The notes under the pieces were generated by a model that saw only the letters and a program-made list of their open reading frames with translations, made no database searches and was not told where the DNA came from. Below are positions 1 to 64,000 of a DNA stretch of 64,000 nt, one piece after another. Source of the stretch: Hyphomicrobiales bacterium (GTDB lineage: Bacteria; Pseudomonadota; Alphaproteobacteria; Rhizobiales; Beijerinckiaceae). Both the position numbers and the translations under genes were made by a program. How positions within the stretch are numbered: position 1 is the first letter of the stretch; every line of letters starts with the position of its first letter. The stretch is from the NCBI GenBank assembly GCA_026400555.1, contig JAPLOW010000170.1, positions 1-64,000 on the forward strand. The letters run 5' to 3'.

Positions 1-123
1 AGCTTGCCGAGGTCGACGCCTTCTTCACCAAGGTCGGTGGTGTAGACGTTGAAACTCTCCGACTTGAGCATCAGCTCAATGCTTTGAGCGGTCGCGCTGT
101 CATCTTCAATTAGCAGAACGCGC
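1..123 (-). CDS. ctrA: Cell-cycle response regulator CtrA, N-terminal part (runs off window start)
   Basis: Reverse complement translates to [42 protein letters not shown], the recognisable CtrA receiver N-terminus; divergent from fliI as in many Rhizobiales. Confidence 0.93.
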
Positions 124-294
124 ATGTCCCATCGTCCTCGTTTTCGTCCTTGTGGAAGCCGCCAACCCGCCCATGCCGCGACCACCCCGAGGATCGCAAA
201 CACCGAATCGCCAACCGTTCGAACACCACGCGACACGCTACGAACACAGTGGTTATCAAAGTGTGAGTCGCGAGCGCAAGCCCTGTTGTGCGGA

Positions 295-313
295 TTGAGT
301 CAAGTTGAATCAA
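295..313. promoter_or_regulatory. Tandem 9-bp palindromes TTGAGTCAA-g-TTGAATCAA, each containing a GANTC site, in the ctrA/fliI intergenic region
   Basis: Read directly: TTGAGTCAAGTTGAATCAA. Confidence 0.5.
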
Positions 314-439
314 ATTGCTTCAACCGATTTGATTTGACCCTTCCACGCAACCAGCCGAGCTGGTGATCTTGGGGCCACGACACGCCGCGCTTTCGCATGG
401 ACACATGGACCTTCGACATGCTCATTGTTAACCAAGCGG

Positions 440-456
440 GTAAACGAATCGTTTAC
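440..456. promoter_or_regulatory. Perfect 17-nt palindrome GTAAACGAATCGTTTAC centred on a GAATC (CcrM-type) site
   Basis: 8+1+8 inverted repeat; GAATC at 446-450; TTAACC CtrA-like half-site just upstream at 428-433. Confidence 0.55.
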
Positions 457-536
457 AGCGGGCTGTTCCTCAGAAAATCTCACAATGTTCTAAAGCGGTT
501 CGCGGTCGAAGCGGTTCCTTTTGACGAAGTCCGGGC

Positions 537-1871
537 ATGAGTGCTGACAAAACACCATTGCTGACCTCGCTGGATGCGGCGCTCGACGGGATCGGACCGG
601 TCAATGTCTATGGGCGCGTGGCTGCTGTGCAGGGGTTGCTCGTGGAGATTGCAGGGCCGGTCGGCGCGATGAGCCTTGGCGGGCGGCTCGACATCGAGAT
701 TGGCTCCGGCCTGACAGTGCCCTGCGAAGTCGTCGGCTTTGACGGAGAACGCGCGCTGGCCATGCCCTTCGGCCCTCTCGAGGGCATTCGGCGCGGCTGC
801 CCCGCGCATGCCCGGCGCTCGCATCCTGGCATCCGCCCGTCACAGGGCTGGCTCGGACGCGTGATCGACGCCTTCGGTCGCCCGATCGACGGCGGCCCGC
901 CGCTGCCCGAGGGCGACCGGCTCTATCCGTTCCGCCCCGATCCGCCGCCCGCCCATGCCCGACGGCGGGTGGGCGCCCCGCTTGATCTTGGCGTCAGGGC
1001 GATGAACGCCTTCCTGACCTGCTGCACCGGTCAGCGCATGGGCATCTTCGCCGGATCTGGCGTGGGCAAATCCGTCCTGCTCTCGATGCTGGCCCGGAAC
1101 GCGGCCTGCGATGTGTCCGTGATCGGCCTGATCGGCGAACGCGGGCGCGAGGTGCAGGAGTTCCTGCAGGATGACCTCGGCGCGGAGGGGCTGGCACGCT
1201 CCGTCGTGATTGTCGCCACCTCCGACGAGCCCGCATTGATGCGCAAGCAGGCCGCCTACATGACCTTTGCCCTGGCAGAATTCTTCCGCGATCAGGATGC
1301 GCAGGTTCTGTGCATGATGGATTCGGTCACGCGCTTCGCCATGGCCCAGCGCGAGATCGGCCTGGCGGCGGGCGAGCCGCCCACCACCAAGGGCTATACG
1401 CCGACCGTGTTCAGCGAGTTGCCGCGCCTGTTGGAACGGGCCGGCCCGGGCACGGGCGCAGGCGCCATCACGGGGCTGTTCACGGTGCTGGTCGACGGCG
1501 ACGACCACAATGAGCCGGTGGCGGATGCCGTGCGCGGCATTCTGGATGGCCACATCGTCATGGAACGGGCCATCGCCGAGCGCGGCCGCTACCCGGCCAT
1601 CAATATCCTCAAATCCGTATCGCGGACGATGCCGAAATCGGCCGATCCTGCCTATTGGCCGACTGTCCGGAAGGCCCGCCAGACCCTCGGCACCTATGCG
1701 GACATGGAGGAACTGATCCGGCTTGGCGCCTACCGTCCCGGCTCCTCGGCGGAGGTCGACGAGGCCATCCGGCTCAATCCGGCGCTGGAGGGCTTCCTCA
1801 CCCAGGGCAAGGATGAAGCGTCGTCTCTGGACGAGAGCTACAGAATGCTCGCCGAAATCATGGAAAACTGA
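537..1871 (+). CDS. fliI: Flagellum-specific ATP synthase FliI
   Basis: Walker [22 protein letters not shown]1-beta-like ATPase, 444 aa. Confidence 0.96.
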
Positions 1872-2016
1872 CGTCGCTCTTCAAAAAACCGCATATTCGG
1901 TAACGAAAGATCAACCAGCTTCAGTCAGGTTGGGGATGTCTCGCGAAGGTCTTTGATTGTGGCCGCTCAGTCCAAGGACGGGCGGACGGCCAGCGTTTGG
2001 GGAGTAACAGACCATC

Positions 2017-2424
2017 ATGAAGTCGCGAGAGACCCTGATCCGTCTCAAGCGCTTCCAGGTAGACGAGAAGCGTCGCCGGGTTGCGCAGATCGAGATGATG
2101 ATCGCTGATTTCGAGCGCATGGCCAACGAACTTGATCGCGAGATCAAGGCCGAGGAAGCGCGTTCAGGGATCAACGATACAGCACATTTCGCCTATCCGA
2201 CCTATGCCAAGGCCGCCAAGGGCCGCCGTGACAACCTTCAGCAGTCGGCGGACAACCTGCGCGGCCAGCTCGACGAAGCCAAGGCCGCCCTGGCCGAAGC
2301 CTTCGAGGAGATGAAGAAGGTCGAGATCCTCGATGACCGCGAGAAGACCGCCGAGCGCGCCGTGCAAGGCGTGCGCGATCAGGCGGCCATGGACGCCATC
2401 GGCCTTCGCATGACGCGCGGCTGA
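2017..2424 (+). CDS. fliJ: Flagellar export chaperone FliJ
   Basis: 135 aa coiled-coil protein MKSRETLIRLKRFQVDEKRRRVAQIEMMIADFERMANELDREI, directly downstream of fliI. Confidence 0.88.
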   Translation: MKSRETLIRLKRFQVDEKRRRVAQIEMMIADFERMANELDREIKAEEARSGINDTAHFAYPTYAKAAKGRRDNLQQSADNLRGQLDEAKAALAEAFEEMKKVEILDDREKTAERAVQGVRDQAAMDAIGLRMTRG

Positions 2425-2433
2425 CCGCGATCC

Positions 2434-3060
2434 TCAGCTCTCGTAAACCGGAATATGCGGCGCAGCATCGCGCCGCATTTTGCCGTTGAGGCGCGGATCG
2501 TCATCGACCTCAATGGCGCATTTGTAGGGCCGGAATCCGGAGCGCTGATAGAAGGCCAGCGCGCGCGGATCATCGAAATGACAGGTGTGGACCCACACCC
2601 GGCTGATCCCCGGGCGCCAGCCAAGGGTCAGCGCCCGGTTCATCAGCCAGCGGCCGGCACCGCCGCCGACCTCGCTGTCAAACAGGCCGAAAAAGGCGAT
2701 CTCGCAGGCGCCTGCCTCGCGGAAGTCGAGTTCAAGCAGGCCACAATCCACGCCATCGCGTTGCAGCGCATGGACCTCAACGGCCGCATGCCACAGGATC
2801 GCGTCGAGACGCGATCGTTCCAGCACCAGCCGGCTGAACCACATCCAGCGTTCGCCCAGCGTCCGGTAGATTGCAAGGTAACGCTCCGTTTCGCCCTTGC
2901 TCAGCCTGCGAAGCGCCAGCCCGTCGGTGCCCGGCGGGTCCGGCCGAAGCGCAGGCTGCGCCTGCATCTCCAGGAAGGTAACGACTGTGGCCATCTTGCC
3001 CGACGGAACAAAGGTGTAGCCCTCAAGGTTCAGAGTGATGCCCTGCGCGGTCATGGTCAT
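2434..3060 (-). CDS. GNAT family N-acetyltransferase
   Basis: GGGAGRWLMNRALTLGW...ALAFYQRSGFRPY acetyl-CoA binding region; start chosen at internal Met (MTMTAQGITL). Confidence 0.8.
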   Translation of the reverse strand: MTMTAQGITLNLEGYTFVPSGKMATVVTFLEMQAQPALRPDPPGTDGLALRRLSKGETERYLAIYRTLGERWMWFSRLVLERSRLDAILWHAAVEVHALQRDGVDCGLLELDFREAGACEIAFFGLFDSEVGGGAGRWLMNRALTLGWRPGISRVWVHTCHFDDPRALAFYQRSGFRPYKCAIEVDDDPRLNGKMRRDAAPHIPVYES

Positions 3061-3174
3061 TGTCTTCGTTACGAATCCAAGCTCAATTGAATGACATTGC
3101 GCGCGCCTTGCCCTGCGCGGCAACCGCTGCGACTGTGCCACGGGCACGGTCGGAGCCCAACACAGGAGACGACA

Positions 3175-3534
3175 ATGTCCAGGCCCGCAATCATGATGGC
3201 GTCAGCTTTTCTTCTGGCGATGCTCGGACCGGGCGCGGCCCAGCATGCCGGCCACAGCGCGCCTGCCGCGCCATCGGCATCTGCTGCGACAAAAGCCTAT
3301 CAGGCCGTCAACGCCAAAATGCACAAGGACATGAACATCCGTTTCTCCGGCGACGCAGATGTCGATTTCGTCCGTGGCATGATCCCCCATCACATCGCGG
3401 CGGTCGAGATGGCGAAGATCGTCCTGGAACATGGCAAGGATCCGGAGCTGAAGAAGCTCGCGACCGAGATCGTTGCTGCCCAGGACAAGGAGATTGCGTT
3501 CATGCGCGAGTGGCTGAAGAAGCGCGGCAACTGA
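3175..3534 (+). CDS. Secreted DUF305 family protein
   Basis: Signal peptide, then FVRGMIPHHIAAVEMAKIVLEHGKDPELKKLATEIVAAQDKEIAFMREWLKK (DUF305 HHxxA signature). Confidence 0.88.
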   Translation: MSRPAIMMASAFLLAMLGPGAAQHAGHSAPAAPSASAATKAYQAVNAKMHKDMNIRFSGDADVDFVRGMIPHHIAAVEMAKIVLEHGKDPELKKLATEIVAAQDKEIAFMREWLKKRGN

Positions 3535-3537
3535 GGG

Positions 3538-4572
3538 ATGCTCGCACGCCTGAAGGACTACCTCTGGCCGCTGGTGGGCATCGTCGCGGTGATCTGGTCC
3601 GTCCGGCTGCTCTATTTCAAGCTCGAGGCCGAGGCCGCGACCAACCCGCTGGTCAAGGCGGCGCTCGACAAGGGCGATATTCTCTCGAACATCGCGACCA
3701 TTGCGCGGGTCATCGGTGGCAAGGTAGCCGCGATACCGCCCGATGGCTTCGCCCTCGCGACGCTGTCGGCGATCCTCGCCTACCTCGCCCTCGGCTGGTA
3801 CGACAAGCTCGCGCTGATGCACCTGAAGAAGGACAGGGGCATTTCGTTCCCCTATGTCGCCACCACGGCCTTCGTGACCTATGCGATCGCCCACAACATC
3901 GGGGCGAGCGTGCTGTCCGGCGGCGCGGTGCGCTACCGGGCCTATACGGCCAAGGGGCTGACGGGTCCTGAGGTCGCGATTCTGGTCGCCATCTGCACGC
4001 TGACCTTCTTTTACGCCACGGCCCTGATGCTCGGCTTCGCACTGATCGGCGCGCCGCATCTGCTCGAGCCGATGGCGCAACTGTCAAGCTGGTTCGCTGT
4101 CTCGGAAACCACGGCGCGGCTGGCCGGCCTCGCGCTGCTGACCGCCTGCATGTTCTACATGATCGGCGCTCTGCTCGCATTGCCGGCGTTCACCATCAAG
4201 GGCACGGAGGTGGCCTATCCAAAGGCCCGGATCGTGGCGATCCAGACCGTGATCGCCCCGCTCGAGATCATCGGTGCCGCCGGCATCATCTACTTCGCCC
4301 TCCCCGCAGAGAACCACCCCGGCTTCCTCCTCGTCCTCGGGGCGTTCCTGCTGTCGTTTTCCGCCGGCCTCGTCAGCCAGGTGCCGGGCGGCGTGGGCGT
4401 GATGGAGGCCATCTTTCTTGCCCTGATGCCCGATGTGCCGGCCTCCTCGGTGTTCGCGGCCCTGCTGGTCTGGCGGCTGCTCTATCTGATCCTGCCGCTG
4501 GTCGTCGCCATCCCCATCGTACTGCTGTTCGAGCGGGCGCGTTATGCGGCCGGGCACCCCAAACCCGTATGA
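3538..4572 (+). CDS. Multi-pass membrane protein, UPF0104 / MprF flippase-domain-like
   Basis: Many TM segments; NIGASVLSGGAVRYRAYTAKGLTGPEV and SAGLVSQVPGGVGVMEAIFLALMP motifs of the MprF N-terminal/UPF0104 family. Confidence 0.82.
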   Translation: MLARLKDYLWPLVGIVAVIWSVRLLYFKLEAEAATNPLVKAALDKGDILSNIATIARVIGGKVAAIPPDGFALATLSAILAYLALGWYDKLALMHLKKDRGISFPYVATTAFVTYAIAHNIGASVLSGGAVRYRAYTAKGLTGPEVAILVAICTLTFFYATALMLGFALIGAPHLLEPMAQLSSWFAVSETTARLAGLALLTACMFYMIGALLALPAFTIKGTEVAYPKARIVAIQTVIAPLEIIGAAGIIYFALPAENHPGFLLVLGAFLLSFSAGLVSQVPGGVGVMEAIFLALMPDVPASSVFAALLVWRLLYLILPLVVAIPIVLLFERARYAAGHPKPV

Positions 4573-4868
4573 CGCCTGTTGTCCGTCAGGAGATCGCCAT
4601 GGCCTTCGTTTGCGACATTCCCGCCGTGCCCACCACCCAGACGGATGATGACGCCGTCCGCATCACGCGCTGGGATTTCGCGCCCGGCGCCGTCACCGGC
4701 TGGCACAGCCACGGCTGGCCCTATTTCGTGATCATGCTGACGCCGGGCATCCTGCGCGTCCACAACGGAACGGCCCACGACGTGATGAACGGCTCGGACC
4801 ATCCGATCGCGTTTGTCGAGATCGAGGTGAAACGCCCTGACAGGCTGGTGATGCTGCCGGAGGGGTAA
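4569..4868 (+). CDS. Small cupin domain protein
   Basis: WDFAPGAVTGWHSHGWPYFVIMLTPGILRVHNG cupin core; start overlaps upstream stop. Confidence 0.78.
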   Translation: MTPVVRQEIAMAFVCDIPAVPTTQTDDDAVRITRWDFAPGAVTGWHSHGWPYFVIMLTPGILRVHNGTAHDVMNGSDHPIAFVEIEVKRPDRLVMLPEG

Positions 4869-5141
4869 ATGGCGCGCATATGCATGGTCTCGATAATGTC
4901 GTCAGGCGCTTACGGGTAGTTTTGCGAAGAGACTATTCGCACTGACGAAATTGATACCATCTCTCCACCATTCTACCATAAGTCAAAAAGACAATATAAA
5001 GGTCATGAATATGTCATTTTGTACGGCGATATGCGATGGAAGGGGCGAGGATTGACTAAACCAATCTGTTGTACAGAAATCATTGCCATCAGTGGGCCGT
5101 TTCTTCTGCGCCTCTTGCGATAGCCTGCGCTGTGCCTTTCC

Positions 5142-5536
5142 ATGCTGATGGCTTTGACAGCCTGCGCTTCGCCGAATTTCATGACGCGGGTGGTTGAAGG
5201 GTCAGTGACGACGACACTGTGGGACAACGAGCCATGCGAAGCGCGGTTGGACGACATTCGAGGGGTTGACATGCGCATGGAAAACGGCGCGCGATTGAGG
5301 GGAAAAACCAGAACGATGCGCTTCTTTCGGAGCTGCGAAATATTGGTGCGCAATGTTCGGAGGCTGCAAGCCTGACGCGATGCGTCATCAACCGCCAGAT
5401 CGTCAAAGAGGACTGTGGCCGCGGCCAATGCAGCCGCACGTCACGCGAATGGACGTTGACCGTCTCATGGAAGCCTGGACCCAGGCTTTTTGATCCGCGC
5501 ATCCGGCTGGACCTGAAGATTTCACCGCTCGGCTAA
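5142..5536 (+). pseudogene. Cys-rich lipoprotein-like ORF split over two frames (-1); frame 0 from 5142, continuing in frame 2 to TAA at 5534-5536
   Basis: Frame 0: MLMALTACASPNFMTRVVEGSVTTTLWDNEPCEARLDDIRGVDMRMENGARLRGK; frame 2 is open from 5270 to 5533: ...GKNQNDALLSELRNIGAQCSEAASLTRCVINRQIVKEDCGRGQCSRTSREWTLTVSWKPGPRLFDPRIRLDLKISPLG*; slippery heptamer G GGA AAA at 5300-5306. Confidence 0.5.
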
Positions 5537-5711
5537 ACTGCTGCTTTAACAGTCATTTTTGAGTTGCGGTGACATGAAATCAACTGCCTAGATCTCTCGC
5601 CCTGCCTCCCAGCATACGAGAACAGGGTCACTTTTCGTGCGCTGCAAGAAGCGATCCTGTCCCTGAAATGCTGACCGCATGGGACGCCCGATTCATCAGC
5701 GCCACCGCCCC

Positions 5712-7886
5712 TCACACACTCCCCACCGTCTTCAGCCGCGCCCTTGGGTGGATTTCGGCCTGCGCCAGAACAGGGGTTTCGCGCCGGAAGCGTTCGATGA
5801 TCTGGCGCACAAAGGGCCTGGCGTGGCCGGAGCAGACCAGCACGGGCATCTCGCCCATGCGTGCCGCTTCCTCGAAGCGCTCGCGCGTCGTCTTGACGAA
5901 TTCCTGCAGCTTGGACGGCTGCATGGCGAGGTGACGGTTGTCCTGTTCGCCGACGATCGCCTCGCCGAACGCGCCTTCCCAGGCCGGTGACAGGGTAATG
6001 ATCGGCAGCGTGCCGTTGGCCTGCGTGTACTGCGCGCAGATCTGGCGGCCGAGGCGCGAGCGCACATGCTCAACGATGTCGCGCGGGTTCTTCATCGAGC
6101 CCGCCGCTTCCGAAATGCCCTCGATGATGTTGCCAAGGTCGCGGATCGAGACGCGCTCGGCCAGCAGGAGCTGCAGCACACGCTGGATGCCGGTGGTGGA
6201 AATCTGCTGCGGCACGATCTCCTTGACCAGTTCGGCATGCTCCTTGGGCAGTTCGCGCAGCAGCTTCTGGGTTTCGACATGGCTGAGAAGTTCAGGCATG
6301 TTGGCTTTGAGCACCTCGGTCAGGTGCGTCGAGATCACGGTCGCTGCGTCGACGACCGTGTAGCCGCGCAACTGCGCCTCGTCGCGCAACGAGCTGTCGA
6401 TCCATGTGGCGGGCAGGCCGAAGGTCGGCTCCAGCACATGCTGCCCGGGCAGGTCCACCTGTCCGCCCATCGGGTCCATGCACATGAACTGGTTGGCGTA
6501 GACCGTGCCCTGCCCCGCCTCGATCTCCTTGACCTTGACGATGTAGAGCGACGCATCGAGTGCCACATTGTCGACGATCCGCACGCTCGGCATGACGAAG
6601 CCGAACTCGCCGGCCAGCTGGCGGCGCAGCGCCTTGACCTGCTCGGTCAACCTGTCTTCGCCGAGGCTGCCGTCGACCAGCGGCAGAAGCCCATAGCCGA
6701 TCTCGATCTTGAGATCGTCCATCTTGAGCATGTCGGTCATGGTCTCCTCGCGCGAGGCGTCCACGCCGCCTGCCGGGGTCTTGCCTGAGGCGATGTCCTG
6801 CGCGATGCGCTGGGCATCCTTGTCCGTGCCGAGCGCCTTCTGGATCTTGCCGAACTTCCAGGCGAGATAGGCCGATCCGGCGGCCAGCGTCGCGAACGGG
6901 ATGAACGGAATGCCGGGCAGAAGGGCCATCACGCCCATCACGCCGGCGGACATGCCGAGCGCCTTGGGATAGCCCGACATCTGCTTGATCAGCGCCTTGT
7001 CGGCGGCACCGCGCACGCCAGCCTTCGACACCAGCAGGCCGGCCGCGGTCGACACGATCAGCGCCGGAATCTGGCTGACGAGGCCATCGCCGACCGACAG
7101 CATGGTGTAGCTGGTCGCAGCCGCGCCGAACGACATGCCGCGCTGCGCCACCCCGATCAGGATGCCGCCCACGACGTTGATGAAGGTGATGATGATGCCG
7201 GCGATGGCGTCGCCGCGCACGAATTTCGAGGCGCCGTCCATGGCGCCGAAGAAGGCCGCCTCGTCTTCCAGCGCCTTGCGGCGGCGGCGCGCCTCGTCCT
7301 GGTCGATCAGCCCGGCGGAGAGATCGGCATCGATCGCCATCTGCTTGCCCGGCATCGCGTCAAGCGTGAAGCGCGCGGCGACTTCCGCGATGCGCCCCGA
7401 ACCCTTGGTGATGACGATGAAGTTCACCAGTACGAGGATGACGAAGACGATGACACCGATGACGAAGTTGCCGCCCATGATGAAGCCGCCAAAAGCTTCG
7501 ATGACATGGCCCGCAGCCTGCGGCCCCTCATGGCCATGGGTCAGGATCAGCCGGGTCGAGGCGATGTTCAGTCCCAGCCTGAGCATGGTCACGACCAGAA
7601 GTACGGTCGGAAAAGACGAAAACTCGAGCGGCTCCTCGATGAACAGGGCTGTCATCAGCACCAGCACCGACAGGATGATCGAGACCGCCAGCAGCATATC
7701 GAGCAGCAGTGGCGGCAGCGGCATGACGAACACGACAAGGATGCCGATGACGCCGAAAGCCAGCAGCAGGTCCGGACGGCGCGCCAGCGCGCCGATCTCT
7801 CCGAAGCTCGGCAGCGCAAATCCCCCACCGGCCCGCGGGGGCAAGCCTGGCGCCTGCGGGGCCCGGCCCGCCGTCGCATCACTCAT
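5712..7886 (-). CDS. flhA: Flagellar biosynthesis protein FlhA
   Basis: 724 aa; TM domain with LNIASTRLILTHGHEG...AGHVIEAFGGFIMGGNFVIG and FHIPEP-type KGSGRIAEVAARFTLDAMPGKQMAIDADL. Confidence 0.97.
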   Translation of the reverse strand: MSDATAGRAPQAPGLPPRAGGGFALPSFGEIGALARRPDLLLAFGVIGILVVFVMPLPPLLLDMLLAVSIILSVLVLMTALFIEEPLEFSSFPTVLLVVTMLRLGLNIASTRLILTHGHEGPQAAGHVIEAFGGFIMGGNFVIGVIVFVILVLVNFIVITKGSGRIAEVAARFTLDAMPGKQMAIDADLSAGLIDQDEARRRRKALEDEAAFFGAMDGASKFVRGDAIAGIIITFINVVGGILIGVAQRGMSFGAAATSYTMLSVGDGLVSQIPALIVSTAAGLLVSKAGVRGAADKALIKQMSGYPKALGMSAGVMGVMALLPGIPFIPFATLAAGSAYLAWKFGKIQKALGTDKDAQRIAQDIASGKTPAGGVDASREETMTDMLKMDDLKIEIGYGLLPLVDGSLGEDRLTEQVKALRRQLAGEFGFVMPSVRIVDNVALDASLYIVKVKEIEAGQGTVYANQFMCMDPMGGQVDLPGQHVLEPTFGLPATWIDSSLRDEAQLRGYTVVDAATVISTHLTEVLKANMPELLSHVETQKLLRELPKEHAELVKEIVPQQISTTGIQRVLQLLLAERVSIRDLGNIIEGISEAAGSMKNPRDIVEHVRSRLGRQICAQYTQANGTLPIITLSPAWEGAFGEAIVGEQDNRHLAMQPSKLQEFVKTTRERFEEAARMGEMPVLVCSGHARPFVRQIIERFRRETPVLAQAEIHPRARLKTVGSV

Positions 7887-7928
7887 TGTCTGCCCCAGCC
7901 CGAAAGATCACGTTGCTTCGACACCCAC

Positions 7929-7944
7929 TGCCGGCATCGTGCCA
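7929..7944 (-). promoter_or_regulatory. Candidate sigma-54 promoter upstream of flhA: TGGCACG-N4-CGGCA
   Basis: Minus strand TTGGCACGATGCCGGCAG: GG-N10-GC spacing, perfect -24 TGGCACG, weak -12. Confidence 0.35.
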
Positions 7945-7953
7945 ACAGATCGC

Positions 7954-7984
7954 TAGGCAAATCTTGCCGGGAACGTGGTTAACG
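7954..7984 (-). promoter_or_regulatory. 31-nt conserved upstream element (flhA copy), plus-strand TAGGCAAATCTTGCCGGGAACGTGGTTAACG
   Basis: 24/31 identical, ungapped, to 17621-17651 upstream of fliF; contains a TTAACC CtrA-type half-site. Confidence 0.6.
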
Positions 7985-8036
7985 AAGACTGAAGATCGGG
8001 GCTGGCAAGGATGTCACAGCCAGCGGCTTCACCGCC

Positions 8037-9068
8037 TCACCCCTCCATGATGAAGCCGCCATCATAGGCGGCGGCGATCCGCCCGAGCGCAGCCCGGAAG
8101 GCGTCAGTGGCGATCATGGCCTGAAGGGCCTCCTGGAGCGTCTGCCCGACGCCGCTCGCGGGCTCATAGCCGTGCGGCTCGCCGCCGAGCCAGAGATGCG
8201 CGAAGCGGTCGAGCATGGCGCTCGAGGCAGGCGCGTGCAGGTCGTCGGCGCCGACATTCTTGATCAGGAAGCCGAAGATGGTGGCCCTGTCCACAAGGGG
8301 CAGGCCGGCGGGATCGAGCCCCATCAGCGCGCTGGCCAACGCGTGATCCGGATGATCTGCCCGATCTCGCGCGAGCCCGTGGTCATATAGGTGCCGGACG
8401 CTTCCCCAGTCGCGGTAAGCGGCGGGAAAGCGCGTGGCGAGCGCGGCGGCCTCTTCAGCAACGTACCAGCGGTTGAGGCCATCAAAGAATGCGAAGCTGT
8501 AGCCAGCGCCGAGCAGGATCGGCTCCCAACCCTGATGCGACGGCTCCATGGTACCGGGCGCGATGGCCTCGATCAGGACCACGCGCGGCCGGTGGCGCGA
8601 CCAGTCATGGCCCGCCAGCACGGCCTCCTCCGCACCTTCGACATCAATCTTGAGCCAGTCGATGCCTCCGGCCGGTGCGTATTGCCTGCAGAGGGCAGCC
8701 AGCGTCGTCATGGTTCTGGTCTGCGTGTCGTAGGACGTCCCAAACCCGGTGGCACCAAGGGCATGCGCCTCGACGGTCGTTGAAAATCCATGCAGCTTAT
8801 CGACCACATGGAAGGGGGCGCTTCCCGCTTGGCGCCCGACGAGCACGTCGAGTGCGACGTCGCGCGGCCGCACCGGGGCATAAAGCCGGTGCAACTGGGT
8901 CTGCGGTTCGATGACGAGGCCCTGCCAGCCCGCCAGATAGGAGCGGAACGACACATTGTCGGCGACCGGATGACCGCCGCCGACGTCGATGTAGAAACCC
9001 GGGCCATGGTTGGCAAAGACCATGTCGAGGTGCATGTCTTCCATGTTCTGCGCGTAGGACAGGTCCAT
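8037..9068 (-). CDS. FkbM family methyltransferase
   Basis: YIDVGGGHPVADNVSFRSYLAGWQGLVIEPQ...DWLKIDVEGAEEAVLAGHDW; start chosen at MDLSYAQNMED. Confidence 0.88.
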   Translation of the reverse strand: MDLSYAQNMEDMHLDMVFANHGPGFYIDVGGGHPVADNVSFRSYLAGWQGLVIEPQTQLHRLYAPVRPRDVALDVLVGRQAGSAPFHVVDKLHGFSTTVEAHALGATGFGTSYDTQTRTMTTLAALCRQYAPAGGIDWLKIDVEGAEEAVLAGHDWSRHRPRVVLIEAIAPGTMEPSHQGWEPILLGAGYSFAFFDGLNRWYVAEEAAALATRFPAAYRDWGSVRHLYDHGLARDRADHPDHALASALMGLDPAGLPLVDRATIFGFLIKNVGADDLHAPASSAMLDRFAHLWLGGEPHGYEPASGVGQTLQEALQAMIATDAFRAALGRIAAAYDGGFIMEG

Positions 9069-9176
9069 CGATTCAGGATCTTTCGGTTTCACAACTGGAC
9101 TATGTGTTTTCACGTATATGACCTTTCGGCAAGGCGTCATACGCTGCACAGAGGGGACATGGTAACGGAGGATAAA

Positions 9177-9497
9177 ATGGAACGCAGAACTTTCCTGATG
9201 GGGCTGTTTGGTGGACTGGCAGCAACAGCCATTGGACCAAGCCTTGCCGAGGCCGCAACCGAGACGACGCCGACGCAGCCGGTGGCGCAGGTGCCGGCGA
9301 CCATTGAGGTCGCCGCGGACGACAAGAAGGCCCTTGACGAGACCGACAAGGAGTTCAGCCAGTACTACTATCGCCGCCGCCGCATCGTGCGCCGCCGCGT
9401 GATCTATCGCCGCCGCTATGTGCGCCGCGTCTACTATCGGCGTCCGGTCCGGCGCGTTTACTATCGCCGCCCTGTCCGCCGCGTCTTCTTCTACTGA
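9177..9497 (+). CDS. Tat-signal-like exported small protein with Arg/Tyr-rich repeat tail
   Basis: MERRTFLMGLFGGLAATAIGPSLAEA leader, acidic middle, tail YYYRRRRIVRRRVIYRRRYVRRVYYRRPVRRVYYRRPVRRVFFY; GGAGGA RBS upstream. Confidence 0.72.
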   Translation: MERRTFLMGLFGGLAATAIGPSLAEAATETTPTQPVAQVPATIEVAADDKKALDETDKEFSQYYYRRRRIVRRRVIYRRRYVRRVYYRRPVRRVYYRRPVRRVFFY

Positions 9498-9517
9498 TCA
9501 GGACCGGATCCGACATG

Positions 9518-9548
9518 GCCCGCCCCTTGCCGGGGCGGGCTTTCTTTT
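9518..9548 (+). terminator. Rho-independent terminator after the Arg/Tyr-rich protein gene
   Basis: GCCCGCCCC-TTGCC-GGGGCGGGC-TTTCTTTT perfect 9-bp stem. Confidence 0.88.
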
Positions 9549-9596
9549 GGCCGGACAACCGACGGCCCGACGCGTGAAACTCCGGCTTAGACCTTC

Positions 9597-10478
9597 TCAG
9601 AGGAATGAATCGGGAAGCTTCTGCTGCGACCTGTCATTGATGCGCCGGTACCAGAGAGTCAGCAGCGTCGCATTGATCACGATGAACAGCGAGTAGAGCG
9701 CAGGAACAGCAACAATCTGCTGTTGCTGGATACCAGCGAAGCTGAACAGCACGATCGCCATGGCAAGCGGGCCATTCTGGATGCCGATCTCCATCGAGAT
9801 CGTCTGCGAGTTGATGGGGTGAAGCTTGAGCAGGGCGCTGAAAACATAGCCCGCCAGGAAGCCCAGCAGGCCTAGCCCGATCACCGCCGCATAGACTGCA
9901 GGCGATGTCGTCACCAGAAACTGCCAGTTGCGCGGAACCCATGACACCATGATGAACAGAATGAAGAAGATACCGAGCGCGCCGCCCGCCAACTCAACGA
10001 TCGCGCCCACATTGGCATTCCAGCGCCTCAGTGCCATTCCGATCAGAACCGGCACCAAGAGCACGATCAGCGTACGGACAATGTTGTCAGCTGGCACCGT
10101 GATCCCAAGACCGGCAGCATACAGCACGATCAGCAGCGGAATCAGCACCACACCGAACACCGTCGAATTCACCGTCATCAACATCGACAAGGCAAGGTTG
10201 CCCTTGGCGAAGTAAGTGAAGATGTTCGAGGTCGTGCCGCCGGGCATGCAAGACATGATAATCAGGCCGATCTTGACCTCGGGGCTCAGCGGCAAAAGCA
10301 GCGCCAGCGTAAAGCCGATCAGTGGCAGGAAGCCGTATTGCGAGATCAGGCCAACGAAGAGGCCGAAGGGCCGCCTCAGCGAGCTCTTGAAATCCTGAGG
10401 CGTCAGGGCCGCCCCCATGCCCAGCATAATGAAGGCCATCATGATGGCCAGCAGCGTCTGTTCGAATGCGCCAACCAT
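9597..10478 (-). CDS. Bile acid:sodium symporter (BASS) family protein
   Basis: MSCMPGGTTSNIFTYFAKGNLALSMLMTVNST and EIGIQNGPLAMAIVLF motifs. Confidence 0.88.
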   Translation of the reverse strand: MVGAFEQTLLAIMMAFIMLGMGAALTPQDFKSSLRRPFGLFVGLISQYGFLPLIGFTLALLLPLSPEVKIGLIIMSCMPGGTTSNIFTYFAKGNLALSMLMTVNSTVFGVVLIPLLIVLYAAGLGITVPADNIVRTLIVLLVPVLIGMALRRWNANVGAIVELAGGALGIFFILFIMVSWVPRNWQFLVTTSPAVYAAVIGLGLLGFLAGYVFSALLKLHPINSQTISMEIGIQNGPLAMAIVLFSFAGIQQQQIVAVPALYSLFIVINATLLTLWYRRINDRSQQKLPDSFL

Positions 10479-10480
10479 GA

Positions 10481-12244
10481 TCAGGCCGCCTTCCGGGTTG
10501 CGATCAAGGCCAGTTCTTCCGTGCGCAGATCCTTGCGCAGGATCTTGCCGACATTCGACTTAGGCAGTTCGGTGCGGAACTCGATCTGCTTGGGGACCTT
10601 GTAGCCGGTGAGATAGGTCTTGCAGTGCGCCCTGACCTCCTCGTCGGTCAGGGTCTGGTCGATACGGACGATGAAGGCCTTGACCGCTTCGCCCGCCGCC
10701 CCGTCCGGTACGCCGATGACAGCGGCCTCCTGCACGCCGGGAAGGCGTGCGAGACACTCCTCGACCTCGTTCGGGAAGACATTGAAGCCCGAGACCAGGA
10801 TCATGTCCTTCTTGCGGTCGACGATGCGGAAATAACCGTCCGGATCCATGGTGCCGATGTCGCCGGTGCGGAAGAAGCCATCGACAGTCATCACCTTGGC
10901 TGTCTCGTCATCGCGGCGCCAGTAGCCGGCCATCACCTGCGGGCCGCGCACGGCGATCTCGCCGGCCTCACCGGCCGGGACCTGCTGGCCATCATCATTG
11001 ATCAGGATGATCTCGGTGGAGGGCACGGGGATGCCGATCGAACCGTCGCGGGCCTTACCGATCGGGTTGCCCGTCACCACCGGGGAGGTTTCGGTGAGGC
11101 CATAGCCCTCGATCACATGGGTGCCCGTCATCTTGAGCCAGCGCTCCGCCACCGCGCCATGCAGGGCCATGCCGCCGGCAAACGAGGCCTTGAGATACTT
11201 CGGCGGATTCTCGACGAACCAGAACTCGTTCATCAGCCCGTTGAACAGCGTGTTGACGCCAACGATCCAGGTGATCCTGTAATTCTCGAAGGCGCGCTTG
11301 AGATTGGCCAGCGGGCGTGGGTTCGGCACCAGCACGTTGCGGTTACCGAGCCAGAAAAAGCCCAGCAGATTCAGTGTGAAGGCAAGGATGTGATAGGTCG
11401 GGATGGCCGTCAGGACGGTCTCTTCGCCCTTCTTCACATGGCCTTCCATGAACGTCATGGTCTGCGCCATGTTCATGACGATGTTGCCATGGGTCAGCAT
11501 CGCGCCCTTGCTCACGCCCGTGGTGCCGCCCGTATACTGCAGCGCGGCCAGCGCCGTTCCATCAAGCGCCGACGCATAGGTCTCGACAGCAATGCTACGG
11601 ATATGTCGCTGGCTTTCGCCCGCTGCGAGCACATCCGGCAGCCGGATATGCGGTACCTGGACCTCCGGGATGGAGCGGTCCCAATAGCGCTGCACGAGCC
11701 CTATCACGCCCTTGACCATGGCCGGCATGAACTCGGCCACGCGCGTCACGATCACGTTGGGGATCGGGCAGATCTTCAGTGCTTCGGGCAGCTTGTCGGC
11801 AAACATGTCGACAATCACCAGGGCCTTCGGCTGGGCGTCGGCAAATTGCCGGCCCATCTCCTCGGCGGTGTAGAGCGGGTTGACGTTGACCAGCACACAG
11901 CCCGCTTTGAATACGCCGAAGGCAACAACCGGAACCGGCAGCGAGTTGGGGGCCTGAAGGGCCACGCGGTCACCGGTTTCGAGGCCGGCCACTTCGCGCA
12001 GATAGACGGCGAACGCGTCCGACATCCGGTCGATTTCGGCGAAGCTCAAATCGCCGTACATGCCGTTCGGCATGACGACGGTGAAGGCCGTCCGTTCTCC
12101 GTAAAGTCTCGCCGAAGCGCTCACCAGTTCGGCGACGGTCCGGAACGGAGCGGCATCAATGGTCGGCGTGGCGCCCGGCGGATAGAAGGCCAGCCAAGGT
12201 CGAGCAGCATCTGGTGGTGTCACGATTGTTAGCCTCCCAATCAT
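10481..12244 (-). CDS. Long-chain fatty acid--CoA ligase (AMP-binding)
   Basis: LQYTGGTTGVSKGAMLTH, EGYGLTETSPV, FRTGDIGTMDPDGYFRIVDRKKDMI, PKSNVGKILRKDLR. Confidence 0.93.
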   Translation of the reverse strand: MIGRLTIVTPPDAARPWLAFYPPGATPTIDAAPFRTVAELVSASARLYGERTAFTVVMPNGMYGDLSFAEIDRMSDAFAVYLREVAGLETGDRVALQAPNSLPVPVVAFGVFKAGCVLVNVNPLYTAEEMGRQFADAQPKALVIVDMFADKLPEALKICPIPNVIVTRVAEFMPAMVKGVIGLVQRYWDRSIPEVQVPHIRLPDVLAAGESQRHIRSIAVETYASALDGTALAALQYTGGTTGVSKGAMLTHGNIVMNMAQTMTFMEGHVKKGEETVLTAIPTYHILAFTLNLLGFFWLGNRNVLVPNPRPLANLKRAFENYRITWIVGVNTLFNGLMNEFWFVENPPKYLKASFAGGMALHGAVAERWLKMTGTHVIEGYGLTETSPVVTGNPIGKARDGSIGIPVPSTEIILINDDGQQVPAGEAGEIAVRGPQVMAGYWRRDDETAKVMTVDGFFRTGDIGTMDPDGYFRIVDRKKDMILVSGFNVFPNEVEECLARLPGVQEAAVIGVPDGAAGEAVKAFIVRIDQTLTDEEVRAHCKTYLTGYKVPKQIEFRTELPKSNVGKILRKDLRTEELALIATRKAA

Positions 12245-12415
12245 GGTCTTGTTAGGAGGCTCCATAGCACAGACTATTTGCAGCGCGAGATAACAGAATA
12301 ATTATGTAAATTACTGCGTTCCTTCGGCTTTCTGGACCTGGCTCAAGCCTTCTAACTGACGGCGCCGGGCGGGGGCGAGTGTACTGCGCCGATCCCGCAC
12401 GATGGCACAGCGCGG

Positions 12416-13780
12416 TTACAATGCGCCGGCCCGCGCCTGTCCCGGTTCGGCGATGGCGACGCCGACCGCCGTGTACTCGTTGAGCTTGTTGCGCAGGGTC
12501 CGGATCGAAATTCCCAGGATCTTGGCGGCGTGGGTGCGGTTGCCCAGGCAATGGTCGAGCGTGTCCAGAATGAGATCACGTTCCACATCCGCGACCGTGC
12601 GCCCGACCAGAGAGCGCGTCACCGCCTCCGCTGTCAGCGCCGCCCGTTCGGCGACGCTCCCGACATTGCGCGTGCCGAAGGCTTCGCCATCAGGGGTCTG
12701 AAGGGCCTCGATGCCGATCTCCATGCCGCTCGCCAGCAAGGTGGCCCGATGGATGGTGTTCTCCAGTTCGCGCACATTGCCCTGCCAGGCGTTCAGCGTC
12801 AGCGCACGGCGCGCTTCGGCATCGAGCGGGCGCACCGGCAAGCCGTTGAGTTCGGCGTACTTGCGCGCAAAGTGATCGGCCAGCACCAGCACATCCTGCG
12901 GCCGCTCGCGCAGCGGCGGCATTTTCAGATGCACGACGTTGAGCCGGTAGAGCAGGTCTTCCCGGAAATTGCCCTTGCGTACCTCATCCGTCAGGTTGCG
13001 GTTCGAGGTGGCGATGATGCGCAGGTCGACCTTCACAGGCGCAGAGCCACCGACCCGGTCGATCATCTTCTCCTGCAGCGCCCGCAGCAGCTTGGCCTGC
13101 AGCCGCACGTCCATCTCCGAGATTTCATCGAGCAGAAGCGTTCCGCCGCTGGCTTCCTCGAACTTGCCGATGCGCCGCGCCACTGCCCCGGTGAACGCTC
13201 CCTTCTCATGGCCGAACAGCTCGCTTTCCAGAAGGTTGTCGGGGATCGCGGCGCAGTTCACTGCCACCATCGGACGGTCGCGGCGGCCTGACTTCTGGTG
13301 CAGGAAGCGGGCGATCACCTCCTTGCCGACCCCGCTTTCGCCGGTGACGAGCACCGGCGCTTCCGAGCGCGCCACCTGTTCGGCCAGCTTGACCACGCGC
13401 TCCATCGCAGGATCGCGCCAGACGAAGGTCTGGCTGTCATTGGCCACCGCCTCCAGTACGGCGGCGATGAGGTCCGGATCCGGCGGCAGCGGCACATATT
13501 CCTTGGCGCCGGCCTGGATCGCGGCGACAGCGGCGCGCGCATCGGTGCCCGTCCCGCACGCAACGATCGGCGTGCGGATGCGCTCCGCCTCCAGCGCGTC
13601 GACAAGCGTCCTGATCGACAGCGCGACATCGACCATCGCCAGATCCGCGCCCTTGGTGCGCAGGACCGACAGTGCCTGTTCGATCGTGTCGGCCTGGGCG
13701 ACCGAGGCGCCCCGCGCCACCGCGATCTTGGCGGCCGCGATGAGTTGCCCCTTGAGGCTTCCGACAATCAGCAGTCTCAT
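12416..13780 (-). CDS. flbD: Sigma-54-dependent flagellar transcriptional activator FlbD
   Basis: AAA+ domain with GESGVGKE, GHEKGAFTGA; Fis-type HTH C-terminus; receiver starts MRLLIVGSLKGQ without the usual acidic pair; next to fliN/fliH/fliG/fliF. Confidence 0.9.
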   Translation of the reverse strand: MRLLIVGSLKGQLIAAAKIAVARGASVAQADTIEQALSVLRTKGADLAMVDVALSIRTLVDALEAERIRTPIVACGTGTDARAAVAAIQAGAKEYVPLPPDPDLIAAVLEAVANDSQTFVWRDPAMERVVKLAEQVARSEAPVLVTGESGVGKEVIARFLHQKSGRRDRPMVAVNCAAIPDNLLESELFGHEKGAFTGAVARRIGKFEEASGGTLLLDEISEMDVRLQAKLLRALQEKMIDRVGGSAPVKVDLRIIATSNRNLTDEVRKGNFREDLLYRLNVVHLKMPPLRERPQDVLVLADHFARKYAELNGLPVRPLDAEARRALTLNAWQGNVRELENTIHRATLLASGMEIGIEALQTPDGEAFGTRNVGSVAERAALTAEAVTRSLVGRTVADVERDLILDTLDHCLGNRTHAAKILGISIRTLRNKLNEYTAVGVAIAEPGQARAGAL

Positions 13781-13838
13781 GGCTCATTCCTTCCAGCTGG
13801 GACGCCCCGCTACATTGCGCTCGCCGGCACGTGGCGGC

Positions 13839-14183
13839 TCACCGCTCGGCCTTGATGATCTCGGTCATGGTCACACCAAGCTTGTCCTCGACAATCACGA
13901 CCTCACCGCGCGCGACGAGGCGGTCATTAACGAGAATGTCGATGGCTTCGCCGACGCGACGGTCGAGTTCCAGCACAGCACCGGGCTGAAGCTTCAGCAT
14001 GTCGCCGATCGGCATGCGATGCGATCCCAGGATGGCGGCAACCGTGACAGGGACATCGAAGACCTGCTCGAGATCCTCCGCCATCTTGTTCGCCACAGGC
14101 CCGGACCTGTGATGTCCGGACGACGGCGACAGCACTCCGGCGTCGGCGGTCAGGGGCGGAAGCGGAAGGTCTGCATTGGACAT
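13839..14183 (-). CDS. fliN: Flagellar motor switch protein FliN
   Basis: VFDVPVTVAAILGSHRMPIGDMLKLQPGAVLELDRRVGEAIDILVNDRLVARGEVVIVEDKLGVTMTEI. Confidence 0.94.
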   Translation of the reverse strand: MSNADLPLPPLTADAGVLSPSSGHHRSGPVANKMAEDLEQVFDVPVTVAAILGSHRMPIGDMLKLQPGAVLELDRRVGEAIDILVNDRLVARGEVVIVEDKLGVTMTEIIKAER

Positions 14184-14196
14184 GGTTGGCGTTCCT

Positions 14197-14805
14197 TCAG
14201 CTCAGCAGGGTGTCAGGGCGGACGCCCAGCACCTTCTCGGCGGCGGCATCGATCATGGCGTCGACAGCCTCGCGGTTGATAACGACCCCGCCATCGGCCC
14301 ATTCGAGGCGCGCGTCGCCCTCGGCGATCTCGGGCTCGCCCAGGATGATGACCTTGCCGGCATAGCCGCTTTCATGCGTCAGCCGGCCGAAGAGGCGCTC
14401 TGCATCCTCGACGAAACCGGCATGGACGCGGACGGCCAGATGCGGAGCGCTGCGGGCATGCACAAGGCATTCGCGCGCGGCCTGCTCGATCACGGCCTGC
14501 GGCTTCTCGGACAGCGCCGCGCCGGCCATGCGCCGCGCCATCTTGACCGCCAGCGCGGCGGCGGAAGCTTCGATCAGCGCCATGCGGTCTTCATGGACAG
14601 CAAGGAGCCTTTCGGCCTGGACCGAGATGAGCCCGGCCATGTGCGTCAGCGCGGCGCTCGCCTTGGCCTCCGCCGCTTCCTGGCCCTTGGCATAGCCGTC
14701 GCTGAAGCCCTGCTCGCGCGCCGCCGCCACATCGACATCGGTCGCACGCCGGCCACTGGCCTCGGCGCGAAAGTCCGTCTCGAAGGTGAATCTGGCGGCA
14801 TTCAT
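14197..14805 (-). CDS. fliH: Flagellar assembly protein FliH
   Basis: FSDGYAKGQEAA...WADGGVVINREAVDAMIDAAAEKVL; sits between fliN and fliG. Confidence 0.85.
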   Translation of the reverse strand: MNAARFTFETDFRAEASGRRATDVDVAAAREQGFSDGYAKGQEAAEAKASAALTHMAGLISVQAERLLAVHEDRMALIEASAAALAVKMARRMAGAALSEKPQAVIEQAARECLVHARSAPHLAVRVHAGFVEDAERLFGRLTHESGYAGKVIILGEPEIAEGDARLEWADGGVVINREAVDAMIDAAAEKVLGVRPDTLLS

Positions 14806-14821
14806 GCTGTTTTGCTCAACT

Positions 14822-15871
14822 TCAATAGATCAGTACGTCTTCGGCATTGTTCTTGGCGATCATCAGTTCGCCCTTGTCGGCGAGCTCCTTGGCAATCTGC
14901 ACCATCCGGGACTGGGCCTCATCGACCTCTTTCAGCCTGAGTGGTCCGAGGCTCTGCATGTCGTCCTGCATGTTCTTGGCGGCGCGTGCCGACATGCCGG
15001 AGAAGAAGAACGCCTTGGCCTCGTCATTGGCGCCCTTGAGCGCGCGGGAGAGCGTGTCCTTGTCCACGACCCGCAGCAGGGTCTGAACGCCAGCCGGATC
15101 GAGCTTCTGAAGGTCCTCGAAGGTGAACATCAGGGCGCGGATCTTGCGCGATGCGTCCTTGCTGATGGCGTCGAGCGAGGACAGGAAACGCCCTTCGGTG
15201 TGGCGGTCGAAGGAGTTGAAGATCACCGCCATGATCTCGTGCGGATCGCGCCGCTGGGTCTGGGCCAAAGTCGCGACGAACTCGGACCGCAGGGTCTGCT
15301 CGATATGGTCGAGCGCCTCTTTCTGGACACTCTCCATGCGCAGCATCCGCTGCACGCAGTCGATCGCGAAATCCTCCGGCAGCATGCTGAGCACCTGCGC
15401 GGCATGGTCCGGCTTGATCTTCGAGAGCACGACCGCGACGGTCTGCGGGTATTCATTCTTCAGGAAGTTGGCGAGGACGGCGGCCTCGATGTTGGCCAGC
15501 TTCTGCCACATATTGCGGCCTGCCGGACCCCTGATTTCCTCCATGATGGCCGAGACCTGCGCCTTGGGCAGGATGCGCAGCAGCAGCGCCTCCGTCCGGT
15601 CATACGAGCCTGTCACCGAGCCCGCATTCGACAGTTTGGCCACAAAATCGACCATGATCCGCTCGACTGTCTCTGCTTCGACGGTGCCCAGTTCGGTCAT
15701 CGATCGCGACAGGATGCGGATTTCATGGTCCTCCAGTTCGGTCCAGATCGGCTTGCCGAACTCCTCGCCAAGCAACAGAAGGATGACGGCTGCCTTCAGC
15801 GGGCCGGTCAGCTCCTTCGGCTGGCCATTGGCCGTGGCGGCAGCGTTGCTCGAGCGAGGTGCACTGGCCAT
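14822..15871 (-). CDS. fliG: Flagellar motor switch protein FliG
   Basis: LTGPLKAAVILLLLGEEFGKPIW...MFTFEDLQKLDPAGVQTLLRVVDKDTLSRALKGA. Confidence 0.96.
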   Translation of the reverse strand: MASAPRSSNAAATANGQPKELTGPLKAAVILLLLGEEFGKPIWTELEDHEIRILSRSMTELGTVEAETVERIMVDFVAKLSNAGSVTGSYDRTEALLLRILPKAQVSAIMEEIRGPAGRNMWQKLANIEAAVLANFLKNEYPQTVAVVLSKIKPDHAAQVLSMLPEDFAIDCVQRMLRMESVQKEALDHIEQTLRSEFVATLAQTQRRDPHEIMAVIFNSFDRHTEGRFLSSLDAISKDASRKIRALMFTFEDLQKLDPAGVQTLLRVVDKDTLSRALKGANDEAKAFFFSGMSARAAKNMQDDMQSLGPLRLKEVDEAQSRMVQIAKELADKGELMIAKNNAEDVLIY

Positions 15872-15874
15872 GGC

Positions 15875-17554
15875 TCAGGCCCCCGATGGCTGTTCATGAA
15901 CCCATGAGCGCAGCACGGCGACGGCGTCAGACGGGTTCTGGTTGACCATGCCACCGATCTTCTCGACGGATTGCGCCTTGATCTGACCCCTGATCTGCGC
16001 GAGCGCCAGCATTCGCTCTGATGGCGTGTCCGCAGACGAGGGTGCGGCCAGCATCTGCTGCCCGTCGGCGGCATAAGGCAGGGACTGCATTCCCCCGCCG
16101 CCACCAGCACCGCCCTGCGATTGGTCGCCATCACTGTCGCGGCCCTTCGGCTTGTCGGGCGCGAGGACCTGCTTGAGGAGCGGTCGCACGACCGTGATCA
16201 GGACAATGAGCGTCAGGAGCGCAATGACGCCAAGCTCGATGGCGCGCAGGACGTCCTCCTTGGTGAAGGAAAGCAGCTGCTGCATCAGCGTCTGTTCCTT
16301 CAGCTCGATCTGTTGTGGCGCGTCGGCAAAGCGCAGGTTGACGACCTCGACCTGGTCGCCGCGCTGGCGGTCAAAACCGATCGCCGTGCGTACAAGCGCG
16401 CCGATCCGGTCAAGCTCCTCCTGCGGACGCGGCTGATAGATGGCGTCGCCCCCTGCGGCGGGACGGGCATAGACACCGTCGACCAGTACGGCGACCGACA
16501 GACGACGGAGGCGGCCGCCCTCCAGCACCTCGGTCCGCGTCGTGCGCGAGATTTCGAAATTCGTGATTTCCTCGTTCTTGCTGCTCTGCTCACGGGTCTG
16601 GGCCTGTCCGCCCCCCTGCCCCTGCGCACCCGGCAGTTCATTGCCGACCGTCACGCCCTGCGCGCCCGGCTCGCTGTTGGCGGAGCTTTCGGTTCGGCTT
16701 TGGGTCGAGCGCGCCACCCTGCTTTCGGGATCAAAGGTCTCGGAGCGGCTCTCGACGCGGTTCATCTCAAGCTGGGCGCTGACCTGAACCCGCGCCCGGC
16801 CAGAGCCGACCACGCTCGCCACGATTTCCTCGATCTGGGCCTTCACGCGGCGCTCGATGGTGGTCTGGCGGTCGTCGCCGACGGAACCTGCCATTCCGGC
16901 CGCGTCGCTCTGCGCCCCGTCGGCCAGAAGCCGACCGCCCTCGTCGACGATCGACACACGCTCGGGCTTGAGGCCTTCGACGGCCGAGGCGACCAGGTGG
17001 CGGATCGCCCTGATCTGACCCGCTTCGAGGTCCCCGCGCAGCCTCAGCACGATCGAGGCGCGCGGCGGCTCGCGGTCACGCTCGAACAGCTTGCGTTCGG
17101 GGATGACCAGATGGACGCGCGCGTTCTGCACGCGGCCGAGGCCACGGATGGTGCGGGTCAGCTCCCCTTCCAGGGCGCGCAGATGGTTGATGTTCTGTAC
17201 GAAACTCGTGGACGAGAATGCGTCTCCCTTGTCGAAGATCTCGTAGCCCACACCGCCGCCCGAAGGCAGGCCCTTGGAGGCGAGCTCCATCCGGACGCGC
17301 GGGATGTCGGCACGCGGAACCAGAATGGCCGAGCCGTCGCCGCGCGACTCGTACTTGATGTTCCGCGTTTCGAGGTCCTTGACGATCTGCGCCGCGTCCT
17401 GAAGCGACAGGTCGCTATAGAGCAGGCCCATCGTCGGCTGCGAGAAGCGGAACATCACGAAGCCGAAGAAGACCAGAAGCGCAGCCGTCACCGTCAGCAT
17501 GGCGGCTAGCCGGCCCGCACCCAACTTGCTGAACTGCTGAACCAGGCTGTTCAC
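15875..17554 (-). CDS. fliF: Flagellar MS-ring protein FliF
   Basis: GLLYSDLSLQDAAQIVKDLE...PSGGGVGYEIFDKGDAFSSTSFVQNINHLRALEGELTRTI; GTG start at 17554 preferred (GAGG upstream) over TTG at 17572. Confidence 0.95.
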   Translation of the reverse strand: MNSLVQQFSKLGAGRLAAMLTVTAALLVFFGFVMFRFSQPTMGLLYSDLSLQDAAQIVKDLETRNIKYESRGDGSAILVPRADIPRVRMELASKGLPSGGGVGYEIFDKGDAFSSTSFVQNINHLRALEGELTRTIRGLGRVQNARVHLVIPERKLFERDREPPRASIVLRLRGDLEAGQIRAIRHLVASAVEGLKPERVSIVDEGGRLLADGAQSDAAGMAGSVGDDRQTTIERRVKAQIEEIVASVVGSGRARVQVSAQLEMNRVESRSETFDPESRVARSTQSRTESSANSEPGAQGVTVGNELPGAQGQGGGQAQTREQSSKNEEITNFEISRTTRTEVLEGGRLRRLSVAVLVDGVYARPAAGGDAIYQPRPQEELDRIGALVRTAIGFDRQRGDQVEVVNLRFADAPQQIELKEQTLMQQLLSFTKEDVLRAIELGVIALLTLIVLITVVRPLLKQVLAPDKPKGRDSDGDQSQGGAGGGGGMQSLPYAADGQQMLAAPSSADTPSERMLALAQIRGQIKAQSVEKIGGMVNQNPSDAVAVLRSWVHEQPSGA

Positions 17555-17620
17555 GCCATTGCCTCGCACCAACCAAAGGACCGTTTGCCGGCCCGCATCG
17601 TGCGGACCCAGGCGAACAGG

Positions 17621-17651
17621 TAGGCAAGTTTTTCCCGGTGCGTGGTTAGCG
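17621..17651 (-). promoter_or_regulatory. 31-nt conserved upstream element (fliF copy) with overlapping CtrA-like box TTAG-N7-TTAAC (17646-17661)
   Basis: Plus-strand TAGGCAAGTTTTTCCCGGTGCGTGGTTAGCG; 24/31 identical to 7954-7984 and at nearly the same distance from the start codon (67 vs 68 nt). Confidence 0.6.
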
Positions 17652-17676
17652 GGTGGTTAACAGAACGGGGTTGCGC

Positions 17677-17720
17677 AAAAAAATAAGCCGCTTTCGGCGC
17701 AACTGTGCTGAAAACGGCTT
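17677..17720 (-). terminator. Rho-independent terminator downstream of sciP
   Basis: Minus strand AAGCCGTTTTCAGC-loop-GCCGAAAGCGGCTT followed by ATTTTTTT. Confidence 0.8.
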
Positions 17721-17751
17721 AGCCAATCGTTAACGGGCTGAACTGTTGTGC

Positions 17752-18027
17752 TTACTGCCGGTAGTGCTGGATGCGCGTTGTGCGCAAACCGGCGAGGCCG
17801 TGCTGGTCGATGGAAAGCTGCCAGCTGAGAAACTCCTCGGTGGTCAGCGTGTAGCGCTGACAGGCATCCTCAAGGCTGAGCAAGCCGCCGCGCACCGCCG
17901 CGACAACCTCGGCCTTGCGGCGGATCACCCAGCGATGGGTGCCCGGAGGCGGCAGATCGGCGATCGTCAAAGGGCTCCCGTCGGGACCGATGACATACTT
18001 CACTCGTGGTCTAAGACCCTCGGTCAT
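17752..18027 (-). CDS. sciP: DUF1153 protein, SciP (small CtrA inhibitory protein) orthologue
   Basis: 91 aa MTEGLRPRVKYVIGPDGSPLTIADLPPPGTHRWVIRRKAEVVAAVRGGLLSLEDACQRYTLTTEEFLSWQ; the 17752..18495 track ORF is a spurious upstream extension. Confidence 0.92.
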   Translation of the reverse strand: MTEGLRPRVKYVIGPDGSPLTIADLPPPGTHRWVIRRKAEVVAAVRGGLLSLEDACQRYTLTTEEFLSWQLSIDQHGLAGLRTTRIQHYRQ

Positions 18028-18167
18028 TTTACGCTCACACAACTCTACAGACCAATGTCCGAGGCAATGTACGCGCATGCCGCTTAAAATTTGGCTAAGG
18101 CCATCCAGCCCGCAAGAATCAGCTGATCCGCTCTCTGCTTGTGCCGTCACACGCGGCTCCCGCACGG

Positions 18168-18839
18168 CTAGAGGCGGCTCACGGATTTCACCTTGTCGAC
18201 CGGAATGCGGGACGTCCCGATCACAAGGACCGGGGTGTCGCCGCTGAAGTCGGCTCCGTCGACAATGCCGGTAACCTCGGTCTTCACGTCGATGCGATTG
18301 CGCTGTGCGTCGGATGCGTCGACGACAATCGAGTAGTCGCCGTCCGGCGCTTTGAGGCCGGTCGCCTTGCTGCCATCCCATTTGAAGGTCTGCGCACCAG
18401 CTGTCAGGGCGACCGTCTTCGTCTGCACGATGTTGCCGCTCTTGTCCTTGATCGTGATCGTGGCGTTGCCCCCGCGCGGCGCGTCCAGACGCCACTCTGC
18501 GGCGTTGTTCTTCAATTGGCTGGTCGAACCGTCCATGGTCACGCGGTTCCCGACGAAGCTCATCGCATTGGCCGTGCTCGTGGACTTGCTCATGTTGAGC
18601 AACGAGGTCAGCGTCTCGTTCTGCTTCAACTGCTGCTCGACCTGCGCGAACTGGACAAGCTGCTGGGTGAACTGGTTTGTGTCGAGCGGCGCAGTCGGGT
18701 CCTGGTTCTTCAGCTGCGTGGTCAGCAACTGCAGGAACTGGTCGAAGTTGCCGGCGATCTGGGCGCGATTATCCTTCTTGCCGGTCGACGTGGTCGCAGC
18801 GGCGTTTGAAGCGGATTGTGCGGCTGCGATCGTGGTCAT
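18168..18839 (-). CDS. flgD: Flagellar hook assembly protein FlgD
   Basis: NFDQFLQLLTTQLKNQDPTAPLDTNQFTQQLVQFAQVEQQL. Confidence 0.94.
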   Translation of the reverse strand: MTTIAAAQSASNAAATTSTGKKDNRAQIAGNFDQFLQLLTTQLKNQDPTAPLDTNQFTQQLVQFAQVEQQLKQNETLTSLLNMSKSTSTANAMSFVGNRVTMDGSTSQLKNNAAEWRLDAPRGGNATITIKDKSGNIVQTKTVALTAGAQTFKWDGSKATGLKAPDGDYSIVVDASDAQRNRIDVKTEVTGIVDGADFSGDTPVLVIGTSRIPVDKVKSVSRL

Positions 18840-18851
18840 GGCCTTGTCTCC

Positions 18852-20171
18852 TCAGATCGAGCGGTCGAGCGCGCCGACATGCAGCGAGCGGCGGACGGGA
18901 ATGTCGGCAGGCAGGATAGTCGGCGCGGCGGCAGCCTTGCGCGCACGCCCACCGATTTCGTCGGTGAAGGCCTCGCTGCGCTGCTGGTTCGATTGCTGGC
19001 CGTGATCGCGCAAGGTGATGTCGATGCCGCTATCGCTTGACTTGAGGCCGGCCTGCTCGAAAGCACGTTCGAGCGTCCTCGCCTCGCGTTGCAGCAGGTG
19101 CAGCGTCTCGACACGATCAACAACGACCTTGGCGCTGACGGACTTGTCGTCGCCGATCTCGAGTCGCACGTCGACGCGACCCAACTCCGCCGGGTCGAGC
19201 CTGATCTGGAACTCGCGCGCGCCCTGCAAGGCCCGCAACCCGATCTCGATCGGCACAGCGCTGGGCGGGATCGCCTTGGCGAGGTGCGCCTCCGCCCCCT
19301 CCGGCCTCGGCGGCTGAAGGATGGATGCCGGCGGCGCGGATGGGTTGGCCGCGACCTGCAGGTTCGACAGGAGCGTGTCAAGCTGGGAGCCCTCGGCCGG
19401 ACGGTGCACGGCGGCTTGCGCTGCCTGCGCCTGCTGAGGTTGTTCGACGCGCTGCGCCAGTTCGGACGCGCCCTTGTCGCCCGCAATCAGCTCGGCTGGG
19501 AGCCCGTCTCCCGGCTTCTGCGCCTTGACACCGGCCTTGAGGCCAGACTGCGCGACCACTGCCGTGGCGGGCTGTTGAGACAAGGACTCGCTGGCAGCAT
19601 CCGGCGCAGGCAACCCGGACGGGAGCGGCGCAACAACCGTCTTGTCCGGAACGGAAATCGCCGGGGTAGCAACAACCGCGTTGCCTGCCGGCGGCGCGGA
19701 TGGGTTGGGTGCGGAAGCTTCTCCACCCTCCACTGGCAGGATGATGGCAGCCACCGCTTCAGCAAGCGGAGGGACCTGGACCAGGACAGGTGTTGCCAAG
19801 TCCTGCGCCGCAGTCTCGGTCTTGAACGCCGCGTCTTTATCCGTGGCTGGTTTCTCATCCACAGTCACCGCGACAGCAGGCCCGGTTGCGTCTTCAGTTT
19901 TGGAGGCCGTCTCAGCTGGCCGTTGGTCCTTGGGCTTTTCAGTCGATGGCGAAGCATCATCGCGGCCGGCTTCGGGAACGTCCATCGCAGGCGCCTGCGT
20001 TGTGGATTTGCCGATCTTGACCGGCGCGCGCGAGGGGGCCTCGTCGCGGGGAGGCTCCGGGGGCAACGCGAATGCCCGCTCCTGCGCGGAACGGTCTTCG
20101 GCGCGTGACGGCGCAGCCGGGCGTGCCGGCAACGGATTGGACAGGCTCAAGGCAGCGGCGCTGATAATCAA
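18852..20171 (-). CDS. fliK: Flagellar hook-length control protein FliK
   Basis: Low-complexity Ala/Pro-rich N-terminus; C-terminal REFQIRLDPAELGRVDVRLEIGDDKSVSAKVVVDRVETLHLLQREARTLERAFEQAGL. Confidence 0.85.
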   Translation of the reverse strand: MIISAAALSLSNPLPARPAAPSRAEDRSAQERAFALPPEPPRDEAPSRAPVKIGKSTTQAPAMDVPEAGRDDASPSTEKPKDQRPAETASKTEDATGPAVAVTVDEKPATDKDAAFKTETAAQDLATPVLVQVPPLAEAVAAIILPVEGGEASAPNPSAPPAGNAVVATPAISVPDKTVVAPLPSGLPAPDAASESLSQQPATAVVAQSGLKAGVKAQKPGDGLPAELIAGDKGASELAQRVEQPQQAQAAQAAVHRPAEGSQLDTLLSNLQVAANPSAPPASILQPPRPEGAEAHLAKAIPPSAVPIEIGLRALQGAREFQIRLDPAELGRVDVRLEIGDDKSVSAKVVVDRVETLHLLQREARTLERAFEQAGLKSSDSGIDITLRDHGQQSNQQRSEAFTDEIGGRARKAAAAPTILPADIPVRRSLHVGALDRSI

Positions 20172-20404
20172 CTGTTACTCTCATTCTGAAGGGCCATGCC
20201 ACTTTACCAGCAAGCATTGCGCCAGCTCTTTTCGCTCCTCAAGCCATTGTCAGAAAAGGACTTTCTGTAAGGAAGCTCTCATCCGGGAAGGCCGTACAAA
20301 GCAGTTTGTGCTGGCAGTGCGGCAAAATCTGCCGCCTGCGCCGCATTTCCGTGACGCGCAAACCGGCTGGCATCGCCTCATGAACCGCCCTATATGGTGC
20401 TTGC

Positions 20405-21616
20405 GTGTCATCTGACAGTGCCACAAACCAGGATCAGGAGCCTTTGCCGAACTCGCTGGACATCGCCAAGCCGCCTCACGAAACCCGCGTCGTCGTGGCG
20501 ATGTCGGGAGGTGTGGATTCGTCCGTGGTTGCGGCGCTGCTCAAGTTCCAAGGCTATGAGGTCATCGGGGTCACGCTGCAACTTTACGATCATGGTGCAG
20601 CCGTGCACCGGGCAGGATCGTGCTGCGCCGGCCAGGATATCCACGACGCCCGCCGTGTGGCGGAAGCCATCGGCATTCCGCATTACGTACTCGACTATGA
20701 AAGCCGCTTCCGCAACGAGGTGATGGAGCGCTTCGCGGACAGCTACCTGTCCGGCGAAACCCCGATCCCCTGCGTCGATTGCAACCGCACCGTCAAGTTC
20801 CGCGACCTGCTCGGTCTCGCACGTGAACTTGACGCCGACGCGCTGGCGACCGGCCACTATGTCGTTTCCAAAGCCGGTCCGGATGGCCACCGCACGCTGC
20901 ACCGCGCCGCCGATGAAGGCCGCGATCAGAGCTATTTCCTCTACGCCACGACGCAGGACCAGCTGGACCTCCTGCGCTTCCCGCTGGGCGAGCTGCCCAA
21001 GAGCCGCACACGCGAGCTGGCGGCCGAACTCGGCCTCGCCATCGCCGACAAGCCGGACAGCCAGGATATCTGTTTTGTCCCCTCGGGCCGCTACGCCGAC
21101 GTCATCGAGCGGCTCCGGCCTGGCGCGTCCCGGCCAGGCGAGGTCGTGGACCTTAGCGGCCAGGTGCTCGGCCATCACGATGGCATTCTTCGTTTCACGG
21201 TTGGCCAGCGCAAGGGCATCGGCGTGGCGGCAAGCGAGGCGCTCTATGTCGTCAGGCTGGATGCCGACACGGCGCGCGTCATCGTCGGGCCGCGCAGCGC
21301 GCTCGCAACAAAGACCGTCCGGGTCCGGGACATGAACTGGCTTGGCGCGCCCCTGACCGGCGATGTTGTCGACGGCATCGAGGTCGCGGCCCGCGTCCGC
21401 TCGACCCGCGCCCCAAAGCCGGCGCTGCTGCGCCGCATCGGCGGCGAGTGGCTCGTGGAATTGCTTGATGCCGAAGAGGGCGTCGCGCCGGGACAGGCCT
21501 GCGTGCTGTATGACAGCGCCCGGCCGGATGCGCGCGTGCTTGGCGGCGGTATCATCCAGCCGGTCGCGCGGGTAGCGGCCAACCCGCCGGCCGCCGCGCT
21601 CGCCACCGGTGCCTGA
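20405..21616 (+). CDS. mnmA: tRNA-specific 2-thiouridylase MnmA
   Basis: [35 protein letters not shown]...PDSQDICFV. Confidence 0.96.
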
Positions 21617-21642
21617 CATCCCCAGAACGGACCTCCCCTGCC

Positions 21643-22281
21643 ATGCCGGTGACCTATGACCTTGAGGGCCAGAAGCGCGTCTATCGTGTCTGGGCGAAAT
21701 TCTACGACCAGGTCTATGTCCAATTGCTGGCGCGGGCCCAGCGCGAGGCGGTCGATGCCGCGGTGGCCTGCGGGCGTGACATTCTGGAGATCGGCGTCGG
21801 AACAGGGCTGACCCTGCCCTATTTTCCCGCAGACAAAAAGGTTGTTGGCGTCGATCTGTCCGAAGACATGCTTCAGGTCGCCAGCCGCAAGGTTCGTGAA
21901 CGCGGCCTTCGCGCCGTCATCGGGCTCAGCGTCATGGACGCATGCCGCCTGGGGTTTGCCGACGAGGCTTTCGATGCCGTCACCGCCCAGTTCGTGATCA
22001 CCCTGGTGCCGGATCCGGAACAGGCGCTCGACGAAATGGACCGCGTGCTCAGACCGGGCGGCGAAATCGTGGTTTCAAGCCGGCTGGTGGCGTCGGAGGG
22101 TCCGGGCGCAGCGTTCTGGTCGGCGCTCGCGCCGCTCGCCAAGAAAGTCGGCTGGAGTACGGATTTCAAGGTCAGCCGCATCACGGACTGGGGACAGCGC
22201 ACAGGGCGCTACCAGACGACCCATGTCGGAAAGGGCTACTTCAAGGTGGTCCGCCTCAAGAAGCTCGCGGCGCGGCCGTGA
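21643..22281 (+). CDS. pmtA: Class I SAM methyltransferase, phosphatidylethanolamine N-methyltransferase-like
   Basis: YDQVYVQLLARAQREAVDAAV...DILEIGVGTGLTLPYFP...GVDLSEDMLQVA. Confidence 0.75.
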   Translation: MPVTYDLEGQKRVYRVWAKFYDQVYVQLLARAQREAVDAAVACGRDILEIGVGTGLTLPYFPADKKVVGVDLSEDMLQVASRKVRERGLRAVIGLSVMDACRLGFADEAFDAVTAQFVITLVPDPEQALDEMDRVLRPGGEIVVSSRLVASEGPGAAFWSALAPLAKKVGWSTDFKVSRITDWGQRTGRYQTTHVGKGYFKVVRLKKLAARP

Positions 22282-22286
22282 AGGAT

Positions 22287-22363
22287 TGGTAGCAGTGACC
22301 AGACTTGAACTGGTGACCTACGGGTTATGAATCCGTCGCTCTAACCAACTGAGCTACACTGCT
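22287..22363 (-). tRNA. tRNA-Met (anticodon CAT), elongator type, CCA encoded
   Basis: Minus strand AGCAGTGTAGCTCAGTTGGTTAGAGCGACGGATTCATAACCCGTAGGTCACCAGTTCAAGTCTGGTCACTGCTACCA; all four stems pair. Confidence 0.93.
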
Positions 22364-22421
22364 GCCGCTGGTGCGTATAGCCAGCATAGTGGAGGGTTTC
22401 AACCCCGCCCAGCAAATTCGC

Positions 22422-22667
22422 TCACTCGGCAAGCTGAATTCTCGACGCCGGCTCGACCGGAGCGGTGGCGCCGCGGCTGGTCATCTCGGCATACATCGCC
22501 TTGATCATGGTGCTGGCTGTCTTTTCGAACAGGAAGGGCAGCAGCGCGTGGGTGAAGGCCGCACACGATGCGAGAAACAGGCGCCCCGAATAGCTCATCG
22601 CATGGCCGAAGTGCTGGCCAAAGCTCTCGCCAAGGGCTTGCGGATGACGGGTGAATGGGTTGGACAT
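22422..22667 (-). CDS. Small DUF6356-like protein
   Basis: 81 aa MSNPFTRHPQALGESFGQHFGHAMSYSGRLFLASCAAFTHALLPFLFEKTASTMI; family assignment from recall. Confidence 0.65.
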   Translation of the reverse strand: MSNPFTRHPQALGESFGQHFGHAMSYSGRLFLASCAAFTHALLPFLFEKTASTMIKAMYAEMTSRGATAPVEPASRIQLAE

Positions 22668-22788
22668 CGCGCTCTCCTTAACACCTGCCCAACGATAGCC
22701 GGCTGCGCGGCAAAACTTATCCCGAATATCTTGATTGTTTGCGCAAAAGGCGAGATAGTTTTTGCCATCAACACATATTCAAGAGACA

Positions 22789-23262
22789 ATGTCCCACCAG
22801 ATCGACACGATCGACAAACGCATCCTTACCGAACTTCAACGCAATTCGGACCTGTCACTCGATGCACTGAGCGAACGGATCGCCCTGTCGCGCAATGCCT
22901 GCTGGCGGCGCATCCAGCAGCTTGAGGCCGCCGGCATCATCAGGGGCCGCGTGGCGCTGCTTGAGCCGCACGCGCTCAACCTCGGCCTCTCGGTCTTCAT
23001 CGTGGTGCGCACCGGCCGGCACAATGCCGACTGGGCGCGGGCGTTCCGCACCGCGATTGCCGAGCTTCCCGAAATCATCGGGGCCTACCGCACGGCGGGC
23101 GACATTGATTACATCCTGCGCGCCCGCGTGCCGGATGTCGCGGCCTATGACCGGCTATATCAACGCCTGATTGCGCGGGTCGACATGACTGATGTCTCCG
23201 CCAGCTTTGTGATGGAAGAGATCAAGGACACCCACGAACTGCCGATGACCTATCTGCCCTGA
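22789..23262 (+). CDS. Lrp/AsnC family transcriptional regulator
   Basis: IDKRILTELQRNSDLSLDALSERIALSRNACWRRIQQLEAAGII. Confidence 0.93.
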   Translation: MSHQIDTIDKRILTELQRNSDLSLDALSERIALSRNACWRRIQQLEAAGIIRGRVALLEPHALNLGLSVFIVVRTGRHNADWARAFRTAIAELPEIIGAYRTAGDIDYILRARVPDVAAYDRLYQRLIARVDMTDVSASFVMEEIKDTHELPMTYLP

Positions 23263-23270
23263 CGGCGCAC

Positions 23271-24302
23271 TCAGAAGCTAAGCTGCACCTTCATGGCCTG
23301 CGAGCGGTCACCGGCGAGTTCAAAGGCCACTAACGCATCATCGACAGCCAAGGTGTGGCTGATCAGCGGTTTCACATCGACCAGCTTCCGGCTGATCATC
23401 CGGACGGCCAGCCCGAACTCCTCGTGGAAGCGGAATGTGCCGCGCAACTCGATCTCCTTGGCGACCACGGTGTTGAGCGGCAGGCTTACCTCGCCGCCCA
23501 GCCCCAGTGTAACGATCACGCCGCCCGGCCGCACCACGTCCAGCGCGGCGCGCAGCGCGTGGCCGTTGCCGGACGCCTCGAGACAGACGTCGAACTGTCC
23601 CTTCTCGGCCTTGTAAGGGTCCAGCGCCTCCGGATGCGCCGCCGTGTTCAGCGCCACATCCGCCCCGGCTGACCGGGCATAGGCCAGGGGCTGGTTGGCG
23701 ATGTCGGTGACGACGATTTCCGCCGCCCCGGCCCGGCGCGCCGCGATCGCCGCCAGCACGCCGATCGGACCGGAGCCGGTGACCAGTACGCGTGCGCCCA
23801 GAAGCGGCCCGGCCCGCCGCGCCGCATGCAGGCAGACTGCGAGGGGCTCGGCCATCGCCGCTTCGCCGAGGCTGACATCACCCGTCACCTCATGGACCTG
23901 CACCGCCTCGCAGACCACCGATTCCCGGAACGCCCCATGCACATGGGGAAAGCGCATTGCGCTGCCATAAAACCGCATGTCGAGGCAGTGCTGCTGCAGG
24001 CCGCGCTGGCAGAAGCGGCAAACGCCGCAAGGCAGGCTGGGACTGACCGCCACCCGTGCGCCAACCGCCACATTCGAGACCCCCTCGCCCAGCGCCTCGA
24101 CGGTTCCGGCGACCTCATGGCCAAGCACCATCGGCTCCTTCAGGCCAATGACCCCGAACCCGCCATGCTGGTAGTAGTGCAGGTCCGAGCCGCAGATCCC
24201 GCCCGCGCCGATCCGCACGCGCACCTGTCCCGGCCCGGGCGCGGCCGCCGCAAGATCGGCGATGCGCAGGTCGCGCGCGGCGTGGATCATGACAGCCTTC
24301 AT
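23271..24302 (-). CDS. L-idonate 5-dehydrogenase-like zinc alcohol dehydrogenase
   Basis: GGICGSDLHYYQHGGFG...GHEVAGTVEALGEGV; convergent with gluconate dehydrogenase-like SDR. Confidence 0.82.
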   Translation of the reverse strand: MKAVMIHAARDLRIADLAAAAPGPGQVRVRIGAGGICGSDLHYYQHGGFGVIGLKEPMVLGHEVAGTVEALGEGVSNVAVGARVAVSPSLPCGVCRFCQRGLQQHCLDMRFYGSAMRFPHVHGAFRESVVCEAVQVHEVTGDVSLGEAAMAEPLAVCLHAARRAGPLLGARVLVTGSGPIGVLAAIAARRAGAAEIVVTDIANQPLAYARSAGADVALNTAAHPEALDPYKAEKGQFDVCLEASGNGHALRAALDVVRPGGVIVTLGLGGEVSLPLNTVVAKEIELRGTFRFHEEFGLAVRMISRKLVDVKPLISHTLAVDDALVAFELAGDRSQAMKVQLSF

Positions 24303-24390
24303 CGACCTCTCCTTGTTGTTCAATCTTGCGCGTGCGCGACGGGTGACGAATCCGCGCCCGTCTGATTAGGATCGCGCGCATGGGGAAAAG

Positions 24391-25161
24391 ATGATGACAT
24401 CAACATTGTTCGATCTGAAAGGCCAGATTGCGCTGATCACCGGCTCAAGCACGGGGATCGGCCATGCGCTGGCGGCGGGCTACGCGGCGGCGGGCGTGCA
24501 TGTGGTGCTCAATGGCCGCGATCAGGCACGCCTCGACAGCGCAGCGGCCAGCCTGCGCGCGGCGGGGCATGAGATCAGCACGAGCCGCTTCGATGCAGCC
24601 AGCAGCGCCGAGGTCGGACCGGAAGTCGAGCGCATCGAAGCCGAGATCGGCCCGATCGACATCCTGATCAACAATGCCGGCATGCAGAAGCGTGGCCCGC
24701 TGGAGGACTATGCCGAAGATGACTGGTCACGGCTCATGCGCACCAACCTCGACAGCGTCTTCGTGGTGTCCAAGGCCGTCGTGAAGGGCATGATCGCCCG
24801 CCAGCGCGGCGTGATCATCAACATCTGCTCCGTCCAGAGCGAACTTGGCCGCCCCGGCATCGCGCCCTATACCGCCTCGAAGGGCGCCGTGAAGATGCTG
24901 ACCAAGGGCATGGCGATCGACTGGGGCAAGCACGGCATACGCGTCAACGGGATCGGTCCCGGCTATTTCGACACCCAACTGAACAAGGCGCTGGTGGCCG
25001 ACCCGGCCTTCTCCGGCTGGCTCACCGACCGCACGCCCCTCGGCCGTTGGGGCAAGGTCGAGGAACTGGTGGGAGCGGCGATCTTCCTCGCATCCGATGC
25101 CGGCTCGTTCGTCACCGGCCATGTGCTCTACGTCGATGGCGGCGTGACGGCACGCCTTTGA
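24391..25161 (+). CDS. SDR family oxidoreductase, gluconate 5-dehydrogenase-like
   Basis: LITGSSTGIGHALAAGYAAAG...ILINNAGMQKRGPLEDY...YTASKGAVKMLTKGMAIDWGKHGIRVNGIGPGYFDTQLNKAL. Confidence 0.86.
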   Translation: MMTSTLFDLKGQIALITGSSTGIGHALAAGYAAAGVHVVLNGRDQARLDSAAASLRAAGHEISTSRFDAASSAEVGPEVERIEAEIGPIDILINNAGMQKRGPLEDYAEDDWSRLMRTNLDSVFVVSKAVVKGMIARQRGVIINICSVQSELGRPGIAPYTASKGAVKMLTKGMAIDWGKHGIRVNGIGPGYFDTQLNKALVADPAFSGWLTDRTPLGRWGKVEELVGAAIFLASDAGSFVTGHVLYVDGGVTARL

Positions 25162-25167
25162 CGCTGC

Positions 25168-26367
25168 TCAGGTTCCGATCGCGTCCAGTTCGTCGCCAAG
25201 CACCTCACGCGCCCATTTGAAGGCATTGTTGGCCGCCGGCACACCGATATAGACGGCGGCCTGGATAAGCGCTGCGCGAAGCTCGTGCAGGGACACGCCA
25301 TTGTGCAGGGCGGGCCTGAGATGGAGCTTGAACTCCTCCTCACGGTTGAGCGCGATCATCGTCTGCAAGGTCAGCAGGGAGCGCGTTTTCCACGGCAACG
25401 TCGCATCGCCCCAGACCTCGCCCCAGGCCGTGCGCATGATGAACTCCTGCCACGGGCCGCTGAACGCACCGGCATTGGCCAGCGAGCGCTCGACATGCGC
25501 GGCGCCCAGAACCGCCTTGCGGTTGGCAAGCCCGTCCTCCAGCGCCGCCGGGCGTTGGGCCGGCGCGCCAAGGCGGGCGCGGTTGAGATCAAGCCACGCC
25601 ATCAGCAGCGCGTTGACCTGATCGGGCTGCTCGAGGTTCATGATGTGCGCAGCCGGACTGAGGCGCACGAGTCCGGCCCCGGGAATGGCGTCGCGAATGG
25701 CGTCCTGCAGCGCGGGCGGCGAGGCCGGATCGTCCGCGCCGGAGAACACCAGCGTCGGCGCCGTGATGCCCTTGAGGCCGGCCATCAGATCAAGGTCGCG
25801 GATAGCATCGCAGCAGGCGGCGTAGCCTTCGCGCGGCGTCGCCAGCAGCATCGCTTCGGTGCTGGCGAAAAGTGCGGGCTGCAGGGTGGCGAAGCCGGGT
25901 GTGAACCAGCGCTGCAGGATGGTCGACGCGAACGCCTCGACCCCGCCCTTGCGCACGATCGCGGCGCGCTCGACCCAGGACGCAGGCGCAGCCGTCAGGG
26001 CGAAGGTCGCCATCGGCGTCAGCGAGGCCACCAGATCGGGCCGCCGGATCGCCAGCGCCATGCCGGTCATGCCGCCCAGCGACAGCCCGACGACATGGAC
26101 CGGTGTTTTGCCGAACACGTGCTCGATCAGACCGGCGAGGTCATCAGCCAGATCATTGATCGCCAACGGCCGCCCCGACACCGGTGACTGGCCATGGCCG
26201 CGCGTGTCGTAGCTGAGGCAGCGGAACCGCCCGGTCAGCGCCGCCAGTTGCGGCGCCCACATGGCGCGGTTTGTGCCCAGCGAATTGGAGAACACGACGG
26301 GCGGCGCGCCGGCCGGTCCTCGCACCTCGTAGCTGAGCGTCACGCCATTGATCAGGGCTTCAGGCAT
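25168..26367 (-). CDS. Fused 3-oxoadipate enol-lactonase / 4-carboxymuconolactone decarboxylase (PcaD-PcaC, PcaL type)
   Basis: N-terminal alpha/beta hydrolase VHVVGLSLGGMTGMALA; C-terminal FIMRTAWGEVWGDATLPWKTRSLLTLQTMIALNREEEFKLHLRPALHNGVSLHELRAALIQ. Confidence 0.92.
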   Translation of the reverse strand: MPEALINGVTLSYEVRGPAGAPPVVFSNSLGTNRAMWAPQLAALTGRFRCLSYDTRGHGQSPVSGRPLAINDLADDLAGLIEHVFGKTPVHVVGLSLGGMTGMALAIRRPDLVASLTPMATFALTAAPASWVERAAIVRKGGVEAFASTILQRWFTPGFATLQPALFASTEAMLLATPREGYAACCDAIRDLDLMAGLKGITAPTLVFSGADDPASPPALQDAIRDAIPGAGLVRLSPAAHIMNLEQPDQVNALLMAWLDLNRARLGAPAQRPAALEDGLANRKAVLGAAHVERSLANAGAFSGPWQEFIMRTAWGEVWGDATLPWKTRSLLTLQTMIALNREEEFKLHLRPALHNGVSLHELRAALIQAAVYIGVPAANNAFKWAREVLGDELDAIGT

Positions 26368-26418
26368 GGCAGGCTTTCCGATATGGTTGGGGCAGGTGGT
26401 TGATGCGTCGGCCCAAGG

Positions 26419-26962
26419 TCAGGCCTCAAAGAACACGGTTTCAGCGTCGCCGCCAAGGCGGATGGTGAACTCCCAAAGGCCCTTCGCAACGGCGGCTGCC
26501 AGGAGCGTGCCGCGCCGGTCTGGCGGCACCAGTGCTAGAACCGGGTCGGCGGCAAGGTCGTCGCGGCCGGCAAAATAGATCCGCGTGACAAGATGACGGG
26601 AAGGTCGGCACAATGCCCGGCATGATGGTGTCGAAGGCGAAGGCGCCGTGGGCGTCGGTCGGGCACCGGCCAAAGCCGCGAAAGCCATTGACGGCAGGTT
26701 TGGGCGAGGCGGGATGGGCGTAGGCGCCGTTGGCGTCCGCCTGCCAGATTTCCACCATGGCGTCGGGAATGGGTGCGCCGTCCGCATCAAGCACGCGTCC
26801 CTCGATGCGAAGCCTGTCGCCACCCGGTCCCTCCTGGGTCAGGTCAGCCATGAAGATCTCGCGCACGCCGTAGGCTTTCGGCGTCAGCATGAAGTGAAAG
26901 AACGGCCCGACCGTCTGCGACGGCGTCAACTCATGGGCCGGCGGCAACGGCTCAGTCATCAT
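26419..26962 (-). pseudogene. pcaG: Protocatechuate 3,4-dioxygenase alpha subunit, internally deleted and frameshifted
   Basis: N-terminal part (MTEPLPPAHELTPSQTVGPFFHFMLTPKAYG...FAFDTIMPGIVPTF) and C-terminal part (RHLVTRIYFAGRDDLAADPVLALVPPDRRGTLLAAAVAKGLWEFTIRLGGDAETVFFEA) lie in different frames, and the conserved APHINVSVFARG segment is absent. Confidence 0.85.
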
Positions 26963-27665
26963 GGGGCTCCTCCATTGGCGTAGCCTGACGCCCGCGCAGG
27001 ACGATGTCGAACTGGTACCCCAGCGCCCATTCAGGCTCGGTGACCGACAGGTCAAAGCGCGAGATCAGGCGGTTGCGCGCCGCCCCGTCCGGAATCGAGT
27101 TGAAGATCGGATCGAACGGAAACAGCGGATCACCCGGAAAATACATCTGGGTTACCAGCCGGCTGAGGAAGCTGTGCCCGAACAGGGAAAGATGGATGTG
27201 CGCCGGACGCCATGCATTGTGATGGTTGCGCCAGGGATAGGCGCCGGGCTTCACGGTCACGAAACGGTAGCGCCCGTCCGAATCGGTCAGGCAGCGGCCC
27301 GCGCCGGTGAAATTTGCATCGAGGGGCGCCGGATGCTGGTCCTTCACGTGGATGTATCGGCCGGCGGCATTGGCCTGCCACACCTCGATCAGCGTGTCGG
27401 GCACGGGGCGGCCTTCCTCGTCAAGGACGCGTCCGGTGACGATGATGCGCTCGCCCAGCGGCTCGCCGGCATGCTGCCGTGTCAGGTCGGCTTCACTGGG
27501 CACGACGCTGTCATGACCATAGACCGGACCAGTCACTTCGGTCAGCGAGTGCGGCAGCAGGATGAGCGGCTTCGACGGCGCGCGCCGGACAGTGCTGGTA
27601 TAAGCAGGAGAGAGTGAGGGCGGATGCGCCTTCAGCCCGTCGAGCGGATAGATCAGCCTCGTCAT
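26952..27665 (-). CDS. pcaH: Protocatechuate 3,4-dioxygenase beta subunit
   Basis: VTGRVLDEEGRPVPDTLIEVWQANAAGRYIH...GAYPWRNHHNAWRPAHIHLSLFGHSFLSRLVTQMYFPGDPLF. Confidence 0.95.
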   Translation of the reverse strand: MTRLIYPLDGLKAHPPSLSPAYTSTVRRAPSKPLILLPHSLTEVTGPVYGHDSVVPSEADLTRQHAGEPLGERIIVTGRVLDEEGRPVPDTLIEVWQANAAGRYIHVKDQHPAPLDANFTGAGRCLTDSDGRYRFVTVKPGAYPWRNHHNAWRPAHIHLSLFGHSFLSRLVTQMYFPGDPLFPFDPIFNSIPDGAARNRLISRFDLSVTEPEWALGYQFDIVLRGRQATPMEEPHDD

Positions 27666-27676
27666 TGCACCCTCCT

Positions 27677-28441
27677 TCACGCAGCGTGCGCCTGCTTGGT
27701 GCGCGCCTGAAGATCACGCAGGACGGCCAGCTCGCTGTCGGTTGGGGCCGGCGTCAGGCCGACCTGATCCGCATAGCGCACCGGCCAGCCGCATTGTGCC
27801 TGGATCATCTCCCGCGTCACCCCCGGATGGATGGCTGTGACGATCAGCTCGCTCGTCTCCGGATCGGGCTCGAACAGGCAAAGATCCGTGATCAGCCGCG
27901 TTGGTCCCTTGGTGGACAGGCCCAGCGCTTCGCGCGAGCCCTTGCCGGCGCCGTGCCCCATCGAGGTGATGAACGGCAGTTTCGCCATGAAGGCCCGCGG
28001 GTTCATCGCCATGATGATGAAGACCTCGCCGCAGCTCGACGCGATCTCGGGCGCCCCGCCGCCGCCGGGGAGGCGGACTTTCGGATTGCCGTAGTCGCCG
28101 ACCACCGTCGTGTTGAGATTGCCGAAGCGATCGATCTGCGCACCGCCCAGAAAGCCGAGCGTGATCCGCCCGCCCTGCAGCCAGTAGCGGAACATCTCCG
28201 GCACGGACACGGTGGTCAGCGCCGTGTCGCACAACTCTCCATCGCCGATCGAGAGCGGCAGGACGTCCGGCCGCGTACCGAGCGTACCGGACTCGTAGAT
28301 CAGCGTGATGCCCGGCGCATGGGTCAGCCGCGCCAGATTGCAGGCAGCCGACGGTGCGCCGATGCCGACGAAGCAGATGTCGCTGTTCGTGAGGAAGCGT
28401 GACGCGACGATGGTCATGATTTCGGTGGCGGAATAGGTCAT
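27677..28441 (-). CDS. CoA-transferase subunit B (3-oxoadipate CoA-transferase type)
   Basis: CFVGIGAPSAACNLARLTHAPGITLIYESGTLGTRPDVLPLSIGDGEL; in pca cluster. Confidence 0.85.
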   Translation of the reverse strand: MTYSATEIMTIVASRFLTNSDICFVGIGAPSAACNLARLTHAPGITLIYESGTLGTRPDVLPLSIGDGELCDTALTTVSVPEMFRYWLQGGRITLGFLGGAQIDRFGNLNTTVVGDYGNPKVRLPGGGGAPEIASSCGEVFIIMAMNPRAFMAKLPFITSMGHGAGKGSREALGLSTKGPTRLITDLCLFEPDPETSELIVTAIHPGVTREMIQAQCGWPVRYADQVGLTPAPTDSELAVLRDLQARTKQAHAA

Positions 28442-28451
28442 GGCCCTGTCC

Positions 28452-29309
28452 TCACGCGCTCTTCCTGGACCCGAAGGCCAGGCTTGCAAAACTGTCCGGC
28501 GATCCGTCCAGCACGTTCGCCTTCATCCAGGCGGCGAAGCTCTCACGCTCGCGCGCGATCGCGTCCCAGCCGATATAGAAGGCGTTGGCCCGCTTGTAAT
28601 AGCCGTGGGCGTAAGAGGGATACGCCCCGCCCGGAACATGCACGATCGCCCCAACGGTCCAGCTCGGCAGGATCACGGCATTGGCGCTGCGCGGCCCGAA
28701 ATCATCGACGATCTCCTCGATGGTGACGATGGACGACCTCGCTGCCAGAACGGCCTCCTTCTGCACGCCGACGATGCCTTCGAGCAGCACATTGCCCTGC
28801 CGATCGGCCCGCAGTGCGTGGATGATCGCTACATCGGGCCGGATCGCGGGAACGGTGGCCAGGACTTCGCCGCTATAAGGGCAGGTGACGGAGCGGATGT
28901 TCGGGTTCACCCTCGGCAGATCCACGCCCTTGTAGCCGCGGAACACCGCGAAGGGGAGGGTCGACGCGCCGGCCTCATAGGCATTGGCCATCGCGGCATG
29001 GCTGTGTTCCTCCAGCTCGAGCCGTTGCGGGAAGCCGTTCTCGACCGCGTCGCGCATCCTGTGCAGCGAGCCGACGCCCGGATTCCCGCCCCAGGAGAAC
29101 ACCATCTTGCGCACCAGCCCCATGCCGATGAGCTGGTCATAGAGAATGTCCGGCGTCATCCGGATGATGGTCAGGTCGCGCTTGACCTGGCGGATCACCT
29201 CGTGGCCAGCAGCATAGGGGATGAGGTGCGTGAAGCCTTCCATCGCCACGGTCTGGCCATCGCGCAGATGATGTTCGACCGCAGCGCTGAGGGACATGAA
29301 TTCGGCCAT
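28452..29309 (-). CDS. CoA-transferase subunit A (3-oxoadipate CoA-transferase type)
   Basis: MAEFMSLSAAVEHHLRDGQTVAMEGFTHLIPYAAGHEVIRQ; followed by the B subunit. Confidence 0.85.
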   Translation of the reverse strand: MAEFMSLSAAVEHHLRDGQTVAMEGFTHLIPYAAGHEVIRQVKRDLTIIRMTPDILYDQLIGMGLVRKMVFSWGGNPGVGSLHRMRDAVENGFPQRLELEEHSHAAMANAYEAGASTLPFAVFRGYKGVDLPRVNPNIRSVTCPYSGEVLATVPAIRPDVAIIHALRADRQGNVLLEGIVGVQKEAVLAARSSIVTIEEIVDDFGPRSANAVILPSWTVGAIVHVPGGAYPSYAHGYYKRANAFYIGWDAIARERESFAAWMKANVLDGSPDSFASLAFGSRKSA

Positions 29310-29483
29310 CGATACGTTCTCCCGCCTGTGGCCATGCTGCCCAAGCGCACAGCCGCCGTCCGGGCACCATGCCGATCCCGCCGGGGGCGCGCAATCATTT
29401 GTGCGTTCTGCGGCTTGATGTTCGTTCTTCGAACAATTACGGATCACGGCAAGGTTGCCCCGTTGGGATGACGAAACACGCGC

Positions 29484-30242
29484 ATGGTCCTGAAGCTTGA
29501 AACGGTCGAATCCTTCAGCCGGGGCCTCGCTGTCCTGCGAAGCTTTGCCGGGGTCCGCAGCCTCACCATCACTGATGTTTCGGACAGAACGGGTCTGACC
29601 CGCGCCGCGGCCAGGCGCTTTCTCTACACGCTATGCGGCGAGGGGTTGGCCCGCACCGACGGCAAGAACTTCGAACTGACGGCCGGCGTGCTTGAACTCG
29701 GCCACGCCTATCTGTCCGGCATGTCAGAGCTGGAAACCGTCCGCGACATCCTTCAGGACCTGACGTTGGAGATCGGGGAGTCCGCCTCAGCGGCCACCCT
29801 CGATGGCCACGACATCGTCTATGTTGCCCGCTCGCCGGCCCGCCACCGCATCATGACGGTCGGCCTTGCCGTGGGCTCGCGCCTGCCGGCCCACGCCGCA
29901 TCCATGGGACAGGCCCTCCTGGCGCGGATGCATCACAACGAGTTGGAGGCCTTCCTGCAGACCTCCCCGCTCCGGGCGCTGACACCGAAGACCCTGACGA
30001 CCAGGGCGGCCTTGAAGGAGCGCCTCGCGCTGGTCAGGGCGCGCGGCTACGCCATCGTCAGCGAAGAGCTCGAGATCGGGCTGCGCTCGATCGCAGTATC
30101 GATCGAAGGCCGGCCGCGCAACGCCACGCTCGCTATCAATCTGAGTGCGCAGTCGGCGCGGATTTCGGAGGCCGAGATGATCGATATCTACCTACCCCGG
30201 CTGATGCATGCCGCGCGCCGTATCCAGCTCAGCGGTGGCTGA
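29484..30242 (+). CDS. IclR family regulator (PcaR/PobR-like), divergent from the pca genes
   Basis: VESFSRGLAVLRSFAGVRSLTITDVSDRTGLTRAAARRFLYTLCGEGL. Confidence 0.88.
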   Translation: MVLKLETVESFSRGLAVLRSFAGVRSLTITDVSDRTGLTRAAARRFLYTLCGEGLARTDGKNFELTAGVLELGHAYLSGMSELETVRDILQDLTLEIGESASAATLDGHDIVYVARSPARHRIMTVGLAVGSRLPAHAASMGQALLARMHHNELEAFLQTSPLRALTPKTLTTRAALKERLALVRARGYAIVSEELEIGLRSIAVSIEGRPRNATLAINLSAQSARISEAEMIDIYLPRLMHAARRIQLSGG

Positions 30243-30246
30243 TCGG

Positions 30247-31158
30247 TCAGGTGCCTGACACCAGATAGCCCGAAATGGCGGCCGTGAGCGCCTCGGCATG
30301 CGCGAGATTGCCCGGATTCGACGCCATCAGGGCAGCCATGACCGCCTCGATCACCAGCATCGCGGCGCTGGATGAACTCGACAGCACGGGATGGCTGGCT
30401 TCGGCGAGCAAGAGCACATCAGCATAGGCCGCGAGCGGCGAGGCTGGCGAATCCGTGATCGCGATGACCTGGGCGCCCTGATCGCGGCCATAGGCCGTAA
30501 GCTGCACCACATCGCGGGCATAGCGCGGCAGCGAGATGGCCACCAGAAGGTCATTCTGGTCGAGCCGCATGAGCTTGCCGGCGGCGATCTCAGTGCCGCC
30601 ATAGTCGACGACATTGATCACGGACGGCAGAAAGGGCTGCAGGCCGAGCGTCAGGTAGCCGGCCAGATGCGCGCTGAGGCCGAAGCCCATCACATAGACG
30701 GCGCGCGCTGATACCAGCCGCGTCACAACATCGGCCAGCAGACCCGCTGTCAGCGCTTCAGCCGTCGCCCGGATGTTGGACATGGTCGACTCAAGCCCCT
30801 CGGCCGCCAGCGCTCCCTCCGGCCCGGCCCTGAGAAAGCTGTCTTTCAGCTTCTCGACGGGCTGCAGGACAGCCTGCAGCGTGGCCGCCAGTTCATGCCG
30901 GAACTCGGCATAGCCGGCATGCCCGACGCTGCGTGCGAAGCGGCTCAGAGTAGCGCTCGAAACCCCGGCCGCGCCGGCAACATCCTCGATGCTCGCCGCC
31001 GAAGCCCGCACCGGATTGCGCAACAGGTAGTCAGCAATCCGCTTGTTTGAGGCCGAACCAGTACGCTGTTCCTTCGCCAGGACCTTGCCCAGGGCGGATG
31101 CTGCAAAAGCGAGGCCCGGAGCCCGGCCGCGCAAGGTTTGAGGATCGGTAATTTTCAT
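30247..31158 (-). CDS. MurR/RpiR family transcriptional regulator
   Basis: Starts MKITDPQTLRG; HTH SIEDVAGAAGVSSATLSRFARSVGHAGYAEFRHELA plus SIS domain; the 620-aa track ORF is an antisense extension. Confidence 0.88.
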   Translation of the reverse strand: MKITDPQTLRGRAPGLAFAASALGKVLAKEQRTGSASNKRIADYLLRNPVRASAASIEDVAGAAGVSSATLSRFARSVGHAGYAEFRHELAATLQAVLQPVEKLKDSFLRAGPEGALAAEGLESTMSNIRATAEALTAGLLADVVTRLVSARAVYVMGFGLSAHLAGYLTLGLQPFLPSVINVVDYGGTEIAAGKLMRLDQNDLLVAISLPRYARDVVQLTAYGRDQGAQVIAITDSPASPLAAYADVLLLAEASHPVLSSSSSAAMLVIEAVMAALMASNPGNLAHAEALTAAISGYLVSGT

Positions 31159-31224
31159 CACTTGTATTTCTGAAAATTTTCGATCATGGTCAAGCATCCA
31201 TTTGATCACACCCGGGAGACAGCC

Positions 31225-31986
31225 GTGATCCGCAAGATTCTCATTGCCGCCGCCTTCGCCGCCCTCACGACCACATCCGCCCTCGCCCAGCAGGCGCTGC
31301 GCATCGGCGTTGAAGGCAACTACCCACCCTTCTCGTCGATTGCGCCGGATGGCAAGCTCTCCGGCTTCGACATCGACATCGCCAATGCCGTCTGTGCCGA
31401 ATTGAAGGCCACCTGCACCCTCGTCCAGCAGGAATGGGACGGCATGCTTCCGGCCCTTAACGCCCGCAAGTTCGACATGATCGTCGCCTCGATGACGATC
31501 ACCGAAGAGCGCCTGAAGGCCGTCGACTTCTCGGACCCCTATTATGACGTGCCCTCGCGCTGGGTCGGCAAGGTCGGTTCGTTCCCGGACGTGAAGCCGG
31601 AGACGCTCAAGGGCAAGAAGATCATCGTGCTGCGCAACTCGCCGCGCGCCAAGTTCGTCCAGGACAACTACAAGGACAGCGAGATCCTGCTCGTTGCCAA
31701 GGAAACCGAAGTCTACATGGAGCTCGCGGCCGGCCGCGGTGACATCGCCGTCGGCTCGTCCGTCGTGTCTTCCGAAGGCTTCCTCAAGAAGCCGGAAGGC
31801 AAGGGCTACGGCCAGATCGGCGACACCTTCCGCATCGGCACGGGCGGCGGCGTCGGCATCGCGGTGCGCAAGACCGATGGCGACCTCAAGGCCCGCATCA
31901 ACGAGGCTCTGAAGACCATCCGGGCCAACGGCACCTACAAGGCGATGGCGGCGAAGTACTTCGACTTCGACATCTCCGGCAGCTGA
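31225..31986 (+). CDS. Amino-acid-type ABC transporter periplasmic substrate-binding protein
   Basis: Signal peptide; LRIGVEGNYPPFSSIAPDGKLSGFDIDIANAVCAEL. Confidence 0.92.
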   Translation: MIRKILIAAAFAALTTTSALAQQALRIGVEGNYPPFSSIAPDGKLSGFDIDIANAVCAELKATCTLVQQEWDGMLPALNARKFDMIVASMTITEERLKAVDFSDPYYDVPSRWVGKVGSFPDVKPETLKGKKIIVLRNSPRAKFVQDNYKDSEILLVAKETEVYMELAAGRGDIAVGSSVVSSEGFLKKPEGKGYGQIGDTFRIGTGGGVGIAVRKTDGDLKARINEALKTIRANGTYKAMAAKYFDFDISGS

Positions 31987-32005
31987 ACGCGCCAGCAACA
32001 CTGTC

Positions 32006-32028
32006 ATCACCGGCCTCGTGCCGGTGAT
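32006..32028. repeat. Palindromic hairpin ATCACCGGC-CTCGT-GCCGGTGAT
   Basis: Perfect 9-bp stem in the intergenic gap; resembles the element at 48031-48057. Confidence 0.6.
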
Positions 32029-32107
32029 CTCATCGGTTTGACACGCACTCTTGCTCACGGAACCGGGGTGGCCGGCACAACACCGGACATGACACTGGCG
32101 CACGCCC

Positions 32108-32797
32108 ATGATCCTGCACGGCTATCTGCCCGCCATCCTGGGGGGCCTCAAATCAACGCTGAGCGTGGCGGCGCTGTCCTTGCTGGTGGCCTGCGTCTTC
32201 GGACTACTCGGCGCAGCGGCCAAGCTGTCGGAAAGCCGCGTGGCACACTGGATCGCCGACATCTACACCACCCTCATCCGTGGCGTGCCCGAGCTGCTGC
32301 TGATGCTGCTGCTGTTCTATGGCGGCCAGATCACCATCAACAATCTGGCCGACCGGCAGGGCTGGGGTTACATCGACATCAACCCGTTCATGGCCGGCGT
32401 GCTGGTGCTGGGCTTCATCTTCGGCGCCTACCTGACGGAGACCTTCCGCGCCGCGATCCTTGCCATCCCGCAGGGCCAGATCGAGGCGGGCCATGCCTAT
32501 GGCCTCAGGCCCCTGCAGGTCTTCTCGCGCATCGTTCTGCCGCAGATGATCCGCCACGCCATTCCGGGCTTTACCAACAACTGGCTGATCATGGTCAAGG
32601 CGACGGCGCTGGTCTCGATCATCGGTCTCGACGACATGGTCCACCGGGCGAGCCTCGCGGCCTCTGCCACGCGTGAGCCGTTCACCTTCTACGCCACCAT
32701 CGCCGTGGTCTACCTCGCCATCACCACCGTGTCACTGGTCTGCCTTCATCTGGTGCAGAAGCGCTTCTCCCTCGGGGTCAGAAAGGTCGATTTCTGA
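32108..32797 (+). CDS. Amino-acid ABC transporter permease (HisQ-like)
   Basis: EAGHAYGLRPLQVFSRIVLPQMIRHAIPGFTNNWLIMVKATALVSIIGLDDM. Confidence 0.92.
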   Translation: MILHGYLPAILGGLKSTLSVAALSLLVACVFGLLGAAAKLSESRVAHWIADIYTTLIRGVPELLLMLLLFYGGQITINNLADRQGWGYIDINPFMAGVLVLGFIFGAYLTETFRAAILAIPQGQIEAGHAYGLRPLQVFSRIVLPQMIRHAIPGFTNNWLIMVKATALVSIIGLDDMVHRASLAASATREPFTFYATIAVVYLAITTVSLVCLHLVQKRFSLGVRKVDF

Positions 32798-33510
32798 TGT
32801 TCGACTGGCCCGTCGTCCTCGCCGCCCTGCCCGATTTCTTCAGGGGGCTGCGCGTTACCCTCATCCTGCTCGCCATCGCGCTGGCGACCGGCTTTGTCCT
32901 GTCGATCCCGCTCGCCATGGCGCGGGTGTCGAAGAACAAATGGCTGTCGATGCCGGTGTTCGTCTTCACCTACATTATCCGCGGCACGCCGCTGCTGGTG
33001 CAGATGTTCATGGTCTATCACGGCCTCGCCCAATTCGAGTGGATGCGCCAGAGCGCGGTCTGGTTCCTGTTCAAGGACGCTTGGTTCTGCGCCTGGCTGG
33101 TCTTCTCGATTTCCACGACCGCCTACACCACCGAGATCTTCGCCGGCGCGCTGCGCCAGACCCCGTCGGGCGAACTTGAGGCGGCCCAGAGCCTCGGAAT
33201 GACGAAGCTCCAGATCTATGCCCGCATCCTCTGGCCCGGCGCGCTGCGTCGTGCGCTGCCGCAATACAGCAACGAGGTCGTCGGCCTGATGCACGCGACG
33301 GCCGTGGCCAGCACCGTGACGCTGGTCGAGATCACGCGCGTCGCCCGCGACGTCTACTACAATCACCTCAGCGTCACCGACTCGTTCGGCGTCGCGGCCG
33401 TCTTTTATTTCGTCCTCACCTTCACCGTGGTCGGAATCTTCAAGCTGCTTGAAAAGCGCTACCTGAAGCATCTCAACCGCAAGATTTCCGGCCCGGTCCC
33501 GGCCAGGTAG
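32797..33510 (+). CDS. Amino-acid ABC transporter permease (HisM-like)
   Basis: EAAQSLGMTKLQIYARILWPGALRRALPQYSNEVVGLMHATAVASTVTLVEI. Confidence 0.92.
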   Translation: MFDWPVVLAALPDFFRGLRVTLILLAIALATGFVLSIPLAMARVSKNKWLSMPVFVFTYIIRGTPLLVQMFMVYHGLAQFEWMRQSAVWFLFKDAWFCAWLVFSISTTAYTTEIFAGALRQTPSGELEAAQSLGMTKLQIYARILWPGALRRALPQYSNEVVGLMHATAVASTVTLVEITRVARDVYYNHLSVTDSFGVAAVFYFVLTFTVVGIFKLLEKRYLKHLNRKISGPVPAR

Positions 33511-33650
33511 AGCATTGCACACACAAGTGGATACCGGCTGTGTGCATAGGCAATACTCTAAATTCTTATAATCGATCATCGTTCTGCATTGAGACAGATC
33601 CGATCTCAAGACAGTATGATGATCTAGCCGAACAAGGATTGCCCAGCGCG

Positions 33651-34766
33651 ATGTTCACCACGATCCATCAGCTTCCACCGCTCGCACCCGGCTCGGCCCA
33701 CAGCCTTGTCATGCAGAGCTTCGGCGAGGAAGGCGCGCGTCCAGAGGTCTACGTACAGGCCTCGCTGCATGCCGACGAGATCCCCGGCATGATCTGCGCC
33801 GTGCACCTGCGCGAACGCCTGCTGGCGCTGGAAGACGCGAGGCTGGTCATCGGCCGCATCAATCTCGTGCCCGTCGCCAACCCGCTCGGGCTCGGGCAGA
33901 TTGTCTTCGGCCATGCCATGGGCCGCTTTGCGCTGGGTGACGGCGTCAATTTCAATCGGGACTATCCGCATCTGACGCCGGGGGTCGCTGCCCGCATCGA
34001 TGGCAGGCTCGGCGCCGACCCGCACGCCAACAAGGCGCTGATCAGGCAGGCGATCGCTGATGAGATCGAAGCCTGGACGCCATCGACGCAGGTCGGCGCG
34101 CTGAAGAAGATCCTGGTCAGCCTCGCCTCCGGCGCCGACCTCATCCTCGATCTGCATTGCGACTCGGAAGGCGCCATGCACCTCTACACCCAGCCGACAT
34201 CGGCGGATGTCTTCGCGCCGCTCGGAGCCTTCCTCGGCTCGCGCGCCACCCTCACGGCCGTCGAGTCGGGTGGCGATCCCTTTGACGAGGTGTTCAGCCG
34301 GCCCTGGGTCGAGCTGCGCGCGCGGTTCCCGGACCATCCTGTTCCGCTCGCCAGCCACTCGGTCACGGTCGAGTTGCGCGGCCAGGCCGATGTCGGCCAT
34401 ACCACGGGACGGGCCGATGCCGACGCCATCGTCGCCTTCCTGCGCCATTGCGGTGTTGTGGGGGGTGCGGCGCCGCCGATCCCCGCCGTCGAGGCCAGCG
34501 TAACGCCCCTGGCCAGTGCCGAACCGCTGACGGCCCCGTCATCGGGAATTGTCGCCTTTCATGTCGAGCCCGGAGCCATGGTGAAGGCGGGCGACGCCAT
34601 TGCCGACATCATCGACCCGATCAGCGGCGCGGTCACGGTGGTGACGGCGCAGTCCGATGGCGTGCTGTTCGCGCGCGGCGCCAACCGCTTCACGAGTGCC
34701 GGCAAGCGACTGGGCAAGATTGCCGGAACGACCCTGAACCGCAGCGGCCGATTGCTGAGCCTGTGA
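33651..34766 (+). CDS. Succinylglutamate desuccinylase/aspartoacylase family protein with C-terminal lipoyl-like domain
   Basis: VQASLHADEIPGMICAVHLRERL zinc site; LDLHCDSEGAMHLYTQ; C-terminal APSSGIVAFHVEPGAMVKAGDAIADIIDP. Confidence 0.85.
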   Translation: MFTTIHQLPPLAPGSAHSLVMQSFGEEGARPEVYVQASLHADEIPGMICAVHLRERLLALEDARLVIGRINLVPVANPLGLGQIVFGHAMGRFALGDGVNFNRDYPHLTPGVAARIDGRLGADPHANKALIRQAIADEIEAWTPSTQVGALKKILVSLASGADLILDLHCDSEGAMHLYTQPTSADVFAPLGAFLGSRATLTAVESGGDPFDEVFSRPWVELRARFPDHPVPLASHSVTVELRGQADVGHTTGRADADAIVAFLRHCGVVGGAAPPIPAVEASVTPLASAEPLTAPSSGIVAFHVEPGAMVKAGDAIADIIDPISGAVTVVTAQSDGVLFARGANRFTSAGKRLGKIAGTTLNRSGRLLSL

Positions 34767-34770
34767 GGAT

Positions 34771-35550
34771 ATGATGCAGGATGCACCCGAAAAACTCCGC
34801 GCGGACAACATCAGGAAGCGCTTCGGCGCGGTCGAGGTCCTGAAAGGGATTTCGCTGAGCGCAAGGGCGGGCGATGTGACAGCCATGATCGGCGCCTCGG
34901 GCTCGGGCAAGAGCACGATGCTGCGCTGCCTGAACCTGCTCGAGCGGCCGAACGAAGGACGCATTATTGTCGCGGGCGAAGAACTGAAACTGACCCCCAA
35001 GACGTCCGGCGAGTTGGCGGCGAGCGATCCGAAGCAGTTGCAGCGGATCCGGGCGCGCCTGAGCATGGTCTTCCAGCAGTTCAACCTCTGGGCCCACATG
35101 ACGGCTCTGGAGAATGTCATCGAAGCGCCTATCCGGGTGCTTGGGCTGAGCCGGCCCGACGCGGTGGCGCGCGCCGAGCGCTATCTCGAACGGGTTGGCG
35201 TGGCCCACCGGAAGGCCGCCTACCCGGCCCACATGTCGGGCGGCGAGCAGCAGCGCGTGGCGATCGCCCGCGCCCTCGCCATGGAGCCCGAAGTCATGCT
35301 CTTCGACGAACCGACCTCCGCGCTCGATCCCGAACTGGTCGGCGAGGTCCTGCGCGTCATGCGCAGCCTCGCGGAGGAAGGCCGCACCATGATTGTCGTC
35401 ACGCATGAGATGAGCTTCGCGCGCGAGGTCGCCAACAAGGTGGTGTTCCTGCATGGCGGCCTGATTGAGGAGCAGGGCGTCGCCCGTGAGGTGCTCAGCA
35501 ACCCGCAAACCGAGCGACTGAAGGGCTTTCTGGCCCGCACGCTCGGCTGA
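34771..35550 (+). CDS. Amino-acid ABC transporter ATP-binding protein (HisP-like)
   Basis: GASGSGKSTMLRCLNLLERP...MSGGEQQRVAIARALAMEPEVMLFDEPTSALDPEL. Confidence 0.95.
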   Translation: MMQDAPEKLRADNIRKRFGAVEVLKGISLSARAGDVTAMIGASGSGKSTMLRCLNLLERPNEGRIIVAGEELKLTPKTSGELAASDPKQLQRIRARLSMVFQQFNLWAHMTALENVIEAPIRVLGLSRPDAVARAERYLERVGVAHRKAAYPAHMSGGEQQRVAIARALAMEPEVMLFDEPTSALDPELVGEVLRVMRSLAEEGRTMIVVTHEMSFAREVANKVVFLHGGLIEEQGVAREVLSNPQTERLKGFLARTLG

Positions 35551-35553
35551 GTG

Positions 35554-37095
35554 CTAGCGCTCTCCGGCGTAGCCGAACGCGGTCGCAGGATGCTCTGCGG
35601 TCTCGACCCAAACGCTCTTGGTCGTCGTATAGGCATGCAGCGCTTCAAGGCCGGACGAACGTCCATGCCCGGACGCGTGCAAGCCGCCGAACGGTGACAT
35701 CACGGAAATCGACTTGTAGCTGTTGATCCAGAACGTCCCGGCCCTGACCTTCGCCGCCACCCGGTGAGCCCGGCCGACATCCCGCGTCCAGACCGCCCCG
35801 GCCAGCCCGAACGCGGTGCTGTTGGCAAGCGACACAGCCTCATCCTCGCTGTCAAAGCTCATGATTGACACAACCGGGCCGAACACCTCCTCGCGTGCGA
35901 TCGTCATGCCCGGCGTCACCGCGTCGAGGACGGTCGGGGCGTAGAAATGGCCGCGCTCAAGGCCCGCCGGCCGCGCCCCGCCAGCCGCCAGGCAGGCCCC
36001 TTCGACCTGGCTCTCCGCCACCATATCACTGATGCGGATCCACTGGCGCTGGTTGCTGATCGGACCGATCTGTGTCGCCTCGTCGAGCGGATCGCCGATC
36101 GGAATACGACCGGCAGCCTGGGCGAGCCTGGTCACCCCCTCCTCGCGGATGGCGCGCTGCACCAGAAGCCGCGAGCCCGCCACGCAGGATTGGCCGGCCC
36201 CAGAAAAGATCGCCGCCTGAGCGCCCATGAGCGCGCGGTCGATGTCGGCATCATCAAAGACGATGTTGGCCGACTTGCCGCCCAGCTCGAGGATCACCGG
36301 CTTGAGGCCCTCAGCGGCGGCCGTCGCGATGACACGCCCCGTTCCGACCGATCCGACGAAGACCACCAGCCGCGTCAGCGGATGGGCCACGGCTGCGGCG
36401 CCCGCCGTGTGGCCGTGTCCCGCCAACACATTGACCAGGCCCCTTGGCGCATCGGTGCGGGCAATCAGCATGCCAAGCGCCAGCGAGGTCAGCGGCGTCA
36501 GTTCCGACGGCTTCAGCACCACCGCATTGCCGGCCGCCAGCGCCGGTGCGATCTGCCAGCCGGCCGTGAAGATCGGCGCGTTCCACGGCGTGATCTGGGT
36601 GACGACACCGTAGGCCTCGCGCCGGACATAGTTGAGATGGCTGGTCGGCACGGGAATGACCGAACCCTCGATCTTGTCGGCCCAGCCGGCATAGTACTCA
36701 AACATCTCGGCGACGCGTCCGACCTCGGCCCGCGCGTCGCGGATGGGCTTGCCCGCCGAGATGGCCTCCATCTCCGCCAGCGCTGCGGCATGCTGGCGTA
36801 CCTGCTGCCCGATGCCCCAGATGATTCGTCCGCGGGCCGAAGCGGTCAGCGCTTGCCAGAGCGGAAAGGCAGCTTCGGCGGCCTGCACAGCGGCGTCCGC
36901 GGCGCCCGCACCGCCATCGGCATAGGCCGACAGCGGCAGCCCGGTGAAGGCGTCCGTAAGCATGATCTGCTCGCCCTCGCCGGCAAGGATGTCGCCCTTG
37001 ATGACGCTGCCTATCTGCCCGTTGGGCAGAAACTGGGACAAGTGCTCGGCCAGTTGTGCCGCGCGGTCCGGGTGCAGCGTGGATTGGCCACTCAT
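35554..37095 (-). CDS. Aldehyde dehydrogenase family protein
   Basis: TPWNAPIFTAGWQIAPALAAGNAVVLKPSELTP...LELGGKSANIVFDDAD...SGAGQSCVAGSR. Confidence 0.93.
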   Translation of the reverse strand: MSGQSTLHPDRAAQLAEHLSQFLPNGQIGSVIKGDILAGEGEQIMLTDAFTGLPLSAYADGGAGAADAAVQAAEAAFPLWQALTASARGRIIWGIGQQVRQHAAALAEMEAISAGKPIRDARAEVGRVAEMFEYYAGWADKIEGSVIPVPTSHLNYVRREAYGVVTQITPWNAPIFTAGWQIAPALAAGNAVVLKPSELTPLTSLALGMLIARTDAPRGLVNVLAGHGHTAGAAAVAHPLTRLVVFVGSVGTGRVIATAAAEGLKPVILELGGKSANIVFDDADIDRALMGAQAAIFSGAGQSCVAGSRLLVQRAIREEGVTRLAQAAGRIPIGDPLDEATQIGPISNQRQWIRISDMVAESQVEGACLAAGGARPAGLERGHFYAPTVLDAVTPGMTIAREEVFGPVVSIMSFDSEDEAVSLANSTAFGLAGAVWTRDVGRAHRVAAKVRAGTFWINSYKSISVMSPFGGLHASGHGRSSGLEALHAYTTTKSVWVETAEHPATAFGYAGER

Positions 37096-37985
37096 GAGGA
37101 CGACCTCGGCCCAGGATGCCACTGCGTGATCCGGTTGAAATCCTCGCCATCCGCGAGCCCAACCGCGCTTTCGCTCCACAATCTGGCCGCCAGTTCCGAC
37201 ATCGGCAGGTTGGCCCCAACCTCCGCGGCAAGCGCCGCCGCTAGCCCGACATCCTTGCGCATCAGCCCCATGGTGAAGCCGGAGTCAAAACCGCCGCTCT
37301 CGATCCAGCGCGGATAATTGACCTCAGAGACCGCGCTGCGGCCCGACGCGGCGTTGACGACCATGAGCACATCCGCGGCCGGCACGCCCGCCGCTTCCGA
37401 CAGGCGCATGGCTTCCGACATGGTCAACAGGTGAGACGCAACCAGCAGATTGTTGACAAGTTTGGCAACATTGCCTGCGCCGGACGGACCGACATGCAGC
37501 ACTTTTGTGCCCATGGCGTCGAGCACGGGCCGGGCTGCGGCGACATGGCTCGCCTCGCCGCCGATCATGATAGCCAGCGTCCCGGCGCTTGCACCTGCCG
37601 GCCCGCCGGACACGGGCGCATCGAGAAAACCGATGGATCTTGCGGCGCACAGGGCTGCCAGGCGCCGCGACGTCGCCGCCTCCGAGGTCGAGGTGTCGAT
37701 GATCACGGAGCCAGCCAAAGCATGGGCCACGAGTCCATCGTCGCCTTCGACCGTCGCCGCGACATGCCTGGCGAGCGGAAGCGAGAGCACCACGGTCGCG
37801 GCGCCGCGCGCCAGCGTGGGCAGATCGTGTGCGATCGTGACGCCAGCGGCCCCGGCGAGGGCGCAGCGCTCCGCCGACAGGTCATAACCAGCGACGGCAA
37901 AGCCCTGTCCCAGCAGGGTGGCGGCCATGCCAAGACCCATGTTGCCGAGGCCGACAACGCCGACGGCCCTGTCTTCGTTCGCCAT
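37092..37985 (-). CDS. NAD(P)-dependent oxidoreductase of the 3-hydroxyisobutyrate dehydrogenase / tartronate semialdehyde reductase family
   Basis: VGVVGLGNMGLGMAATLLGQGF...LDAPVSGGPAGASAGTLAIMIGG...GNVAKLVNNLL. Confidence 0.92.
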   Translation of the reverse strand: MANEDRAVGVVGLGNMGLGMAATLLGQGFAVAGYDLSAERCALAGAAGVTIAHDLPTLARGAATVVLSLPLARHVAATVEGDDGLVAHALAGSVIIDTSTSEAATSRRLAALCAARSIGFLDAPVSGGPAGASAGTLAIMIGGEASHVAAARPVLDAMGTKVLHVGPSGAGNVAKLVNNLLVASHLLTMSEAMRLSEAAGVPAADVLMVVNAASGRSAVSEVNYPRWIESGGFDSGFTMGLMRKDVGLAAALAAEVGANLPMSELAARLWSESAVGLADGEDFNRITQWHPGPRSSS

Positions 37986-37989
37986 GGGG

Positions 37990-39468
37990 TTACAGCACCA
38001 GGGATCCGGCGCCCGGCTTCGGATCGAGCGGATACAGTGGCCGCGTCACCCGCTTGTACGGGTGGGTCGCATACTTCTGCGTCGAGGGTCCCTGCGTCTC
38101 GCTGTACAGGACCCGCGAGGCGATTGGCCCGTAGGCGGCATGGAAATGCTGGGCCGACTTGACGACGATCAGGCTCTTCTTGCGCGGATCGACGCCGACC
38201 AGCGTGAACATCTCGAGGCCAAAGGCCTGCGTGCGGTGGCTGAGCACCACCACATCGATTTCGCCGCCGATGTGGAGACAGGCCATGTCGCCCATCGGGG
38301 TCTTGGCGTCCCCGAAGGACTGCAGGCCATCGCGTGCCAGACCGATCACCTCGACCTCGCAATCAACCGGCTTGTTGGACAATTCGGAGGTCTTGCCGCC
38401 AATGCGCACCCTGAAACGCGCACCCACGCCCATGGTGTGGGCGAAGGCCACCGCCTGCGGGTCCCACATCGGCGCGACGGCGCAATTCTTTACACCGCGC
38501 TTGATCAGCGCCTGCAGCCACATCGTGTTGTCGGACGCAGAGCCTCCGCCGGCATTGTCGGCGGGCTCGGCGATCACGACCGGGCCCTTGGAGGTGTCGA
38601 CCGTGGCGGCCTGCTTCAGCGCCTGCCCGACGCTCAGCAGCTTCGGCGAGGTCTTGCCACGCAGCCCGACGATCTCCTTGCCGAGCCGCGTGGCCAGGGC
38701 GTCACCGGCCTTCTTGTTGTTGTCGGTGTAGACGAGCACCCGTGTGCCCATTTCCGGAACGTCGGCATGCGGGAAGCCGTGCCCGAGCGAGACCGACAGC
38801 ACGCCGTCCTGGCCTTCCAGCGCCGACATGCGGTCAACGAAAGAGCGGGTCGGCTCCATCGTGGTTGGAAAGAAAGCGATCATCCGGCAGTCATAGAGGC
38901 TGGCCACCGGCTTGATCTCGCCGCGGATCGTCTTCAGGACGATGGTGAGGAGTTCCTCCGCCCGCGGCATGAAATCGGTGTGCGGGTATTCCTTGTACAG
39001 GATGATGATGTCCGCAAGGCTGACGCGCTTCTTCGTCAGGTGGCAGTGGGGATCGAGCTCCACGCCGATCACGCATGTCGGGCCGACGATCTTTCGCGCC
39101 CGCTCCAGCACATCGCCCTCGACATCGTCATAGCCCTCGGCAACGAAAGCGCCGTGCATGCCGAGCAGGATGCCGTCGAGCGGCATCGCCGCCTTGATCT
39201 CGTTCAGGATGGTGTCACGCATGTGCTCGTAGGCCGACTTGGCACAGGCGCCCGACGGCTCGGTGCCGAACCCCGATCCCTCGATCAGCGTGAAACCTTC
39301 CTGCCGCGCCCGGCGGCGACCGGCATGCAGCGGCGCCGTATAGTGATGTGGAATCTCGGGGGCCTGCCCCGGACCGTGGTGATAGGCACCCATGAAGCTC
39401 GAAAGGCCAGTGGGGATCGGGGAGAATGTGTTGCTTTCGGTGCCGAGCGAGGCGGTGAACAGGCGCAT
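37990..39468 (-). CDS. M81 family metallopeptidase (MlrC-like)
   Basis: MRLFTASLGTESNTFSPIPTGLSSF...LGMHGAFVAEGYDDVEGDVLERARKIVGPTCVIGVELDPHCHLT. Confidence 0.9.
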   Translation of the reverse strand: MRLFTASLGTESNTFSPIPTGLSSFMGAYHHGPGQAPEIPHHYTAPLHAGRRRARQEGFTLIEGSGFGTEPSGACAKSAYEHMRDTILNEIKAAMPLDGILLGMHGAFVAEGYDDVEGDVLERARKIVGPTCVIGVELDPHCHLTKKRVSLADIIILYKEYPHTDFMPRAEELLTIVLKTIRGEIKPVASLYDCRMIAFFPTTMEPTRSFVDRMSALEGQDGVLSVSLGHGFPHADVPEMGTRVLVYTDNNKKAGDALATRLGKEIVGLRGKTSPKLLSVGQALKQAATVDTSKGPVVIAEPADNAGGGSASDNTMWLQALIKRGVKNCAVAPMWDPQAVAFAHTMGVGARFRVRIGGKTSELSNKPVDCEVEVIGLARDGLQSFGDAKTPMGDMACLHIGGEIDVVVLSHRTQAFGLEMFTLVGVDPRKKSLIVVKSAQHFHAAYGPIASRVLYSETQGPSTQKYATHPYKRVTRPLYPLDPKPGAGSLVL

Positions 39469-39642
39469 GGGTCACATCCGGATGGCGGGCTGCCGGTTGG
39501 CGGGGATCTGAAATGAAGCCCAATTCCGCGTTGATGACAACGGCGTGGGCCGCATGGCAGTTGTCCCTTGCGCTCTGCCACGACGGCATGCGTTAATCGG
39601 CGAGGTGTTTGTTGAAGCCAAGGTTCATCTGGGAGGGTTACC

Positions 39643-41247
39643 ATGTCCACACGCCGCGAAATCCTGAAAGCCGCAACCGCCGCCAGCGCGCTGATTGCGT
39701 CTCCGTCACTCGTGTTCGCACAGGCCGCGCCAACCCGCGCCAGAACGCTGCGTGCCGTGATGCACGGCGATCTGGCCGCGTTTGATCCGATCTGGACCAC
39801 CGCCAACATGGCTTCCTACCATGGCGGGCTGATCTACGACACGCTGTTCGGCATCGACAGCCAGTACCGCGCCCAGCCGCAAATGGTGCAGAGCTTCAAC
39901 ATCTCCGACGACAGGAAGACCTATACCTTCGTCCTGCGCGATGGCCTGCGCTTCTCATCCGGCGAGGCCGTGACCGCCAAGGACTGCGTGGCCTCGATCC
40001 GGCGCTGGGCAGCCCGCGACGGCGGTGGCCAGCACATGTTCCGGCGCGTCACCGACACGCCTGTCGTCGATGAGAAGACGTTCCGGATCGTGCTGCGCGA
40101 GCCCTACCCGCTGCTGATCGACTGGCTGGCCAAGGCCTCGACCAATGTCTGCTACATCATGCGCGAGAAAGAAGCGCTGACCGATCCGCAGACCCAGATC
40201 ACCGAGTACATCGGCTCCGGCCCCTTCATCTACAATCGTACCGAAAGCCGTCAGGGTGCGCGCTATGTCTATGACCGTAACCCGAATTACGTGCCGCGCT
40301 CCGAGCCAGCCTCATTCATGGCCGGCGGCAAGGTGGCGCGCATGGACCGTGTCATCATGGAAAACATGGCCGACCCGCAGACCCAGGTCGCGGCGCTGCA
40401 GGCCGGTGAGATCGACTTCGTCGAATGGCCGTCGCTGGATCTGATCGATACGCTCGAGAAGGACCGCAACATCAAGCTCGAGGTGATGAACCAGTCCGGC
40501 ACCATGGGCTGGTGCCGGCTGAACCACCTGCACGCGCCCTTCAACAATGTGCTCGCGCGCCGCGCGATGCTCTACCTCACCCACCCGACAGAGGTGATGA
40601 AAGCGACCTTCGGCAACGAGAAATATTATCGCGGCTGCGGCTCCATCTTCGCCTGCAACACGCCCACCGAGAACGACGCCAACACCGACTGGTTCAAGGG
40701 CGGTCAGAACATTGACCGCGCCCGGCAGCTCTTCCGGGAAGCGGGCTATGACGGGCGGCCTGTGGTGATCCTGTCGGCCTCCAATGTGCAGCACATGAGC
40801 AATGCGGGCCTGCTCTACCAGCAGTGGCTGCGGGCTGCCGGCGTCAATGTCGAACTGGTCACGTCGGACTGGGGCGGCGTCGTCGCCCGCCGTGCCAACC
40901 GCAATCCGCCGGATCAGGGCGGCTGGAACATCTTCTTCACCTCGGCCTCCGGCAGCGCCTATTCGAACCCGGTGTCACTGGCCGGTCACGCGTCAAACGG
41001 CGCCAATGCCTGGTTCGGCTGGCCGACCGACGAGAAGAACGAGCAGTTGCGCGACGCCTGGGCTGCGGCTGCCACGCCGGAGGAGCGGATGGCCGCCGCG
41101 CGGGCGATGCAGGAGAACGCCTGGAACTACGTCCCGCATGTCCATTATGGCCAGTGGCTGCAGCCATCCGCCATGCGCGCCAACCTGACCGGCATGATCG
41201 GCATGCCCGAACTGGCGCCGTTCTGGAACGTCGGCCGGACGGGATGA
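39643..41247 (+). CDS. Peptide/dipeptide-type ABC transporter substrate-binding protein
   Basis: Tat-like leader MSTRREILKAATAASALIASPSLVFAQA; SBP family 5 fold motifs. Confidence 0.92.
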   Translation: MSTRREILKAATAASALIASPSLVFAQAAPTRARTLRAVMHGDLAAFDPIWTTANMASYHGGLIYDTLFGIDSQYRAQPQMVQSFNISDDRKTYTFVLRDGLRFSSGEAVTAKDCVASIRRWAARDGGGQHMFRRVTDTPVVDEKTFRIVLREPYPLLIDWLAKASTNVCYIMREKEALTDPQTQITEYIGSGPFIYNRTESRQGARYVYDRNPNYVPRSEPASFMAGGKVARMDRVIMENMADPQTQVAALQAGEIDFVEWPSLDLIDTLEKDRNIKLEVMNQSGTMGWCRLNHLHAPFNNVLARRAMLYLTHPTEVMKATFGNEKYYRGCGSIFACNTPTENDANTDWFKGGQNIDRARQLFREAGYDGRPVVILSASNVQHMSNAGLLYQQWLRAAGVNVELVTSDWGGVVARRANRNPPDQGGWNIFFTSASGSAYSNPVSLAGHASNGANAWFGWPTDEKNEQLRDAWAAAATPEERMAAARAMQENAWNYVPHVHYGQWLQPSAMRANLTGMIGMPELAPFWNVGRTG

Positions 41248-41299
41248 CCGGGGGCTGGATCGCCGGACCGGTGGCACGGATCATGAATGAGCCCGCTTC

Positions 41300-42241
41300 A
41301 TGCTCGCTTACGTGATCCGCCGCCTGTTTTCGACGCTGCTGGTGATGACGATGGTCGCCGTCTTCGTCTTCCTGCTGCTGCATCTGTCGCCCGGCGATCC
41401 GGCGGCCATCATCGCCGGCGACAACGCGACACCCGAGGCGATCGACGGCATCCGGCTAAAGCTGGGCTTGTCTGACCCGCTGCCGGTGCAGTTTGTGCGC
41501 TGGATCGGCCATGTCCTGCAGGGCGATCTTGGCGTCTCGATCTTCTCGAACGAACCTGTGCTGAAGCTGGTCGGCCAGCGGCTTGAACCGACATTGTCAC
41601 TGGCGCTGACCACGCTTGTGGTGGCGGTGACGCTGGCCATCAGCTTTGGCGTCCTGGCCGCCTGGAAGGCCGGCACCTGGATTGACCGGGTCCTGATGGT
41701 GATCTCGGTCGTGGGCTTCTCCGTCCCGACCTTCGTGGTGGGCTATCTCCTGATCTACCTGTTCGCCATCGAACTGCGCTGGCTGCCCGTGCAAGGCTAC
41801 ACACCCATGAACGAGGGGCTCGATGGCTGGGCACGCAATCTGGTGCTGCCCTCGATGGCACTCGGCCTCGCCTATATCGCGCTGATCGCGCGCATCACCC
41901 GTGCTTCGATGCTCGATGTGCTCTCGGAGGATTATATCCGGACAGCGAAGGCGAAAGGTGTTGCCGATGAATCGATGCTGCTGAAGCACGCGCTGAAGAA
42001 CGCCGGCGTGCCGATCGTCACGATCATCGGCATCGGCGTCGCGCTTTTGATCAGCGGTGTGGTCATCACAGAAACGGTGTTCAACATTCCAGGCATCGGC
42101 CGCCTCGTGGTGGACGCCATCGCCAAGCGTGACTATCCGATCATCCAGGGCGTGATCCTGATCTTTTCCGGCGTCTACGTGCTGGTGAACCTTCTGGTTG
42201 ATCTCACCTATACCATCATCGACCCCCGGATCAGGTATTGA
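41300..42241 (+). CDS. ABC transporter permease (DppB-like)
   Basis: MLAYVIRRLFSTLLVMTMVAVFVFLLLHLSPGDPAAIIAGDNAT...LEPTLSLALTTLVVAVTLAISFGVLAAWKAG. Confidence 0.94.
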   Translation: MLAYVIRRLFSTLLVMTMVAVFVFLLLHLSPGDPAAIIAGDNATPEAIDGIRLKLGLSDPLPVQFVRWIGHVLQGDLGVSIFSNEPVLKLVGQRLEPTLSLALTTLVVAVTLAISFGVLAAWKAGTWIDRVLMVISVVGFSVPTFVVGYLLIYLFAIELRWLPVQGYTPMNEGLDGWARNLVLPSMALGLAYIALIARITRASMLDVLSEDYIRTAKAKGVADESMLLKHALKNAGVPIVTIIGIGVALLISGVVITETVFNIPGIGRLVVDAIAKRDYPIIQGVILIFSGVYVLVNLLVDLTYTIIDPRIRY

Positions 42242-42245
42242 AGCC

Positions 42246-43108
42246 GTGAGTGTCGCCACAGCCCCGGCCCGATCCGTTCCACGTTTCCACCCATGGCGCT
42301 TCGTCCGGCGCAACCCGACGCTGGTCGCCGGCGCAGTCATCCTCATCCTCATGGCCCTGCTGGCGGTCTTCGCGCCGCTGATCGCGGGCGACCCGATCAG
42401 GATGCAGCCCGCACAGCGCCTGCGTCCACCATCGGCTGTGAACTGGCTCGGCACGGACAGCCTTGGCCGCGATGTCTTCGCCCGCACCGTCTATGGCGCA
42501 CGTGTGTCACTCATGGTGGGTCTTACGGTCGCCTTCCTGTCGGTCGGGATCGGACTGATGATCGGCCTGCTCGCCGGTTTCTTCCGCACGGCCGACACCA
42601 TCGTCATGCGCTTCATGGACGGGTTGATGGCAATTCCGGCCATCCTTCTTGCCATTGCGCTGGTCTCGCTCACCCGCGCCAGCGTTACGACAGTGATTGT
42701 GGCAATCATGATCCCGGAGATTCCGCGTGTGGTGCGGCTGGTCCGCTCGGTGGTGCTCAGCGTGCGCGAGGCGCCCTATGTCGAGGCCGCAGTCGCGGGC
42801 GGCGCACCGACCTGGAAGATTCTGCTCCGCCACATCATGCCATCGACATTTCCGCCGCTGATCGTGCAGGCGACCTATATCTGCGCCTCCGCGATCCTGA
42901 TCGAGGCGTCGCTGTCCTTCCTCGGCGCCGGGACGCCGCCGGACATTCCGACCTGGGGCAACATGGTCGCATCCTCGCGCCTGTTCCTCAGCCGCGCGCC
43001 CTGGACGATCTTCGCGCCCGGCCTGGCGCTCGCGCTCGTCGTGCTGGCCGTCAATCTCGTCGGTGACGGCCTGCGTGACCGGCTGGACCCCCGGCTTACG
43101 AGGCGCAT

Positions 43109-43112
<4 letters not shown>
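42246..43112 (+). CDS. ABC transporter permease (DppC-like)
   Basis: [51 protein letters not shown] start at 42246 preferred. Confidence 0.92.
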
Positions 43113-44167
<1,055 letters not shown>

Positions 44168-45029
44168 TCCCGGCGACCGCCGGCACGATCAGGCTGCACG
44201 GCACCGACATCACGGGCCTGTCGCGCACCCAGATGCAGCCCTGGCGCAAACGCATCCAGATGGTGTTCCAGGACCCGTCCGCCTCGCTCAATCCGCGCCT
44301 CACGGCCGGCGCGGTCGTGTCCGAGCCGCTCGAGAACTTCGGCGACATTCCGGCTTCGGAACGCAGTGACCGCACCATCGCGCTGCTCAAGAAGGTCGGC
44401 CTCAGCAGCGACGCCATGCACAAGTATCCGTTCGAGTTTTCGGGCGGCCAGAAGCAGCGATTGGGGATCGCCCGCGCGCTCGCCCTCAACCCGAGCGTGA
44501 TCGTGGCGGACGAGCCGGTCTCGGCGCTCGACGTTTCGGTGCAAGCGCAGGTGCTCAACCTGATGATGGACCTGCAGGAGGAGTTCGGCCTCGCCTACCT
44601 GTTCGTCAGCCACGACCTCGGTGTCGTTGAGCATATCGGCCACCGCATCGCCGTGATGTATCTCGGCCGCATTGTCGAGGTGGCGGACCGGGACGCGATC
44701 TTCGCCAATCCGCGCCATCCTTACACGCGCGCCCTGATCTCGGCGGCACCCCTGCCCGATCCGCGCGCCAGGCGCGAGAAACTGGTGATCGAGGGCGATG
44801 TGCCATCACCCCAGAACCCGCCGCCCGGCTGCCACTTCCACACACGTTGCCCGTTTGCGGTGGCACGCTGCAGGGTCGACAACCCCGCGCTGCGGACCCT
44901 GAAGGATGGCCGGCTGGCGGCCTGCCATCTCGAGGAATAGCACCGCCCGCTCCCGCGCATGCGCCAAGCTTTAACGCTGTGGCGCGATACTGCGAGGCGA
45001 TTGCCGGGGCTGGTGGTAGTTTGCAGCCC

Positions 45030-45413
45030 ATGCCGGCAGCCTCCTCGATCTCCTTTCTTCCGCTCATCCTGTTCACCGTGCTCACCAACGCGGCGGCCCA
45101 GATCATGCTCAAGAAGGGCATGACCGGCCTCGGCCCGCTCGACATCGGCGCCGACGGGCTGATCGGCACCGTGTTCAGGGTTGTGTTCAATCCCTTCGTC
45201 TTTCTGGGACTCAGCACCTTCGTCATCAGCATGGCCTCGCACCTGATCGTCCTGTCGCGGGTGCAGCTTTCCTACGCCTATCCGTTCCTGAGCCTCGCCT
45301 ATGTGGTGGTGGCCGCCTACAGCTATTTCTTCTTCGCCGAAGACGTGGGCCTGGCCCGTCTCGCCGGCATTGGCCTGATCGTTGCGGGAACCATCCTGAT
45401 TGCCCAAAGCTGA
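45030..45413 (+). CDS. Small EamA/SMR-type membrane protein (ArnE/ArnF-like flippase candidate)
   Basis: 127 aa, four TM helices: ILFTVLTNAAAQIMLKKGMTGLG...VQLSYAYPFLSLAYVVVAAYSYFFFAEDVGLARLAGIGLIVAGTILIAQS. Confidence 0.8.
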   Translation: MPAASSISFLPLILFTVLTNAAAQIMLKKGMTGLGPLDIGADGLIGTVFRVVFNPFVFLGLSTFVISMASHLIVLSRVQLSYAYPFLSLAYVVVAAYSYFFFAEDVGLARLAGIGLIVAGTILIAQS

Positions 45414-45452
45414 CCGGCCAGACGGCCTGATTGAAGACAGGATTGTTACAAC

Positions 45453-46427
45453 ATGAAACACATCATCATCGGCGGCGATGGCTTTGTGGGACAACGGCTC
45501 GCAGGAGACCTCACCGCACTCGGCGAAGCGGTCATTGTCGCAGACATCCACAACAGCGCCCATGCGGTCTACCAGAACGCGCGCTTCATCCGGATTGACG
45601 TGACCGCGCCGGAGACCTTGCGCGCCATCCCTCTCGACGCCGACGACGTCGTCTACAACCTGTCAGCCAAGATGCTGTCCCCGATCATGCCACGCGCCAA
45701 GCGGCATGAATTCTTCTGGCCCGTGAACTTCGACGGCACCCGCAACATCCTCGAATGGATGGAGGAGGTGGGCGCGCGAAAGCTGGTGCACTTCACCACC
45801 GACATGATCTACGGCCATTCCGTCACCGTGCCGCAGACCGAGGACCATCCCGCCAATCCGCTCGGCGAGTACGGCATGAGCAAGCTGGCGACCGAGACCC
45901 TGTGCGACGCCTACCGCGCCCGCGGCTTCAGCATTTCGATCTTCCGTCCACGGCTGATCATCGGTCCGGGCCGCCTCGGCATCCTGTCAAAGCTGTTCAA
46001 GCTCATCGACCTGAACCTGCCCGTCCCGATGATCGGGGCCGGGACCAACCCCTACCAGTTCATCTCGGTGTTCGACTGCGCCTCGGCCTGCCAGGCCGCC
46101 TGGCGCGCCGGCATCCCGAACAGCGCCTACAATCTCGGCTCGGACAACCCGCCGCCCGTTCGCCAGTTGCTGGGAGACCTCATCCGCCACGCCGGCTCGA
46201 GGTCGATCCTGCTCCCGACGCCGGGCTGGGCCGTCAAGCGCACGCTTGACATGCTCGATTTCATCAACCTGCCGCTGATGGATCCCGAGCAGTACCTGAT
46301 CGCTGACGAGGTCTGCATCCTCGACACCTCGAAGGCGACCCGCGAACTTGGCTGGACCGCCCGCTACAACGACAGCGACATGCTGATCTCGGCCTATTCC
46401 GAGTATCGCAAGACGCTGAACACCTGA
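45453..46427 (+). CDS. NAD-dependent epimerase/dehydratase (extended SDR)
   Basis: IIIGGDGFVGQRLAGDL...YGMSKLATETLCDAYRARGFSISIFRPRLIIGPGRLG. Confidence 0.9.
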   Translation: MKHIIIGGDGFVGQRLAGDLTALGEAVIVADIHNSAHAVYQNARFIRIDVTAPETLRAIPLDADDVVYNLSAKMLSPIMPRAKRHEFFWPVNFDGTRNILEWMEEVGARKLVHFTTDMIYGHSVTVPQTEDHPANPLGEYGMSKLATETLCDAYRARGFSISIFRPRLIIGPGRLGILSKLFKLIDLNLPVPMIGAGTNPYQFISVFDCASACQAAWRAGIPNSAYNLGSDNPPPVRQLLGDLIRHAGSRSILLPTPGWAVKRTLDMLDFINLPLMDPEQYLIADEVCILDTSKATRELGWTARYNDSDMLISAYSEYRKTLNT

Positions 46428-46445
46428 CGCAGACCTTAAAAGCGT

Positions 46446-46537
46446 CCTCATCCCGAGCTTGTCGACGGATAAGGACGACGCACCGGACACGCCGCGGCAC
46501 TCGCTGAAGCTCCTCCTTCGACGGGCTCAGGATGAGG
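46446..46537. repeat. REP-like inverted repeat: CCTCATCCCGAGCTTGTCGACGGA ... TCCTTCGACGGGCTCAGGATGAGG
   Basis: Two 24-nt arms, 20/24 complementary, separated by 44 nt in the intergenic region. Confidence 0.75.
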
Positions 46538-46576
46538 AGCGTGGAATTGAACCAAGCATTTCAAGTGGAGACCACC

Positions 46577-48013
46577 ATGAGCATGGCCGCCTACGACCTG
46601 ACCGAAACCATCCCTGCCCGCCCGAAGCTGCTCAGCGTCGAGGATGCCAAGGCGCTCGATGTCAGGCGGATGAAGGAGCTGTTCAGCGCCCACCTGAACC
46701 CCGGCCAGGTGCATTTCCTCAAGCTGCTCGGCTTCGACAAGATCAAGGTCGAAAGCGCGAGGGGCATGCACTACATCACCGATGACGGTCGCAGGATTCT
46801 CGACTTCTTCGGCGGCTTCGGCTCGGTCGCCTTCGGACACAACCATCCGCGCATCCTCGCCGCGCGCAAGCGCTTCGCCGACGAGAACCGCCACGAGATC
46901 TGCATGGCCTTCATGTCGCAGTATGCGGCGGCGCTGGCCCACAACCTTGCCCAGATCGCGCCCGGCGATCTGGACATGGTGTTCCTGGGCTCGTCCGGCT
47001 CTGAAGCCATGGAAGCCGCCATCAAGGTCGCGGAACAGGCGCAGGGGCCTACCAGGTCCAAGGTGATCTACGCGGCGAACGCCTTCCACGGCAAGACCAA
47101 GGGTACGCTCTCCATAACCGACTCGGTACTCTACCAGCAGCAGTTCGCGCTGGTCGACAACCGCGTGAAGGTGCCGTTCGGCGATCTGAACGCCATCCGC
47201 AGCGCCATCGAAAGCGATCCGTCGATCGGCATCGTGGTGCTCGAAACCATCCAGGGCGGTGGCGGCATCATCGAAGCGCCCGCCAGCTTCTGGCAGGGTC
47301 TGCGCGCCCTCTGCGACAAGCACGGGGTGCTGTGGGTCGCAGACGAGGTCCAGTGCGGCCTTGGACGCACCGGCCGCTTCTTCGCCTTTGAAGAATTCGG
47401 CGTCATCCCGGACGTGACTGCACTGGCAAAATCACTTGGCGGCTCGAAGTCAGCCATGGCAGCGATGATCGCCCGGCGCGAGGTCTACATGAAGGCCTAT
47501 GGCAAGCCGAAGACCGCGCTGATCCATGGCCCGGCCACCTTCGGGGGCATCGGCGAGGCCTGCATCTCGGCTATCGAAGGCCTCAACATCCTGTATGAGG
47601 AAGACCTCATCGGCAATGCCGAGCGTGAAGGCGCGCACCTGATCAAGCGGCTGAAGGACATCAAGGCCAGGCACCCGACGCTCATCAAGGACGTACGCGG
47701 CAAGGGCTTCATGGTCGGCGTCGAGTTCAACGACTTTTCCGAGACGCTGCCCTTCGGCCTGAAGCACATGGTTGCGCTGCTCGACGACAAGCTCAAGGGC
47801 TCGCTCTGCGGTTTTGTGGGTGCGCTGCTGCTGAAGGACTACGACACGCTGGTCGCCTTCACCGAGTACAACCGCAATGTCATCCGGCTTGAACCGCCAC
47901 TGGTCGCAACCCGCGCCGATGTCGACCGGTTCTGCGACGCCTTCGACGACCTGCTCTCGCGCGGCGTTGCGCGGATCGTCACCGACTACCTGCGCAAGGT
48001 CGCGGTGAAGTAA
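46577..48013 (+). CDS. Class III PLP-dependent aminotransferase
   Basis: FGHNHPRILAARKRFADEN...VLWVADEVQCGLGRTGRFFAFEEFGVIPDVTALAKSLGG. Confidence 0.92.
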   Translation: MSMAAYDLTETIPARPKLLSVEDAKALDVRRMKELFSAHLNPGQVHFLKLLGFDKIKVESARGMHYITDDGRRILDFFGGFGSVAFGHNHPRILAARKRFADENRHEICMAFMSQYAAALAHNLAQIAPGDLDMVFLGSSGSEAMEAAIKVAEQAQGPTRSKVIYAANAFHGKTKGTLSITDSVLYQQQFALVDNRVKVPFGDLNAIRSAIESDPSIGIVVLETIQGGGGIIEAPASFWQGLRALCDKHGVLWVADEVQCGLGRTGRFFAFEEFGVIPDVTALAKSLGGSKSAMAAMIARREVYMKAYGKPKTALIHGPATFGGIGEACISAIEGLNILYEEDLIGNAEREGAHLIKRLKDIKARHPTLIKDVRGKGFMVGVEFNDFSETLPFGLKHMVALLDDKLKGSLCGFVGALLLKDYDTLVAFTEYNRNVIRLEPPLVATRADVDRFCDAFDDLLSRGVARIVTDYLRKVAVK

Positions 48014-48030
48014 GGCACCCCGGCTTTGCC

Positions 48031-48057
48031 GTCATCCCGGACCAGGTCCGGGGTGAC
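48031..48057. repeat. REP-like palindrome GTCATCCCGGACC-A-GGTCCGGGGTGAC
   Basis: 12/13 paired arms (one G-T) just after the aminotransferase stop. Confidence 0.75.
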
Positions 48058-48064
48058 GCGGGCT

Positions 48065-49372
48065 TCAGCAGCCCGTCACGCGCCGCCAGAAGTTCGAACT
48101 GAAAGCCGGGTCCGTGTGCGAGGCGAAGTCTCGCCAGCGCGGAAACGACACCTCGAACACCGAAGGCGACATCCGCGCGTCCTTGTAGGGATTGACTCGC
48201 CCCCCAGCAGCAACCGTGATCCGGTCAAGCTCGTCGAGAAGCGCGTCGGTGCGTGCGCCGTGGTAGGGAAGGTCGAGGGTCAGCGTTGCCCCTGCCATGG
48301 GGAATGACATCATTCCCGGCGACGGCCTGTCACCGAACAGCTTCAGTACGGTCAGGAACGAGGCCTCCCCCGCGCCGTGCGTGGCCTTGAGCAGATCCGT
48401 CACGGCCTCGCGCGCCGCCGCCATCGGCACCACCGACTGGTGCTGGCGCAGGCCCTTCGGGCCATAGGCCTGGTTCCAGCCGCTGACGCGGTCGAGCGGA
48501 TAGAAGAAGGGCTGGAACGGGACGGTCGCACCTTCGGTGCGCCGCCTGTGGGCAAAGCGATAGGCCGCATTGAAACCTGTCAGCGTCAGCCGGTTGATCA
48601 GCGCAAATGGCGGCGTGAACGGCAGGAAGGGCAGCGGCCGGTCTGGCGTCATCTCGCCGGCAGCGGCGCAGTGGTTGGCCCTGAAGAAGACGCCCCGTCC
48701 CAGCCTGGCGCCGCGCGCAAGGCTGTCGATCCATGCCACCGTGTAGGCGTGGCTCGCATCCGACCCGCCGGCCAGGTCAAAGAACGCATCCAGCCCCGAA
48801 AACGGGATGACGTCCTGCGCCATGAACGGCCCCCTGACCGCGATCATCCTGAGCGCGATGCGCCGGATCAGCCCGGTCAGGCCCATGCCGCCAATGGTGG
48901 CGGCGAATAAGGCCGGGTTCTCGTCCGCCGAACAGCGCAAGATCGAACCGTCCGAGCGCTGCAGGTCGAGCCAGGCCACATGGCTGCCGAAGGTTCCCAG
49001 CGCATGGTGGTTCTTGCCGTGCACGTCGTTGGCGACCGCGCCGCCCAGCGTGACGAAGCGCGTGCCGGGCGTCACCGGCAAGAACCAGCCCTGTGGCAGG
49101 GCGTGCGCAGTCACGGCGCCGAGCAGGACGCCCGCCTCGGCGACGATCACCCCATTGTCCGGATCGAAGCTGACGATCCGGTCAAGATCGGCCGTGTCGA
49201 GGACGGTGCCGCCGTCGACAAGGCAACTGTCGCCGTAGCTGCGGCCATTGCCATAGGCCAGCACCGGGCCGGACACGTCGCCATCGGGCCAGCCGCCGGC
49301 CTTTACGGGCCTGCTGCCCCTGGCGCCAAGTCCACCCCACGACGTGTAGGGTCTCGGCTGCGGCGGGCTCAC
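48065..49372 (-). CDS. FAD-binding oxidoreductase, DprE1-like (polyprenylphosphoryl-pentofuranose 2'-oxidase family)
   Basis: YTSWGGLGARGSRPVKAGGW...VLAYGNGRSYGDSCLVDGGTVLDTADLDRIVSFDPDNGVIVAEAGVLLGAVTAHALPQGWFLPVTPGTRFVTLGGAVANDVHGKNHHALGTFGSHV. Confidence 0.85.
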   Translation of the reverse strand: MSPPQPRPYTSWGGLGARGSRPVKAGGWPDGDVSGPVLAYGNGRSYGDSCLVDGGTVLDTADLDRIVSFDPDNGVIVAEAGVLLGAVTAHALPQGWFLPVTPGTRFVTLGGAVANDVHGKNHHALGTFGSHVAWLDLQRSDGSILRCSADENPALFAATIGGMGLTGLIRRIALRMIAVRGPFMAQDVIPFSGLDAFFDLAGGSDASHAYTVAWIDSLARGARLGRGVFFRANHCAAAGEMTPDRPLPFLPFTPPFALINRLTLTGFNAAYRFAHRRRTEGATVPFQPFFYPLDRVSGWNQAYGPKGLRQHQSVVPMAAAREAVTDLLKATHGAGEASFLTVLKLFGDRPSPGMMSFPMAGATLTLDLPYHGARTDALLDELDRITVAAGGRVNPYKDARMSPSVFEVSFPRWRDFASHTDPAFSSNFWRRVTGC

Positions 49373-50319
49373 AGGTAGGTGGCGGCGATCAGCACGGCGC
49401 CGGCTGCGACGCCCATGAGCTGGCTGCGCCAGTCGGTGATCATGAACATCAGCGGATCATCGGGCAGCTGCCCGCGCCGCGCCAGCACCCAGACCCGTGC
49501 CATCACATACAGCACGATCGGGCACAGCAACCAGATCAGCTGCGGATAGGTGTAAAGGCCTGAGACGGCCTTGGAGTCGACGTAAAGCGCGAGGATCAGC
49601 GCCGACACCACCGCGCTGGAAATGCCCATCTGCGACAGCGTTTCGAGATCACCCGCCTGATAGCCGCGCCCGACGCCGCGCAGGCCGACATCGTCGCCGG
49701 TGTCGCGCAGCTCGGCATAGCGTTTCAGCAAAGCCAGGCTGAAGAACAGGAACATGGCGAACGCCAGAAGCCAGGACGACAGCGCGATCCCCGTCGCGGC
49801 ATTGCCGGCCAGAATCCGCAGCATGTGCAGCGCCGCAAGCGCCAGCACATCGACCAGCAGCTTGCGCTTCAAATAGAACACGTAGATCTGCCCGAGCACC
49901 AGATAGGTCGCCAGCGCCGCCAGGAACCATTTCGGCTCCGGCATCATAAGCGACAACCCGATCGAACCGGCGAACAGCGCCGGAACCATGGCCATCGCGT
50001 GGGCCGGCTTCATCGCACCCGATGCGAGCGGACGGAAGCGCTTCACCGGATGCTTGCGGTCCGACTCGATGTCGACCAGATCATTGATCAGGTAGGTTGC
50101 CGACGCCGCCATGCAGAACGAACCGAAGGCGAGCAGCGACCACCACACCAGATAAGGGTTCAGCAACTGGTGGGCGAGCAGCAACGGCAGGAAGATCAGC
50201 GCATTCTTGGCCCAGTGATGCGGCCTCAGGGCCCTCACATAGGCCAGCAGATCCTGCGGCTGTCCCGCAACGCGCGACCGCTCAAGATGCCGTGTCGAAT
50301 GGTCCTGAATATCTGCCAC
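49369..50319 (-). CDS. UbiA-family prenyltransferase, decaprenyl-phosphate phosphoribosyltransferase-like
   Basis: YVRALRPHHWAKNALIFLPLLLAHQ...ATYLINDLVDIESDRKHPVKRFRPLASG (NDxxDxxxD); stop overlaps the start of the DprE1-like gene. Confidence 0.86.
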   Translation of the reverse strand: MADIQDHSTRHLERSRVAGQPQDLLAYVRALRPHHWAKNALIFLPLLLAHQLLNPYLVWWSLLAFGSFCMAASATYLINDLVDIESDRKHPVKRFRPLASGAMKPAHAMAMVPALFAGSIGLSLMMPEPKWFLAALATYLVLGQIYVFYLKRKLLVDVLALAALHMLRILAGNAATGIALSSWLLAFAMFLFFSLALLKRYAELRDTGDDVGLRGVGRGYQAGDLETLSQMGISSAVVSALILALYVDSKAVSGLYTYPQLIWLLCPIVLYVMARVWVLARRGQLPDDPLMFMITDWRSQLMGVAAGAVLIAATYL

Positions 50320-50506
50320 GATCACCTCGTTTCGAGGGTCGCATAGTGCGGCATGGCAGGACATCGGCCAAGGATTTTGCCATGTCATGGCTAACGCGGG
50401 CGTTAACTGCGGCATCCGGCCGAGCACTCTGCATCTGGCACGAACCATGCTCAAAACGAGGCGGACGCGCCCGGAAACCGCGGGGCGGCACCATGATTGT
50501 GCGCGG

Positions 50507-52222
50507 ATGAAACAGGAGAGGTTCAGGGTGAAACGACCGGCGCTCTATCCGATGCTCGTGCTGGCCCTGATGACCGCCGCAGCGGCGGGCCTGCTCGCTC
50601 TCCCGCTGAAACTGCCGCTCGGCGCGCTGTATTGGGACCTGTACTTCGCCATGGACGGCGCCTACCGGGTCAGCCTCGGGCAGATTCCGCACGTGGACTT
50701 CTTCGTACCTTCCGGCGCGCTGCCCTACTACCTTCTGGCGATCGCGCAGCATCTGTTCCCCGGGGCACAGCCGCTGCTGGCGGCGCAGTATGCCACCGTG
50801 CTGATCACGCTGCCTCTGATGGTGCTGGTTGTGCTCGACGCCGCCAGGCGCTCCCAGACCCTTGCCTTGTGGCTCGCCATTCCGTTCGCGCTGCTCACGC
50901 TGCTGCCCTTCAACGCGATCAGCTTCTATCCTGCTCCGGGCGTCGATGGCGTCGGACTCTACAACCGGCAAAGCGGTCTTGTGCTCTACCTGCTGGTGGC
51001 CGCCATGTTTGCAATGTCCGATGGCTACCGGCGCACCATCGTCGTGGCCATCACATTGGCGGCGCTGTTCTTTCTCAAGACCAACGCCTTCGCCCCGGCC
51101 GTGGTGCTCGTCGCTTATGGCATGGTGGCTGGGCTCGTCGGCATGAGGTCGGGCCTCGCGGCGCTGGTCAGCGCAGCCCTTCTGGCGGTCCTCATCGGCC
51201 TGCCCACCGGCATGCTGGGCCCTTACCTGTCCGACATCGCGGCAATGGCATCCCATAATGCAGGCCAGCTCGGTGGCCGCCTGTTCACGCTGCTGTCGGT
51301 CAAGTTCGACGTGATCCTGCCAGTGGCGCTGTTCGTGCTGGCGCTGCTCGCAATGGATTGGCGGGCCTGTCTCCCCTATCTGCGCCTGCTGTTCGTCGGC
51401 TCGTTGCCGGAGCGCACCCACGCGCTCAGGCAACTGCTGACGCGCGATGGGGCCATGCTCGGCGTGGCGCTGACCATGGCCATCGTGATCGAGAACCAGA
51501 ACACCGGCAGCCAGGAGTTCGCCTTCCTCTGGCCCCTGTTGCTGGTCATCCTCCTCAGATTGCCGGAACGCCTGCCCCCCGGCGCTTGGGGCAGGAACGT
51601 GGTGATGATCCTCTTCGCGGCAGCGACATTGCCGACCGCCATCAACATCCTGCACATGGCCGCGCGGACCGCCGCCGTCGCGCCGGGCTTTGTCGGGCTC
51701 GACAGGCCCGAACTGAAGGGGCTCAACCAGGTGATCATGCGCGGCCAGTACCGCAACCATGCGCTCGCCGCCCAGAAGCATTATCCGCGCACCAGGGCGA
51801 CCTACGAGGAGTTCGCCCGCGCCGGGCAGATGCCCTCGACCATCCTCTATTCCGAGATCGAGTATCAGACTTTCTATCTGCTTGATCAGGCCGATGCGAT
51901 GGCCGCCATCCGGCAGCGCGAACAGGCGCGCGGCCGCGCCTTCGAGTCGGTCTACACGCTCGGCATTCTGGACCCGATGCCCTATCTGCTCGGCAAGACG
52001 CCTATCCGGGGTGTGACCATCTCGCTCGACATCGGTCGCGGCTTTCCGGCCGCCCGCCGGGATCGGCTTGTGTCGGCGGCAAGGACCGCGGAGGTTCTGT
52101 TGCTGCCGCGTTGCCCCATCACGCCCTACATTCTCGACGTCGAGGTGATCTTCGCGCCCGTGCTGGCGGAACGCTACCGCGAGCCGCTCAATGACTGCTG
52201 GGACATCGCGCTGAAGCCCTGA
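50507..52222 (+). CDS. Multi-pass membrane protein, GT-C glycosyltransferase-like
   Basis: 571 aa, about 10 TM helices; LYWDLYFAMDGAYRVSLGQIPHVDFFVPSGALPYYLLAIAQHLF resembles acidic periplasmic loop 1 of GT-C enzymes; soluble C-terminal domain. Confidence 0.65.
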   Translation: MKQERFRVKRPALYPMLVLALMTAAAAGLLALPLKLPLGALYWDLYFAMDGAYRVSLGQIPHVDFFVPSGALPYYLLAIAQHLFPGAQPLLAAQYATVLITLPLMVLVVLDAARRSQTLALWLAIPFALLTLLPFNAISFYPAPGVDGVGLYNRQSGLVLYLLVAAMFAMSDGYRRTIVVAITLAALFFLKTNAFAPAVVLVAYGMVAGLVGMRSGLAALVSAALLAVLIGLPTGMLGPYLSDIAAMASHNAGQLGGRLFTLLSVKFDVILPVALFVLALLAMDWRACLPYLRLLFVGSLPERTHALRQLLTRDGAMLGVALTMAIVIENQNTGSQEFAFLWPLLLVILLRLPERLPPGAWGRNVVMILFAAATLPTAINILHMAARTAAVAPGFVGLDRPELKGLNQVIMRGQYRNHALAAQKHYPRTRATYEEFARAGQMPSTILYSEIEYQTFYLLDQADAMAAIRQREQARGRAFESVYTLGILDPMPYLLGKTPIRGVTISLDIGRGFPAARRDRLVSAARTAEVLLLPRCPITPYILDVEVIFAPVLAERYREPLNDCWDIALKP

Positions 52223-52287
52223 GCCCGACCTGTCCGATTGGGGCTTCTTGAACGCTGCAAAGCGGGATATAGCTCAGCCATGTTCAG

Positions 52288-52317
52288 CCCCGCGACCACA
52301 GCGTGCGGGGCCTTTTC
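52288..52317 (+). terminator. Terminator-like hairpin GCCCCGC-N11-GCGGGGC-C-TTTT before guaC
   Basis: Perfect 7-bp GC stem followed by a T run, 33 nt upstream of the guaC ATG. Confidence 0.7.
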
Positions 52318-52350
52318 ATGACCGGATGATCCAGCCCGCGAGCCTGACCG

Positions 52351-53397
52351 ATGCGCATCGAGAACGATCCGAAACTCGACTTCAAGGACGTGTTGATCCG
52401 TCCCAAGCGTTCGACGCTAGGTAGCCGCAGCGACGTCGACGTCAACCGAACCTTCCGCTTTCTCCACACCGGAACGGACTGGACCGGCTTTCCCCTGATT
52501 GCCGCCAACATGGATGTCACCGGCACGATCCCGATGGCCCGCGCGCTCAAGCGCTTCGGTGCCATGGTGGCGCTGCACAAGCACTATCCGGTGGAGACAC
52601 TGGCGGCCTTCTTCGCCACCGAGGATGCGTCAAACAGCTTCTATACGCTGGGCATCGCCGAGGCTGACCACGACAAGTTCAAGGCGGTGAAGGCGAAAGT
52701 GCCGCTCACGAAGATCTGCATCGACGTGGCCAATGGCTACACCGAGGCCTTTCTCAAGACCATCCATCGCACCCGGCATGAAAACCCCGAGGCGGTGATC
52801 ATGGCCGGTAATGTCGTCACCGGCGACATGACCGAGGCCCTGCTGCTGGCCGGCGCCGACATCGTCAAGGTCGGCATCGGCCCGGGCTCGGTCTGCACCA
52901 CCCGCAAGATGACAGGCGTTGGCTACCCCCAGCTCTCCGCCATCATCGAGTGCTCCGACGCCGCACATGGCCTCAAGGGGCAGGTCTGCGGCGATGGCGG
53001 CCTGACGGTTCCCGGCGATGTTGCGAAGGCCTATGGCGGCGGCGCCGATTTCGTCATGATGGGCGGTATGCTCTCCGGCCATGACGAATGCGAGGGCGAG
53101 ATCATCTACGACGAGAAAAACGGCAAGAAGGTCCCCGTCCGCATGCAGTTCTATGGCATGTCCTCGGACACGGCGATGAAGAAATATGCCGGAGGCGTCG
53201 CCAAGTACCGCGCTTCGGAAGGCAAGACGGTCGAGGTGCCCTATCGCGGCACGGTCGACGGCACGATGCAGGAGATCATGGGCGGCGTGCGCTCCATGAT
53301 GACCTATATCGGCGCGGTCAAGCTCAAGGAGGTGCCCAAGCGCACCACCTTCATCATGGTCGGCAGCCAGCTCAACACCGTCTTCGGGAACAGCTAG
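52351..53397 (+). CDS. guaC: GMP reductase
   Basis: [35 protein letters not shown]...[26 protein letters not shown]. Confidence 0.95.
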
Positions 53398-53399
53398 GC

Positions 53400-54560
53400 G
53401 TGAGCGGAGCGGTCATCATCGGAGCCGGTCAGGCCGGCGTGCAGACAGCCGTGGAGCTGCGTGCGGCCGGATACGGCGGACCAGTGATGCTGCTTGGGGC
53501 GGAGCTGGCGCTCGACGCGCTCCTGATGCGCGGGCCGCACTTCTACAGCGAGCAGGCCATTGCGCTGCATCAGGGGGCCGACGTCACCGCGATCGACCGC
53601 GCCGCAAAGTCGGTCAAGACCGCCGACGGCCAGTGCTTCGCCTATGACCATCTCGTCCTCGCCACCGGCGCCTCTGCGCGCCCGCTTGGCTGCCCGGGCG
53701 CGGATCTGGATGGCGTCATGGTGCTGCGCAGCCGCGCCGACACCGAGGCGCTGAAGCTGCGGCTCGAAGCCGCCGCGCGGCTCGTGGTGGTGGGCGGTGG
53801 CTTTATCGGCCTTGAGGTCGCCGCAAGTGCCCGCAAGCTCGGCAAGCAGGTTACGGTGATCGAGATGCAGGACCGCCTGATGGCGCGCGCCGTCGGCCCG
53901 GACGTCTCGGCCTTCTTCGCTGAAGTGCACCGGCAGAACGGTGTCGATCTGCGCCTCGGCGATGGCATCGCGGCCATTGCCGGGCGGAATGGCGCGGTCA
54001 GTGGCGTTCGAACCTCAAGCGGGGTAGACCTTGACTGCGATATCGTCTTGGCCGGAATCGGTGTCAGCCCACGCACGCAACTGGCCGAAGCAGCCGGCCT
54101 CGGCATCGCCAATGGCATCGTTGTCGATTCCACTCAACGCACCTCCGACCCGCAGGTCTTCGCCCTGGGCGACTGCGCATCATTCCCCAATCCGCATGGC
54201 GACGGCATGATCCGGCTGGAATCGGTCCAGAACGCGGTGGATCAGGCCAAGATCGTCGCCGCCGGCATCATGGGGCACGAAGCGCGCTATCAGGCCGTGC
54301 CCTGGTTCTGGTCCGATCAATACGATCTCAAGCTCCAGATGGTCGGCCTCTCACAAGGCCATGATCATGTCGAGGAGCGTGGCAACCGCGCCGATCGCCG
54401 GTTCTCGGTGTTTTACTTCAAGGCGGGCCGCCTGATCGCAATCGACAGCATCAACCGCCCGGCCGATCACATGCGCGGACGCAGGCTGCTCGCCGCAGGC
54501 GCCGCCCCGATCACACCCGACGAGATCGACACCCATTTCGCGGCCCGAAGGGACACCTGA
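53400..54560 (+). CDS. FAD-dependent oxidoreductase, ferredoxin/rubredoxin reductase-like
   Basis: AVIIGAGQAGVQTAVELRAAGYGGPVMLLG...ATGASARPLGCPGADLDGVMVLRSRADTEALK; GTG start immediately after guaC stop. Confidence 0.9.
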   Translation: MSGAVIIGAGQAGVQTAVELRAAGYGGPVMLLGAELALDALLMRGPHFYSEQAIALHQGADVTAIDRAAKSVKTADGQCFAYDHLVLATGASARPLGCPGADLDGVMVLRSRADTEALKLRLEAAARLVVVGGGFIGLEVAASARKLGKQVTVIEMQDRLMARAVGPDVSAFFAEVHRQNGVDLRLGDGIAAIAGRNGAVSGVRTSSGVDLDCDIVLAGIGVSPRTQLAEAAGLGIANGIVVDSTQRTSDPQVFALGDCASFPNPHGDGMIRLESVQNAVDQAKIVAAGIMGHEARYQAVPWFWSDQYDLKLQMVGLSQGHDHVEERGNRADRRFSVFYFKAGRLIAIDSINRPADHMRGRRLLAAGAAPITPDEIDTHFAARRDT

Positions 54561-54650
54561 CGGCGTCGCCGGGCACCGCTCCGGATTCAGGCTTCGCCGC
54601 GCGACATCGCTGCCCTTGGAAGCGTGGCCTATCTCCGCTAGACAGATCTC

Positions 54651-54812
54651 ATGAGCGACACGGCGGATCGACCACCCCAAACGACAAGCGCCCGCTGGCT
54701 TCTGGTCGGCACCGCGGCCTGCTTTGTCGGCGCTGGCCTGCTGCTTTGGGTCCGTGAGGGCGAGCGCCTGTTCACGGACGGCCTGATTGCCGCCATCGCG
54801 CGCTGTTTCTGA
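54651..54812 (+). CDS. 53-aa single-TM protein upstream of SCO (not in ORF track)
   Basis: MSDTADRPPQTTSARWLLVGTAACFVGAGLLLWVREGERLFTDGLIAAIARCF*. Confidence 0.65.
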   Translation: MSDTADRPPQTTSARWLLVGTAACFVGAGLLLWVREGERLFTDGLIAAIARCF

Positions 54813-54837
54813 GCGCAGTCACGAGCCTGGAGTTCAG

Positions 54838-55425
54838 ATGAACAAGCGCGCCCTCATCTTGCCGGCGGCGGCCTTCCTGTTCAGCCTGGTGGCCCTCGGG
54901 CTCGCTGCGCTGTGGACCTTCGCGCCATCGCCTGAGGCGACGCGCGCCAGTTCCGTCGGCGGCCCGTTTGAACTGACGGCCATGGATGGCAAGAGGGTGC
55001 GCAGCACGGCCTTCGGAGGCGCGCCTGTGCTGGTCTTCTTCGGCTTCACCAACTGTCCGGACATCTGCCCGACCAAGCTCATGGAATTGTCGCAGATGTT
55101 CCGGGAGGCCGGACCGAAGGCTGCGAAGGTCCGCGCCCTGTTCATCACGGTCGACCCGGCCCGCGACACACCCGAGGTGCTGAAGAACTACCTGAGCAGT
55201 TTCGACGAGCGGATCATCGGCCTGACCGGCGGCCAGGACGAGATCGACGCCACGGTGAAGGCCTACCGCGCCTACTACAAGAAAGTGCCCACCTCGAACG
55301 GCGACTACACCATGGACCACACCGCCATCATCTACCTGATGGACAAGCGCGGCCAGTTTGTCGGCGCGTTCAACCTTGAGCGCTCGCCGGCCGAGGCGGC
55401 GAAAGACCTGCTGCGCTACCTCTGA
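54838..55425 (+). CDS. SCO1/SenC family protein
   Basis: VFFGFTNCPDICPTKLMELSQMF CxxxC copper site; DHTAIIYLMD conserved His. Confidence 0.94.
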   Translation: MNKRALILPAAAFLFSLVALGLAALWTFAPSPEATRASSVGGPFELTAMDGKRVRSTAFGGAPVLVFFGFTNCPDICPTKLMELSQMFREAGPKAAKVRALFITVDPARDTPEVLKNYLSSFDERIIGLTGGQDEIDATVKAYRAYYKKVPTSNGDYTMDHTAIIYLMDKRGQFVGAFNLERSPAEAAKDLLRYL

Positions 55426-55429
55426 GCGG

Positions 55430-56428
55430 TCAGTTCTTTTCGGGATTGCGGTATTGCTCGATATTGAGCCCGAATTCCGCACCCAGCCGCCCGATGGCGA
55501 CCTGCGCGTGGTAGAGTGCGATCAGCGGCGAGCCGGTCCGCGCGAGGTCGATCAACCCACGCGGCGCAGCGGCGGCCAGCAATGCCAATGACTTTGCGAC
55601 CACCTTCGCGCGGCCCAGGGCGCCGGGATTGGCCTTGTGGGCGATCAGAGCCGAGATCATGCCGTTGCGCAGCGCGCGGGCCTGGATCCAGCTGAATTCG
55701 GTCCGCCGCGCTGGCATGGTCTCCGTCATGCCCGCTTGTGACGCCCAGGCGAAGCGCACGCCACGCGCCCGGGCGCGGGTGAAGAAATCGGTGTCTCCGC
55801 CGCCCTTGTAGTCGAACGCCTCGTCGAGAGAGGGATAACCCATCTCGTCCAGCACGCTCGCGCGAATGAGATAATTTGCGCTCGAATAGAGCTGAGGAAC
55901 CGGCCCGTCGGCGCTGTAATGCGAGCGGAAGATCGGGTGGCGCCGCAGGTAGGAAAGGCCAGGATCGCTGAACACCGGCGTGACCGGGCCGCCAACAATG
56001 CCGGCTCCGGATGTCTCCGCAGCGTTCATCAGCGCGGAAAGCCAGCCGGGCAACGCTTCCTCGTCATCATCAATGCCGCAGATGAACGGCACATCCGGCA
56101 AGGTGCGACGAACATAGCTCCAGGCTGTGTTGTACGCCTTGCAGTTGCCTTGTCGCGGCTCCAGCAGCACGGCACCGATGAACCGGCCTTCCGCGAGCAT
56201 ACGTGCGGCCAGCACTGAGCCTTCGCGCCCGCCTCCGTCATTGTCGACAACCAGGATGGCGAACGGGCCGCCAAAATCCTGTGCGACCAGCGACGCGAGG
56301 GTACGCGCCAGCAGGGCCGGCCGTTTGTAGGTCGGGATGCAGACCACCGCCATGAGCGCGAGCCGGGCCAGCCCGTCGCTCTCGGCAATGACGGTCGCGG
56401 GAGCATGGTCTCGAGAAGTCGGCATCAT
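55430..56428 (-). CDS. Glycosyltransferase family 2
   Basis: VCIPTYKRPALLARTLASLVAQDFGGPFAILVVDNDGGG...FICGIDDDEEALPGWLSALM. Confidence 0.9.
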   Translation of the reverse strand: MMPTSRDHAPATVIAESDGLARLALMAVVCIPTYKRPALLARTLASLVAQDFGGPFAILVVDNDGGGREGSVLAARMLAEGRFIGAVLLEPRQGNCKAYNTAWSYVRRTLPDVPFICGIDDDEEALPGWLSALMNAAETSGAGIVGGPVTPVFSDPGLSYLRRHPIFRSHYSADGPVPQLYSSANYLIRASVLDEMGYPSLDEAFDYKGGGDTDFFTRARARGVRFAWASQAGMTETMPARRTEFSWIQARALRNGMISALIAHKANPGALGRAKVVAKSLALLAAAAPRGLIDLARTGSPLIALYHAQVAIGRLGAEFGLNIEQYRNPEKN

Positions 56429-56604
56429 CGCGGGGGTCGCAGTCGATCGAACAGTTCCAGGATCATTAGCACGGCACGCCTTAAGCTTTCCTGAGACCAG
56501 CCGTCAAAGCCTGCGCGTTTACGTTGACAGGCCGAAAGACTTGACCACTGCCTGCAAACATCGTCCTCAAGGGTGACATCGCTGAAGGACGGAACAGCAC
56601 TGAC

Positions 56605-57762
56605 GTGAAGCTGGCATTCATCACCTCGCTGCTGCCCACCCTGAAGCCCGACACCGGCTTCGAAATCGCCAATCTGGCGATTCTCGACGCCCTGCGCGCC
56701 GCCGGCCATGAGGTCACGGCCTTCGGCTTCGCCCGTCCAGACGACATGCTGCGCCCGGACCAGTCCTCTGTCCTGCTCGGCCGCATGACCATCGAAAACC
56801 ATGTTGCCGGCAAGGGCCGCAAGCTGGCCTGGGTGCTGGCGGCATTGGCCTCCGGCCTGCCGATCAACTGCGCCAAGCTGTGGCTTGAGGGGCGCAAGCA
56901 CGTCGTGGCCACCATCGCCGCAGCCGGACCGTTCGATGCGCTCGTCCTCAACTCCGTCACCATGGCAGGGGCCTTTCCCGCCCTGCGTAACCTCGCGCCC
57001 GCGCTGCTCATCGAACACAACATCGAGCACCTCTCGGCCTCCCAGAATGCCGCGCAAAGCCGCACCCCTGTCCTGCGCTGGCTGTTTGGACGTGAGGCCG
57101 CAAAGCTGCAGGTGATCGAAGCGGAATTGGCAGACGCCTGTCGCTTCATCTGGTGCCTCGCCGAAGACGACCGGCGGATGCTGGGTAAGGCGCTAGAGCC
57201 CAAGTCAGCAGTCCTGCCGCTTGTCTCGACCAGCACGGGACACAAGCTGGCCAACGACAGCGCGCCGCAGCACGATGTCGGCCTGATCGGCACCTGGACC
57301 TGGGAGCCGAACCTCATCGGCCTGAAATGGTTTCTGGCCGAGGTCGCGCCGCTGCTCCCGCAGTATCTCAAGGTAGCCGTCGCGGGCCGTGTGCCCGAAG
57401 GGCTTGCCGTGCCGGCCCATGTGCAGGTCATGGGGCGGGTGGCCGACGCGGCCGGCTTTCTCAGCGATTGCGCCGTGGTAGCGCTTGCAAGCCGGGCCGG
57501 AACTGGCGTGCAGTTAAAGACCATCGAGGCGCTGCAACTCGGCCTGCCGGCTGTCGCCACCTCCCTGTCGATGCGCGGCCTGTCAGACTTGCCTGCAAAC
57601 ATCGTGATCGCAGATGAGCCGGCCCTGTTTGCTCAGCGCCTTGCCGACCACGTGGCGGGCGTCCGCGCACGGACCATCGGGCGGCTCGACGGCGCCATCT
57701 TCATCAAGGCGCAGAAACAGGCCCTGAACAGCGCGATCAATCGGGGTCTGGCCTCCATCTGA
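56605..57762 (+). CDS. Glycosyltransferase (GT1/GT4-like)
   Basis: MKLAFITSLLPTLKPDTGFEIANLAILDALRAAGHEV...VGLIGTWTWEPNLIGLKWFLAEVAPLLP...SRAGTGVQLKTIEALQLGLPAVAT. Confidence 0.85.
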   Translation: MKLAFITSLLPTLKPDTGFEIANLAILDALRAAGHEVTAFGFARPDDMLRPDQSSVLLGRMTIENHVAGKGRKLAWVLAALASGLPINCAKLWLEGRKHVVATIAAAGPFDALVLNSVTMAGAFPALRNLAPALLIEHNIEHLSASQNAAQSRTPVLRWLFGREAAKLQVIEAELADACRFIWCLAEDDRRMLGKALEPKSAVLPLVSTSTGHKLANDSAPQHDVGLIGTWTWEPNLIGLKWFLAEVAPLLPQYLKVAVAGRVPEGLAVPAHVQVMGRVADAAGFLSDCAVVALASRAGTGVQLKTIEALQLGLPAVATSLSMRGLSDLPANIVIADEPALFAQRLADHVAGVRARTIGRLDGAIFIKAQKQALNSAINRGLASI

Positions 57763-57797
57763 TATACAGCCTTGGGTTGTAAAACGAGCCTGCTGAC

Positions 57798-59481
57798 CCA
57801 TTTGTCCAGGAAAGGACGCATTGACCACAACAAGCAACTGCTTACCCCAGCTCCGGGCATTCAGATGATCGGGCTCAACGCTGGCGCGCCGGCCTCTGGC
57901 CACCATCTGGAGTTGTACGCCCAGCTAGGCCCGGGCTACGGCGAAGGCGGCTTGCAGCCCCCACGCCTCGCCTGTCATTCCAGCACGCCATGGCGTTGGG
58001 CGTCGCCGCGCTCGATCCGGCAGCCGGCCTGTTCCGCTACGCCATCGCGCCCTCGGGACCAGGGCTGAAGCTGCTCGATGATCAGGCTCTGAAGAACCGC
58101 GCCGATGTCGTCATGATGCCGCCCGAAGCATTCCGCGCCATGCTGCGCACCCATTGCCGCGATGCGATCGTCGACCACGCTGCCCATCATCTCGGATGCC
58201 GTCATCGCGGCCAGTCCGCCGAACAGGGCTTTAGCGCCTCGCAGGCGCGCTGGTCCCTGATCGCCGGCCTGGCCTTTCTGCTGGCTGGCTGGTTCTCGCC
58301 GAATGCGACGCCGGTGATCATCGGCCTGCTGACCATGCCGCTCTTCTTCGGCCTGATACTGATCCGGCTTGGCGCGACCATCAATGCGTGGTGGCCGATT
58401 GAAAGACCGGCCTTGCGCCTGCCGGATGACCGGTTGCCGATCTACCCCGCGCTGGTGCTCCGTGCTGGTGCCGCTCTGCCGCGAGGCCGCTGTCGCCCCG
58501 CAACTGGTCGAGGCGCTGAAACTGCTCGACTCTCCGCTTCAGCGGCTCGAAATCCGGTTCATCGTGGAGGAGGACGACATCGCGACGCGCGAGGCGCTCG
58601 AAGCGACAGGCCTGCCAGCCCACATGTCGGTGCTTGCAGCACCCGACGGGATGCCGCGGACCAAGCCCCTCGCCCTCACTATCGGGCTGATAAAGGCACG
58701 CGGCGATCTCATCGCCGTGTTCGGCGCAGAAAATCGGCCCGACCCGCGCCAGTTAAGGCTGGCGGCAAACCTGATCATGCGTCTGCCGCCGGAAGTGGCC
58801 TGCCTGCAGGTGCGGCTTGTGATCGACAACTGCGACGACCGCTTTCTGGCGCGTCTGTTCGCGCTCGAATACGCCGCCCTCTTTGACGTGGTCAACGCGG
58901 GCCTGATCAGGACCGGCCTGCTGAACATGCTGGGCGGGACCAGCAACCCCTTCCGGACCGCGGCTTTGCACGAGATCGGCGGATGGGACGCCTGGAATGT
59001 GACCAAAGACGCCGACCTGGCCTTTCGCCTCGCCCGGCATGGCTACGGTATTCTCGACCTGCCTTCGGACACCCTCGAGGAGGCGCCGCCCGACCTGCCG
59101 ATCTGGTTTCGGCAACGCTTGCGCTGAATGAAGGGCTGTCTGCAGACGCTCATCACGCATCTGAGGGCGCCCATTCTGTTCTGACGCGAGGCGGGCGCCG
59201 CAGCCGCCTTCACGCTGCTGTCCCTGTGCGGCGGGGCCTTGCTAACGGTTCTGGGCTTCCCGCTGTTCGTGCTGGCAAAGGTCGTCCACCTTGTTCTGGC
59301 TGGTCCGCCGGAACCGCCAGGCATCAGTGACGCCCTGCTGGTGGGCCTCTGGCTTACCCTCTTCGTCGCCGGGCTGCTGGCGATGCTGGCGATGGGCGCA
59401 CGCCGGCGCGGCTTAACCGATCGTGCGCTATGGATCGTGCTGGCCCCGGTCTGCTACCTTCGGGTGTCAGCTGCCGCATGA
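57798..59481 (+). pseudogene. Decayed GT2 / cellulose-synthase-like glycosyltransferase
   Basis: Frame 57990..~58460 (FSASQARWSLIAGLAFLLAGW...LPIYPALV) shifts to 58369..59127 (VLVPLCREAAVAPQLVEALKLLDSPLQRLEIRFIVEEDDIATREALEATGLPAHM...GWDAWNVTKDADLAFRLARHGYGI...RQRLR*MKGCLQTLITHLRAPILF*REAG); two in-frame TGA at expected Trp codons. Confidence 0.87.
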
Positions 59482-59584
59482 GCAGACATTGTCGATGACG
59501 TGCGTGCGCCCTCGCGCTGGAACAAGGCGGTTCACGGGCTCGCCCGCTCGTCCCACGCCACCAAGCGAAAGGCGGCCGATGCGG

Positions 59585-60901
59585 TCACGCAGGCTTCACC
59601 CGCCACATCGCCAGAAGCCTGAGTCCGAAGACGGCGATCAGCAGGGCGAACCAGACCTGATCCGAACGCCTGAAGAAAAAGCTTTCGAGGCACGCGTTGT
59701 AGAGCGTCAGCAACCAGATGCGGGCGAACAGCAGGGCCATCCGGTCATTCGACACAGAATGCTGCACCTTGACCCAGTCGCGGAAGGGCAGCAGCACGAA
59801 GGTCATGATCACCAGGACAAAGCCGGGAATGCCCATCGCGACCACTGCGTCCACATAGCCGTTATGGGCATGCACCATGCCCTGCGCGATGCCTTTCTCG
59901 CCCTCGCTGATCTCCGCGAAGCGCACCTTGTCCGAACCCCAGAAGCCTTCGATCCCGTAGCCTGTCAGCAGCCTGTCGCCCAGCCTGTCGAAGGCAAAAT
60001 CCCAGATTTCCGTCCGCCCCGTGTAGGTCTGGCCGGGCGAAACCGCTTCCAGAATGGCCTTCAACGTGGGTGACAGCACCGTGCCGAAGGTGAAGGCCAT
60101 GATCACGATCAGCGGCAGGATGATGATCAACCCGCGCAGCCAGCCCGAACGAACCTGTGCGGCCAGCACGGTGAGGACAAAGACGATCGGCGCCAGCGCC
60201 ATCGAGGTCTTCGAGTTGGTGAAGAACAGGAAGACCCCGGCGAGCGCCGCCAGCCCATAGCCGACAAGCGCCGAGCGCGCCTGCGCCACGTAAAGCCCGA
60301 TCATCACGAAAATGCCCATCATCGCGCCGGCGATGTTCTTGTGGTCGAACAGTCCGCGCCAGGAGCCCGCATGCTCGGGCTCAAGGATGTCATCGCCGCT
60401 GTGCTTTGCCGCGTCCGGATACAGCACAAGGCCGAGATAGCACACGAGGACGACGATGAGCGTGACCGCGCCGATCAACGCGGCGAAGTCGCGCTCGGTC
60501 TGCGGCAGCACCATGATCGCGCCGGCGATCATGATCACCACGAGGGTGAACAGGTAAGCCCGCAACGAGACGTCAAAATTGGCCGAGAGCAGCATGGTGA
60601 TCGTGAGCCAGCCGAGCATCAGCCCGTAAATCGGCGTCAGATAGGCCCTCAGCACGCGTGGATCGACCAGCGCGAGTGCCGCGAGCGAGACCGCGCCCAT
60701 CATCAAGAAGCAGAACTGGTTGGCGAGATTTCCAGCCAGCGCCACATCCGCAGCGACAGTGGCGCGGAACGGGCTGGTCGAGACCCAGACCAGCAGCAAG
60801 GCGGCGACGAACACACCGCCGCGCAACCGTGCCGCGGTCTGCAATGGCATTGCGGCCAGCATCAGCGGCTGAACTCCAGCGCCATAGCGCGCCATGCCCA
60901 C
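59585..60901 (-). CDS. O-antigen ligase / Wzy-like membrane protein
   Basis: About 11 TM; WRGLFDHKNIAGAMMGIFVMIGLY...RTEIWDFAFDRLGDRLLTGYGIEGFWGSDKV...VHAHNGYVDAVVAMGIPGFVL. Confidence 0.88.
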   Translation of the reverse strand: MGMARYGAGVQPLMLAAMPLQTAARLRGGVFVAALLLVWVSTSPFRATVAADVALAGNLANQFCFLMMGAVSLAALALVDPRVLRAYLTPIYGLMLGWLTITMLLSANFDVSLRAYLFTLVVIMIAGAIMVLPQTERDFAALIGAVTLIVVLVCYLGLVLYPDAAKHSGDDILEPEHAGSWRGLFDHKNIAGAMMGIFVMIGLYVAQARSALVGYGLAALAGVFLFFTNSKTSMALAPIVFVLTVLAAQVRSGWLRGLIIILPLIVIMAFTFGTVLSPTLKAILEAVSPGQTYTGRTEIWDFAFDRLGDRLLTGYGIEGFWGSDKVRFAEISEGEKGIAQGMVHAHNGYVDAVVAMGIPGFVLVIMTFVLLPFRDWVKVQHSVSNDRMALLFARIWLLTLYNACLESFFFRRSDQVWFALLIAVFGLRLLAMWRVKPA

Positions 60902-60922
60902 ATCGTCATGACCGTCGCCCGA

Positions 60923-63256
60923 TCACCCTGCCGCAGCCTGATTGGCAACCACCACCCGGACCTTCTCGGCATCGGGTCCAAGCGCCCGGCGCATCAGCCG
61001 CAAACGGGCCTGTTCGTCAACCTGGTTCGACGCCACCAGCACGATGTCATCAGCCAGTTCCGCGAGGATGTAGGGCAGCGCGCCGTCCATCACCGAGCCA
61101 CCATCGATGATGACGGCATCGAAACGACGGGTCTGGTCGAACAGGCCGCTGCCCAACCGTGCCGGGCACGGGGCCGGCTTCCTCGCCGCATCCGCCGGGC
61201 GCGGCAGGAAGAAGGCGCCTGTCTCGTCATCCTGCAGCGCGGCGCGGATGAGGCCGGCAGCCCCGCTGATCACATCCTCGGCGCCAAGCGCGGCATCCGC
61301 TGCAAAGCTGGCACTGAGCGAGGCCGGGCCGTTGGCGAGATCGATCAGGAGCGGGGTGGCCTTCTCCCGCGCGCTGGCGAGGGCCAGGTTGAGCGCGACC
61401 AGCGAAGTCCCGACACCCGGTCCGAGCCCAAGGACGACCACCTTGCGGTTCTGCCCCGGTGTTTCTGAGAGGATGAGACGGTCACGCACGGCAAGCACCG
61501 CTGCCGCCAGCGGCGACCTGGGATCATCCCAGCTATCCGTCGCAAAGCCCGTACCGTGGAAAGCCGAAGTTGCCGCCTGCGGCTGCTTGCGCCAGGTCCC
61601 CGATCGCGGGGACGGCAGGATCACCGTGAGCAGGCCAGTTTCCGCTGGCATCGACGTCTGTTGTGTCGCTGCGCCGCGCCAGCGCCCCCGCGCCGGCTTG
61701 GCCGAAAGCACAGCGGCGCCGTCGGCCGGCTCAGACGTGGCACGGGCAGCGCCGGCGCTGGCGAAAAACCCGCGCAGCGGCGCTGCAGAGCCGGCTGGTT
61801 CGGCACAGACCCCTGCGGGCTGCTTCGCCGCCTGTGGACGCTGGGTCCCCATCATGTCACGCAGGATGGCAAGGGCGACGCCCAGGCCGAGGCCGAGGAT
61901 CAACCCTGCGAGCGCAAAGAGCTTGCGGTTCGGCCCGGTCTTCTCGAGCGGCGCGGTTGCGCTGGTGATCACGCGCGCATTCGTGCTGTCCACCGAAGTC
62001 TGCTCGCTGGTCTCGCGGGCCCGAAGCAGAAAAGCCTGGTAGACTTGACGATGCGCATCGGCCTCGCGCTCGAGCTCCCTCAGTTGGACCGCAGCAGCGC
62101 CAGTGGTCAGCGTTTCGCGCTTCAGCCGCTCGACCTGCGAAGCAATCGATGTTTCGGAGGCGCGGGCGCGGTCGAGTTCGGCGCGGGCCGCCTGCACGGT
62201 GCGCGCCAGTTCCTCGGCGATCTGCCGGCGCGCGTCGCGCACCTGCGCCTGCGCGGACACCAGCAGCGGATGCTGCGCCCCGTACAGCACAAGGGCGTCC
62301 GCCTCGCGCGTCAGCGCCGAGGCCAGCACGCCGCGCAAGGTCGCGATCGCTGCAGACTGCAGCGCTTCGGGCGTCGCTCCCGCTTCGATGCTGCTTGGGC
62401 GCACCGCCCGGACCTGATCAAACTTCGCCTGTGCGTCGGTCGTCCGGGCACGTGCCTGGGCCAGTTGCGTGTTGCTGACGGCGAGGGTCTCCTCGGACAC
62501 AAGCTTGCCGCTGGTGCCCACCAGATTGTTGGCGGCGCGGTAGCGCTCGACCTTGTCCTCTGCCTGCCGCACACGTTCGCGCAGCTCGTTCAACCGAGCG
62601 CCAAGCGAGTTCGAGGCCCGCTGGGCAGCGTCCGAGCGCACGGCGGCCTGATCTTCGAGGTAGACCTCAGCCATGGCGTTGGCGATACGGGCGGATTTGT
62701 CTCCATCGCCGGTCACCGCCGTGATGTCGATGACGAAGGTCCGTTCGGAGCGGCGGACATGCACAAGCTTGTCCATGGCGGCCAGCGCCAGCAGCACCGG
62801 GTCGCGCTGGTCGCGCGCACCCTGCACCGGCAGGCCGAGCAGCGCGCCGAGCCTGCTGCCCGGCCCGCCGAAATCAGGGTCACCCGCCAACCCCGCCCGT
62901 TCAATCACCTTGCGGCGGACGCCATCAGAGCCGATCACCCGGACCTGGCTTTCAAGATAGGTCACGGCTGTGTCATTGCTGGTGTTCTGCGGCGAAATCT
63001 CGTTCTGCAGCACGCGCAGATCGCGTGGATCGATCAGAAGCTGTGAGGTCGCGGAATAGCGGTTCGGCGTCAAGAAGCCAAGCGCCGCACCAAGCAGCAG
63101 GCCGAGCAGCCCCGACAGTGCGATCAGCCACCAGCGGCGACGCGCGAACCCGAGCAGCAGCCCCAGCGGATTGCCTGCGACAGGACCCGGCGAGCGCCGC
63201 TCGGGATCGCTGCCCGCGCGCCCAGCATCTTCAGCCTGAGTATTGATCGCAAACAT
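60923..63256 (-). CDS. Polysaccharide co-polymerase (Wzz/GumC-like) with C-terminal BY-kinase-like domain lacking the Walker A Lys
   Basis: Wzz domain YSATSQLLIDPRDLRVLQNEISPQ; coiled coil; GNR domain; C-terminal VVVLGLGPGVGTSLVALNLALASAREKATPLLIDLANG. Confidence 0.87.
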   Translation of the reverse strand: MFAINTQAEDAGRAGSDPERRSPGPVAGNPLGLLLGFARRRWWLIALSGLLGLLLGAALGFLTPNRYSATSQLLIDPRDLRVLQNEISPQNTSNDTAVTYLESQVRVIGSDGVRRKVIERAGLAGDPDFGGPGSRLGALLGLPVQGARDQRDPVLLALAAMDKLVHVRRSERTFVIDITAVTGDGDKSARIANAMAEVYLEDQAAVRSDAAQRASNSLGARLNELRERVRQAEDKVERYRAANNLVGTSGKLVSEETLAVSNTQLAQARARTTDAQAKFDQVRAVRPSSIEAGATPEALQSAAIATLRGVLASALTREADALVLYGAQHPLLVSAQAQVRDARRQIAEELARTVQAARAELDRARASETSIASQVERLKRETLTTGAAAVQLRELEREADAHRQVYQAFLLRARETSEQTSVDSTNARVITSATAPLEKTGPNRKLFALAGLILGLGLGVALAILRDMMGTQRPQAAKQPAGVCAEPAGSAAPLRGFFASAGAARATSEPADGAAVLSAKPARGRWRGAATQQTSMPAETGLLTVILPSPRSGTWRKQPQAATSAFHGTGFATDSWDDPRSPLAAAVLAVRDRLILSETPGQNRKVVVLGLGPGVGTSLVALNLALASAREKATPLLIDLANGPASLSASFAADAALGAEDVISGAAGLIRAALQDDETGAFFLPRPADAARKPAPCPARLGSGLFDQTRRFDAVIIDGGSVMDGALPYILAELADDIVLVASNQVDEQARLRLMRRALGPDAEKVRVVVANQAAAG

Positions 63257-63410
63257 GCCAAACCGTTCCAAATTATGACGTTTCCCGCCCCTTCCGGAGC
63301 CGCTTCCGGGATTGCGGAGCTGTCGGACAGTCAGGTTGCAGGTTTGATGCCGGAGGAAACTGTTCCAGATTGGGGCAGTCGGGTGGCAAGCTGCAGCAGG
63401 ACGGCCCGGT

Positions 63411-64000
63411 TCAGCGCCCTGGACCGGGCAGGCGGCGGGCCGCCTCGATCGCCGCCATCATCGGCTTGGGCCGATAGGCCTCATCCAGCGGCAGGGGCCG
63501 TGCCCGAAGCCCGTCCTGCCGCTTGAAAACATCATGGATCCAGCTCGACCGGTCGCTCAGCCCCCAGGTGATGATCGCCTGTGGCCGCTGGCCTTCGATC
63601 ACTGCGCCCAGGAACGCCGTCGTCAGCTCGCCGATCAGCTTGTCGCGCTGCGCCGCCGGGCCAGGCATTTTCCAGTCGATGACGTCAAGTTCGGTGACCC
63701 TGACGCCAATGCCGAGTCGGCCCAGCTCACGGCAAAACGCGGTGATGCCGCGCACATCGAGCGGCTTCTCGCCATAAAGATGGGCCTGCATGCCGACCTC
63801 ATGGACTGGGATCTTGCGGTCCTGCAGATGACGGACCAGCCTGAGCGCCTGACGCCGGCGCTCGGCCGTGCGTTCGTCCGGATTTTCGAAATCATAGTCG
63901 TTCAGGACGAGCCGGGCGCTCGGGTCCACCCGGGCGACGGTCTCAAAGGCGATGTCGAGCAGCTGCGGCCCCAGCTGCCGGAACCAGACCGAATCACGGA
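63411..64000 (-). CDS. Glycoside hydrolase family 10 (endo-1,4-beta-xylanase-like), C-terminal part (runs off window end)
   Basis: LVLNDYDFE...VGMQAHLYGEKPLDVRGITAFCRELGRLGIGVRVTELDV...QAIITWGLSDRSSWI (GH10 signatures incl. TELDV nucleophile). Confidence 0.92.
   Translation of the reverse strand, partial: RDSVWFRQLGPQLLDIAFETVARVDPSARLVLNDYDFENPDERTAERRRQALRLVRHLQDRKIPVHEVGMQAHLYGEKPLDVRGITAFCRELGRLGIGVRVTELDVIDWKMPGPAAQRDKLIGELTTAFLGAVIEGQRPQAIITWGLSDRSSWIHDVFKRQDGLRARPLPLDEAYRPKPMMAAIEAARRLPGPGR

Follow-up and report, generated by a model that had tools for sequence, protein, structure and literature searches.

A split lipoprotein-like reading frame with a slippery heptamer in a Hyphomicrobiales genome is very probably a recently decayed gene

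We find that the split reading frame at 5142–5536 of the window, by which we mean the whole 64,000-nucleotide stretch of Hyphomicrobiales DNA analysed here, is very probably a recently decayed copy (a pseudogene) of a narrow, accessory family of Cys-containing lipoproteins, and that the slippery heptamer within it is coincidental. An intact homologue is found at the same place in a related genome, and the window copy carries more than one disabling lesion, namely a TAG codon and a one-base frameshift. The initial annotation had offered a programmed −1 frameshift, a recent one-nucleotide indel and a homopolymer sequencing error as possible readings, and had judged the latter two simpler than programming. 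The one-frame gene of the relatives agrees with an indel, whereas programming is not supported. The features discussed below are collected in Table 1.

Table 1. Features of the locus and of related copies; positions are those of the window unless a contig or locus is given.
Feature	Position	Strand	Basis or remark
Accessory stretch holding the broken gene, cupin-like gene to flhA	4869..5698	.	found in the window's genome (G000) and in G081, lacking in G080
Probable remnant of the original 5′ coding part, ended by TAG	5052..5123	+	alignment with relatives
TAG nonsense codon in the signal peptide	5121..5123	+	alignment; TGG (Trp) in G081 and G082
Frame-0 ORF of the initial annotation	5142..5375	+	matches the intact relative up to the break; no match for the tail beyond the heptamer
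Interval one base short versus the intact relative	5267..5310	+	strongly diverged, position within it not resolvable
−1 frame, C-terminal half of the lipoprotein	5270..5536	+	four conserved Cys, ends TAA
G GGA AAA heptamer	5300..5306	+	in −1 slip register; no conservation among relatives
Orthologous lipoprotein gene of G081	L025 1498-2004	-	position and 65% protein identity
Second family copy of the window's genome, beside a LolD-like gene	G000:C79:22789-23255 (L022 1406-1875)	-	broken
Degraded family copy	G080:C20:246588-246878 (L050)		in-frame stops and frame breaks
Degraded family copy	G081:C87:4500-4643 (L055)		third copy in G081; fragment with stop

The layout first described for the locus is confirmed from the letters. 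Frame 0 runs from ATG 5142 (MLMALTAC) to TGA 5373–5375, the −1 frame is open from 5270, after TGA 5267–5269, to TAA 5534–5536, and the X XXY YYZ heptamer G GGA AAA at 5300–5306 is correctly placed for a −1 slip out of frame 0, the codons of which read AGG (5298–5300), GGA (5301–5303), AAA (5304–5306) and ACC (5307–5309) across the site. The 131-aa read-through protein had been quoted correctly, and the Cys series noted in it is borne out, since all three intact relatives share the four Cys that the −1 frame encodes. The reported lack of ATG in the −1 frame also holds; the overlap is furthermore without GTG or TTG, and a scan for the three codons finds a late TTG at 5456 as the sole start-type codon of this frame.

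Among 67 genomes of the genus, residues 2–131 of the read-through protein match, with 65% identity, a gene with a single frame and no stop in a same-genus pond MAG (Hyphomicrobiales bacterium D1_MAG_00033, contig JAIXUP010000009.1; G081 in the following). The whole 64-kb window is collinear with contig C81 of G081 at ~91% nucleotide identity. As the gene is flanked in both genomes by a cupin-like gene and by the 3′ end of flhA, the G081 gene is the orthologue by position. The two copies share the site, the four Cys and the C-terminal end, but the G081 copy has one open frame, TGG in place of TAG and no slippery heptamer. It covers both halves of the window gene, so that homology is not restricted to the frame-0 product. 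Two more distant relatives, one on contig C23 of G081 and one in the genome G082, are likewise intact, in one frame and without a heptamer in register, and the shift is not conserved.

Codons 1–89 of the G081 ORF align with frame 0 of the window gene and codons 84–168 with its −1 frame; both alignments are gap-free, with an offset of exactly one base between them. The missing base falls within 5267–5310, where divergence is too strong to fix its exact site; the MAFFT alignment has the gap near 5291. A search with the 77-aa frame-0 product matches G081 over residues 2–52 only, so that homology ends just before the heptamer, which counts in favor of a decayed gene.

The other lesion lies in an upstream part of the gene that the initial annotation overlooked, together with the nonsense codon there. 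ATG 5142 is probably not the ancestral start, since the gene continues upstream in the same frame and is interrupted by the TAG within the signal peptide. G081 and G082 have RVLQWPxLCLAxxxALTAC in common, where the window reads RLLR*PALCLSMLMALTAC. The exact ancestral start codon we infer from the alignments: TTG 5052 is aligned with TTG in G081 and ATG in G082, a later candidate, TTG 5115, is aligned with the ATG of the paralogs, and both precede TAG 5121–5123. A lipobox with Cys at +1 (LTAC) is present in the window, G081 and G082 and supports the lipoprotein ancestry proposed at the outset, but the signal peptide, with its basic n-region and hydrophobic stretch whole in the relatives, is cut by the TAG in the window, with only MLMALTA left before the Cys. 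These seven residues, none of them basic, are probably too short for a lipoprotein export signal, and a start at ATG 5142 would be predicted to give a product without a usable one. Both lesions would abolish function, judging from the sequence, and they probably arose on the window's branch. They are known from the window's genome alone, G081 being the closest sequenced relative of the locus.

We suggest that a small exported lipoprotein with four conserved cysteines was originally encoded here in one frame, by a gene that would have been an accessory insertion between the cupin-like gene and flhA. In the window lineage, a nonsense mutation would have interrupted the signal peptide, and the poorly conserved middle stretch would have lost a net one base, shifting the 3′ half into the −1 frame, so that the GGGGAAAAA run in the overlap would read as a slippery heptamer by accident. 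Translation from any start before 5121 would halt at the TAG, translation from ATG 5142 would end at 5375, and a working lipoprotein would not be expected from the locus.

The accessory nature of the insertion can be followed in G080, where the matches to window 4776–4866 and 5699–5988 are separated by just 4 nt (1909 and 1913) and 4867–5698 is missing, without any match. In this genome the cupin-like gene directly adjoins flhA, and the flhA region is 92% identical to that of the window. The accessory stretch has no match in G026, G034, G075 or G031 either. The neighboring cupin-like gene (window 4569–4868) lacks, without loss of frame, 19 residues that are present in G081 (118 aa) and G080; the gap falls in the cupin-like region, the score is far under the Pfam cut-off, and this gene may be decaying too.

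A profile of the three intact members finds the family in no more than four genomes of the genus, plus one marginal match in a fifth, and among 398 genomes of the order it matches only in the window's own genome. Low-scoring matches in other genera (E 0.003–0.1) were taken as chance, and tblastn of a plasmid collection gave no match. Pfam and NCBIfam returned nothing meaningful for the intact relatives, a STE3 match at E 0.018 being far below its cut-off. The AlphaFold2 model of the G081 protein is fair (pLDDT 71.8, pTM 0.58), and as Foldseek of this model against the PDB gave no match with E ≤ 0.001, we claim no fold or function. Paralogs are found by a LolD-like ABC transporter gene, intact on G081:C23 and broken on G000:C79 and G080:C20. 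They have the same lipobox and G..C........C.I.R core as the window gene, but are only about 25–30% identical to it and occupy a different genomic site, and the broken copies have different lesions. Compared with G081:C23, the copy on G000:C79 lacks one base, a deletion of its own, and its lipobox has Val instead of Gly. The lipoprotein family is narrow, accessory and repeatedly broken, and matches no Pfam or NCBIfam family. Between the G081:C81 and G082 genes, the signal-peptide region is 86% identical in DNA whereas protein identity in the mature parts is only about 30%.

Against G081, dN/dS of the window gene is 0.24 for codons 31–74 (frame 0) and 0.20 for codons 93–168 (−1 frame), and both halves have been under purifying selection in the past. 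Lack of selection on the −1 frame, which would have spoken against its being coding, is not seen; because of the value of 0.20 we conclude that this frame once encoded a selected protein, and together with the G081 homology it bears out the initial view of the −1 frame as meaningful. Since a pairwise dN/dS averages both branches and all time before the lesions, the low values fit a recently broken gene and do not show that the shift is used. With no relaxed constraint in the pairwise values, either the decay is recent or most of the divergence is older than the decay. The dS values of the gene, 0.62 and 1.09 against G081, clearly exceed the median over the genes of the window (0.23), which indicates that these alleles have diverged for longer, or faster, than the sequence around them. 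For the pair on G000:C79 and G081:C23, dS is 0.37 and dN/dS 0.43 before the break. The last ~50 nt of the window gene are identical to G081 despite the high dS elsewhere, and this mosaic within 5142–5536 suggests recombination or allele replacement.

Alternatively, the one-base gap at the GGGGAAAAA run could be an artefact of sequencing or assembly, the gene being alive and in one frame, which we consider unlikely. Homopolymer runs are error-prone, the G000 assembly is fragmented (262 contigs, 85% complete), and purifying selection on both halves is what such a gene would show. On the other hand, an indel error leaves TAG 5121–5123 unexplained, and the family copy on G000:C79 is broken too, on another contig than the window and outside any long homopolymer. 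Most other genes of the window are in frame relative to G081, and the base quality of the window is not poor in general, since flhA (724 aa) and fliI (444 aa) match G081 over their full length. In the GeneTack survey, singleton frame transitions with intact homologues were assigned to indel mutation or sequencing error (PMC3711429). The window gene resembles such singleton "fs-genes" (PMC3711429) in that the frame transition is found in one genome only and the relatives are intact, but differs from them in the additional nonsense codon and the second broken paralog, which favor true decay.

Programmed −1 frameshifting at X XXY YYZ heptamers is known from dnaX and IS3-type transposases (PMC4066793, PMC5009743), and the window heptamer is like these in having the right register within an overlap of two open frames. 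It is unlike them in that neither the motif nor the two-frame layout is conserved in the relatives, which encode the protein in one frame, and in that the product would not be exported. That the ribosome is programmed to shift at G GGA AAA here, giving a 131-aa fusion, seems to us very improbable, even though both parts are conserved (dN/dS about 0.2). The 50-nt stretch beginning 4 nt downstream of the heptamer has a moderately stable fold (z −2.52, 4/200 shuffles), but longer stretches are unremarkable (z −1.01 and −0.56), and when the sequence was read by eye no Shine-Dalgarno-like stimulator was seen 10–14 nt upstream of the heptamer. Counting in-register XXXYYYZ sites that are preceded by 40 or more codons and whose −1 frame reaches at least 150 nt past the frame-0 stop, we find five on the two strands of the window, this one included, while 20 first-order Markov sequences of the same composition have 2 to 8 (mean 4.55), and the heptamer arrangement is at chance level in the window. 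The TAG would furthermore leave the fusion without a usable signal peptide. Recoding common to both copies in the genome was also considered and rejected: the break on G000:C79 lies elsewhere and has no in-register heptamer, and a GGGAAAG further on in that copy is out of the −1 register.

Frameshifting that compensates for an indel is known to be possible (PMC5009743). A remnant still active in this manner, with occasional −1 slippage at G GGA AAA and re-initiation at ATG 5142, shortly behind the TAG, yielding a little full-length, non-exported protein under selection, would be a very improbable state of the locus. A reading of the locus as two separate small genes, with the 77-aa frame-0 product and that of the −1 frame each functional alone, can practically be dismissed: the overlap resembles that sometimes seen in coupled genes, but TTG 5456 is the first start-type codon of the −1 frame, nothing related to the frame-0 tail was found, and the relatives encode the halves as one protein.

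For the annotation of such loci, the decayed gene described here illustrates that an indel that occurred recently within a G/A run or close to it can imitate a canonical slippery heptamer, and that the sequence of a near relative decides between slippery site and indel. Beyond annotation the decayed gene matters little and is an ordinary case, while the family itself may interest students of accessory surface proteins in Hyphomicrobiales. Elsewhere in the window, at 9208–9497, lies a small exported-looking protein with C-terminal YYRRPVRRV repeats, the number of which differs from that in G081.
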